Shown piece by piece: positions 1 through 35,555 of a stretch of 35,555 bases of DNA (positions within the stretch are counted from its first letter, which is position 1; each line of letters begins with the position of its first letter). The notes under the pieces were generated by a model. The model saw only the letters and a program-made list of their open reading frames with translations. It was not told the origin of the DNA and ran no database searches. Both the position numbers and the translations under genes were made by a program. Source of the DNA: a virus; the IMG/VR virus record IMGVR_UViG_3300020060_000158, positions 1-35,555 of that record. One strand, given 5' to 3'.

Positions 1-555
1 TTATGTGTATCTGGCGTAGGCTTTCTGCATACTTAAATCGTATGGCTCACGACCATATTTAGCCGCTAAGGCTTTATATCCCGAACCGTTGTAATAGACT
101 GCCACCAAATGCCAGTTCTTTGCTCTCAGGGCTTTTAATAAAGCGGGCGTACCTTTAATGAACTTAGCAATCCCCATAACCTGTTGATAATCGCCCTTTT
201 TAAAATCGTCGACCATTTCGTCAACTGTCTTATAGCCTAATAAAGCATAGTGAAAGCCCATAATTTGCCCGAGTCCCCAACTGGTAGATTTCATTGCCGC
301 ATTTTTATTTAAGTGAAATGCTTCACTAAAGGCCGCGTATTCTTTTACCTGACCTTCAACTTTGTTTACGCTCCATTGTCCAGACGGGGCATAAGGCGCA
401 TTCTTTTTAAACCACGAAGGTTCAAACTGAATGACGATTCGGCCATTAATAAAACCTAAACCACCACTTTCGACCGATATGAAGGCCATTAAAGAAGCGT
501 AATCAACGCCTATGGACCTGGCTATTTCCGTTATTTGATCTTTAGATAGATTCAT
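1..555 (-). CDS. Endolysin, N-acetylmuramidase family (DUF3380-like)
   Basis: Predicted phage endolysin that cleaves the glycan strand of peptidoglycan to release virions. The N-terminal part carries the family signature VESGGLGF (about residues 28-35) with Glu29 as the likely catalytic acid, followed by IQFEPSWF, SWGLGQIMGF and a C-terminal VAVYYNGSGY block. The length (184 aa) matches a single catalytic domain without a separate cell-wall-binding domain or signal peptide, so release would depend on the adjacent holin. I chose the ATG at 555; a TTG at 573 would add six residues and lengthen the overlap with the holin gene, whose stop is at 542. It is the last gene of the leftward late operon in this window. 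Family assignment is from motif recognition, not a search. Confidence 0.85.
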   Translation of the reverse strand: MNLSKDQITEIARSIGVDYASLMAFISVESGGLGFINGRIVIQFEPSWFKKNAPYAPSGQWSVNKVEGQVKEYAAFSEAFHLNKNAAMKSTSWGLGQIMGFHYALLGYKTVDEMVDDFKKGDYQQVMGIAKFIKGTPALLKALRAKNWHLVAVYYNGSGYKALAAKYGREPYDLSMQKAYARYT

Positions 556-772
556 TTGGTTTGCTTTTATCAATTACACTATCAATTGTTTGGGACTTCC
601 TGCGGCTCCCTGCACTGCTTCCAAAGAAGTAAAACACAACAGCTAACAGCACGTCTTTACATGTGGCTGTTGTGCCTGCATCATGTGAACCAAAGAAAAA
701 ATAGCTAAATATGCCAACGGTCAGAACTAAACTGAATACGTGTGAAAATTGAATGTTTTTTAACTCTTTCAT
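542..772 (-). CDS. Putative holin (small two-helix membrane protein)
   Basis: A 76-aa protein with two hydrophobic segments, about residues 10-27 and 38-52, and a charged C-terminal tail that begins GSSAGSRRK. This size and topology fit a class II-type phage holin that permeabilises the inner membrane so the cytoplasmic endolysin can reach the wall. The gene overlaps the endolysin start by 14 nt, which is the usual holin-endolysin arrangement. The ending FYFFGSSAGS followed by Arg/Lys resembles a motif common in small phage holin-like proteins, but there is no catalytic signature. Function is inferred from topology and position. Confidence 0.65.
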   Translation of the reverse strand: MKELKNIQFSHVFSLVLTVGIFSYFFFGSHDAGTTATCKDVLLAVVFYFFGSSAGSRRKSQTIDSVIDKSKPNESI

Positions 773-781
773 AATAATTAA

Positions 782-3103
782 CTACCACGTTGTTAAACTT
801 GTCCTTACCCATGTATTAGCGGCCGTGCATACATAAATAAAACCGGCCGTCACCCTTATTTCTCCTTTTGTTCCGGTATCGGTAGCCGACAATGGGGATG
901 TGTTAAGATCGGACAATATGTATTGAGTGCTTTTAGACTTCCCTGCTGCTGTTATGTCGCCGTTTCCCCCTATCCTAAATGTCTCGGCAGAGAGGTCATT
1001 TTGAAAAGTCAGCTCACCGGAAGAAAGAGGCACTACGTAAGCAGGCAAACCTGCGGCGCCCACTATCTTTAAGGCTTTTTGACCAGACTGAACGTTCAAA
1101 CTCACAGGAATCATTGCGGTTTCAATGAAAGACATTCTACTGCCTGTCACCGGCGTGGCATTGATGCCGATTTGACCAAATTTATCAGATATAAATGGTC
1201 TTAGTGTATTAAGATTAGCACCAACTCTTAGTGAAAAAGTCCCAGTGTAGTCTACCGCAACACTACCATTACTGTTCTGCAATAAAATCTGAGAATTAAC
1301 AGTGTCTTTAGTGCTGTTAAATGCTTGCATGCCAACAAAAGAATTGTACCTGCTCCCTGAGAAAAGTCCTAATCCATTCGTCGTCCTTATCGAGTTGACA
1401 ACCTTTTGCTTATCCGATAACAACGCTGTTGCAAACGCTTTAGCGATAGTAGCCTGAAAGAATGTTTCGGGATGTACATTATCCCTTGTTTGTTTATTCG
1501 AGGCACCTACCTCACCCATAAAGCCCAGTGCGTCTGCCATAAGAACGCCGTTTACTGCACACAATTGTTTTATCGAAGTTCTATGTATCCCTCCCATAGC
1601 ATAAGCAGTCCCAGTACCGAACCCTATGCCTGTTGATTCGCTATTGATTGTCATTGGGTATACACCAATAATTGGGATGCTTCCGTCGGACTTGATCTTA
1701 GTTATAATGTCTTGTATGGATACCCGAAAGTCAGCATCTAAGGTTGTCGCATCGTTCGTTCCTACCAAAACCAGAGTATAATCAAATCCCGAAACGTTTG
1801 TAGTGCTGAGTAAGGTGTATTGTTGAGCCGCCTTTTGTCCGGAAATGGAATAATTAGTTGTTTGCACATCGGAGATTCCATTTCTTCCGATAAGAATTTT
1901 TTTAATCAAATCAACCCAACTAAAGGACGAACCTTCACCATAACTGATAGAATCACCAAAAATACCCAACTTTAAGACACCGCCAGAAACACGATTGGTT
2001 GAAGTAGCCGAAGTGAAATTATAAGCATTTTGAAAGCCTGCGACATTTAACGACCGATTGAAACCAAATCCAACATCAGTCACATAACTTGCCATTTTGT
2101 AGGTATAAACCTTGTATCCGTTCACATAAAACTCAACAACCGTATCTGACACGAACCGTACAGATACTTCTGGTTGTGCAGTGGTACTTAGGGTGTACGC
2201 GCCTGAAACCTTATTGGTAATATAGGTGTATGTTGCCGGTGTAGCTGTTTTCTTGCTAATTAACTTATATCCTGTCTGACTTAAACCAAAAAAGACCCAT
2301 TCGCCTGATGCCTGTACAAAGATACCGCCTCGGCCTCCTGTAGCATTTGCAGAAGTCGTTAAAGCGGCTGAATATTCAACGCCTGGCACCGCAGGCTGAA
2401 CGGCAACATCAAAGGTCAAGCTGTCAGCCGAAGCACTGGCCGCAACACTTGCATTAGACCACGTGATCTGTGTAGTAGTAGCCGTACTTGTTGCGCCAGT
2501 TACAAATGTATTTGAGGCAATATTATATAGTCTTTTCTTAAAATAAGCACCGTCTATGCTTACCAGATCAGTAAGCTGTTCGGTCTTATCTAAGTTCGCC
2601 AGCGGCAATAATATATCCGGTATCGCCGAATTTGACAGAGCCTGACCAGTATTATTCCGATCCCTGCTTATGATTTGAATTTTCGTCAGGAAACTGGACG
2701 TGTTGAAGGTGATGAAGTTGGTTGTTGGCACACTGATCTTAACGCCTTCATCTGCGGCAATCATGTAACCTGAAAAACTCGGGGATGTTGTGAAATAATA
2801 AACGGCGTCACCTGTCCCATTTTGCGGGAAATAGATCGGTTTTTTTGTGCCAATCGCTGTTTTTGCTAAAGCGAAAGCAGCAGTATTATCAAATACTCCA
2901 TTTGCTAAACCACCATAATAAGTCAGGTAATTCGTTTTAAGCTTAGAATCCAGTTGCTTTTTATAGTAGTCGTCAGTTTTGAATACCTGTTGATGACCGT
3001 CTATAACCGTCACTAAAGCAGTATCGGACTTCCTTACCCCAATCTGAGCAAAGGTAGTAACAGGTAAAAGGCACAATAGTGCCATTCTAATTGATTGTTT
3101 CAT
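782..3103 (-). CDS. Tail-fibre-like protein with signal peptide and SGNH hydrolase domain
   Basis: Large (773 aa) multidomain protein. Residues 1-20 look like a Sec signal peptide ending in TTFAQ. Residues about 70-130 (VFDNTAAFALA, PIYFPQNGTG) resemble the entry strand of pectate-lyase-like tailspikes. Residues about 210-365 look like a beta-sandwich, and about 378-565 form an SGNH/GDSL hydrolase with GDS (Ser385), GTND (Asn450) and DNVH (Asp541, His544). The C-terminal 200 residues are beta-rich with Ser/Thr/Gly, as in fibre tips. It probably de-esterifies host surface polysaccharide during adsorption. An ATG at 3124 would overlap the preceding gene by 19 nt; the ATG at 3103 starts 3 nt after its stop and puts the signal peptide at the N terminus. 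A signal peptide is odd for a virion protein; alternatively this is an exported enzyme of the lysogen. Confidence 0.8.
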   Translation of the reverse strand: MKQSIRMALLCLLPVTTFAQIGVRKSDTALVTVIDGHQQVFKTDDYYKKQLDSKLKTNYLTYYGGLANGVFDNTAAFALAKTAIGTKKPIYFPQNGTGDAVYYFTTSPSFSGYMIAADEGVKISVPTTNFITFNTSSFLTKIQIISRDRNNTGQALSNSAIPDILLPLANLDKTEQLTDLVSIDGAYFKKRLYNIASNTFVTGATSTATTTQITWSNASVAASASADSLTFDVAVQPAVPGVEYSAALTTSANATGGRGGIFVQASGEWVFFGLSQTGYKLISKKTATPATYTYITNKVSGAYTLSTTAQPEVSVRFVSDTVVEFYVNGYKVYTYKMASYVTDVGFGFNRSLNVAGFQNAYNFTSATSTNRVSGGVLKLGIFGDSISYGEGSSFSWVDLIKKILIGRNGISDVQTTNYSISGQKAAQQYTLLSTTNVSGFDYTLVLVGTNDATTLDADFRVSIQDIITKIKSDGSIPIIGVYPMTINSESTGIGFGTGTAYAMGGIHRTSIKQLCAVNGVLMADALGFMGEVGASNKQTRDNVHPETFFQATIAKAFATALLSDKQKVVNSIRTTNGLGLFSGSRYNSFVGMQAFNSTKDTVNSQILLQNSNGSVAVDYTGTFSLRVGANLNTLRPFISDKFGQIGINATPVTGSRMSFIETAMIPVSLNVQSGQKALKIVGAAGLPAYVVPLSSGELTFQNDLSAETFRIGGNGDITAAGKSKSTQYILSDLNTSPLSATDTGTKGEIRVTAGFIYVCTAANTWVRTSLTTW

Positions 3104-3105
3104 AT

Positions 3106-3642
3106 TTAAATTTTTGCGTTCCATAAATAAATTAAATCGACGTGATCATTATTGGTTAAAACAGGGGTGATGATGATATTGGTAGCGTCTGCCGATTCGC
3201 CTGCAATGCCTAAGCTTACGGCGGCGGCATTTATACCCCGCACATTCCAGTAAGTAGGAACGCCGGCCAAACCATGCGGTATTAACATGGTTACCTGACC
3301 TTCATCAGTAGTGTGAAAGTCACCATAACTACCGATATACGCCACAATTTGCTGACTACTCCAACTCTTATCGGGCGCGACTTCATGATCACTTATTTCT
3401 GGGATAGTGGCGGCTAATGATTGTAGACGATCTGTAATCCCATGCGCATCGAGATCATCAACATGGTTTACGAAAGCATCCTGATCAGCTTTATCATCGA
3501 ATCTGCCGTCAAGGTTTTCAATACTAGTCGTTGGTATGGTTTGACTTTTATGCCAAAAGCTATCCCATGTATCTGAGAACTGCTGTTGAGTAGGTTTTAA
3601 ACCAGTTTTAAACCAGTTTTTAATTTGTGCTAAAGTTGCCAT
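3106..3642 (-). CDS. Phage tail/fibre-associated protein
   Basis: A 178-aa protein with an N-terminal signature (KNWFKTGLKPTQQQFSDTWD, then SFWHK) that recurs in tail-fibre-region proteins of Bacteroidota prophages. The middle is rich in Asp and polar residues (DDKADQDAFVNHVDDLDAHG) and may form a short shaft. The C-terminal 60 residues (VTMLIPHGLAGVPTYWNV through HVDLIYLWNAK) look like a compact beta domain. It lies between a collar-type fibre and the SGNH protein, so a role in fibre structure or attachment is likely. No enzymatic motif is visible. Exact function unknown. Confidence 0.6.
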   Translation of the reverse strand: MATLAQIKNWFKTGLKPTQQQFSDTWDSFWHKSQTIPTTSIENLDGRFDDKADQDAFVNHVDDLDAHGITDRLQSLAATIPEISDHEVAPDKSWSSQQIVAYIGSYGDFHTTDEGQVTMLIPHGLAGVPTYWNVRGINAAAVSLGIAGESADATNIIITPVLTNNDHVDLIYLWNAKI

Positions 3643-3648
3643 ATGCTA

Positions 3649-4455
3649 TTATGCTGGTATAGGTTCGATAAACATGACAATTCGGTACGGGTTCATGATA
3701 CTGTAAGGTTGAGCCGAATTCGCAACGCCGCCGGTCTTTCCGGTTGTTTTCCCAACTGTCTGAGTTTGGGTATAACTGAACCTTGTACTCCCATTGCCGA
3801 AGTCAGTGCCGCCGTTTGGTTGTGTGTCATCGTATGGGTGATCATGCGGCACCATTTCGGCAAGCGTGTTCTGATGGGTCTTAGAGCCGCCTGCTTCACC
3901 AACCGTATCAAAGTCAACATCAGCAGGGTTAAAGCCTACCGGCATACGGCCGCGCCAGTCTATGACTTCCTGCCAACCGGCCGGAATTGTGTTGGCGGGT
4001 TTTCGCCAGAACAGCATAGAACCGTTTGCTACATTTAAAGGCGCTGTAAGCGTTTCTAATTTATTTACGCGGGAAACTAGCGCGCTAAGACTTTTAAGGT
4101 CAGAAAGGCGCACCAAATCAGCAAATAGCACATTTGGCAGGCTGTTACCGAATGTCGCATAACGGGTCAGGTAAGCATTATTGAAACTGCCATTCTGAAA
4201 TTCAGTAGGAAAGGTTTCTTCTTTGATCACCACCTTAGCCTGAGCAAGGCCACCCCTGAACGACAAAAGTTCGCCACCTATGATCACAAAACCGTCAGAG
4301 ACATTTGCCCCGACAACATTACACCCTGAGACAATCACGTTGTCGCCACCAAAGGCTGTCATGGCCTGTAATTCCTGCCAAGACTTTTGCATGAAGTCGA
4401 GTGTTTCGAGTTCAAGCGGGAAACCACCGGTTAGTATAAAATTCGTTTTATTCAT
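3649..4455 (-). CDS. Tail fibre protein with tail-collar-like domain
   Basis: 268-aa protein. The N-terminal half is a beta-rich region (GGDNVIVSGCNVVGANV, FVIIGGELLSFRGG) of a kind seen in fibre connectors. From about residue 160 the sequence AGWQEVIDWRGRMPVGFNP, then GGSKTH, MVPHDHPY and the end MNPYRIVMFIEPI reproduces the layout of phage tail-collar domains (Trp-Gly start, conserved His pairs, NPY-x-MFI end). These domains form receptor-binding or fibre-tip structures at the distal tail. It overlaps the preceding gene by 8 nt and belongs to the fibre module at the end of the tail operon. Confidence 0.75.
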   Translation of the reverse strand: MNKTNFILTGGFPLELETLDFMQKSWQELQAMTAFGGDNVIVSGCNVVGANVSDGFVIIGGELLSFRGGLAQAKVVIKEETFPTEFQNGSFNNAYLTRYATFGNSLPNVLFADLVRLSDLKSLSALVSRVNKLETLTAPLNVANGSMLFWRKPANTIPAGWQEVIDWRGRMPVGFNPADVDFDTVGEAGGSKTHQNTLAEMVPHDHPYDDTQPNGGTDFGNGSTRFSYTQTQTVGKTTGKTGGVANSAQPYSIMNPYRIVMFIEPIPA

Positions 4456-4927
4456 CGTATTGTATTTTGTAGCGTTTACTTGCTAGTTTATAAAAATCAA
4501 TTGCTGCCCTCATTTGGAAGATCACTGCCGGAAGATCAAAGCCATCGGGTATGATCACCCTGAAATCGACACCGGTATCAGCGTAGTCGCTTCTTTGCCT
4601 CAGGTACATCACCCCTAAATATTTCGGCTGCTCTTCGACATGTGTGTAGATATATTGCCGGTCGAACTGGTTGCCTTCGCCTATCCTGATCCTGCGTAAG
4701 CCGGGATCAAAGGCATCATTTAACATTTTGCGCATCCGGCACACCTGGCTATTGTGATCAAGGTTGTAAAGATTCGCTGACCTGCCTGCATTAAACTGGC
4801 CGTAAACAATCTTTAAAGGCGCTATAAGCGACCGTAGCCATAGCAATAGGTTTAACTGCCTTACTATGGGCGGGATGATCAGCGACGCCAACCTGTCAAA
4901 ATCGATATTAAAGGCCCTGTCAAACAT
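4448..4927 (-). CDS. Putative baseplate/tail protein (gpI-position)
   Basis: 159-aa protein of unknown fold, without signal peptide or enzymatic motif. It follows the baseplate-J-like gene with an 8-nt overlap and precedes the fibre genes, the position occupied in Mu and P2 by gp48/gpI-type proteins that link baseplate wedge and fibres. The N-terminal 45 residues are hydrophobic-amphipathic (LASLIIPPIVRQLNLLLWLR), and the middle holds many Arg/Tyr residues (PGLRRIRIGEGNQFDRQYIY). I do not recognise a family; the role is from gene order only. Confidence 0.5.
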   Translation of the reverse strand: MFDRAFNIDFDRLASLIIPPIVRQLNLLLWLRSLIAPLKIVYGQFNAGRSANLYNLDHNSQVCRMRKMLNDAFDPGLRRIRIGEGNQFDRQYIYTHVEEQPKYLGVMYLRQRSDYADTGVDFRVIIPDGFDLPAVIFQMRAAIDFYKLASKRYKIQYDE

Positions 4928-5759
4928 TTGGTACGTAGGTTATATTCTCAAAATTTACTATCTCGAAATACCCGCTTTCAGGAATCTTTTTTACATCAAT
5001 GATCTGTATATCCCCATAGTCTTCGGTTTCCCCGTCTACCCAACTGGTTTCCGCGCTGATCAGGTTCGGGATCACGACGCCATTTACCTGCTGTAGCCTG
5101 TCGATCAGGTGAGCCAATACCAGTTCGCCGTTAAAGTCAAGGCCGTTTTCCATGTAATCCAGTATCGCAGCCTCAACAGGCTTGCCGCCGTCGAGTATGC
5201 TGTTACCCTCCGCATCCAAAACCAATGGATTGTAAAATATCTGAATGGAAAGGTAAAGGCGATCGGGCAGAAAGTTAATGATGGTCAGTTTTACACCGGC
5301 GTCTTTGACCTCGGTCATGTAAGCAGCGAAAGCAGCATATTGCTCAGGGCTTAGCGGCTGACGAACGCCGTCAAGCTCAGTGGCGATCTTTTGAATGACC
5401 CGGCTTTCGTTTTCGGTTTCAATGACAGCGGCATACTTAATGATCCTACTTTCTTCGATCTGCTCATCGGTGAAACCGGTATTGTCATACTGGTCACTGT
5501 CAGTAATCAGGTTGTGACCGTATTGAAAAGCTAAGCCTTTGTTTTTATACCACCTCAGGGTATGAGGCTTTAGGTCAGAAAGCACGGCCGACACCTCAGT
5601 TTTGTGGAGATCAAATACGACATCAAGCGACCAGACGCAAAACGCGACAACATACGTCCAAATCCTGCGAATGCTTGTTCTGCTGCCGCTAACGGTGATC
5701 CCGTTTGCAGTAAGCTGACCGATGATGATGTTTTGCCAGTATTCTATAGTTTGTGCCAT
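4920..5759 (-). CDS. Baseplate J-like protein
   Basis: 279-aa protein, likely the baseplate wedge component equivalent to Mu gp47/P2 gpJ. Supporting features are the length, the placement after the LysM protein and before the gpI-position gene, and an internal region (KDAGVKLTIINFLPDRLYLS, then IQIFYNPLVLDAEGNSI) like the beta-rich middle of J-type proteins, followed by a C-terminal segment with QQVNGVVIP. The start is fixed at the ATG at 5759 because it forms a TAATG overlap with the stop of the preceding LysM gene; an upstream start at 5792 would run into that gene. No hits were run, so the J assignment is moderate. Confidence 0.6.
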   Translation of the reverse strand: MAQTIEYWQNIIIGQLTANGITVSGSRTSIRRIWTYVVAFCVWSLDVVFDLHKTEVSAVLSDLKPHTLRWYKNKGLAFQYGHNLITDSDQYDNTGFTDEQIEESRIIKYAAVIETENESRVIQKIATELDGVRQPLSPEQYAAFAAYMTEVKDAGVKLTIINFLPDRLYLSIQIFYNPLVLDAEGNSILDGGKPVEAAILDYMENGLDFNGELVLAHLIDRLQQVNGVVIPNLISAETSWVDGETEDYGDIQIIDVKKIPESGYFEIVNFENITYVPNV

Positions 5760-6046
5760 TATGATACAATAAAATCGATTCCAATTGCCCAATAGTCAAT
5801 TCCATCAGGGATTATTATTTCGCCTGCCTCAGTAAGGTCGGTTGCCGGGATAAAGCCGTTAATTAAAAAATATTGCACGAGGCCTGAATCAACAGGCGCA
5901 GGGATTAAAAGCGTAGTGCCGGGCAGCAGCTTATCGGTAATTGAAAGGCCATTTAATACGGCGATGTCAAAAACGGCTGATGTGCTGCCGCAATGCTGTA
6001 CAGCAACATCAAACAAAGACTGCCCTTGATCTACTACGATTTCCAT
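5759..6046 (-). CDS. LysM-domain tail protein (gpX-like)
   Basis: 95-aa protein. The N-terminal 50 residues form a LysM-type fold (QGQSLFDVAVQHCGS, then VLNGLSITDKLLPGTTLLIP), ending with the typical LPGT-x-LLIP strand. The C-terminal part (IPDGIDYWAIGIDFIV) probably docks to another tail protein. Small LysM proteins next to baseplate genes are common in myophages (P2 gpX family) and are thought to sit in the baseplate hub or help the tail contact peptidoglycan. It overlaps the preceding lipoprotein gene by 13 nt and the next gene by 1 nt (TAATG). Confidence 0.75.
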   Translation of the reverse strand: MEIVVDQGQSLFDVAVQHCGSTSAVFDIAVLNGLSITDKLLPGTTLLIPAPVDSGLVQYFLINGFIPATDLTEAGEIIIPDGIDYWAIGIDFIVS

Positions 6047-6582
6047 GCTCTTCTAAGTGTCAGGATTCCTAAAATTGCTACCGGTATTCCAAGCAACCAC
6101 CAGTAACTAAAACTATTATCCCTGTCGGAATTCCTTTTACTGGACTGGGCAGTTTTATCCGATGTTTCAAACCCTGAACTGTCTTTTAGCTCACCGGCCT
6201 GATAGGTATCGGCAAGATCAACAGCAAGCTGCTGATCAATGGAGCGATCAAGGTTGCTTTGTTTCTTTTTAGACCCGTTAATTTTTACGTTACCTTTAAA
6301 TGTGATGCCGCCAGTGGCCGGATAATAAGTGGCACTATCAGCGGTCACACTGTACTGCTGATCTTCACTGACCTGGCTATTCTCTTTTTGAGTTGTATTG
6401 AGCACAGACATATCCGTACGGGTTGCCGACACGCTTGTAGAATCTTTGACAACGGATGCCTTTTCGGTACGCTCACTCGTCTTTGATTTAGAAGTCGATA
6501 CTTTACGGGTACCGCAACTAAAAACCATTAAGGCGACGAGCAGCGCAACCAGACTAAGGGACAAGTTTTGATATGTTTTCAT
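6034..6582 (-). CDS. Lipoprotein with C-terminal membrane helix (spanin-like)
   Basis: 182-aa protein with an N-terminal lipoprotein signal (LVALLVALMVFSC, Cys23 as the lipidated residue) and one C-terminal membrane helix at about 160-177, followed by a basic tail RRAWKS. The 140 residues between are polar, rich in Ser/Thr/Lys/Asp, with no Cys. A lipid anchor at one end and a transmembrane helix at the other is the layout of unimolecular spanins, which connect outer and inner membranes and fuse them at lysis. Its start lies inside the 3' end of the preceding membrane coiled-coil gene (29-nt overlap), reminiscent of Rz/Rz1 pairs. The position in the middle of baseplate genes is unusual for lysis genes. 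The spanin role is inferred, not shown. Confidence 0.55.
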   Translation of the reverse strand: MKTYQNLSLSLVALLVALMVFSCGTRKVSTSKSKTSERTEKASVVKDSTSVSATRTDMSVLNTTQKENSQVSEDQQYSVTADSATYYPATGGITFKGNVKINGSKKKQSNLDRSIDQQLAVDLADTYQAGELKDSSGFETSDKTAQSSKRNSDRDNSFSYWWLLGIPVAILGILTLRRAWKS

Positions 6583-6910
6583 TGTATGATTTAAGTTTAT
6601 CGATTTCGCCTTCTAATTCTTTCACCCGTTTAAGCAGTTCCTTTTCACCGATCCGGTACCGTTCAATGTCTTTTTTATACTCATTGATGAGCTTTTGGTT
6701 TTCTACATCCTTTTGCATCAGGGCCGTGATCTGCTCGGCATTGATTTTTCCTTGTTCCCTGAGCATTGAAATAATATCTCCATAGGTGTCAGAGACAATA
6801 TTTTGAACCTCTGCGGATGTCTTCTTCTTGTTAGCCGCCGCCGTGATCAGGGCAGTGATAAAACCCCCTATTCCGATAGCAAGGGTTAAAATTTCCGTTG
6901 TGTTTAACAT
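6554..6910 (-). CDS. Membrane-anchored coiled-coil protein (Rz-like candidate)
   Basis: 118-aa protein with one N-terminal hydrophobic segment at about residues 5-25 (ILTLAIGIGGFITALITAAA), a KKK stop-transfer, then a long charged helix at about 60-110 with heptad-like spacing (KKDIERYRIGEKELLKRVKE), predicted coiled coil. This is the layout of inner-membrane spanin subunits (Rz, i-spanin), and the downstream gene begins inside its 3' end and encodes a lipoprotein. An alternative is a structural or regulatory membrane protein unrelated to lysis. No sequence family is recognised. Confidence 0.5.
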   Translation of the reverse strand: MLNTTEILTLAIGIGGFITALITAAANKKKTSAEVQNIVSDTYGDIISMLREQGKINAEQITALMQKDVENQKLINEYKKDIERYRIGEKELLKRVKELEGEIDKLKSYNENISKLVP

Positions 6911-7197
6911 TATATTTCAATTTTTAAGTCTTCAAGCCTGTTGCCGGTGTCGACGGTAGCACCACTATACCCGTCATTTTCAAGCTCTACCTTAATATCC
7001 CTTGTGATCCTGTTTTTATCGAAAATGGCAAGCAGCCGTCTTTCAGCACCAAAGCCCACAAAGGGAAACTCTTTTAACTCACCCTTATTCAGAATCATCA
7101 AAAGTTGTACATGCTGCTGATCGCTTGCACTTTCTGCCCATTCGGTACCATTGTCGATCAGGTCAAAGTTTTCCTCAAGTAGTAAATCGGTTCTCAT
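6910..7197 (-). CDS. Baseplate wedge protein, gp46/W (gp25)-like
   Basis: 95-aa protein matching the small wedge proteins Mu gp46 / P2 gpW / T4 gp25 in size and pattern: an N-terminal acidic LLLEENFDLIDNG, then SDQQHVQLLMILNKGELKEF and FPFVGFG, which resembles the conserved core where residual lysozyme-like helices pack in the baseplate. The C-terminal half is a beta strand set (DIKVELENDGYS). It overlaps the following coiled-coil gene by one base and sits between the spike-side and J-like genes, as expected for a baseplate module. Confidence 0.7.
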   Translation of the reverse strand: MRTDLLLEENFDLIDNGTEWAESASDQQHVQLLMILNKGELKEFPFVGFGAERRLLAIFDKNRITRDIKVELENDGYSGATVDTGNRLEDLKIEI

Positions 7198-7199
7198 AG

Positions 7200-7394
7200 C
7201 TATATCACGTTTCCGGTTCCTGCTGTACCTGCGACTATCACATTGACCTGACCGCTCTTTACAAATACCTCGATGGCAAGTGCAATTTTATGGGCCTGAC
7301 GTTCCCTTGCTTCGGCGGGGTTTACATCCTTGTCGCTTTCAAAATCGAAAGCCTCTTTGATGGCTGCTTTTAGTGTTAATGTGTCTAATGGCAT
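7200..7394 (-). CDS. Small tail-operon protein, unknown
   Basis: 64-aa protein placed between the gpV/gp45-position gene and the gp46-like gene, its first codon overlapping the stop of the former. It is mostly helical and charged (AAIKEAFDFESDKDVNPAEA, RERQAHKIALAIEVF), with a Gly/Val/Ala-rich C terminus. No family is recognised. Strict overlap and conserved-looking composition argue that it is translated as part of the baseplate operon. Confidence 0.6.
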   Translation of the reverse strand: MPLDTLTLKAAIKEAFDFESDKDVNPAEARERQAHKIALAIEVFVKSGQVNVIVAGTAGTGNVI

Positions 7395-7873
7395 TATTTT
7401 AATATCTTGTTAAGTTTAACTTTAAGGGCATTTAAAGCCACCACATTAGGGCTTCTGCCATTTATTACTATTATCTTCTTTACCTCGTCTATAAACCCGC
7501 TTATCACTGATCCTAAAGAGTCATTACCGCATTTGATCATCACACCGTTTTCATCGATGTGATATTCCAGTTCTCCGACTTTCATCATCACCTTTTCAAT
7601 CTCGCTGCACTTGATGATCATGGCCTCGGTCTCCTGATTGTCAATGATGGCGTATATCACGCTACTTTGATCTGCCGGTATCTCCACAATGCGACTTCCG
7701 GGCGTGTCTTCAGTAGCGTGAAAGCGCACATCTAACAGTTCAGGTTGTCCGTCCCTTAACACCGTACAACTGTTTTCCTGTATTTCGGTAGCCGTTCCGA
7801 CCCCGATAGTTCTTATCGCTTTTGACCGCATTTGCTTGTCAAAAAACTGCTGTATGGTTTCCTCTAAACTCAT
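7394..7873 (-). CDS. Putative baseplate spike/assembly protein (gp45/gpV position)
   Basis: 159-aa protein just after the hub gene (4-nt overlap), in the place of Mu gp45/P2 gpV, the central spike. The N-terminal region (IRTIGVGTATEIQENSCTVL) resembles the OB-fold entry of these proteins: a short beta sequence about 'values that report the state of a parameter'. The middle alternates hydrophobic and charged residues as in a beta-helix (IIKCSEIEKVMMKVGELEYH, then IDENGVMIKCG). The C-terminal 45 residues are helical rather than an apex with metal-binding His, so the spike tip may be a separate chain. Assignment by position and fold impression. Confidence 0.55.
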   Translation of the reverse strand: MSLEETIQQFFDKQMRSKAIRTIGVGTATEIQENSCTVLRDGQPELLDVRFHATEDTPGSRIVEIPADQSSVIYAIIDNQETEAMIIKCSEIEKVMMKVGELEYHIDENGVMIKCGNDSLGSVISGFIDEVKKIIVINGRSPNVVALNALKVKLNKILK

Positions 7874-8841
7874 ATTTTAAAGGCTAATTCATTCTTTCGT
7901 TCTATTCCGTTAGAGCCATAGGACTTTATTACTTTCTCAATCAAGTAAGTGCCTTCACGGTAACTTTCATTGTCATCGATGATGGCGAGACTATCGCCTG
8001 ATCTGGTCAGTACCAAGCCAAAGCCAGTGATACTTCCGGTGTACCCGTCGTACACGCTTTTCTTTAACCTGGCTTCTGCAATTTCCTTGGCGACCTTTTC
8101 AGTGTCGGCCGCATATTCGATTGTGTGTACTGTCGCATCCTTTTGTTTGCTGCCAACCTCGATGTAGGCTTCTTTTCCCTTTTTGTTCCTGATTTTTACC
8201 CGAACCCGCACACTGAACTCATCTTTGGTTTTATATGTGAGGTCGTTTTTCTTCACGTTACCCTGCACATAATAAATGTGTTTGGAAGTGAAGGCCGGGC
8301 GCCAGTCCCAAGCAAAGCCGCAATACAGCAGATCGCCGGAAACGCGGGCATAAAACCCGAACTGTTCTTTGATCCTGTCAAGTACCTGAAAGGTGCTTGC
8401 ATTGTCTACTATATATTTTCCAAGCGCCACATCAGGACATTCCACTTTCTTTATGAAGGTGCCTTTGGTCACATCCAATAGCAATTGTCGAAGCGAAACA
8501 GACCTGTAACTTTTCACAAAGTTGTTTTGGCGAAGCGGGTATAGCTGATCACATTGGAGTATCAAAGGGGTATCGGCAGAAATCTGCCTGAGGTATCCTT
8601 CATACTCAGTCTGCATTCCGGTTTCTTCGTAGCCGTATTCAATTTTGACTTTATCACCCGCTTTCATAAAGTCAAGCGGGAACTTTCCGTCAAGCTGCTT
8701 ATAGAACCTTGGAAGGGTGACCGTTGCAACATCACTTAACTGTGTCACGCTTTCGGTGATCTCTACACTTGTAATGTCATCGAAATAGATTTCACCAACA
8801 GTAATGCGGGCAATCATATTGACATATGGCAGGCGATCCAT
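7870..8841 (-). CDS. Baseplate hub protein, gpD/gp44-like
   Basis: 323-aa protein resembling phage late-control D / Mu gp44 baseplate hub proteins, which form the trimeric hub on which the spike sits. Typical features seen are the early strand pair (ARITVGEIYFDDITSVEIT), a middle VLDRIKEQFGFYARVSGDLL segment (helix followed by beta, common in D-type hubs), LYCGFAWDW, and the C-terminal GTYLIEKVIKSYGSNGIERK motif close to the end. It is preceded by the DUF6046 gene and followed with a 4-nt overlap by the spike candidate. Confidence 0.75.
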   Translation of the reverse strand: MDRLPYVNMIARITVGEIYFDDITSVEITESVTQLSDVATVTLPRFYKQLDGKFPLDFMKAGDKVKIEYGYEETGMQTEYEGYLRQISADTPLILQCDQLYPLRQNNFVKSYRSVSLRQLLLDVTKGTFIKKVECPDVALGKYIVDNASTFQVLDRIKEQFGFYARVSGDLLYCGFAWDWRPAFTSKHIYYVQGNVKKNDLTYKTKDEFSVRVRVKIRNKKGKEAYIEVGSKQKDATVHTIEYAADTEKVAKEIAEARLKKSVYDGYTGSITGFGLVLTRSGDSLAIIDDNESYREGTYLIEKVIKSYGSNGIERKNELAFKI

Positions 8842-8842
8842 C

Positions 8843-9442
8843 TTAATTGTTGTTTTTTACAAAGAAGAACTCAACCGGCCTTATGCTTCGCGCTGACAAG
8901 GTGTATTGGATCGTATCGGCATACCCTGCAACGCCACCAATATTAAAATCTATAAAGTAGATACTTTTGATATTGAGGTCGTCAAATATTTCGGCTTCAA
9001 CAGCATAGGGGGCAGTATATTCAAAGAACTCGTTTAAGGTCTTAACCTCTGTTTTTGGGTACTGATGGTTTACCATATCCACTAGTAGCCCTTGTATGTT
9101 AATTTCAGTGCTTTTGTTACCATAGCGTTCCACTACTTCGGCGTCCGATCCGTCGATCTCGGTGATGACCAATTTTTTGCCTTTGGTAAAAGAGACCATC
9201 GGTGGCGGCGCAAAAATCTGCAGACCGGTTGGGGTGGTCATCATCGATCCAAAAACAAGCTTTTCGACATCGTTCTTTTTGATAGTAATTTGCTCGAAAG
9301 AAGCGCTGTTCATATAGATTCCGGCATCGGCGATCCCATTGTCTTTAGCGAACTGCTGTTTCCTTAAAGCCGCACTTTCGTTGTTTGCGACATAGCCGAA
9401 AGCTGCTTTTAATCTTGAACCTAGATCGATTACGTTACTCAC
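8843..9442 (-). CDS. DUF6046-like tail/baseplate protein
   Basis: 199-aa protein similar to the DUF6046 family of Bacteroidota phages, which occurs between tail chaperone and hub genes and probably acts at the tail tube/baseplate junction. Visible pattern: IQIFAPPPMVSFTKG-like strand (here LQIFAPPPMVSFTKGKKLVI), ITEIDGSDAEVVERYG, INIQGLLVD, then NEFFEYTAPYAVEAE. It starts with GTG at 9442; that codon overlaps the TGA of the -1 frameshift product (GTGA), so its translation is probably coupled to the shifted frame. Fold assignment from memory of the family. Confidence 0.7.
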   Translation of the reverse strand: MSNVIDLGSRLKAAFGYVANNESAALRKQQFAKDNGIADAGIYMNSASFEQITIKKNDVEKLVFGSMMTTPTGLQIFAPPPMVSFTKGKKLVITEIDGSDAEVVERYGNKSTEINIQGLLVDMVNHQYPKTEVKTLNEFFEYTAPYAVEAEIFDDLNIKSIYFIDFNIGGVAGYADTIQYTLSARSIRPVEFFFVKNNN

Positions 9443-10043
9443 TTGGTTTTCTCCATTTTAAGGGGTAAATAATTGTTTTCAACAAGCCATTGAAACTGCC
9501 TGTACTTTTCTGCCCAAACATCATCCGGCAAATCTTCAGGGAAGGGTATATGCATGAAATGGCTGAGTTGGGCATTGATCCTCCTAACCTGATCATACAC
9601 GTCCGTCTCGTCCCCGTCCTTAATCGGCGGGTATTCATCGAGCAGTTCTTTGATTTCAAAGGCAACGCCATCGGGTGACTCTATGTCGTCATCACCCGAT
9701 GACGTTAAATGTTTTTTAGGGTAGCCTGCCTTACTTTAATCATTTTAGCTATTGCATCTACAGCGGCCATAAATAGGTCATCATCTTCCATAACCTGATC
9801 TTTGTGTGACAGCAAGCAGGCTTTAACTAAAGTTTCGTCTGCTTTCTTGGGCGAATTTTTTTCCCATTTGCTATATTCGCTCATGACCGTTCGGCATGGT
9901 CTTCGAACCAGTACAGTCAAAATATTGCCGTAATCATCCATTTCTAAGTCAGCAAATTTAACTGCGCCTTCTTTCGGCCATTTGGTTTTCGCAGCATCAA
10001 CCATGTCTTGTGTGATGCCTTCCGGTAATTTTTCTTTGTTCAT
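9439..10043 (-). CDS. Tail assembly chaperone, long form made by -1 frameshift
   Basis: Ribosomes reading the 112-aa zero-frame gene can slip -1 on A AAA AAC (9717-9711) and continue from CAT at 9711 to the TGA at 9441-9439. The result is a 201-aa protein: the first 111 residues plus 90 more beginning HLTSSGDDDIESPDGVAFEI and containing VYDQVRRINAQLSHF and DDVWAEKYRQFQWLVENN. The downstream frame is open from a TAA near 9740 but has no in-frame ATG, GTG or TTG, so it cannot be translated alone. Tail assembly chaperones of the lambda G/GT type, including the Mu equivalents, are known to be made this way and act on the tape measure during tail assembly. The clear coding character of the extension and the stem-loop make this strong. 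Confidence 0.85.
9665..9705 (-). promoter_or_regulatory. Frameshift-stimulating stem-loop
   Basis: Five nucleotides downstream of the heptamer the minus strand folds into ACGTCATCGGGTGA / TCACCCGATGGCGT, a 14-bp stem with a single U-G pair and a 13-nt loop. The spacing and stability fit a stimulator of -1 frameshifting. The stem includes the last base of the zero-frame stop and lies inside the coding sequence of the extension. Confidence 0.8.
9705..10043 (-). CDS. Tail assembly chaperone, short form
   Basis: Zero-frame product of 112 aa, placed directly after the tail tube gene, the standard position of the G-like chaperone. It is helical with a central LTVLVRRPCRTVMSEY motif, and ends TLKNI at the slippery site. 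It would be the abundant product; the extended 201-aa form shares its first 111 residues. In lambda the two forms bind tube protein and tape measure in a fixed ratio, which is set by the slip frequency; the same is inferred here. Start ATG at 10043, 32 nt after the tube stop. Confidence 0.8.
   Translation of the reverse strand: MNKEKLPEGITQDMVDAAKTKWPKEGAVKFADLEMDDYGNILTVLVRRPCRTVMSEYSKWEKNSPKKADETLVKACLLSHKDQVMEDDDLFMAAVDAIAKMIKVRQATLKNI
9711..9717 (-). promoter_or_regulatory. Slippery heptamer A AAA AAC
   Basis: Reading the minus strand, the zero-frame codons CTA AAA AAC ATT TAA contain the heptamer A AAA AAC, one of the most efficient -1 slip sequences in bacteria, six bases before the zero-frame stop. 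It leads to the open -1 frame that encodes the chaperone extension. Confidence 0.88.
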
Positions 10044-10075
10044 TTTTGGGACTTTAAAAGGGTTTTAAATATGGT

Positions 10076-10489
10076 TTAATTGTTGGTTTTCACTGAAATA
10101 GCGAACAGGTCGTATTTAATTTTAAGGCCCATTTCGCCGGTTACCTCGCGGCCTTCATTCTGGAATTTAGCAACGATAGTATCGTTGATGATCTCATTGT
10201 CATCGTTCACGAAGCTGACCTGAATGTCAAAAGGCTTCAGGTTAAGTACCGAGCCACCGCCTTGTCTTTCCAGACGCACAGAATCAGTCATGTACATCGT
10301 CATTGAACACTTAGGAGTGATCTTTCCTTTGCTCCAACTTGTAGCGTTCACGCCTAAAGAATGATTTAACTGATGTTCCTGATCGTTGCCGTAGGTGATC
10401 TCGGTGATCTCGTCATACAGTTCCCCTTTTATTACGATCTGCGCATCGGCACTATCGTAGGCCTTGCCGTCTCTTCTTGCTCTAGCCAT
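10076..10489 (-). CDS. Tail tube protein (Mu gpM-like)
   Basis: 137-aa protein expected to form the inner tail tube. It lies directly after the sheath (shared base at 10489) and before the chaperone, the fixed order in myophages. The beta-rich sequence (AQIVIKGELYDEITEITYGN, TPKCSMTMYMTDSVRLE, PFDIQVSFVND, EVTGEMGLKIKYDLF) matches the tube fold layout: two beta sheets with an alpha segment. Basic N terminus ARARRDGKAY. Start ATG 10489. Confidence 0.75.
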   Translation of the reverse strand: MARARRDGKAYDSADAQIVIKGELYDEITEITYGNDQEHQLNHSLGVNATSWSKGKITPKCSMTMYMTDSVRLERQGGGSVLNLKPFDIQVSFVNDDNEIINDTIVAKFQNEGREVTGEMGLKIKYDLFAISVKTNN

Positions 10490-11763
10490 TATAATGATGT
10501 TTTAAGACTGATGGTTCCTTTGATCTTGTTAATTGTGCCGGTCGGTTGCAGCGTGAAATCCACTAACAAAGCCTTTTCGCCGGTTAGCAGGTCACTGTTC
10601 GGATCGGTAAAGGTTTTGCCCGCACTGATGAAGCCTTTAGCCGCTAGGTTGTCAAAAACGTCGTCACCTTTCTGGTTAAAACTTTTGACAACTCCGACCG
10701 GAAGTTTACCCACCTCATTTACCGGCTGTACGCTGTTGATTGATGGGGTAAAAGCACCCCTCAACTTTCTTACCGCGTGATCCATCGTGCGGCTGTATGC
10801 GATGCTGCTTTCATTCATGACCCCTTCGCTGTCTACGATTTGCGGCGCGCACACATGGTCATTATTGAACCGATAGCCCGAAATGCCGGTGTATTTGCGC
10901 GGAAAGATGTAGCCCTTTTCATCTAAAGTAACTAGGGAAGCTTCAGCAGCTTCGACGGTTACGTGTGAACTCAGGCCACCTGTTACAAACTTCCCTTTGG
11001 TAGCATTGGTCAGGTTGAGGGTTGCCACCTCACCGATATTCTGGTTGACATTGATCCCGGCAAGGATGCCGAGGGCCAGACCGACAGAAGCATATTTTTT
11101 GCCTGAGGCAAACGCCAGACCTTCCGCATAGTCATAATCCTGCGCGATGATCACACTAAGTTTATCCGCTTCAAGTGGAATGTCCGCACCGGTAACCAGG
11201 TCTTTAAGGTCAACGGCCGCACCGGCATTGCCGCCATAGTTGCGGCCTTCAAGCAGGATATGCAAAGGCCTTTCGGTCTCAAATGCCCACAAGGCAAATT
11301 CCTGAGCCGAAGCAAAGCAAGCTCTGATCTCTGAACTCAGACCGTCGGTCGTGGTTTCAGGTGCCTGTTCAGTCCAATCGCCGGTGTAGGCGATTGCCAG
11401 TTGGGTTATCTCGCCTTGAGCAAAGGCAACCAATTTGCGGGCATACAGCAGACCGCCATCAGTAAATATTTGGGTTGGAGTGATCGCTTTCGCCACCACC
11501 ATCAGGTACAGTTTAGTACCAATGCTGCATCCCCTATAAAACTCATCTATTTGATGAGACAAAACCACTGAATTTGCCGCGTCATAAGCGGCATCGATGC
11601 CCAGTTCACGGGCATCGTCAGGGCTGTATATCGCATAAGGCTGACCAAGTACCAACTTGTCCACTACGGCGACACCATTGGCAATAATTGCACTGATGGA
11701 TGTTTCTTCTGAGTTGAGGCTGTCAGATGGTTTGGCCTTATCAAATTCTACTGCGTTGTTCAT
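10489..11763 (-). CDS. Tail sheath protein (DUF2586-type)
   Basis: 424-aa contractile tail sheath protein of the DUF2586 type typical of Bacteroidota phages. Recognised elements are the N-terminal strand/helix with SAIIANGVAVVDKLVLGQPY, the helix after SVVLSHQIDEFYRGCSIGTK, and the middle VDLKDLVTGADIPLEADKLS, then VIIAQDYDYAEG and GLALGILAG, NQNIGEVATLNLTNAT region. The C-terminal domain (TIKGTISLKTS) carries the donor strand used for subunit linking. A contractile sheath makes the virion a myophage. Overlaps the tube start by one base. Confidence 0.85.
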   Translation of the reverse strand: MNNAVEFDKAKPSDSLNSEETSISAIIANGVAVVDKLVLGQPYAIYSPDDARELGIDAAYDAANSVVLSHQIDEFYRGCSIGTKLYLMVVAKAITPTQIFTDGGLLYARKLVAFAQGEITQLAIAYTGDWTEQAPETTTDGLSSEIRACFASAQEFALWAFETERPLHILLEGRNYGGNAGAAVDLKDLVTGADIPLEADKLSVIIAQDYDYAEGLAFASGKKYASVGLALGILAGINVNQNIGEVATLNLTNATKGKFVTGGLSSHVTVEAAEASLVTLDEKGYIFPRKYTGISGYRFNNDHVCAPQIVDSEGVMNESSIAYSRTMDHAVRKLRGAFTPSINSVQPVNEVGKLPVGVVKSFNQKGDDVFDNLAAKGFISAGKTFTDPNSDLLTGEKALLVDFTLQPTGTINKIKGTISLKTSL

Positions 11764-11783
11764 TTACCTGCCGTTTAGGGTGA

Positions 11784-12209
11784 TTAGAATGTGTGAACTA
11801 TGATTTTGCTTTTGTCGTTGCCAACACTCAGGCGGGCAAGGTTTTCAGAAGTAAAAAACTCTTCCTTGTCATTTTCAAAGACCACATCGACATTTTGAGC
11901 AGTTGCGATCCCCTCGGCAGCTTTTTTGTTGCCTTTGGCTATCGACAAAACTTTCTCGTCGTTTGGGTTCTCGTTCACCTTAACTTCCTTGGTCGGTGAA
12001 GTTGACTTGGTTTTGGTAGCCGCACTTTTGCCAACAATCGGCGCGTCAGCTACCGGTTTTACAACAGTGATCTCGTCACCTTCTTTCCAGCCATATTTCG
12101 CAGCCTCTTCCGGTTGGTTTTTTAGGTTGGCTTTGGTGATGATGTGTTTGATTGTATCGCCTGCGAATCCCTCGGCAGGAACTTCTAAAATGATTTTTTT
12201 GAAACTCAT
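11784..12209 (-). CDS. Virion-region protein, unknown
   Basis: 141-aa protein between the capsid and sheath genes. The first 45 residues form a compact alpha/beta unit (KKIILEVPAEGFAGDTIKHI, WKEGDEITVV). The middle 45 residues are a low-complexity Lys/Thr/Ser/Pro linker (TKTKSTSPTKEVKVNENPN). The last 50 residues (KGNKKAAEGIATAQNVDVVF) look like an ankyrin-like or Ku/SAP-like small domain. In this position one expects head decoration or head-tail connector proteins, but I recognise no family. An imperfect 11-bp hairpin precedes it. Confidence 0.6.
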   Translation of the reverse strand: MSFKKIILEVPAEGFAGDTIKHIITKANLKNQPEEAAKYGWKEGDEITVVKPVADAPIVGKSAATKTKSTSPTKEVKVNENPNDEKVLSIAKGNKKAAEGIATAQNVDVVFENDKEEFFTSENLARLSVGNDKSKIIVHTF

Positions 12210-12224
12210 GGTTTATGTTTTAGT

Positions 12225-12253
12225 CAGCAGGCGTAAGCGTCGTACGCCCGCTG
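12225..12253 (-). terminator. Hairpin after the capsid gene
   Basis: Minus-strand hairpin CAGCGGGCGTA / TACGCCTGCTG with one A-C mismatch and a 7-nt loop, between the capsid stop (12301) and the start of the 141-aa gene (12209). It is not followed by a U-tract, so it is more likely a partial terminator, an mRNA 3'-end stabiliser or processing site that lifts capsid expression over the distal genes than a full stop. Confidence 0.4.
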
Positions 12254-12300
12254 AGATTTAGATTAAATGATTAACTGATCCTTACTGGCCTATTGCCGGA

Positions 12301-13386
12301 TTATGCAAAGTTTCCTGAAACGATCGCTCCCCTTTGTTCTTCAGCAGTTGGCAATACGATGCCGTACTGACGGAAGTTGACCAGGTTGCGTTGAAACTGA
12401 GTGTCGTTTTTAGCTTCTGAGAGATACATCTTAGTCCATCCCATTGCTTTAGCAGCCCTGTCCATAGAGAACAATACCGATGCTTTTCGGCTTTCGCTGC
12501 CCGGTGTCGCTACCGGTGTCGCACCATAAGACAGTTTCACTTTAGTCGCCGGGTTGTAGTACGGTGTACTGATATGGCTGTGGATGTCAAAAGACAGGAT
12601 GTTTTGAATGATGCCCGAAGTCTTGTTAAAGAAGAAAGCCTCCAATTTTTTATCTTCAAAAATCAGATCGTTTACATGCTCGGCAGACAGAACCAACCGG
12701 CGTGAAGCCTCGTCGATCTCCAAATCATCGGCCTTTGTTTTTAAATTCAGAATGTCAGCCATAGTCATTCTTAACCTTCCAGAACCATCGTTTTCACCAG
12801 TAGTGATCAGTACTGGCATTGCAGCGGTATTACTTGCAGGGGCAAGCGAGTGCAAAGCCATTTTGATCATGGTCTTCAAGATTGCCTTAGCGTGACGGTC
12901 TTTTACCAAATCCATTTTTTTAACTGAACTCGCGTACATTTCATCATCAGTGATCGGGGTTGCTACCGTCTGGTATTTGTTCAACTCGATCAGCTTGTCA
13001 ACGATGGCCTGATCTGCAATTCCGATTGGGTAGGTTGTGTTATTGATCAATACCTCAGGCAGTACGTTCATTGATGATATATGTATCGCCTGCGCCTCAT
13101 CCCCGACATTAGAAACATATTTGGAGTAGTCGGCGATACCGGCTAAAAAGGTGTCCTTTAGCGCCGCGGTTACGAACTTCATTACCTCGCCCGTCCATAT
13201 CTCACGGTAAATGGTTGACTGAAAGGAAACCTGCGGCATTTTGACGCAAGAAAGCAGGATAACGACAGCAGCCACGAGAGGGAAAGTTTCAGCGAGCGGT
13301 AACCCGCCAAAGTAAGAGAAACAGGCGGCGATTGTCATTACGAACAGCACACCAATCATCAGGGTATTCAAAGCTTTAATTTTCAT
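12301..13386 (-). CDS. Major capsid protein with N-terminal hydrophobic helices
   Basis: 361-aa protein placed directly after the head protease/scaffold gene and before the tail genes. The body (IYREIWTGEVMKFVTAALKD onwards, EAQAIHISSMNVLPEVLINN, GIADQAIVDKLIELNKYQTV, RKASVLFSMDRAAKAMGW) matches capsid proteins of Bacteroidota phages, with the helix-rich N-arm, spine helix and C-terminal ISHVxF-like features of the HK97 fold. Unusually the first 48 residues contain two hydrophobic segments (about 7-27 and 33-48), like membrane anchors. They may be a scaffolding delta-domain that the ClpP-type protease removes, or they may place the procapsid at the membrane. Capsid identity is inferred from position and pattern; no search was possible. 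Confidence 0.75.
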   Translation of the reverse strand: MKIKALNTLMIGVLFVMTIAACFSYFGGLPLAETFPLVAAVVILLSCVKMPQVSFQSTIYREIWTGEVMKFVTAALKDTFLAGIADYSKYVSNVGDEAQAIHISSMNVLPEVLINNTTYPIGIADQAIVDKLIELNKYQTVATPITDDEMYASSVKKMDLVKDRHAKAILKTMIKMALHSLAPASNTAAMPVLITTGENDGSGRLRMTMADILNLKTKADDLEIDEASRRLVLSAEHVNDLIFEDKKLEAFFFNKTSGIIQNILSFDIHSHISTPYYNPATKVKLSYGATPVATPGSESRKASVLFSMDRAAKAMGWTKMYLSEAKNDTQFQRNLVNFRQYGIVLPTAEEQRGAIVSGNFA

Positions 13387-13438
13387 TTTTATGTTTTTTG
13401 GGTTATTTACTTAGTTTGTTATGTTGGAAATAGGTGAA

Positions 13439-13960
13439 TTATTGGGGGGCGTCTACGCCGTATGCTGCTTTATACAGCGCGGTAAATAATGCGGGATTCT
13501 CTTTCGGCATCTTTTCCACTGCGTCAGGGTCTTCTTCCTGCCATTTTGCAAGCGTCCAATCCTTGCGGCTTTCAGCAACCACAGACGCACCGGCATTAAT
13601 AATATTCAGCACATTAGGCACCTGAGCGGCAGGAACGACAGCAGCGGCAGCAGGAACGACAGCGGCAGCAGGTGCAGCAGCTTCAACAGTTGGCGCAGTA
13701 ATGCCAAGCATTGCTTGCAATACTGTAAAACCGGAACTTTTACCTACTGTAACCAGATGGGCACGTACAGCGGGATCATATGCCTTTTGACTTGCAGTTT
13801 CCATAGCGGCAATGACTGCCTCAACGGCCGTATCGGTAACGGTCGTTTTCTCATTGTTCACGCCATCAAGCTTAGCTTGTATAGCGGCGGTGATTTCGGC
13901 ATCTGTGCTATTTTCAGTCACGCCGGTTAAGCCAAATTTGGCGATTAACTCTTTTTTCAT
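13439..13960 (-). CDS. Nested scaffold protein candidate (internal start)
   Basis: In-frame internal product of the protease gene, 173 aa, beginning MKKELIAKFGLTGVTENSTD. The start lies exactly where the protease domain ends and the helical/Ala-rich scaffold begins, and is preceded by a purine-rich stretch (AAAAAGAAGATAG) about 8 nt upstream. Separate scaffold starts in the same frame are established for Mu gpI/gpZ and lambda C/Nu3. Here it is an inference from layout. Confidence 0.45.
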   Translation of the reverse strand: MKKELIAKFGLTGVTENSTDAEITAAIQAKLDGVNNEKTTVTDTAVEAVIAAMETASQKAYDPAVRAHLVTVGKSSGFTVLQAMLGITAPTVEAAAPAAAVVPAAAAVVPAAQVPNVLNIINAGASVVAESRKDWTLAKWQEEDPDAVEKMPKENPALFTALYKAAYGVDAPQ

Positions 13961-14611
13961 ATTGCTATCTTCTTTTTGGGTTGTGTCTTGATTTGTAGGA
14001 TCGATTAAAAGGGCGGCATAACGATCAAATACAGATTCGATTTCATCATCTGGTGATGGTTTTTCCATCTGCACGACTTCGGCGACTACCGGCTGACCTA
14101 TGCGGGTAATCAGACCGTATTCAAGTGCCTCTTCGGCCGAAAACCAGTGATCCACACCATCGAAAAGACTTAGTATTTCCTTTTCAGGTTTGCCGGTTTT
14201 CTTAGAAAGGGTACGAGTGAAGTTTTTTTCCATTGCCGTCATTAGCTTGACGGTTTCGGAAAACTGCTTGGCGGTTCCTTCCTGCGCGCAGGTAGGACAG
14301 TGAACCATAACAAAGCAGTTGTCAGCGCCTTCGATCTCGTCGGCCTCCTGCATTACTATCCCCATCATGGATGCAGAAACGCCGTCAATAAATACAATGA
14401 TTTTGGATTTGCATCTGCGGATTGAATTTGCGATTACTGTACCTTCAAATACTGACCCGCCATAACAATGAGTGCGTATATGTATAGTATCAAACTTTGC
14501 TGCCATTTCATCAAGCGTGCGGGTAAAGTCTTTACCACTGATCCACCATTCGGATATGTTTCCATAAAATTTAAGTTCTCCGATGTTGCCTTCCAGTTGC
14601 CTGTATTCCAT
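13439..14611 (-). CDS. ClpP-type head maturation protease with scaffold-like C-terminal region
   Basis: 390-aa protein in two parts. Residues 1-175 are a ClpP/S14-type serine protease: GGSVFEG helix start, the nucleophile in DGVSASMMG (Ser81), VMVHCP (His104) and the acidic residue near DHWFSAEEALEYGLI (Asp154). Residues about 200-390 are a charged and then Ala/Pro-rich segment (PAAAVVPAAAAVVPAAQ), typical of a scaffolding region. In lambda (C/Nu3) and Mu (I/Z) the scaffold is produced separately from an internal start in frame; here ATG at 13960 (Met218) would do the same. The protease degrades scaffold and processes the procapsid. First gene of the leftward late operon, starting 146 nt from the divergent TerS gene. 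Confidence 0.85.
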   Translation of the reverse strand: MEYRQLEGNIGELKFYGNISEWWISGKDFTRTLDEMAAKFDTIHIRTHCYGGSVFEGTVIANSIRRCKSKIIVFIDGVSASMMGIVMQEADEIEGADNCFVMVHCPTCAQEGTAKQFSETVKLMTAMEKNFTRTLSKKTGKPEKEILSLFDGVDHWFSAEEALEYGLITRIGQPVVAEVVQMEKPSPDDEIESVFDRYAALLIDPTNQDTTQKEDSNMKKELIAKFGLTGVTENSTDAEITAAIQAKLDGVNNEKTTVTDTAVEAVIAAMETASQKAYDPAVRAHLVTVGKSSGFTVLQAMLGITAPTVEAAAPAAAVVPAAAAVVPAAQVPNVLNIINAGASVVAESRKDWTLAKWQEEDPDAVEKMPKENPALFTALYKAAYGVDAPQ

Positions 14612-14757
14612 AGTTGTTTTTGCGAATTATGACACAATGGTAGGGGGATATTTTGGGCATAAAAAAGAAGTGTACAGGGCTTAGACACTTACCTCTAAAC
14701 CTTGGACACTTCGCGTTTTAAAACTATTTAAATGGCTTTTTTTGTCGTAAAAAACCA
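14612..14757. promoter_or_regulatory. Divergent late control region with 21-bp-spaced repeats
   Basis: The 146-bp gap separates the leftward head/tail block from the rightward packaging block. It contains CTTAGACACTT (14680-14690) and CTTGGACACTT (14701-14711), 21 bp apart (two helical turns), plus an inverted AAGTGT (14668-14673). No exact TAnnTTTG element is present in either direction. This suggests both operons depend on an activator binding these repeats, comparable in role to Mu C. Promoter positions cannot be fixed from sequence alone. Confidence 0.5.
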
Positions 14758-15183
14758 ATGGCAAAAAATAAAGACGCAATCTTTCATCAGGCGGAAATCA
14801 TGTTTATTGAGCTTGGCAATAATGCCAAGACAATTGCCGAAGCTTTTGATCTGACCGAACAGACAGTCGGCCGGTGGCGGGCAAAGCACAACTGGGATCA
14901 AAGGCGTGACGAGGTATTCGCTTCACCGCACAAACTGCGGGAAATCTTGCTGAAGGAAATGCGGTGGATCGCTGATGGTAATGATCCGAGGTTTGACACT
15001 GATGCGCTGTCAAAGGTCAATAAGGTATTTGAAGGTTTCGGCAGCAAGATTACCCCACAGATCGTGATGAGCGTAATGAAGATGCTTGATGAATGGCTTG
15101 CCGACAGCAACCCTCAACTGGCTAATGCTAATTTAGATTCTCACAAAAAATTTATCATGCACATGATCAACCTACATGGATAG
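14758..15183 (+). CDS. terS: Terminase small subunit (HTH)
   Basis: 141-aa protein with an N-terminal helix-turn-helix (AKTIAEAFDLTEQTVGRWRA, residues about 23-42) followed by a KHNWDQRRDEVF block as seen in phage terminase small subunits and gpP-like DNA-binding domains. The C-terminal half is helical, for oligomerisation and TerL contact. It recognises phage DNA for packaging; in Mu-like phages packaging is headful from a site near the left end. First gene of the rightward block; overlaps TerL by 8 nt. Start ATG at 14758. Confidence 0.75.
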   Translation: MAKNKDAIFHQAEIMFIELGNNAKTIAEAFDLTEQTVGRWRAKHNWDQRRDEVFASPHKLREILLKEMRWIADGNDPRFDTDALSKVNKVFEGFGSKITPQIVMSVMKMLDEWLADSNPQLANANLDSHKKFIMHMINLHG

Positions 15184-16735
15184 TAAATGGGAAAAACTTC
15201 TAAAACAGTATGATCAGCATTGTGTACGCATTGCCAAGGCGACAACTGTAGACATCGGCGAAAGTCCGGGCGAAAAGTCAAAGCGGATCAAAAATCTGGA
15301 AAAGGACTACATCGAATGGTTTGAATATTATTTGCCGCACTATGCAAAATGTGAGTGCGCCCCCTTTCACCGCAAGCTTGCTAATAATATTATCAGAAAC
15401 CGAAAGAGCAAAGTAATAGAACGGATTTACCGATCTGGCGCAAAATCGGTGCATGGCAATATCGGTGTTCCGATGTATTTGATGGTCACTGACGAACTTA
15501 ACTTCATGGTGTTGATGGGTGAGACTGAACTCAAATCCAAGCAGCTTTTAAGCGATATTCAGGCCGAACTGGAATCCAACCAGCGGTTTATAAACGACTA
15601 CGGTAGAAAGCTTGGAAAAGGCACATGGGCAGAAGGCAATTTCCTTACCTCAGACGGCAAAAGATTTTATGCGCTTGGTTTCGGTCAGTCACCGAGGGGA
15701 CTAAGGGAAGGCTCACAGCGACCCGACTATTTCGCCCTTGATGATACCGCAACACGCAAGCACCTGAACAACCGCTCATTGATGCGGGATCACCTTGATT
15801 TCGTACTGGAAGAGGTATTCGGCTGTTTTGATGCCTCGGACGACAGTATTGAGCGGTTCGTTTTCCTGAACAATGATTTTGATGAACGCTGCCTGACACA
15901 CTTGCTTGTCAAGGAGTTTGAAAAATACATAGCAATTGATAAGCTAGAGGGCAGAAAAAGCGACTACATAGTGCATACGGTCTGTGCAGTCCTTGACCTT
16001 GTGGATTTCGTTCCAACCTGGTCAGCAAAAACCAGTTCGGAATACTGGCGTAAGAAGTACCTTAAAAACCCAAAAGCGTTTTTACGTGAATTTATGCACG
16101 TACACGTTGCCGAAGGCAAGATTTTTAAAATGGATTGGATGTTTTGGGACAAAATGCTCAGGCTGGTCATGTATGATGCGCTGATCTTTATCGGGGATTT
16201 GTCATACAAGGACAAGGGCGATTTTAAAGGCATGTTCCTGATCGGCAAGAAAGGTAAATTTTACCACATCATTCATTGCTTTCTGCGTCAAACAAGCCGT
16301 AAAATGGTTGCCGAATGGCTTTACGATAAATTCGAAGACCGCAACCTTGCCCGGTACAATGTCCGGTTTCTGATTGACGGCCTTTTTGCTCAGGATGAAT
16401 TTGTCAATGATTTTGACGAGGAAGGCGAACAGAGGGGGTATTATATCCCTGTTATTGCAAACAAAAAGAGCTATGGCAACAAATTCGACCACATCGACAG
16501 CATCAGCGGGAAGTTTGAACGCGGATGGGTCGTTTGGAATATCGATGAAAAGAACCTGCCTGATCAAATGACGGCCATACAGCAGTTTTTAAACTTTGAA
16601 AAAGGCGGTGGCGACAATGACGACGGGCCAGATGGTATCGGGGTCGGCTTCAAAGAACTTGATGAAGTCACCTTTATCGAAAAGTCCGAACCAAGAATTA
16701 CCACAAGAGAAACCTATCAAGACGAAACCTATTAA
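15176..16735 (+). CDS. terL: Terminase large subunit
   Basis: 519-aa packaging motor. The N-terminal ATPase part holds a variant Walker A around YRSGAKSV (residues 85-92), Walker B DYFALDD (184-190) and a coupling region FVFLNNDF. The C-terminal nuclease part holds FIGDLSYKDKGDF, FLIDGLFAQDEF (acidic residues for metal binding) and KFDHIDSISGKF near the end, together an RNase-H-like nuclease. It translocates DNA into the procapsid and makes the headful cut. The Walker A is non-canonical (R-S-G-A-K-S), which is common in TerL of this group. The order TerS-TerL-gp36-portal-gpF matches the packaging module of transposable phages. Confidence 0.9.
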   Translation: MDSKWEKLLKQYDQHCVRIAKATTVDIGESPGEKSKRIKNLEKDYIEWFEYYLPHYAKCECAPFHRKLANNIIRNRKSKVIERIYRSGAKSVHGNIGVPMYLMVTDELNFMVLMGETELKSKQLLSDIQAELESNQRFINDYGRKLGKGTWAEGNFLTSDGKRFYALGFGQSPRGLREGSQRPDYFALDDTATRKHLNNRSLMRDHLDFVLEEVFGCFDASDDSIERFVFLNNDFDERCLTHLLVKEFEKYIAIDKLEGRKSDYIVHTVCAVLDLVDFVPTWSAKTSSEYWRKKYLKNPKAFLREFMHVHVAEGKIFKMDWMFWDKMLRLVMYDALIFIGDLSYKDKGDFKGMFLIGKKGKFYHIIHCFLRQTSRKMVAEWLYDKFEDRNLARYNVRFLIDGLFAQDEFVNDFDEEGEQRGYYIPVIANKKSYGNKFDHIDSISGKFERGWVVWNIDEKNLPDQMTAIQQFLNFEKGGGDNDDGPDGIGVGFKELDEVTFIEKSEPRITTRETYQDETY

Positions 16736-16737
16736 AC

Positions 16738-17175
16738 ATGGCAAGATTTTTAAAAGATTCAGACTACTTTCTGATCAAAACCGAAATACTAAAGTTACTG
16801 GACGGCTCAACTGCGGAACTTAACCAATCCATTAAACTGCTCAGAGCAGAAGACACCGCAGTTGCCCAGATCAAAAACCGGCTTGCAGGCAGGTACGATA
16901 TGACTGCCATCTTTGGCGCTACGCAAGACCCGGACGGCCGTGATGCCTTTATCGTGATGATCGTCATGGACATCACCCTTTACCACCTTTACGCTCAGAC
17001 GGGCAGCAAAGACGTTCCGTCGCACCGTGATCAGCGATATCAGGACGCGATCGAATGGCTGCGTGATGCCGGTATGGGAAAGACCGCAACCAACCTGCCG
17101 ACCGCCCTTTCAGATGACAATCAGGGTGATTTCCGCATCTGGTCAGCAAGTGAGCCGGAAAACCACGAATACTAA
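16738..17175 (+). CDS. Mu gp36-like protein (DUF1320)
   Basis: 145-aa protein of the gp36/DUF1320 type, a head-tail connector-like protein of Mu-like phages. The sequence starts with a helix (LKDSDYFLIKTEILKLLDGS), then AVAQIKNRLAGRYDMTAIFG, and an internal IVMIVMDITLYHLYAQTG helix, followed by RYQDAIEWLRDAGMGK, the common core of the family. The end is acidic and disordered. It starts 2 nt after TerL and is probably part of the neck that closes the portal. In Mu this gene lies after the capsid; here it lies between TerL and portal. Confidence 0.75.
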   Translation: MARFLKDSDYFLIKTEILKLLDGSTAELNQSIKLLRAEDTAVAQIKNRLAGRYDMTAIFGATQDPDGRDAFIVMIVMDITLYHLYAQTGSKDVPSHRDQRYQDAIEWLRDAGMGKTATNLPTALSDDNQGDFRIWSASEPENHEY

Positions 17176-17204
17176 TTAAAGCACCTTTAAACAACAATTA
17201 ATAT

Positions 17205-18461
17205 ATGTTTAACTCAAGAATAGGTAAATCTTACAACCCGCAGAATGCCGCGGTGAAATCGCCATCGAATGACCTGGCTGTCATCAGTCAGCTTGCCGCC
17301 GAGTTTGCAGACATCAGCCGCAAAAATATACAATCGTGGCGTGAGGCTTTGGAAGCCGCCAATAACGCGGAAACTCCAAGATGGTCGCTATTGCAGGATA
17401 TTTACGAATACTTACGCCCTGATGCGCATTTAGGTGCGATGATGGACATTCGCCGGGGGCTGACCGAATCAACAAGGTATTATATCCGCGACAGCAAGAC
17501 CAATAAGGAAGACCCTGTTAAATCTAAGCTTCTTGAACAGGAATGGGTTTTTGACGTGATCGGTGATATGGTGGATCATGCCTTTTATGGCTATACGGTT
17601 CTACAGATTACCGATCCTATCTTAGGTAAATATGACCTTTTGCCGCGCCGGAACTTTATCCCCCAAAAAGACATTCTGCTGCTTGAAGCGGGCGGCGAAA
17701 ATGGGATTGATGTAAATGATCCGGCCTTAAAAGGTTCGATCATCGTGATCAAAAGCCGTGATAAATTCGGCCTGTTAAATGATATTGTGCCAGATCTGAT
17801 CTGGAAGAAAAATGCCCGTCAAGCATGGGCAATGTTCTCGGAGAAATTCGGCATCCCTCTTGTTACTGCGACGACCATTACGCGGGATAAGAAAGAACTC
17901 GACCGTATTGAGGCTATGCTAAAAGCACTGGGTAAAGCTGCTCAGGCGATCTTCCCGACCGGCACCACGATTGACATCAAGGACAGCGCCGCCAAAGGTG
18001 ACCCGTACAAGGTATTTTTAGAGCAGATGACCTATTGTGATGCCCAGATCAGTAAACGCATCCTTGGGGGTACAATGGTGACCGACAACGGATCAAGCCG
18101 TTCACAGGGTGAGGTACATGAGCGCACCATGAACGACATCATTGCAGGCAGGGACAAGAAAAAGGCTGAATTTGGCTTTAACCGCAAAATCATGTTCCTT
18201 TTAAGGGATGTTTTCAGGTTCCCATTTTCCGAAACTGATGAATTTGTTTTTGACCGTTCGGAATCCTTAAACCTGACTGAGCACTGGTCGATCATTTCAA
18301 AGGCCATAGAACTTGGGTATGAGATCGACAACGATTGGCTAAGCAGCACGTTCAATTTCCCAATCACCGGCAAAAAAGAACCAGCTAAGACGGAACCGGA
18401 ACCACCAAAAACGCCGAAAGCAAGCGGACGGCCTGAGGTTGTTGGCAGTTTTTTCGACTAA
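17205..18461 (+). CDS. Portal protein (DUF935, Mu gp29-like)
   Basis: 418-aa portal protein of the DUF935 type, the dodecameric ring through which DNA enters and leaves the head. Seen: LQDIYEYLRPDAHLGAMMDI (an N-terminal helix with DAH), RRGLTESTRYYIRD, DMVDHAFYGYTVLQI, the conserved DLIWKKNARQAWAMFSEKFG and IPLVTATTITRD segments, and SKRILGGTMVTDNGSSRSQG (tunnel loop region). The C terminus (EPPKTPKASGRPEVV) is Pro-rich. A 7-bp GC-rich hairpin follows the stop. Confidence 0.85.
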   Translation: MFNSRIGKSYNPQNAAVKSPSNDLAVISQLAAEFADISRKNIQSWREALEAANNAETPRWSLLQDIYEYLRPDAHLGAMMDIRRGLTESTRYYIRDSKTNKEDPVKSKLLEQEWVFDVIGDMVDHAFYGYTVLQITDPILGKYDLLPRRNFIPQKDILLLEAGGENGIDVNDPALKGSIIVIKSRDKFGLLNDIVPDLIWKKNARQAWAMFSEKFGIPLVTATTITRDKKELDRIEAMLKALGKAAQAIFPTGTTIDIKDSAAKGDPYKVFLEQMTYCDAQISKRILGGTMVTDNGSSRSQGEVHERTMNDIIAGRDKKKAEFGFNRKIMFLLRDVFRFPFSETDEFVFDRSESLNLTEHWSIISKAIELGYEIDNDWLSSTFNFPITGKKEPAKTEPEPPKTPKASGRPEVVGSFFD

Positions 18462-18479
18462 GCCCCGAAGCATCGGGGC
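18462..18479 (+). promoter_or_regulatory. Intercistronic GC hairpin before the gpF start
   Basis: GCCCCGA / TCGGGGC with the 4-nt loop AGCA directly follows the portal stop codon and ends 5 nt before the TTG start of the gpF-like gene. There is no U-tract. It may restrain initiation on the rare start codon or slow decay of the portal mRNA. Confidence 0.4.
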
Positions 18480-18484
18480 AGGTA

Positions 18485-19822
18485 TTGACCAAAAGAAAGC
18501 TTGATGAAGTGTATAGCTGTATGTGTCCGAACTGCGGCGGCTTTAAGGTAAATGCCAAAGGGGATACCGATTTTAGTCTTGACGCTGAAATTGAAAAACT
18601 GATCGACCAGTTTTATAACGGCTATAGTACACGCCTGACAGCCCTCCAAATGGCAAACAAAGTGTCTGCAACTATAGCCGGCGCGGTTATGGAAGGCTAC
18701 GGTAAAGGTGTGTTTGACGTGGATTGGGATAGCCCCGACCGCAAGCAAATAGAACATCTGCAACGCAACGTTTACCAGTTCAGTTTTGCCAAGACACATG
18801 AACAGCTTAAGGCGACCACCTCGGCAATGTATAGCGGTGACCGGATTGTACCGTTTAACGAGTTCCGCGAGATCGCACAGCGGATCAATAACGACTACAC
18901 CAACCGATACCTGCCAGTAGAATATAATACCGGCATAGCATCCGCGCAAATGGGTAGCCGGTGGATACAGTTTCAGGAAGAAAAGGAAACACATCCCTTT
19001 TTGACTTACCGCACAGTTGGTGATGATAATGTCAGGGATTCGCACCGCATTTATGACGGCTTAACTCGGGCTATTGACGACTTTATATGGGATACGGTAT
19101 TTACGCCGAATGGTTGGGGTTGCCGGTGTGATGTCGAGCAAAGTGAAGGCGATGAAGTTACGCCTAACTGGAAAATGAAATTTCCACCCGACAACATCCC
19201 GCCCATGTTCCGCACGAATCTCGCGAAGACAGGACTTATCTTTCCCTCAGATCACCCGTATTTTGACAATTTACCCGACCAGGTGATCAAGGCGGCAGAC
19301 AACAATAATCCTTTCCTATATGAAAAGGTGCATTCAGGAAAAAAGGGCGGCTATGTATATGATAGCGCTTTACACCCAAAATCAAGGGAATGGGAAAACG
19401 AATTAAAGATCGCAAAGGTATTAGCCAATTCGGGCGATAAGGTGGTATTTCTGCCAGAAATCAACCCAAACAGCGAATGGAAGGAAGCGCTAAGGAACGT
19501 CGTATTGCCAGACGGAGTAAAAGACGGCAAAAATGCCGATGTGATCATAGGCGGTAAACAAGTTGTAGAGTTTAAAACCAGTAACGCCAATACAAGAACC
19601 TCAATCAAAGAACTCGTCAAAACAGGCGCGAAACAATCAGATATTGTTTGTGTCCGCATCACTGAAAAGATGGCTTTAGGCGAGGTGAAACGGGCTTTAA
19701 AGGGACAGGTAATGCAAAGCAAGAATTTAACCGAGGTGTGGATCATCGACGTAAAAGACAAGCTGACTAAATATGACCGGTCAGAGATTATGGACTTTTA
19801 CAAAAGCAAAAAGCAGAAATAA
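18485..19822 (+). CDS. Minor head protein gpF fused to CdiA-type nuclease domain
   Basis: 445-aa fusion. Residues 1-255 resemble the Mu gpF/SPP1 gp7 head morphogenesis family: helical core, then YRTVGDDNVRDSHRIYDGLT at about 175-194 and TPNGWGCRCDVE (207-218). The N terminus has CMCPNCGG, a possible zinc knuckle. Residues about 275-445 look like the C-terminal endonuclease domain of CdiA contact-dependent toxins: KNADVIIGGKQVVEFKTSN gives a D352...ExK (Glu362, Lys364) metal-binding core of the PD-(D/E)xK type, with NELKIAKVLAN and WIIDVKDK on either side. Such fusions occur in phage 'polyvalent' head proteins that enter the host with DNA. No immunity gene is seen nearby. Start is TTG at 18485; no ATG/GTG exists in the upstream open stretch. 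Confidence 0.8.
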   Translation: MTKRKLDEVYSCMCPNCGGFKVNAKGDTDFSLDAEIEKLIDQFYNGYSTRLTALQMANKVSATIAGAVMEGYGKGVFDVDWDSPDRKQIEHLQRNVYQFSFAKTHEQLKATTSAMYSGDRIVPFNEFREIAQRINNDYTNRYLPVEYNTGIASAQMGSRWIQFQEEKETHPFLTYRTVGDDNVRDSHRIYDGLTRAIDDFIWDTVFTPNGWGCRCDVEQSEGDEVTPNWKMKFPPDNIPPMFRTNLAKTGLIFPSDHPYFDNLPDQVIKAADNNNPFLYEKVHSGKKGGYVYDSALHPKSREWENELKIAKVLANSGDKVVFLPEINPNSEWKEALRNVVLPDGVKDGKNADVIIGGKQVVEFKTSNANTRTSIKELVKTGAKQSDIVCVRITEKMALGEVKRALKGQVMQSKNLTEVWIIDVKDKLTKYDRSEIMDFYKSKKQK

Positions 19823-19906
19823 AATTCCTGCTTTTTGGGATGTGGAAGATGGGAACCAGTCCGATCAGCCACAGTACAAATATACAAATTAATTGATCAA
19901 TACAAC

Positions 19907-21742
19907 ATGGGTGCAGGAACAGCAAAATTAGAACTCATCTTAGAACTCAGGAATCGTATCAATTCCGGTCTGAGTAGCGCAAGAACACAGCTTAACAGCG
20001 GCATCAGCAGTATGAAAGCCAAGATGGCCGAACTTAAAGGCGGCGCGTCTGAACTGTTTAACGGCATAGCAAGTCAAATACCCGGTGTCGGTGGCATGAT
20101 CGGAAGTCTTGCTAACCCGTATGCGGCGGCAGCGGCCGGCGTACTTGCCCTCGGCGCGGCTTATTTATCAGCCGGTCAAATGGCTGTACAATGGCAGACG
20201 GGCATGGCCAAGGTCAACGTAACCGCGCAGCTTAACCGGCAGAATTTGAAACTACTTAGTGATCAGGTCTTGGATATCGGGGGCCGAAATGCAACACCAT
20301 TGGAAGAAATACCCGATTCGTTTAACAAGGTCGTTTCGGCGGGTCTGAATGCCAAGGATGCGCTCGAGGCTTTTGATCCGATCCTAAAAGGGGCGAAAGC
20401 GGGTTTTACTGATTTGAACACGGTTGCAGCGGCCACCGTATCGACAATGAACAGTACTGGGCTAAAAGATGCCTCGCAGGTGCTTGATGTGCTTTTCGCT
20501 ACCATGAACAAGGGTAACGCTGAATTTGCAGATATTGCTAACTACCTGCCTAAGATCATACCGATGGCAGAAAAGGCGGGGCAAAGTTTCAAGGATACTG
20601 CCGGTGCCTTCGCCTACTTTACCGCGCAGGGCTTCAAATCTGAACAGACAGCGACTTTACTGGAGAACACTTTTAAGGCTATATCTGATCCAAGGATCAC
20701 AGATGGCTTTAAAAAGGTCGGGGTGAACATATACGATTCTGCCGGTAAAGCAAAACCGATGCTTAAAATATTGGATGATCTGCGTGGCAGACTTAGTGGG
20801 CTGTCAAGTCAGGCAAAAAACAAGATATTCCAGACGATCGGGGCAGATGGTGAAACGGTAACGGCGATCGGTGCGATGTTAAAAGATTACGACAAGCTTG
20901 CCGATATCATCAAGTTTACCAACGATTCGCAAGGGCAGCTTAATGAGGCCATGAAAAACGCGGAAACACCGATGGACGCATGGGCGATTATCTTTAACCA
21001 GGTTAAACAGGCCATGATAGAAATTGGTCAAACGAGCCTTCCGATTATTAAGGCCATTGGCACTTATATTCTTGAAACTATCCAGTACTGGAAAGACCTT
21101 TACGCCAATTCTATAGTATTCAGGGATTCCCTTTCAGCGATAGGCGTATATTTTCAATACCTGTGGGCAATAAGTACAATTGGCATCCGGTTTCTGATCA
21201 ACGGGTTCAAAATGATCGGCGATGTGATTAACCGGGTTACTACCTCAATTTTCGGATCGGGTGATGGTTTTGAGAAATGGTACATAAAAGTAAAGCCTTA
21301 CGTGCTTTGGGTTTTCCAGTACATCAAAGCCATCGGGGAAATGATCTATAACATCCAGACCCTAGATTTCTCAGGCGCAATGGATGCCGCAAAAAGCATT
21401 TCAAACGGCAAATCAATAGAAGTAATCCGCAACGAGGTAAATGCCGAGTACAAGGCGCAAAAAGAGGCCAAAAAGGAGGTGCTCGCGCCGATAGGTGGCG
21501 TGAAACCTGATGGCACCGGTGGCAAGACTAAAAACCTGCCAGTAAGCAGCAGCGCAAGCGGAACTACCGGCACCGCCCAACAGGTCAAAAACATCACGAT
21601 CAACATGGATGCAATGGTTAAAGGAGTTAACCTGAGCGCGACAGGCACTGACTTTAAAGGCATGGGCAAAAAGGAATTTGAAGAATATATGCAGAATATG
21701 TTCAAACGGATGATGGGCAATCTGGAAACTTCATACGGGTAG
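19907..21742 (+). CDS. Tail tape measure protein
   Basis: 611 aa from the ATG at 19907 (MGAGTAKLELILELRNRINS). This is a tape measure protein that sets tail length and passes into the cell envelope on infection. It has a long helical N terminus with Ala/Gly repeats, a hydrophobic segment AAAAAGVLALGAAYLSA, a 'phage tail tape measure' core (ADIANYLPKIIPMAEKAGQS, DTAGAFAYFTAQGFKSEQTA), further hydrophobic helices about residues 380-440, and a C-terminal tail domain. An in-frame ATG at 19835 adds 24 residues with non-conserved-looking content. It stands on the opposite strand from the sheath, tube and baseplate genes, an unusual separation in tail gene order. Confidence 0.85.
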   Translation: MGAGTAKLELILELRNRINSGLSSARTQLNSGISSMKAKMAELKGGASELFNGIASQIPGVGGMIGSLANPYAAAAAGVLALGAAYLSAGQMAVQWQTGMAKVNVTAQLNRQNLKLLSDQVLDIGGRNATPLEEIPDSFNKVVSAGLNAKDALEAFDPILKGAKAGFTDLNTVAAATVSTMNSTGLKDASQVLDVLFATMNKGNAEFADIANYLPKIIPMAEKAGQSFKDTAGAFAYFTAQGFKSEQTATLLENTFKAISDPRITDGFKKVGVNIYDSAGKAKPMLKILDDLRGRLSGLSSQAKNKIFQTIGADGETVTAIGAMLKDYDKLADIIKFTNDSQGQLNEAMKNAETPMDAWAIIFNQVKQAMIEIGQTSLPIIKAIGTYILETIQYWKDLYANSIVFRDSLSAIGVYFQYLWAISTIGIRFLINGFKMIGDVINRVTTSIFGSGDGFEKWYIKVKPYVLWVFQYIKAIGEMIYNIQTLDFSGAMDAAKSISNGKSIEVIRNEVNAEYKAQKEAKKEVLAPIGGVKPDGTGGKTKNLPVSSSASGTTGTAQQVKNITINMDAMVKGVNLSATGTDFKGMGKKEFEEYMQNMFKRMMGNLETSYG

Positions 21743-21744
21743 TT

Positions 21745-22323
21745 ATGGCAGGAGAATTAAACGATTTTGACCGTCAGGTCAGGCGACTAATGACAGTGGC
21801 GCGGACGATACCAAGTAAGTCGGCCACTGTAGCGGTCAATTTTAGCAAAGAAAGGTTCAGGCAACAAAATTGGTTCAATACTATGCCCGATCCGTGGGAA
21901 AAACGAAAGCGAAGGAAAGAGGGAACAAGGGAAACAAGGGCAGATAAACGCCATGTACTTGTTAAAAGCGGCAGGCTGATGCGAAGCATTAGAAAAGTAA
22001 TGTCTAACAGTGACCGGGCGATCATCGGAACTGACGTACCGTATGCGGCAGCACATAATAATGGTGAACAGATCAACGCCGTGCAACAGGTGAGCAGTCA
22101 CAATGTTCGGGCGCACCGACGGGCGGCACACAGTCGAACACGTGACGGACGTACCGAGCGGGTAAAAAGGCATACGGTCGCCGCACATACTGTAAAGTCT
22201 TTTGTAAGGACGATAAAATTTAAAATGCCGCAACGGCAATTCTTAGGTAATTCAACCCAATTGAACAGCCGGATAGAAGCTATGATGACAACAGAAATTA
22301 ACAAAGCAATCACGACAACATGA
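21745..22323 (+). CDS. Virion morphogenesis protein (Mu gpG-like)
   Basis: 192-aa strongly basic protein similar to Mu gpG / phage virion morphogenesis proteins, which act in tail completion or head-tail joining. Marks: NFSKERFRQQNWFNTMPDPW, KRKRRKEGTRETRADKRHVL, VKSGRLMRSIRKVMSNSD, VPYAAAHNNGEQI and the C-terminal KMPQRQFLGNS, the last being a typical family end. About 25 extra residues (VSSHNVRAHRRAAHSRTRDG) lie between AAAHNNGEQI and the MPQRQFLG end, a His/Arg-rich insertion. Starts 2 nt after the tape measure stop. Confidence 0.8.
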   Translation: MAGELNDFDRQVRRLMTVARTIPSKSATVAVNFSKERFRQQNWFNTMPDPWEKRKRRKEGTRETRADKRHVLVKSGRLMRSIRKVMSNSDRAIIGTDVPYAAAHNNGEQINAVQQVSSHNVRAHRRAAHSRTRDGRTERVKRHTVAAHTVKSFVRTIKFKMPQRQFLGNSTQLNSRIEAMMTTEINKAITTT

Positions 22324-22832
22324 TCAATCTATTTTTAAAAATATATAATGCTTTTGAGCAAAACAGAGCATTGTTTGAGGCGCTTGAGTTGCCGCCAGTG
22401 GAACACATCGACAAGATGCGCGGACAGCCGTTAAATCCTGAGCAATTTGAATATTACCCACAACCGGCCATTTTCATAGGCTGGAAAATCGCATGGACAA
22501 AAGCGGGGAAGTTTTGGAATGGCCTGTTAACACTGGAATTTCATGTGGTGACTGATCCGACATGGGATACTAGCAATATTTCAACCAGTAAAGCCGAGGG
22601 CTTAAAGAATGTCCTTTACCATACTGTGGTGAGGTACGTGCTCGACGATCTTGAAAGCGAGAACACCGGAAAGCTACAACGCATCGACGAAGAACCACTC
22701 GATACCGGCGTAGTAAATTATAACGTACTGCGCTATCAGTGTTCGTATCGTGATCCGATGTCAAGCGGTGAGGATTTTGAGGGAATAATTGAGAAATTGG
22801 TAATTAGCGGGGTGCTAAAGCGGAAAATCTAA
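22320..22832 (+). CDS. Putative tail terminator protein (gp37 position)
   Basis: 170-aa protein at the end of the rightward block, overlapping the gpG-like gene by 4 nt. Its alpha/beta layout with IYNAFEQNRALFEALELPPV at the N terminus, PQPAIFIGWKIAWTK, TLEFHVVTDPTW and a C-terminal beta strand set (VVNYNVLRYQCSYRDP) fits a tail terminator or tail-completion protein, comparable in position to Mu gp37. No motif is decisive. Confidence 0.5.
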   Translation: MINLFLKIYNAFEQNRALFEALELPPVEHIDKMRGQPLNPEQFEYYPQPAIFIGWKIAWTKAGKFWNGLLTLEFHVVTDPTWDTSNISTSKAEGLKNVLYHTVVRYVLDDLESENTGKLQRIDEEPLDTGVVNYNVLRYQCSYRDPMSSGEDFEGIIEKLVISGVLKRKI

Positions 22833-23041
22833 TTGATATGGTCGAACATATCGAGCTGACGCATTTCTTTGCGCACGTTGATTGCGAGGTAATTGTATAG
22901 GGAAGAAATGCTGATGTTCCAACGCGGCCAAATAAAGGTTTTATACACGTAACGGGTCGAAACGCCATCCTTTTTATGCAAAAGATAAGCGTCTTGGATT
23001 TGCTTTACGCGGATCAACTTATTTTTATTATTGTAAGCCAT
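22829..23041 (-). CDS. Small basic protein, unknown
   Basis: 70-aa protein (from ATG at 23041) with a helix-rich, basic sequence: KNKLIRVKQIQDAYLLHKKD, then VSTRYVYKTFIWPRWNIS and LYNYLAINVRKEM. It resembles small phage proteins with an HTH-like region, but I recognise no named family. It overlaps by 4 nt with the convergent end of the rightward block. A TTG at 23098 would start inside the terminator hairpin and is not preferred. A Bacteroidota-type promoter (TTTG-N20-TATTTTTG) lies just upstream, so that transcription would start very close to the ATG (possibly leaderless). Confidence 0.55.
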   Translation of the reverse strand: MAYNNKNKLIRVKQIQDAYLLHKKDGVSTRYVYKTFIWPRWNISISSLYNYLAINVRKEMRQLDMFDHIN

Positions 23042-23046
23042 TGAGA

Positions 23047-23078
23047 CAAAAATACTAACGTTGTTAATGCTTGCCAAA
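23047..23078 (-). promoter_or_regulatory. Bacteroidota-type promoter candidate
   Basis: On the minus strand TTTG (23078-23075) and TATTTTTG (23054-23047) match the -33/-7 elements of Bacteroidota sigma factors with a 20-nt spacer. The expected start site falls within a few bases of the ATG at 23041. Confidence 0.45.
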
Positions 23079-23096
23079 ATACTTACCAAATAAATC

Positions 23097-23127
23097 AAAA
23101 AAGCCCTGAGATCATCAGGGCTTTTTT
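23097..23127. terminator. Bidirectional terminator
   Basis: Perfect AAAAAAGCCCTGA / TCAGGGCTTTTTT arms (13 bp, 5-nt loop GATCA) with U-tracts in both directions. It terminates the leftward lipoprotein/early transcript one base after that gene's stop, and stops rightward transcripts of the late block that pass the small minus-strand gene. Confidence 0.85.
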
Positions 23128-23128
23128 G

Positions 23129-23581
23129 TCATTTATTCATGTGATTAAATAGTTGGTCGGTGCCTGTCTCCATATTAAAATAAAAAGACGGACTTGGGTA
23201 ATATAAAAGGAACCCTGCATGAGATAAAACCTTTCCAGTAGAATCAACCTTGAAACTTATGCCTGTTGTTTGTACTTTGCTTCCTTTTATTCTTTTATAG
23301 GAATCAGCCGAATTAACGATCAAGAATGAAGATTCGGCACTTCGGCCAGTACTATCTTTAACTATTTCCAAGTCATTGACAAAATCCACAGATTGTCTAC
23401 CCTCCATTTGATAAGCTAACCTATAATTAGCAATCGCTAGGTCTGTGCCACGGCTGATACTATCAATATAAAAGAGAACTTTTATTTTGATATCTTCATC
23501 AGATATTATTGTTGCTGCTTTTTTCTTTTCATTGCAAGCGATTAAACACAGTAACAATACTGCAATTGTAGCTTTTTTCAT
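23129..23581 (-). CDS. Lipoprotein, possible lysogenic-conversion (moron) gene
   Basis: 150-aa protein with a clear lipoprotein leader (MKKATIAVLLLCLIAC, Cys16), then KKKAA and a mature domain of about 130 residues with alternating strands (YKRIKGSKVQTTGISFKVDS). No enzymatic motif and no family recognised. It sits alone between the late and early modules, followed at once by a terminator, in an AT-rich patch. This is the usual place and form of morons, for instance surface lipoproteins that block superinfection. That function is inferred from location and topology only. Confidence 0.7.
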   Translation of the reverse strand: MKKATIAVLLLCLIACNEKKKAATIISDEDIKIKVLFYIDSISRGTDLAIANYRLAYQMEGRQSVDFVNDLEIVKDSTGRSAESSFLIVNSADSYKRIKGSKVQTTGISFKVDSTGKVLSHAGFLLYYPSPSFYFNMETGTDQLFNHMNK

Positions 23582-23680
23582 GGCGTAAATATAATAAACT
23601 GAAAATTTATTCCAATTCTGGTTTTCCGTATTAATTTGATATCAATATAGCGTAAGTTAGTCAAATCAAATATTAACAAT
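23582..23680. promoter_or_regulatory. Divergent intergenic region with palindrome
   Basis: A 99-bp AT-rich gap between the leftward lipoprotein and the rightward HTH gene. It holds the perfect palindrome TTGATATCAA (23636-23645) and a facing TTTGA/TCAAA pair, possible operator elements. No exact consensus promoter is recognised in either direction. Confidence 0.3.
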
Positions 23681-23884
23681 ATGGAAGAACTACTAATTAA
23701 ATACCTATGTGAAGGCAGGACACAGCCAGAAATAGCTGAATTATTTAAGGAATCCGGGATTAAGCCGAATTCCTTAAGTTCAATAGAAAAGATGATAAAG
23801 AGATTAAAGGAGAAGCACGGAGCAAGAACGAGCTTTCACCTCGGTGTTATATTGTCTAAAGGAAAGGTCAGGAAGGTTTCTTAA
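23681..23884 (+). CDS. LuxR-type HTH regulator, small
   Basis: 67-aa protein consisting of a GerE/LuxR-type helix-turn-helix: LIKYLCEGRTQPEIAELFKE, then NSLSSIEKMIKRLKEKHGAR and TSFHLGVIL. In full-length response regulators this fold is the DNA-binding C terminus; here it is free-standing. It lies between early and late modules, oriented toward and overlapping (17 nt) the end of the leftward early gene. It could be the regulator switching early to late or controlling the neighbouring lipoprotein. Role inferred. Confidence 0.65.
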   Translation: MEELLIKYLCEGRTQPEIAELFKESGIKPNSLSSIEKMIKRLKEKHGARTSFHLGVILSKGKVRKVS

Positions 23885-24473
23885 CCCAGTCTGTCAAATT
23901 GCCCGTTCGGTCTTTAACCGCCACAAGCCCTAAGGAACTCAGATGACGCCAATAGTCCGGCAGCTCCGCTATTTGCAATTTTTTAGCGTGTTCAACAGAG
24001 TAATAATTCGGATGCTTGCTTTTTAGAGGGTTGGTGTGTTCCCGAAGCACCAAATTGTAGTTCTTAACGAAATTTTGCACACTGTGTTTGCCCCTGATCA
24101 GGAAGTCTTCGGATTTAAAGTAACTGTCCAAAATATCTTTGGTGACTTTTACCTTTTCGATCTGCTTACCGTCAATGCCGTTTGCCACATATTTCAGTCC
24201 GGCGTTATATTCCATGTACTTTTCGCAGAACATGGAAATTTTCTTATTCTTTGGCACCTCAGGTGTAGGCGTCAAACCGAAAGCCCGAAAGTTCTGGAGA
24301 TTTTCTTCAAGCCTGACTGTTGGCAAGGCCCTGACGATCTTGTTAAATTTTTCTTCGCTTAACGGGTATTTAATCGGCAATAAAAGGGCACTTAAAAGAC
24401 CATTTGTGTATTGCACGATCATTTCTTCGGGTAAGCTTGAACTGCTCAGTTCATAGTTGTTAATCTTTGTCAT
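23868..24473 (-). CDS. Early-region protein, unknown (201 aa)
   Basis: 201-aa protein without a recognised family. Residues 15-75 are helical with hydrophobic patches (GLLSALLLPIKYPLSEEKFN). Residues about 85-140 are basic (GKQIEKVKVTKDILDSYFKS), and the C terminus (HAKKLQIAELPDYWRHLSSL, GLVAVKDRTG) could be a winged-helix-like unit. Last of the GemA-like gene group, with a 4-nt overlap to it. In Mu the gene after gemA is the middle activator mor; whether this is a functional counterpart cannot be told from sequence. Confidence 0.6.
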   Translation of the reverse strand: MTKINNYELSSSSLPEEMIVQYTNGLLSALLLPIKYPLSEEKFNKIVRALPTVRLEENLQNFRAFGLTPTPEVPKNKKISMFCEKYMEYNAGLKYVANGIDGKQIEKVKVTKDILDSYFKSEDFLIRGKHSVQNFVKNYNLVLREHTNPLKSKHPNYYSVEHAKKLQIAELPDYWRHLSSLGLVAVKDRTGNLTDWVKKPS

Positions 24474-24886
24474 TTGTTTAAGTCTCTATAGTAATCTGCA
24501 TAGACCCTTTGTTCAAAAATGGTCACTAATAAATCGTATTCGCCAGCAGTGTGATGCATAAACCCCTTTTTAAATTTCTGCTTTTTGCACCATTCGTCCA
24601 GTTCCTTTATAGCTGTTTTCATATCGCCACCGCCCCAATGCATTGTTAAAGCCAGTCTGATCATTTTTTTTCTTTGCAAATCACCTGGCTTTTTTACAAA
24701 TTTCTTATTGCTCGATTTGTTCAATGTTTTTAGCCTGTTCAATAATGTGCTATATGCGATATCGCTGAGAGAACTTAAACTATCTGTTCGGCCTTTGGTA
24801 AAATCTAGCACTACAGCTTTATAGTCAAGGCCGTTCTCATTACAAATCGCAAAAAGGTCGTCGTATTTACCTTTCTTCTTTACCAT
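24470..24886 (-). CDS. GemA-like protein (Mu gp16 / DUF1018 type)
   Basis: 138-aa protein whose C-terminal 80 residues (KKMIRLALTMHWGGGDMKTA, IKELDEWCKKQ, LTVxxE-like HHTAGEYDLLVTIFEQ) follow the pattern of the Mu GemA/gp16 family: a short helix pair after 'IHxAxxxLGL' and then a conserved helix near the end. GemA modulates host gene expression and DNA gyrase effects in Mu. An exceptional Shine-Dalgarno AGGAGGG occurs 6 nt before the ATG, but it also encodes Arg-Arg-Ala in the preceding gene. Similarity is pattern-level only. Confidence 0.55.
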   Translation of the reverse strand: MVKKKGKYDDLFAICNENGLDYKAVVLDFTKGRTDSLSSLSDIAYSTLLNRLKTLNKSSNKKFVKKPGDLQRKKMIRLALTMHWGGGDMKTAIKELDEWCKKQKFKKGFMHHTAGEYDLLVTIFEQRVYADYYRDLNK

Positions 24887-25157
24887 TTCTAGCCCTCCTG
24901 AAATTTCTAAGCCTGTACTTTAAAACCCAACTTTTATTATTGTTGATGCACATCAGGGGTTTATTCTTATACATATTCCTGATATTTTTAGACGGAATTA
25001 CATGCCTGTTTATGTGAAATTGATACCAGTTTGTTATAATTACTTTCGTCGCAATAAATGCGACAGAGCCCAAACCAAGCGCAATAGTAATGACGACTAG
25101 GGCGACGATGAACAGCCATGTTACTGCCCATCCTATAGGATAATATATTTGTTCCAT
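24867..25157 (-). CDS. Membrane protein, unknown
   Basis: 96-aa protein from the ATG at 25157, with a hydrophobic region at about residues 8-39 (GWAVTWLFIVALVVITIALG, then LGSVAFIATKVII) forming one long or two short membrane helices. The C-terminal 45 residues are very basic (WVLKYRLRNFRRARNGKEER), likely cytoplasmic. An in-frame start at 25181 overlaps the preceding gene and is less likely. Overlaps the GemA-like gene by 20 nt. Function unknown. Confidence 0.6.
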   Translation of the reverse strand: MEQIYYPIGWAVTWLFIVALVVITIALGLGSVAFIATKVIITNWYQFHINRHVIPSKNIRNMYKNKPLMCINNNKSWVLKYRLRNFRRARNGKEER

Positions 25158-25159
25158 GA

Positions 25160-25687
25160 TCAATACCTTAAGTTTGTCCAATGGATTATTACCCCGGCAA
25201 AATCTGTGTCGAAATAGGCTGAAAATTCATGAAGGCTCGTGAATCCATCATTTTTGGCAAGTTTTTCCACTTCGTAAACCGCAAGCTGCCGATCATCAAC
25301 ATATACAGACCATTGCTTTTTATACCACTTTATCCGTATCGCCTGAACACTAATAACTTTCATTATCGGTGCAAACTGAAAATACAAAGGGCTTCTATTG
25401 TGTATGGCTGGGTGAATTAAATCACCTGATTTCCATTGTTTGGCAGCGATATCCCCCGACTTCGTTACCCGAGGGTTTCTTATGGTATGTAACTTCGGGT
25501 CAACCGGCTCATGCCACATATCGCCGGTGCCATCCCAAAATTTCCCAAACTTGTCTTTATATGCCTGTTGATAAATTAGATATTCTTGCGATGGCCTTTC
25601 GGGTGCCATTTGGTAAATACTTTCCCAAATCTTTTCGATGAATAGCGTGGGTTGTCCGTTTATTACTTGTGAAAATCCTAGTATCAT
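25160..25687 (-). CDS. ASCH/PUA-like protein
   Basis: 175-aa protein with the layout of ASCH-type domains found in Bacteroidota phages: KLHTIRNPRV, then a basic strand KQWKSGDLIH, a beta segment around FQFAPIMKVISVQAIRIKW, and a C-terminal LAKNDGFTSLHEFSAYFDTD and GVIIHWTNLRY. ASCH/PUA folds bind RNA or modified nucleotides, and a link to DNA/RNA modification is likely in a phage that also carries a cytosine methyltransferase. The role is inferred. Confidence 0.6.
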   Translation of the reverse strand: MILGFSQVINGQPTLFIEKIWESIYQMAPERPSQEYLIYQQAYKDKFGKFWDGTGDMWHEPVDPKLHTIRNPRVTKSGDIAAKQWKSGDLIHPAIHNRSPLYFQFAPIMKVISVQAIRIKWYKKQWSVYVDDRQLAVYEVEKLAKNDGFTSLHEFSAYFDTDFAGVIIHWTNLRY

Positions 25688-25691
25688 AATG

Positions 25692-25997
25692 TTAGTGGTA
25701 AGGTTGTTCTTTTTGTCTTAAATATTCTTGATGTCTTTCGTATAGATCATCACTCATTTGCTGTTTTAAAAGGTCAGTTGCCGCTTTGAGCCTTACTTCA
25801 AAGGGCGCTACCAGTTCAATAAATAGCTCCTTTTCCAGTTCCTCGCCGAAACTTGGAATGTCGTTGCAAAGTTCCTGATCCACACCGGTGCTGATGCTGT
25901 AAAAGCCATTTTTTTCAGTGTATATGATCATTCCGAATTGCTCATTGAAAGCGAAGTATTGCCGCTTATCAGGGTTTTTATAGTATTTAAATTTCAT
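25692..25997 (-). CDS. Small early protein, unknown
   Basis: 101-aa protein from the ATG at 25997 (KFKYYKNPDKRQYFAFNEQ). A start 90 nt upstream at 26087 lies entirely inside the DUF1643 gene and is not preferred. N-terminal beta-like segment (FGMIIYTEKNGFYSISTG), then an acidic helix (GEELEKELFIELVAPFEVRL) and a polar tail. No family recognised. Confidence 0.55.
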   Translation of the reverse strand: MKFKYYKNPDKRQYFAFNEQFGMIIYTEKNGFYSISTGVDQELCNDIPSFGEELEKELFIELVAPFEVRLKAATDLLKQQMSDDLYERHQEYLRQKEQPYH

Positions 25998-26523
25998 ATA
26001 ATATTGGTTTAAGAGATTTAAGCAGATATAAGGGGTGCTTGGGGATACCGTCAATACTAAGTTCAAGGCAGTGGACAGGCTTTCCAAATGACCTGATGGC
26101 TTGCAACTGCTTTTCTGTTGAGAGCTTCTTTATAATCGGATAATTGCCCCAAGCGCATATTATTAGATCAGCTTTCCTGACCGCGGCTATAATGTGGCAG
26201 ACATTATCACGGCCAATTGGATCGTCTGTTACAAATAGTCCTTCAGGGTTGCTATCCATCCACCCGAAAAGATTGACAACATTCAACTCGCCATATCCCC
26301 AATCATTTGCGTAAGTGATGCACCTTATGATTGTAGGATCATTTTCCCACGCATCTGCGGTACTTGGATTTAGCATAATAAAAAGTAAAGTTGGTTTATT
26401 GCTGTCCCATCGCCTTGTTAACGAATACCTGTATCTTCCGCAAAGCGAAATCACTGCTGTCGATTTGGTTTCAAACTGAGAGAACAATGATTTATAATTA
26501 ATTTTAAGGTCTGATATTTTCAT
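25987..26523 (-). CDS. DUF1643 family protein
   Basis: 178-aa protein with the family signature LLFIMLNPSTADAWENDPTI, RCITYANDWGYGELNVVNLF, DDPIGRDNVCHIIAAVRKAD, ICAWGN and the closing GIPKHPLYLLKS. The fold is related to Rossmann-like nucleotide-binding folds; the biochemical role is unproven, and it often lies near DNA-modification and nucleotide genes in phages. ATG 26523 chosen; a TTG at 26547 would overlap the MTase. It follows the cytosine methyltransferase after 7 nt. Confidence 0.8.
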   Translation of the reverse strand: MKISDLKINYKSLFSQFETKSTAVISLCGRYRYSLTRRWDSNKPTLLFIMLNPSTADAWENDPTIIRCITYANDWGYGELNVVNLFGWMDSNPEGLFVTDDPIGRDNVCHIIAAVRKADLIICAWGNYPIIKKLSTEKQLQAIRSFGKPVHCLELSIDGIPKHPLYLLKSLKPILYEI

Positions 26524-26530
26524 AATTTGA

Positions 26531-27919
26531 TTATAAAAAAGGTTCAATAATTCTTTCCTGTATTGCTTCCATTACCGGCGGCGTGACCGCGTTGCCGCAT
26601 TGTTTAACCTGCTGTTTCTGAGTTCCAAGCACGATATAATCTTTATCGAATGCCATTCCTAACTTAACCTCGTGTGCTTTTAATGTCCGGTAGTAACAAT
26701 CCTCAACTTCCGGCGCTTTGTCAATAAATAAACCATGACGGTGAACGGTAGTAAAAGAGCCGGTTGGATCAACAATTGCACTCGATACGTCAGAACCTCC
26801 ATTGTAGTAAGCAATAAATGACTTGTAATTGTCTGCTGTTAAAATACCATGATGATGGGCACCGGCGGTAATTGTGGATATTGGCTTATCGAAAACCGGC
26901 AAACACCCGCCTTTACTTGTAAGCTCTAAAATCATCGGTGTAAGCAAGCTCATTGTCTGCCGTGTACATTGGGTTTGAAATGGATCAACAGCCCGACCGA
27001 CATTGTTGCCGTTTGAACTGTTCGCCGTTTGCAGTATTAGCGGATATTGGTATGTAGGCTGGCCATCAACCCAAAACTTTTCACGGCCTTTTTTAACCCT
27101 TCTCAGGGTGTTTTCTGACAATTTAATATCTCCTATACGTCTGCCTTTTATAGACCAGTCGACACAGTTAAATGCAGCGTGGTGATATGGTTCTACAACC
27201 GTACCGTCAACCGGACAGCGGTATAGATATCCCGTGTTATATTTCCAAGACTTCTGCCCGGGCTTAAACCATTGGAAAGCCTCGATATCCTTTTTACATT
27301 TTGGGCAATGTGCTTTCGGTGTAAATTCTAAATTCGGGGCTTTGTTCCCTTTCTTCCAGAAAACAACATACATTCTATCCCTGCTTTGTGGGCATGGCGG
27401 GAAATGCATACTATTCAGGAAAATGCACTTGTGACTATATCCTAAATTATGCATTGCAATTAACCAAGTGTCAAAAAGCCGCCAGTTACGTGCCTGAACT
27501 ACATTTTCGACAGTGATGCCGTTGTAATTGTGGTATTCTGCAAACCTTACAACATCCCACATCGTCGCTCGGCTTCTTTCTTCTGAGGCGTCCAGTTTAA
27601 TGCCGGTAAATATATCAAACTGATTAGTCGGCTTTTTCTTGCCGTTTCCGTACCCTTGTTCAACACATTCCGGTGATGTGATTAGCATGTCAGTTGTAGG
27701 GTAGCGCCTAGGATCACATGCAGAAATATCAGTACATGCATGTAATGTGTTTGGAAAGTTTGTATTGTGCGTTTCACAAGCTAAAGGCCAGTGATTCATA
27801 GCCAATGTGATTTCCAGACCCCCGCCAAGCTTTTCAGAAAGTCTACGGACACCCTGACTGCTGCCGCCTGATCCGCAAAATTGATCTGTGTAGGTTAAGT
27901 AAGATTTCTTTTTAGGCAT
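26531..27919 (-). CDS. C5 cytosine DNA methyltransferase
   Basis: 462-aa m5C methyltransferase. Seen: motif I DQFCGSGGSSQG (residues 12-23), motif IV as TSPECVEQG (Cys85 as catalytic nucleophile, with Glu in place of the usual Pro), motif VI TVENV (Glu138), motif VIII QSRDR (178-182), and motif X CGNAVTPP (441-448). In the target recognition part there is a Cys-rich element (HCPKCKK at 204-210 and RCPVDG at 234-239), perhaps a zinc ribbon. It methylates cytosine, probably to protect phage DNA from host restriction. No restriction enzyme or MTase partner is beside it. ATG 27919 is chosen over a TTG at 27925. Confidence 0.85.
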   Translation of the reverse strand: MPKKKSYLTYTDQFCGSGGSSQGVRRLSEKLGGGLEITLAMNHWPLACETHNTNFPNTLHACTDISACDPRRYPTTDMLITSPECVEQGYGNGKKKPTNQFDIFTGIKLDASEERSRATMWDVVRFAEYHNYNGITVENVVQARNWRLFDTWLIAMHNLGYSHKCIFLNSMHFPPCPQSRDRMYVVFWKKGNKAPNLEFTPKAHCPKCKKDIEAFQWFKPGQKSWKYNTGYLYRCPVDGTVVEPYHHAAFNCVDWSIKGRRIGDIKLSENTLRRVKKGREKFWVDGQPTYQYPLILQTANSSNGNNVGRAVDPFQTQCTRQTMSLLTPMILELTSKGGCLPVFDKPISTITAGAHHHGILTADNYKSFIAYYNGGSDVSSAIVDPTGSFTTVHRHGLFIDKAPEVEDCYYRTLKAHEVKLGMAFDKDYIVLGTQKQQVKQCGNAVTPPVMEAIQERIIEPFL

Positions 27920-28031
27920 GATCAACGTAGAATGTATACATGAGTAGTAAACCGCCTATTGCACCCATGATCATTAAGAAGATCACTATTGCATCATACT
28001 TTTTGGGGATTTGAGGTAGAGATTTGTTCAT
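27912..28031 (-). CDS. Micro-membrane protein, 39 aa
   Basis: Short ORF starting ATG AAC AAA TCT with the product MNKSLPQIPKKYDAIVIFLM, continuing IMGAIGGLLLMYTFYVDHA. It has one strong hydrophobic helix at about residues 14-34. Its start overlaps the stop of the preceding micro-gene in an ATGA, and its stop overlaps the start of the methyltransferase. No family is recognised; translation is supported by tight overlaps on both sides and by membrane character. Confidence 0.6.
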   Translation of the reverse strand: MNKSLPQIPKKYDAIVIFLMIMGAIGGLLLMYTFYVDHA

Positions 28032-28156
28032 TTTGCTGATGTTGGTTTGATGAACACATGATTAATAAGTTTGCCCAACAGTATCGTTGAACCTCCTAAT
28101 CCTGCCAATAGCCATACTATTGACAGGATCACTACTAAAACCTTTACTGTTTTCAT
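28028..28156 (-). CDS. Micro-membrane protein, 42 aa
   Basis: ORF with product MKTVKVLVVILSIVWLLAGL, then GGSTILLGKLINHVFIKPTS and AK, stop TGA. A single transmembrane helix spans about residues 5-28. Its ATG overlaps the TGA of the upstream micro-gene (ATGA), and its TGA overlaps the ATG of the next one (ATGA), a chain of translational coupling. Confidence 0.6.
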   Translation of the reverse strand: MKTVKVLVVILSIVWLLAGLGGSTILLGKLINHVFIKPTSAK

Positions 28157-28257
28157 TTTAAACAGATTTTAAAGCCCATATAAACGGCTGTCCAGAAAAG
28201 GATCAGGGCGACTGCTATTAAGACCCATGTTAATATTCTTACTTGTTCGCTAGTCAT
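28153..28257 (-). CDS. Micro-membrane protein, 34 aa
   Basis: ORF of 34 codons, MTSEQVRILTWVLIAVALIL then FWTAVYMGFKICLK. One hydrophobic helix at about residues 8-28. The ATG begins 5 bases before the TAG of the DUF4406 gene (8-nt overlap), and the gene ends in TGA overlapping the next ATG. First of three consecutive membrane micro-genes. Confidence 0.6.
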   Translation of the reverse strand: MTSEQVRILTWVLIAVALILFWTAVYMGFKICLK

Positions 28258-28669
28258 GATTCTCACAGTTTAGAACATTTATTCCGAGTTTATCAGCCAA
28301 GTCTTTTTCCAATATGGCCCCTTTGCTATCTTTCCAGTCATCCAACAGATAAATGTAATCGGCAGCAGGAAGGAGGGTAAAGCATATCGACATCGCAATT
28401 TTCCAATCTTCGTCTGGTTGGATAAAATCGCAAGGATTAATAACAAAGTATCCCTTGTTCAACAACTTGGTTTTTGCTTGTTGGAATTTATCGAATACCT
28501 CTTTGTATGGCAATCCTGTGACTTTGCCCGCGATATATACAAACTTAAAGTCACTGCCATTTTCTGACTTGACGGCTTTCAATCTGGTTAAAAGATGGGA
28601 CGTACCCTGAGAAACCGTAACAAAAAGCAGGTTCATTGTCCTATTTAAGGCATTATGCGTATTGATCAT
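28250..28669 (-). CDS. DUF4406-like protein (nucleoside 2-deoxyribosyltransferase-like)
   Basis: 139 aa from ATG 28669 (GTG at 28678 is the alternative). The core FKFVYIAGKVTGLPYKEVFD, KGYFVINPCDFI, DEDWKIAMSICFTLLPAADY and IYLLDDWKDSKGAILEKDLA reproduces the DUF4406 family, which is a Rossmann-like fold related to nucleoside 2-deoxyribosyltransferases. A role in nucleotide metabolism is plausible but unproven. The first 30 residues are less conserved. Its stop overlaps the first micro-membrane gene. Confidence 0.75.
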   Translation of the reverse strand: MINTHNALNRTMNLLFVTVSQGTSHLLTRLKAVKSENGSDFKFVYIAGKVTGLPYKEVFDKFQQAKTKLLNKGYFVINPCDFIQPDEDWKIAMSICFTLLPAADYIYLLDDWKDSKGAILEKDLADKLGINVLNCENHD

Positions 28670-28670
28670 G

Positions 28671-28904
28671 TTATTCACTTATTGATTCTACCTTATGTTT
28701 GAGTTCTCTAATTGGCTGATTGATTCGAACGATCGGGGTGTCTGAATAAAAAACACTGTGTCCGCGTTGCAAGTACTCTGGCTGTAGCACATACTTACCG
28801 CACCACACGGATGCCTGAAACGGCTCGCATCCTATTACTTGGCCGTCGTCATCAACTTCCCATTCCAGAAAGTCCTGACCGTTATCTTCAAATCGAATCT
28901 TCAT
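28671..28904 (-). CDS. Small early protein, unknown
   Basis: 77-aa acidic protein, beta-rich: RFEDNGQDFLEWEVDDDGQV, GCEPFQASVWCGKYVL, then SDTPIVRINQPIRELKHKVE. No family recognised. Starts 3 nt after the DUF3164 gene ends and ends 1 nt before the DUF4406 ATG. Confidence 0.6.
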   Translation of the reverse strand: MKIRFEDNGQDFLEWEVDDDGQVIGCEPFQASVWCGKYVLQPEYLQRGHSVFYSDTPIVRINQPIRELKHKVESISE

Positions 28905-28907
28905 AGC

Positions 28908-29558
28908 CTATCCCTCAACTTCTATATCCACAAAATTTAGTTGTACAGCTTGGTACTCTCCTTTACCATCCCTAACCCAGATTTGGTGATAAGCCTTGGT
29001 GTACATCTTGCTAATGCTTTTATCAATATGTACCATAGCCTTTTCCCAGTGTTTGTTTTTAGATCGGCTAGCGTGCTTTCTAAGTGTTAAGATTTTTTTA
29101 TAATCTAGTTTGCCGCCACTTGTCTCGAATGCCGCTTGTACCAGATCAGTGATAAAAGTGTCCTGAGAATCAATAGTGTATTGTGCAAACATTTCGTCCA
29201 ATTCGGCTTTAGCCAGGTTAATGAAGTTTTCATCAAGGCTGATCCGCTCACCAATTTTAACCACCAGTTTGATCGATTTATCAAAGTTGTACAACGTGAC
29301 ATTTCCAACGTTCTTCCCGATTTTGCCATCGTTTTCGATTAGGAAATCTTGGTATAGTTCTTCGGCAGTCTTTTCTAAAGCCGATTTAAATGCGACTAAA
29401 TTGGCGTTTAAAGCAATGGCTTTTTTAGCCTGATCCGCTAAGGATCGTTCACGTTTGCGTTCTGAAGGCGTGATCCTTTTTACTGGTATTCTCATACCTG
29501 ACTCGTCTGCCCACATTATGTCTGTCGGTTTCTGCTGATTGAATGTTAGTGCTCTCAT
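28908..29558 (-). CDS. DUF3164 family protein
   Basis: 216-aa protein of the DUF3164 type, a standard component of the early region of Mu-like phages and related prophages. The conserved section is VTLYNFDKSIKLVVKIGERI, SLDENFINLAKAELDEMFA, then GGKLDYKKILTLRKHA and a C-terminal beta hairpin (YHQIWVRDGKGEYQAVQLNF). The function is not established. Leading helix RERSLADQAKKAIALNAN. Starts after a micro-membrane gene. Confidence 0.8.
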   Translation of the reverse strand: MRALTFNQQKPTDIMWADESGMRIPVKRITPSERKRERSLADQAKKAIALNANLVAFKSALEKTAEELYQDFLIENDGKIGKNVGNVTLYNFDKSIKLVVKIGERISLDENFINLAKAELDEMFAQYTIDSQDTFITDLVQAAFETSGGKLDYKKILTLRKHASRSKNKHWEKAMVHIDKSISKMYTKAYHQIWVRDGKGEYQAVQLNFVDIEVEG

Positions 29559-29561
29559 TTC

Positions 29562-29660
29562 TTATGATTCTTTGATAATTGCTATGACAATAAGTACCAA
29601 GGCGATGCCTTCTAGTACGACCAATATTTTTACTGCTGTGTTGAATATTTTATTTCCCAT
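29562..29660 (-). CDS. Micro-membrane protein, 32 aa
   Basis: 32 codons: MGNKIFNTAVKILVVLEGIA, then LVLIVIAIIKES. One hydrophobic helix, about residues 8-29. Its ATG lies inside the last codons of the preceding gene (11-nt overlap), and its TAA ends 3 nt before the DUF3164 start. Fourth gene of this kind in the early region. Confidence 0.55.
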   Translation of the reverse strand: MGNKIFNTAVKILVVLEGIALVLIVIAIIKES

Positions 29661-29850
29661 CTTTATTAAGGTTTTCTAGTTGATCTTGGAATATTTTTTG
29701 TTTTTTAAGTAGCACTTCAGAGAGTTTACGCCATAAAATGGTTTCGATGCTTTGAATGCTTTGGTTGTTTGTTGTTTCGGCCTGTACAGCAACGATAAGT
29801 TCCATTATCAGCTCGTATGCCATGTCTAATTTTTCAAGTTCTTTATCCAT
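29650..29850 (-). CDS. Small helical early protein, unknown
   Basis: 66-aa, all-helical, acidic/basic mixed (KLDMAYELIMELIVAVQAET, LWRKLSEVLLKKQKIFQDQL), predicted coiled coil. Overlaps the preceding gene by 8 nt and the following micro-gene by 11 nt. No family recognised. Confidence 0.6.
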   Translation of the reverse strand: MDKELEKLDMAYELIMELIVAVQAETTNNQSIQSIETILWRKLSEVLLKKQKIFQDQLENLNKDGK

Positions 29851-30160
29851 ATTGTTTGTTTATTTGAGTACTGATTTGCGTTGCTGTGTTGAGTTCGTAT
29901 ACGTAGGTATTAAAGGGGATTGAACCTTCGTTCTGAGCGAGCCACTCTTCAAATTTTAAACTATCCTCCTCGTCCAATGTGATGTGATAGTCTCGTGGAT
30001 GCCTAGATATTAGCTTCTTCCTGATCTGTTCACTGATTCTGAACATTGCGAGATCAAGAATCTTTTCCATCCTATTGCTATAAGGATTTGCTTTGAGTAG
30101 GTATACTATGAGGTTGTATAGCCCTTCTGCTTCGTCTCTGGTTTTCATTTTTATGCGCAT
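29843..30160 (-). CDS. Early protein, unknown (105 aa)
   Basis: 105-aa, helical N terminus (DEAEGLYNLIVYLLKANPYS, RMEKILDLAMFRISEQIRKK), followed by an acidic section and a polar end. Overlaps the DnaA-like gene by 10 nt and the next gene by 8 nt. No family recognised. Confidence 0.6.
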   Translation of the reverse strand: MRIKMKTRDEAEGLYNLIVYLLKANPYSNRMEKILDLAMFRISEQIRKKLISRHPRDYHITLDEEDSLKFEEWLAQNEGSIPFNTYVYELNTATQISTQINKQYG

Positions 30161-30447
30161 AGTGCCTCCAATTCCCTTTTTATCTTAGTTAGCCTTATTG
30201 CGAATATTTCATCTTCCTGCTTTACCAGTTGCTTGCATCTTCTTTCACCGAAATAGATGGTCGTTATGTCACGGTTCAACATATATGCGATCCTGCAATA
30301 CGAGTATTTCTTATCGATCAGAAGTTTAATGGCGATGAATCTTGCGTGTGCGTATACTGGCCGTCTTGATTCTGTTTTGATGTCATTAATGTCCAATGCC
30401 TTGCAAATGGCATTAATGATTTGATGGTGTATTTCTTGGTTACACAT
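30151..30447 (-). CDS. DnaA domain IV-like DNA-binding protein
   Basis: 98-aa protein. Residues about 28-75 (RPVYAHARFIAIKLLIDKKY, SYCRIAYMLNRDITTIYFGE, RRCKQL) resemble the C-terminal DnaA domain, in which RDHTTVLHA is the origin-binding signature; here the corresponding stretch is RDITTIYFG. No AAA+ part is present. It could bind phage DNA, for instance near the ends or a replication site, or compete with host DnaA. Placed between the ATPase genes and the unknown early genes. Confidence 0.65.
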   Translation of the reverse strand: MCNQEIHHQIINAICKALDINDIKTESRRPVYAHARFIAIKLLIDKKYSYCRIAYMLNRDITTIYFGERRCKQLVKQEDEIFAIRLTKIKRELEALCA

Positions 30448-30907
30448 AAGGAAGTATGTCAGTTATCATGTGTTTGTACCTATTCGCGAAATCAGCATCA
30501 CAGAAAAGTGATTGATGTGAATGGGTCATTAGATACTCTTCGATTATAAATTCATCACCGTATTCAACGGCAGGGTAAATTCGCCACCCTGAAAATTCCT
30601 CACCATCGTACCGTATATCGATATGTTCGCTGCATACAGAATTTGCATAGGGGATAAAATCTGTATCATTTCTTCGCATCCACTCACTATTGAAAAAACC
30701 TCTGAATTGAGGCGAGTACCTCAGGAGAATAGCAGATTTAGGCATGACCATGCAAGCCATTGCGATGAACATTTCATATTCCAGATACTGATGATTGCAG
30801 TAATCTTCGTGTGACCAATTTAGAAGCTGACAAACACGATCAATCTGTGTTTGGTTCTTTTGCCTGATCTTGGCAATGTGAGTTTTTTTCTTTTCTAATG
30901 TTTTCAT
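30440..30907 (-). CDS. Early protein, unknown (155 aa)
   Basis: 155-aa protein with an N-terminal basic helix (KTLEKKKTHIAKIRQKNQTQ), a hydrophobic middle (YLEYEMFIAMACMVMPKSAI) and aromatic-rich C-terminal half (RYDGEEFSGWRIYPAVEYGD, SLFCDADFANRYKHMI). No family recognised. Overlaps the DnaA-like gene by 8 nt. Confidence 0.6.
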   Translation of the reverse strand: MKTLEKKKTHIAKIRQKNQTQIDRVCQLLNWSHEDYCNHQYLEYEMFIAMACMVMPKSAILLRYSPQFRGFFNSEWMRRNDTDFIPYANSVCSEHIDIRYDGEEFSGWRIYPAVEYGDEFIIEEYLMTHSHQSLFCDADFANRYKHMITDILPYV

Positions 30908-30908
30908 A

Positions 30909-31535
30909 TTAGTCTATTGCTTCTTGTCCCCAATATTTTGCAGCACCTTCAATCCAATTTGTGTAGTACCCTTTTTTACCTATGTAGCGTCCCATTGATA
31001 TAGCCCTGTGACCCTCTACCCATATTTTTAAATCAGCATCATACTTTATCGCTTTTGCCGGTCTTCCTGATGGGGCCTTCCCATCAGCCTGGCTAACTAT
31101 TATTATCAGCTTGTTCGGATACCTTTTTTTAAATGCTTCATATTTTTTATAAGTCCAATTCGTGTACTGCCAACTGTCTATCACTACGATCTTTGCACTA
31201 CGTTCCTTGTCAAGCCTTTCCTCTAAATCTTCCATGCTTTCCTGAACTAGCAGAACTTTTCCACTCACTTCGTTCATTCCTGCTTTTCTAAATGCGCCCT
31301 GCATCGTCTTGCTTCTTCCTTCCTCCAAGCTGTTTATTACCACCTTTCTGTTGAAGGTTGTTAGGTATTTGGTTAGTTTTAGATAAAAGCTAGTTTTACC
31401 ATTTCCACTATTTCCCCAAATGAACCAGACCCCCGATATTTCCGGCTTATCAAAGGCCTCGAACCAATCATCGGTAAAGTCAAACACCTCGAACTCAATT
31501 GAATCAAGATCGCGCGGTGTGTAACCTCTTTTCAT
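30909..31535 (-). CDS. RecA/RadA-like P-loop ATPase
   Basis: 208-aa single-domain ATPase. Walker A GNSGNGKTS (residues 41-49), Walker B IVVID (116-120), and a late IIIVSQADGKAPSGRPAKAI and YDADLKIWVEG, resembling the KIK-x-DADV region of RadA/Sak4-like proteins, which act on single-stranded DNA in recombination. It overlaps MuB by 4 nt. It may help recombination or replication after transposition. The Sak4 relation is by motif impression. Confidence 0.7.
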   Translation of the reverse strand: MKRGYTPRDLDSIEFEVFDFTDDWFEAFDKPEISGVWFIWGNSGNGKTSFYLKLTKYLTTFNRKVVINSLEEGRSKTMQGAFRKAGMNEVSGKVLLVQESMEDLEERLDKERSAKIVVIDSWQYTNWTYKKYEAFKKRYPNKLIIIVSQADGKAPSGRPAKAIKYDADLKIWVEGHRAISMGRYIGKKGYYTNWIEGAAKYWGQEAID

Positions 31536-32464
31536 AGGCCAAGAACCATTTTTACAAACTCCAATGTCAATGGTTGACCGAGCCTTTTAACTTCCCTCAG
31601 GCATGGGTTCAGCACGTCTGTTAACTCACCGTAATTTGCACAATTAGCCTGTAGCCACTTTTTAAGTTCGGCATCAACGCCATCTAAAAACAGGGTAAAC
31701 CTTGTGTCAACTTCGGGTATGTAGTGGGTTTTAAACTTGATACGGCGCATTAGCTGAGAAACACCGGCTTTTTTTCTTCTGATCAGTCTTGTCATGTTTT
31801 CGGTCAGCTCTTCGGTGCCGAGCATAACCAATGGGCAGATATTTAAAAGCAAATCATACAATTCCTTGAAAGCGCACAAAGCGGTTTGCTTCATATACTC
31901 TGATTCATCAAAAACCAACATCGGTTTAAGACCTTTTTCATTGCGTCTCTTTAACTCACGCCAGATCAGGCCAATTTTGACAGATTTAGAACCTTTCCAG
32001 TAGTCTAGTTTCAATTCATCTGCGATCTTTTGAAGCAAGTCTCCAAGGTTATCAGATGCGCCAACCTTAACGCTGAATACCTCGGCCGGAAATTTCTTTT
32101 TGAAGGCATCTAGTGCAAAGGTTTTTCCGGCACCAGTTTGACCGATCAACACGCCCGCTTCTGAATGATCCATGCAGTCTTTTAACTTGGATATGATAAA
32201 GGTTAACTGTGGCGTTGCTTTGGTGGTGATCAGCTTTTCTTCCAGTTCAAACCCGATAAGGTTAGCGATTCTGCTAAAATACATGTCGCTGATCCCGATC
32301 TCCTTTGCACCCATAGTCACAGTGGATTTACCTTTTCTCATTGGGATCAGATACGACGCATTGACATCGGCTTTCAGTGAAATATCAGCCTGAGAGAAGT
32401 TGTGAAGCTCCATGAATGTTTCTAGGGCTTCGATTATTCCGGTTTTTTGGTCTTGTGTAAGCAT
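31532..32464 (-). CDS. MuB-type transposition ATPase
   Basis: 310-aa target-selection ATPase of Mu-type transposition. The N-terminal 60 residues form an HTH (ADISLKADVNASYLIPMRKG), then an AAA+ domain with Walker A GQTGAGKT (108-115), Walker B LVFDES (183-188, Asp186/Glu187), LVMLGTEELTENM (sensor) and an arginine-rich segment RLIRRKKAG. The C-terminal section (NPCLREVKRLGQPLTLEFVK) matches the conserved end of this family. It binds DNA, delivers target to the transposase and gives immunity. Overlaps the RecA-like gene by 4 nt and starts 4 nt after transposase part 2. Confidence 0.9.
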   Translation of the reverse strand: MLTQDQKTGIIEALETFMELHNFSQADISLKADVNASYLIPMRKGKSTVTMGAKEIGISDMYFSRIANLIGFELEEKLITTKATPQLTFIISKLKDCMDHSEAGVLIGQTGAGKTFALDAFKKKFPAEVFSVKVGASDNLGDLLQKIADELKLDYWKGSKSVKIGLIWRELKRRNEKGLKPMLVFDESEYMKQTALCAFKELYDLLLNICPLVMLGTEELTENMTRLIRRKKAGVSQLMRRIKFKTHYIPEVDTRFTLFLDGVDAELKKWLQANCANYGELTDVLNPCLREVKRLGQPLTLEFVKMVLGL

Positions 32465-32468
32465 GGTG

Positions 32469-33644
32469 TTAAATAAAATCGTTAATGTCTATTTTGCTGT
32501 TGATGTAGTCTTGTTGTGTTTGCAGTTTGCTTTTTTCAGCGATACGCTCGTCACGTCTTGTGTGCTTCGCTTCCAATACCTTAACTGATTGCTGAATGCG
32601 GGCGGCATTTCTATTGTCTTTGTGCTGACCTTCGCTATCAACGATCAGTAGTTTTCCGAGGGTTTCTTCTATCCGAGGGTTACGAAGCATCAGACCGTTC
32701 AATGCATCGAAATCGCTTTGTTGAACTTGCAGGATGTCGTCGATCAGTGTTCTGTTGTGTTGGGTAATTCGTGCGAGTTCAGGAGCGTCACCGGCTGTCC
32801 TTTCAGCGAGTGCCATTGGTTGCACATACTTGTCGGTAAGCATGAACTTTAATGATCCGTCCGTACTGACAGCTAAAGCCTGTGACATATCTGCGGGATC
32901 GTATTTTATGATCCAGTCTTCATTCCTGTGCATCCTGAATTGTGGATCGAAGCAATCGAAAGTAAATTTCTGCTTGTTAATTTGCAGTATGACACCCGGA
33001 CCGTTCAGCCGGTTTGTGTCGCCGGAAGTTTCACCAAGGTGCGACAGGTATTCCATGTGCGACCAGGTTAACTTTTTGTCGTCCGAAAGAAGTGCATATG
33101 CTTCGACATATGCCGATTTCTTAGATGCCCGTTCCGCTTCGATCATCTTTACGATCTGGTCAACACAACCTTGTTCATCGGGGAAAGTGTGACGAATCTT
33201 ATTGCTGTATTCTTCATTCGGCTGATTCTCTTTTCTTGCCTTCATACCGAATCCAGACCAATTAGGCTGCAACTGGCAGTAGGTTTTATTGAGGTGCTTG
33301 AAATAAGGCTCAATAACTTTGGCTTTCGCATTCTTTACACGGGCGGGGGTGTATCGCTCAGACAATGCCTCGTAAAACGGCGTTAAGGTCTTCTTGTTGT
33401 AATTATCTGTTTGCAGTTGGTACACATGGTGCTTTGAACCGAACAGTTCCTCTGTGTGTGTTATCGCGTTTCTAAACGCTTGCCGGATCAGCGCCGGTGT
33501 CTCATGAGTACCGATTGCATAGCCAACAGGGTATTTGTTGCATGGATCAAGAACGACCACCATGCTTAGGCGGTGGTGATATTCGGTTACGTTACGGATG
33601 TTGCCTTCCCTGTCTTTGCGCTCAACCGTTTTTTGGTACATCAA
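32469..33644 (-). pseudogene. MuA-type transposase, C-terminal part (catalytic D2 and E)
   Basis: Second piece of the transposase, read in the same frame as the N-terminal piece after an in-frame TAA. It carries MVVVLDPCNKYPVGYAIGTH, the second catalytic Asp in YQLQTDNYNKK (about Asp80) and Glu in AKVIEPYFKHLNKTYCQLQP (about Glu112), then NWSGFGMKARK, SNKIRHTFPDEQG and a long C-terminal region with helical ending. Possible re-initiation at TTG 33644 or ATG 33641, both right after the stop, would give a fragment without the first catalytic Asp. Marked as part of a broken gene; readthrough or sequencing error are alternatives. Confidence 0.8.
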
Positions 33645-33647
33645 TTA
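33645..33647 (-). other. In-frame ochre codon in transposase
   Basis: Minus-strand reading GAT GTA TAA TTG ATG TAC shows TAA in the continuous reading frame of the transposase; both flanking ORFs are in this frame, so there is no indel. A single G-to-T change in GAA (Glu) would make it; CAA or AAA are other possible parents. Confidence 0.85.
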
Positions 33648-34550
33648 TACATCCCAACCATCAGCGGTCCAGTAAAGCAATGGCGCAGAAGGCGCACGTC
33701 TTTTAACCTGCATAGCGTGGTTGTTGTCATGGTTTCCTTTACCGCGCGATCCTGCGTCAGTATAGATTTGCCATTCGTCTCGTTTGTTGGCGACAGTGCC
33801 TTTGGTTATTTTCTTCCAACCGGCTACCTCGGCAGTCATGTTGTACAAATTCATTACCTGAACATCATCGAAGTTCCTACCCATTGCCATGATCCGGCGC
33901 AATGCCCCTTCCTGCTCGCTTTCAACCACCTTAGCGGCATTATCGTTACAAAGCTTTCCGCTGATTAGCGAAACATAACCGAGTTGCTTGTACTTGCTTA
34001 TTTTGCCTCTTAGTGCACGATCCCCCGGCGGGAGCTTCCAACCCCATTTAGCTTGAAGTGTTGCCAGTACATCAGTAAGATTTTTGAGTGATCCTGTTTG
34101 TTTAGCTGACCCACCAAGCGCAGACCGCCATGCTTTTGCATCGCTTTGCAGTTTGATTATGGCGTTTAATACTACGGCGGTAGAAGTGTATTCCCTGATG
34201 GTGTTTTGTTTCAGGTGTTCGCCATTTGGTAATGTATAAGTTTCAAAGAAACTTAGTGCTTTATAATCGTGCTTTAAAAGGGCTTTAATAGGTTGTTGCT
34301 GCGCGGTCTTTACCACATCTTTAAACTTGATGGCAACTGACCTTTTTACCTCCATTGGAAGCAATTCGAAATCATAAAGGGCTTCCGTTCCCCTGCAACC
34401 TGGCCTTACTGTTTTTAACTTTCCTGAGTTTTTAAAATTCTGGTAATCATACTGTGATATGAAAGCGTCGTCGCCCACAGTGTTCGGCTGTACGCTCTTA
34501 TTAACTAATTCGCTGTACGAGATACAAAGAGTGTTGTTATAAAATTCCAT
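33645..34550 (-). pseudogene. MuA-type transposase, N-terminal part (ends after catalytic D1)
   Basis: 301-aa product of the first half of the transposase. The N-terminal DNA-binding region (residues about 1-230) contains VMNLYNMTAEVAGWKKITKG and TVANKRDEW. The last residues are LLYWTADGWDV, where Asp297 corresponds to the first Asp of the DDE triad. The gene then hits TAA, followed in the same frame by Leu-Met-Tyr-Gln-Lys-Thr. In related enzymes the segment after DGWD runs on directly (remembered pattern DGWDVEL-YQKT). The two halves together give about 693 residues, close to MuA (663). Starts 2 nt after the Ner-like stop. Confidence 0.85.
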
Positions 34551-34552
34551 AT

Positions 34553-34774
34553 TTAGTTTGATGATTTTGGTTCAGTGGTAGGGGTAGCTAATTCAGCTAG
34601 TAGTTTTGGAACGATGTTGGTGCCTTTGTACTTTCCATTGATGGTATCACTAAGTACTTTTCTGCTGATTTCAATTGCGGTAGCAATTTCCTGATGTGTC
34701 CGTTTGTCTTTAAATACTTCTAACCTCAAGTACAGATTTTCAGGATATTTAATTTCTTTCTTTTTGCTTTGCAT
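34553..34774 (-). CDS. Ner/Cro-like HTH regulator
   Basis: 73-aa from ATG 34774. It has an HTH in HQEIATAIEISRKVLSDTIN preceded by LEVFKDKRT. This small protein is at the Ner position of Mu-like phages, first in the early operon and divergent from the repressor; Ner represses early and repressor promoters. Starts further upstream (34816) would place the N terminus inside operator repeats and are less likely. Confidence 0.75.
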   Translation of the reverse strand: MQSKKKEIKYPENLYLRLEVFKDKRTHQEIATAIEISRKVLSDTINGKYKGTNIVPKLLAELATPTTEPKSSN

Positions 34775-34781
34775 ATTTATA

Positions 34782-34789
34782 TACATTTG
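34782..34789 (+). promoter_or_regulatory. Repressor promoter -7 element candidate
   Basis: TACATTTG (TAnnTTTG) oriented toward the repressor gene, about 70 nt before its ATG. The leader it would give contains the operator repeats. No clean -33 element is visible. Confidence 0.35.
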
Positions 34790-34870
34790 TGAATACTTAC
34801 GCAAATATATACGCAAAGTGAGTACAAATGCAATAGCTCTCTAAAGAAAAATACGCACAATGAGTACAGA
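34786..34870. repeat. Operator repeat cluster between repressor and Ner
   Basis: TACGCAAAGTGAGTACAAA (34810-34828) and TACGCACAATGAGTACAGA (34852-34870) are direct 19-bp repeats, 16 of 19 matching, spaced 42 bp (four turns). A third, weaker copy (GTGAATAC, 34789-34796) lies left. The right repeat covers the repressor start codon, so repressor binding there would also control its own gene. Confidence 0.6.
34802..34834 (-). promoter_or_regulatory. Early leftward promoter candidate
   Basis: Minus-strand TATATTTG (34809-34802) matches TAnnTTTG, with ATTG (34834-34831) 21 nt upstream as a partial -33 element. An operator repeat at 34810-34828 lies between the two elements, so repressor binding would block transcription of the early operon. 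Confidence 0.5.
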
Positions 34871-35555
34871 AAACAGCAAAGTGTTGATATTGAACGAGAT
34901 AAAATCTTATTACAAATTTAAAAGTGATGTAGATTTTTCCCGTTTCCTAAGTATTGCACCAACCACGCTCTCAAGCTGGTACAAAAGAAACACTATGGAC
35001 TACGATTTAATATACTCGAAATGCGTAGACATAAACGCAGAATTTATATTGAGTGGAAAGGGAGAAGTTAAAAAGCTGGCACTCTCGACAAAAACTACTA
35101 ACGATTTCTCAGGACCTTCTGATAAAAAACATAACCTGCAAAAAATACCATTGTATGATCTGGAAGCCGCTGCCGGTCTTGTAAGTATCTTCCAAAGTAG
35201 CAAGCAAAACATTATCGACTTTATTACTATTCCAAATATGCCAAAGTGTGATGGTGCTATCTCTGTGACAGGGGACAGCATGTATCCATTATTGAAAAGT
35301 GGCGATATAGTCTTGTATAAAATTCTTAGAGACCTTTTACATGGGATTTTCTTTGGTGAAATGTATCTGTTAAGTTTGGATGTTGATGACGAAGAAATGA
35401 TCACTGTTAAGTTTGTTCAGAGATCAGAGCTAGGAACTGACTATGTAAAGTTAGTTAGCGAGAATCGACACCATTCACCGAAAGATGTACCAATTAAGAT
35501 GATCAGGGCGATGGCATTAGTCAAAGCAAGTATCCGCATAAACAGTATGAACTAG
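34860..35555 (+). CDS. CI/LexA-type phage repressor with S24 peptidase domain
   Basis: 231-aa repressor. Residues 1-65 are a CI-like HTH (VDFSRFLSIAPTTLSSWYKR). Residues about 95-231 are a LexA/S24 autocleavage domain with the Ala105-Gly106 cleavage site in LYDLEAAAGL, Ser140 in TGDSMYPLLKSGD and Lys184 in ITVKFV. It would maintain lysogeny by binding the operators upstream, and self-cleave when RecA is activated. Start ATG 34860 lies in an operator repeat. Stop TAG is at the window edge. Confidence 0.85.
   Translation: MSTENSKVLILNEIKSYYKFKSDVDFSRFLSIAPTTLSSWYKRNTMDYDLIYSKCVDINAEFILSGKGEVKKLALSTKTTNDFSGPSDKKHNLQKIPLYDLEAAAGLVSIFQSSKQNIIDFITIPNMPKCDGAISVTGDSMYPLLKSGDIVLYKILRDLLHGIFFGEMYLLSLDVDDEEMITVKFVQRSELGTDYVKLVSENRHHSPKDVPIKMIRAMALVKASIRINSMN

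Follow-up and report, generated by a model that had tools for sequence, protein, structure and literature searches.

The locus described here lies in the head gene module of IMG/VR virus record IMGVR_UViG_3300020060_000158, and the whole stretch analyzed, 35,555 bases, is referred to below as the window. The module is Mu-like and comprises terminase, gp36-like adaptor, portal, MuF, tape measure, and neck genes, and MuA/MuB-type transposition genes are found on the minus strand. The MuA-type transposase frame (32469–34550, minus strand) is split into two ORFs by one in-frame TAA (33645–33647), and the two ORFs match positions 1–284 and 298–563 of phrog_310. This transposase is a single annotated gene in Elizabethkingia phage TCUEAP3, and the TAA may be a mutation, an assembly error, or the sign of a split protein, which are indistinguishable here. 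The relatives of the window are Bacteroidota phages, including Winoviridae such as Peternella and pippi8-1, and the phage that hosts the gene is a Mu-like Bacteroidota phage. Loci for comparison were gathered via the MuF part of the protein (80 viral loci and 33 from bacterial genomes) and via the nuclease-like domain (another 36). A direct tblastn search with the nuclease domain against phages and plasmids gave no useful match, and an initial locus scan using the single window protein gave none.

The ORF at 18485–19822 (plus strand, 445 codons) is as noted in the preliminary description, and its gpF-like N-terminal half is confirmed by the match of residues 127–217 (18863–19135) to Phage_Mu_F (PF04233, 2.7e-13), which identifies a MuF domain of the gpF/SPP1 gp7-like type. 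The earlier designation of the product as a minor head protein holds for this MuF/gpF identity, but the product is probably not a free protein and is instead a -1 frame extension of the portal. Downstream of the MuF domain, the HPYF motif (19253–19264) marks the boundary beyond which the C-termini of relatives differ. The next gene encodes the tape measure (19835–21742, plus strand; PF10145, 8e-40). The tape measure sits between the MuF and neck genes both in the window and in its nearest relative, L009 (5401–7329, 40% identical); in L003, L004, L005, and L007, all annotated relatives, the neck gene either comes next after MuF or is separated from it by one or two small ORFs.

The C-terminal region of the ORF had been proposed to carry a CdiA C-terminal-type nuclease domain with D352, E362, and K364 in its active site. 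That numbering is correct, and profile, fold, and conserved active site together bear out a PD-(D/E)xK nuclease domain of the CdiA-CT (Bp1026b) type at residues 283–445 (19331–19819, plus strand), with E306 as a further active-site residue. The match of the window to Pfam CdiA_C (PF18451) is 9e-4 with the whole protein and 1.4e-4 with the domain alone, a score under Pfam's own cut-off, and 20 of 23 members of the domain family match the same profile (best 5e-14). A profile built from 23 relatives has a single significant match in the PDB, 4g6v (E 6.3e-6), which is the CdiA-CT toxin, a tRNase, of Burkholderia pseudomallei 1026b. The predicted domain model (pLDDT 92.7) shows the same nuclease fold, with a VIA Z of 12.9 to 4g6v (rmsd 2.5 over 120 aligned residues; next entry Z 6.3) and a Foldseek value of 4.7e-6 for the same pair. 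BFVD also contains phage proteins with this fold, annotated either as CDI toxin-like or as minor capsid protein. Additionally, phrog_13257, a family of head maturation proteases, matches window residues 344–424, and judging by this sequence match a similar domain may be carried on a head protease as well. The components of a CDI system (CdiB transporter, CdiA stalk, CdiI immunity protein) were absent from the ORFs scanned in the window. The C-terminal domain is a predicted CdiA-CT-type metal-dependent nuclease, most likely a tRNase, with tRNA as its presumed substrate.

The bare motif [DE]x8-10[DE]xK was rejected as evidence for this assignment; when the domain is shuffled, 68% of the copies still contain it, and it is uninformative for that reason. 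Because the motif is weak alone, the loci of relatives were gathered, and the set D/E352, D/E362, and K364 is retained in 46 of 54 homologous domains, the window included, which places the active site beyond chance. E362 and D352 are also the two most conserved polar columns of the domain. The domain is under purifying selection (dN/dS 0.08–0.57 in the eight pairs for which dS could be estimated), and in most pairs tested it evolves faster than the MuF part. An active-site residue is missing in eight of the 54 CdiA_C-like domains (L003, L004, L089, L093, L099, L101, L118, and L154), and purifying selection persists in the L003/L093 pair, where such a residue has been lost (dN/dS 0.12). It could accordingly be argued that the nuclease fold is kept for a structural role, in which the domain binds nucleic acid at the portal; such a role has been proposed for the Mu gpF C-terminal domain, which is reported to be inactive (PMC5512222). 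We regard this as unlikely, given that the D/E...D/ExK set is intact in the window and in the large majority of homologues. Moreover, the lysine used by Bp1026b occupies a different position, and a homologue lacking K364 is therefore not necessarily inactive.

Beyond HPY[FY], the relatives have a CdiA_C-like domain, a metalloprotease-like domain (HExxH), a Gln-deamidase, another domain, or none, and MuF parts with and without the metalloprotease-type C-terminus are 96–99% identical (L082/L083, L055/L058). In Flavobacterium phage FPSV-S27 (L006, 4777–5691), MuF is short, and a Dcm-type methylase gene comes after it, at the place taken in other relatives by the C-terminal domain or small ORF. 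Such variable C-termini behind a conserved MuF, the sharing of the domain family with CdiA toxins, and the MuA/MuB genes of the phage would all suit a classic MuF polymorphic toxin, in which virions favor lysogens over non-lysogens and an immunity gene is located elsewhere in the phage or host. The distribution of adjacent small ORFs makes this reading doubtful. The lack of an immunity gene beside the window ORF, already remarked on in the preliminary description, is evident from the 12 nt gap to the tape measure gene, with no small ORF between, and it extends across the sub-family. A small ORF lies directly downstream in just three of 47 CdiA_C-type relatives and in one of 47 with no C-terminal domain, as opposed to 14 of 14 with the metalloprotease type, a comparison in which phage lineages are mixed. 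Within the same lineage, the small ORF is found with the metalloprotease C-terminus (L055; L028) and is absent without it (L057, L058; L034, L039). The ORF behind the metalloprotease-type MuF (L005, L011, L017, L023, L035, L057, and others) is 55–75 aa long, often overlaps MuF by 4 nt, and is a candidate immunity or chaperone gene. The sole small gene enriched near the CdiA_C-type domain (60–70 aa, 19 of 30 loci), helix-turn-helix-like by eye, was rejected as an immunity gene; it also stands beside a domain-less MuF (L100) and is absent from the window.

The junction between the portal and MuF genes suggests how the nuclease is produced. The portal gene (17205–18461, plus strand) is Mu gp29-like, matching Portal_Mu (PF06074, 1.6e-61) and phrog_113, and it occupies the zero frame up to its TAA stop codon at 18459–18461. 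Its 3′ end reads AGT TTT TTC GAC TAA and is followed immediately by a hairpin. Within positions 18449–18479 lie the slippery heptamer T_TTT_TTC, in register with the portal gene (18449–18455), a 6-nt spacer, GACTAA, that includes the portal stop codon (18456–18461), and a perfect, GC-rich hairpin of seven pairs (18462–18479; arms GCCCCGA at 18462–18468 and TCGGGGC at 18473–18479, loop AGCA; folding z = -3.1). A -1 slip at the heptamer yields FF|RLSPEASGQVLTKRKLDE, which is exactly the MuF frame, and the -1 frame is open through the overlap. The frame entered after the slip, RLSPEASGQVLTKRKLDE..., runs from 18455 to 19822 (plus strand) and contains 455 codons, which together with 417 portal codons predict an 872-aa portal-MuF-nuclease fusion. 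The window has the components of an X_XXY_YYZ frameshift site, namely a zero-frame heptamer, an open -1 frame, and a downstream covarying hairpin.

Similar junctions are found in the relatives. At 44 of 45 unfused CdiA_C-type junctions, MuF is in the -1 frame and an A6R or T6H heptamer is in register, and at another six CdiA_C-type loci (L002, L084, L101, and L143–L145) portal and MuF are fused in frame. Slip-site junctions occur in three of 47 relatives with another or no C-terminus (Fisher 2e-21, a value confounded by lineage); L097 and L100 have the slip site without the nuclease domain. Across portal genes, the density of in-register heptamers over the last 40 codons is 46 times that of the remainder. 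At the T-type sites the hairpin stem begins 4–6 nt past the heptamer (18 of 18 examined). Most A-type sites have a conserved run of 10–11 A and no strong hairpin, and transcript slippage is possible there for this reason. Among isolated phages, Bacteroides phage BKO1-TP4 (L007) has a T-type site and Winogradskyella phage Peternella_1 (L003) an A-type one. Although runs of this length would suffice for RNA polymerase slippage, it is very improbable that slippage of the polymerase, rather than ribosomal frameshifting, gives rise to the extension in the window, where the run is six T followed by C and the covarying hairpin lies at the spacing of ribosomal -1 frameshift sites.

The TTG codon at 18485–18487, taken as the start by the ORF finder, is the first start-like codon of a frame that stays open for 16 codons upstream into the portal gene. 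It lies 5 nt past the hairpin and 23 nt past the portal stop codon, and the same TTG just past the hairpin is present in L009, so that initiation at this codon is possible in the window and L009. A free MuF-nuclease could then be made from TTG 18485 by termination-reinitiation, with the hairpin merely coupling it to portal translation, and in relatives with no C-terminal domain or the metalloprotease type MuF does begin at the portal stop codon without a slip site. This explanation leaves unaccounted for the in-register heptamer and the conserved -1 frame translation that precedes the TTG (FFRLSP). Furthermore, at many related loci the MuF frame has no ATG, GTG, or TTG until 60–450 nt (up to 453) into conserved MuF, and the in-frame fusions are likewise not explained. 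In Elizabethkingia phage TCUEAP3, the annotated MuF start falls 240 nt into the conserved MuF region. The true start of the protein is probably not TTG 18485, and reinitiation at this codon is considered improbable.

The association of the frameshift signal with this gene pair was also examined by scanning IMG/VR for TTTTTTCGAYTRAGCCCC, a DNA motif that carries no protein information, and at least 120 sites were obtained. Among the 120 matches listed, the -1 frame matches MuF in 113 and the zero frame matches the portal in 117. The seven listed sites without a MuF match lie on contigs that end within 216 nt, and of the three listed sites without a portal match two have less than 130 nt upstream, and in the third (L184) a stop lies a short way before the site. 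By sequence, all 120 sites among the matches listed are consistent with a portal/MuF junction, and contig ends account for every exception but the one with the upstream stop. The complementary arm GGGGC is found downstream in 94 of 103 distinct sites among the matches listed, and at these 94 sites the arms pair at position 6 in 94% (45% when shuffled) and at position 7 in 85% (49% when shuffled). Where the listed matches encode RLSP-x-DY-x-GLH, the paired codons are TCx/GAG (22), AGx/CTG (9), ACx/GTG (8), and GCx/GCG (5). TCx serine goes with GAG and AGx serine with CTG, and RNA pairing therefore links two synonymous serine codon boxes to two different amino acids. The C-terminal domains of the 78 MuF frames that follow the site in the listed matches include CdiA_C (21), LPD3 (15), Gln-deamidase (6), and PBECR2 (2); LPD3 is a domain of large polyvalent proteins. 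The site also occurs without any effector (L014, L097, and L100). Recoding is not bound to one effector, because the domains behind the site are varied.

Based on the observed domain identity, active site, covarying recoding signal, absence of starts in relatives, and natural fusions, it is quite probable that programmed -1 frameshifting yields the nuclease as a minority portal-MuF-nuclease fusion, which serves as an effector in the next cell. The portal gene would then be recoded, with the present gene as its second half. Most ribosomes would terminate at the portal stop codon to give ordinary portal subunits, and a minority, helped by the hairpin 6 nt downstream, would slip by -1 on T_TTT_TTC into the MuF frame to give the 872-aa fusion. 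The portal ring has 12 subunits, and a minority product would mean that few subunits per ring bear the nuclease, leaving each virion with a few copies at its DNA gateway. The nuclease would act in the next infected cell, possibly once the head protease (13439–14611) frees it; the need of a portal-tethered domain for release or ejection in some way is a point against the model. The frameshift level, the copy number, release, delivery, tRNA as substrate, and the target are parts of the model that we infer. Since no immunity gene is adjacent, the nuclease seems better viewed as an infection effector than as a competition toxin from which lysogens are protected, and a sub-family without the adjacent immunity gene expected by the toxin model points to use during infection. 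It also seems reasonably likely that many related Mu-like phages produce a small fraction of the portal as portal-MuF-effector fusions through programmed -1 frameshifting, or at A-runs possibly by transcript slippage, and in this way set the effector count per virion. The frameshift level would then set the portal-borne number of CdiA-type nuclease, glutamine deamidase, LPD3, or PBECR2 effectors.

MuF polymorphic toxins are described as a MuF domain with a variable C-terminal toxin domain in temperate phages (Jamet 2017, PMC5576092), a CdiA Bp1026b-type domain (cd13442) is listed among their toxin domains, and a small putative immunity ORF is found behind 89.4% of them (PMC5576092). The window resembles these toxins in its MuF domain, its toxin-shared variable C-terminus, its place in the head gene module, and its temperate phage; it differs in that its sub-family is without the downstream immunity ORF, which is usual though not universal. 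In view of the BFVD proteins with the same fold and the listing in PMC5576092, the nuclease domain and its fusion to MuF are already known, and what is newer is probably the production by frameshift. The preliminary description had also placed the protein among head proteins fused to effector domains and presumed to be injected with DNA. The fusion type is a known one, as seen in PMC5576092 and PMC5512222; packaging, injection, toxicity, and target are inferred. For the MuF toxins Bxa and Apk2 (PMC11699363), the Bxa paper gives the role of MuF toxins as unknown and capsid targeting as a hypothesis. Expression of MuF toxins by a portal frameshift was not found in the available portions of PMC5576092 or PMC11699363. 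A portal-MuF frameshift was likewise not found by key term in the available parts of the recoding review (PMC5009743) or the PRFect paper, the latter only mentioning MuF-like genes among predicted fusions. No description was found in the open-access literature, which does not prove priority. If the toxin is indeed part of the portal, there would be a concrete answer to how, and how many, MuF toxins enter virions. Frameshifting would also explain the truncated or odd annotated starts of these genes, and MuF toxin genes cloned from the annotated start may miss their natural N-terminal partner.

The domain is similar to CdiA-CT of Bp1026b (4G6V) in fold, profile, and acidic active-site residues, but its lysine is at the canonical ExK place, whereas that of 1026b is displaced. 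In contrast to CdiA, the carrier is a phage head protein, with no CdiA stalk, CdiB, or CdiI. In polyvalent proteins, MuF and portal domains are fused to effectors thought to be injected (Iyer 2017, PMC5512222); those fusions are read as single genes, as opposed to the frameshifted portal-MuF here. Programmed -1 frameshifting in phages is used for tail assembly chaperones and for the major head protein of phages A2 and T3 (PMC5009743). As in those cases, an X_XXY_YYZ site near the 3′ end of a structural gene would give a minority extended protein. The protein extended here is the portal, however, and what it gains is MuF, either alone or together with an effector domain. In retroviral Gag-Pol, a frameshift-extended structural protein ensures that few enzyme copies are loaded per particle, and the portal fusion may be likened to this mode of loading by analogy only, with no common origin implied.

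Follow-up and report, generated by a model that had tools for sequence, protein, structure and literature searches.

MuA, the transposase of phage Mu (PDB 4fcy, 1bco/1bcm), carries a DDE triad on an RNase H-like core. In an insertion study of MuA (PMC3362531), the triad is given as D269, D336 and E392, the regions around residues 280-290 and 350-360 are insertion-tolerant, and no secondary-structure element of subdomain II-alpha accepted pentapeptide insertions. Replicative transposition has been demonstrated for the hankyphage (PMC12135933). The transposase gene described here lies in the window (the whole 35,555-base virus record IMGVR_UViG_3300020060_000158) and is predicted to share the triad and the core with MuA; unlike MuA, it is interrupted by a stop codon between the first (D1) and the second (D2) catalytic aspartate. 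An open-access literature search, covering mostly titles and the beginnings of abstracts, returned no paper on a stop or a split between D1 and D2 of a MuA-type transposase. The interruption is probably a very recent nonsense substitution at an invariant glutamate codon, codon 302, in the MuA-type transposase of a Mu-like Bacteroidota provirus.

The window is organized as a Mu-like phage. As in phage Mu, a MuB ATPase gene is found directly downstream of the transposase gene and a CI-type repressor gene is divergent from the early operon (Table 1); Mu-type head genes are also present. The rest of the window encodes terminase, portal, head protease, major head protein, tail sheath, tape measure, baseplate hub, Mu Gp36 and muramidase, and this structural set (tail sheath, Mu Gp36, terminase, portal and others) points to a Mu-like contractile phage. 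The tape-measure gene (19835-21742) shares the plus strand with the terminase and portal genes, and the minus strand carries those for tail sheath and baseplate. For a Mu-like phage, such an order, with the two groups on opposite strands, is unusual. In the early region, a C-5 cytosine DNA methylase gene (26531-27925, minus strand) adjoins a DUF1643 gene (25987-26547, minus strand). An A AAA AAC heptamer stands in register at 9711-9717 (minus strand), just before the stop of the open reading frame at 9705-10043, and the -1 frame past it is open for 90 further codons; the arrangement resembles the site of programmed -1 frameshifting in the gene of a phage tail-assembly chaperone, with the heptamer itself being no more frequent in the window than expected by chance (19 found, 18.7 expected).

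The record begins and ends exactly at the stop codons of its outer genes, namely the muramidase gene (1-573, minus strand, its stop being the first bases) and the repressor gene (34860-35555, plus strand). The record of one of the closest relatives (L101, 35,569 bases) likewise starts on the stop codon of its repressor gene. These ends suggest that both records represent proviruses trimmed out of longer contigs along gene boundaries, and the true phage ends are probably missing from the window.

Table 1. Features of the interrupted transposase gene and of the surrounding early region (window coordinates).
Feature	Position	Strand	Basis
N-terminal piece (301 aa) of MuA-like transposase; helical domains predicted at the N-terminus, and start of the core with D1 (D297)	33648-34550	-	phrog_310 match, structure model
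In-frame TAA, codon 302; Glu in all relatives examined	33645-33647	-	reading frame, alignments
ATG, codon 304, one codon past the stop; possible restart codon	33639-33641	-	sequence, relatives
C-terminal piece of the transposase frame; D2 (D382), E (E414) and C-terminal domains; ends with TAA at 32471-32469	32469-33644	-	phrog_310 match, structure model
Transposition ATPase of MuB type, uninterrupted frame, 4 bases past the stop of the transposase frame	31532-32464	-	AAA_22 9.7e-15; phrog_296 7e-26
ATPase, open frame	30909-31535	-	phrog_6891
DUF3164 protein, open frame	28908-29558	-	family match
Small early gene upstream, 87 aa with a TTG start; weakly matches a family of transcriptional repressors	34553-34816	-	phrog_1468 3.6e-05
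CI/S24-type repressor, transcribed away from the early operon; the last three bases of the record form its stop codon	34860-35555	+	Peptidase_S24 5.3e-11; Phage_CI_repr 4.2e-05

The transposase frame runs on the minus strand from the ATG at 34550 to its own terminal TAA, with a single interruption at codon 302 (GCT GAT GGT TGG GAT GTA TAA TTG ATG TAC CAA). The N-terminal piece ends in TADGWDV, and the frame past the stop comprises 391 codons. The original prediction described an in-frame TAA without any indel, placed after the first catalytic aspartate, and this description holds: the frame is the same on either side of the TAA, and the two pieces hit a single family, phrog_310 ('transposase', profile length 696), the N-terminal piece at profile positions 1-284 (5.1e-14) and the C-terminal piece at the adjoining positions 298-563 (1.6e-14). 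The uninterrupted frame of MuA and of the phrog_310 transposase is thus broken here at a single codon. The Pfam search gave no match for either piece, and when a second transposase copy was sought within the window, this gene was the one match.

Residues D297, D382 and E414 are invariant in the alignment of relatives and, as judged from this conservation and from the structure model, are predicted to form the DDE triad. D297 is located five codons before the stop (four residues lie between), and D382 and E414 belong to the C-terminal piece; the stop thus separates D1 from D2 and E, as had been proposed. The model of the read-through protein is of moderate quality (mean pLDDT 77, pTM 0.45). It shows a long strand at residues 293-312, which holds both D297 and residue 302, followed by a strand at 318-335, so that in the model the stop is located in strand beta-1 of the predicted RNase H-fold core and not in a loop. 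The best fold matches of the model include TnsB of CRISPR-associated transposons and Tn7 (4.2e-13 and 5.3e-13) and the Mu transpososome 4fcy (E 1.8e-11), which together with the conserved residues argue for a DDE triad on an RNase H-like core. The assignment to the Mu-type transposases is supported by the phrog_310 match over both pieces and by the fold match to the Mu transpososome, at an identity to MuA of only 11% in the structural alignment. A designed protein (8uzp), returned by a sequence-profile search of solved structures, is a weak match (E 0.0074) and was taken as chance.

The relatives were collected by MuB-guided and transposase-profile-guided scans and from two phage records; two profile-guided scans each contributed their 80 best relatives, out of 141 and 208, a selection in which badly broken copies are under-sampled. 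Among the 179 loci, 178 had a transposase match, all covering residue 302 and one being the window's own locus. Removal of 17 rows whose surrounding DNA was identical left 160 non-redundant relatives. Codon 302, which sits in the most conserved stretch of the transposase, encodes glutamate in every one of them (GAA in 94, GAG in 66), and a separate alignment likewise gave Glu302 in 161 of 161 distinct relatives. No stop was found in the core of any of the 160; the three other stop symbols in the alignments of relatives all lie at the C-terminal end (query positions 675, 681 and 683). Alignment with related Mu-like transposases, the comparison suggested with the original prediction, therefore leaves the window as the sole carrier of the stop. 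The closest relatives among the best-scoring ones kept, L101 (IMGVR_UViG_3300031133_000414) and L102 (IMGVR_UViG_3300023171_000041), are 66% and 62% identical to the window transposase over all 693 positions and, unlike it, have a glutamate codon at 302 and no stop. The same difference is seen with the Elizabethkingia phage TCUEAP3 (OK632026.1), whose transposase is 50.5% identical to the C-terminal piece and has no stop at the corresponding position; its gene order, MuA-MuB-ATPase with DUF3164, is similar. The hankyphages (Bacteroides phage p00) are more distant MuA-like relatives and matched only the N-terminal piece.

When 3 kb were compared with 50,697 phage records by distant blastn, no near-identical sister phage was found. 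A probe of 27 bases spanning the stop, in which the variable base was unspecified, matched no other IMG/VR record in a searched set that may omit very near ones, and single-protein scans with the two pieces against viral and genome contigs gave no match.

In respect to age, the gene carries no trace of decay other than the stop. At 54 alignment columns that are at least 97% conserved (8 before codon 302 and 45 after it), the window departs at codon 302 only. Its terminal branch (0.19) is not longer than those of L101 (0.20) and L102 (0.27). Tajima-type relative-rate counts of the window against L101, with four outgroups including L021, show no acceleration: the private changes in the N-terminal piece are 8 against 21 (outgroup L021), 7 against 21, 7 against 15 and 8 against 18, and those in the C-terminal piece are about equal, with 31 against 33 (L021), 35 against 31, 32 against 35 and 31 against 32. 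About 4.8% of random substitutions in the transposase gene (297 of 6228) create a stop, so that long neutral decay would have left more stops or indels. Either the gene was fully constrained until very shortly before sampling, or the base is wrong. The single departing column, the ordinary branch length and the even rates all bear out the recent event that had been suggested, and the early operon otherwise looks intact, as stated then, with the MuB, ATPase and DUF3164 genes being open frames with family matches.

Broken copies are found elsewhere in the transposase family. The base rate was taken from 395 genomes drawn evenly from the phylum to which the L021 host belongs (profile match at E <= 1e-20), in which none of the eight matching copies, four of them partial profile matches only, has an in-frame stop. 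One of the eight, a distant relative in a bacterial genome (L186, 571-2412, minus strand), is frameshifted just past the DG of the first catalytic aspartate, at about the same place as the stop in the window, and again further on. Since such copies exist, a recent knock-out is an ordinary event, and the lesion looks ordinary in kind, with no new mechanism. A stop or a frameshift is likewise a decay step in disrupted transposases of prophages and insertion sequences, for example in Sodalis glossinidius, whose pseudogenes (PMC3091646) mostly carry multiple frameshifts and premature stops, in contrast to the one lesion of the window.

With a recent nonsense mutation, the conserved glutamate codon would have become TAA by one substitution, and translation would yield an N-terminal fragment of 301 residues that has the end-binding region and D1 but lacks D2 and E. 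The provirus could then transpose only with transposase supplied by another phage. We infer that the base is genuine and not a consensus error and that the product is inactive, and hence that the prophage is fixed; the disabled transposition and fixed prophage of the original prediction are consistent with the data.

The main rival to the recent mutation is an error in the base. The TAA may come from a consensus or sequencing error, or from a minor strain variant in the assembly, the phage population itself having an uninterrupted transposase; we consider this possible, and clearly the less likely of the two. The phage is represented by a single assembled record, the TAA is one base from the conserved codon, and the lack of further decay anywhere in the gene is equally expected of an error. 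On a single record, a real mutation and a base error are indistinguishable. Against an error, the record shows no visible tendency to errors, its large genes nearby being uninterrupted and matching known families, and disrupted copies do occur in the wider family (L186, one of eight in the 395-genome draw).

A working enzyme made of two halves is far less probable. Translation would have to stop at the TAA and restart at the nearby ATG (or TTG), TAATTGATG, giving a DDE transposase split in the middle of strand beta-1 of the RNase H fold, D1 being carried by the first chain and D2 and E by the second, and the two fragments would have to reassemble into an active transpososome. A start codon is indeed available one codon past the stop and could allow a second half, and closely spaced or overlapping genes are common in the window. 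An ATG follows within the next two codons for just 4.6% of the codons in the transposase gene, which is a weak coincidence. The split is found in no relative, and in the model the cut lies inside the core strand 293-312 rather than in a loop or at a domain border. It also removes the invariant Glu302, and the secondary-structure elements of subdomain II-alpha of MuA refuse insertions (PMC3362531). Trans-complementation by two half-proteins, raised in the original prediction, is therefore unlikely. The ATG was also considered as an adaptive restart codon. This idea is weakened by the methionine found at residue 304 in 14 of the 160 uninterrupted relatives, which makes an ATG at this place an allowed natural state that need not be an adaptation.

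Readthrough of the TAA, or a changed code in which it is read as an amino acid to give the full-length enzyme, is highly improbable. The frame and its conservation do continue perfectly past the stop. Against this, TAA is an ordinary stop in the window: it ends 31 of 48 other open reading frames (hand-chosen from the lists of frames, some with uncertain start codons), and also the transposase frame itself. The relatives have a sense codon at the position (stop in 0 of 160), which speaks against a conserved readthrough element. Least credible is a selected stop, by which the N-terminal fragment with its predicted DNA-binding part would act as a dominant-negative inhibitor silencing its own or incoming related phages: truncated transposases are known as inhibitors for some insertion sequences, and the fragment is predicted to hold everything before the core, but the same truncation was never seen independently among the relatives examined and there is no sign of selection or age.

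If the nonsense mutation is real, the window would capture the first step by which a transposable prophage dies or is domesticated, in which one lesion in the catalytic core precedes any other decay. It would then be wrong to annotate such a record as that of an intact, mobile phage.
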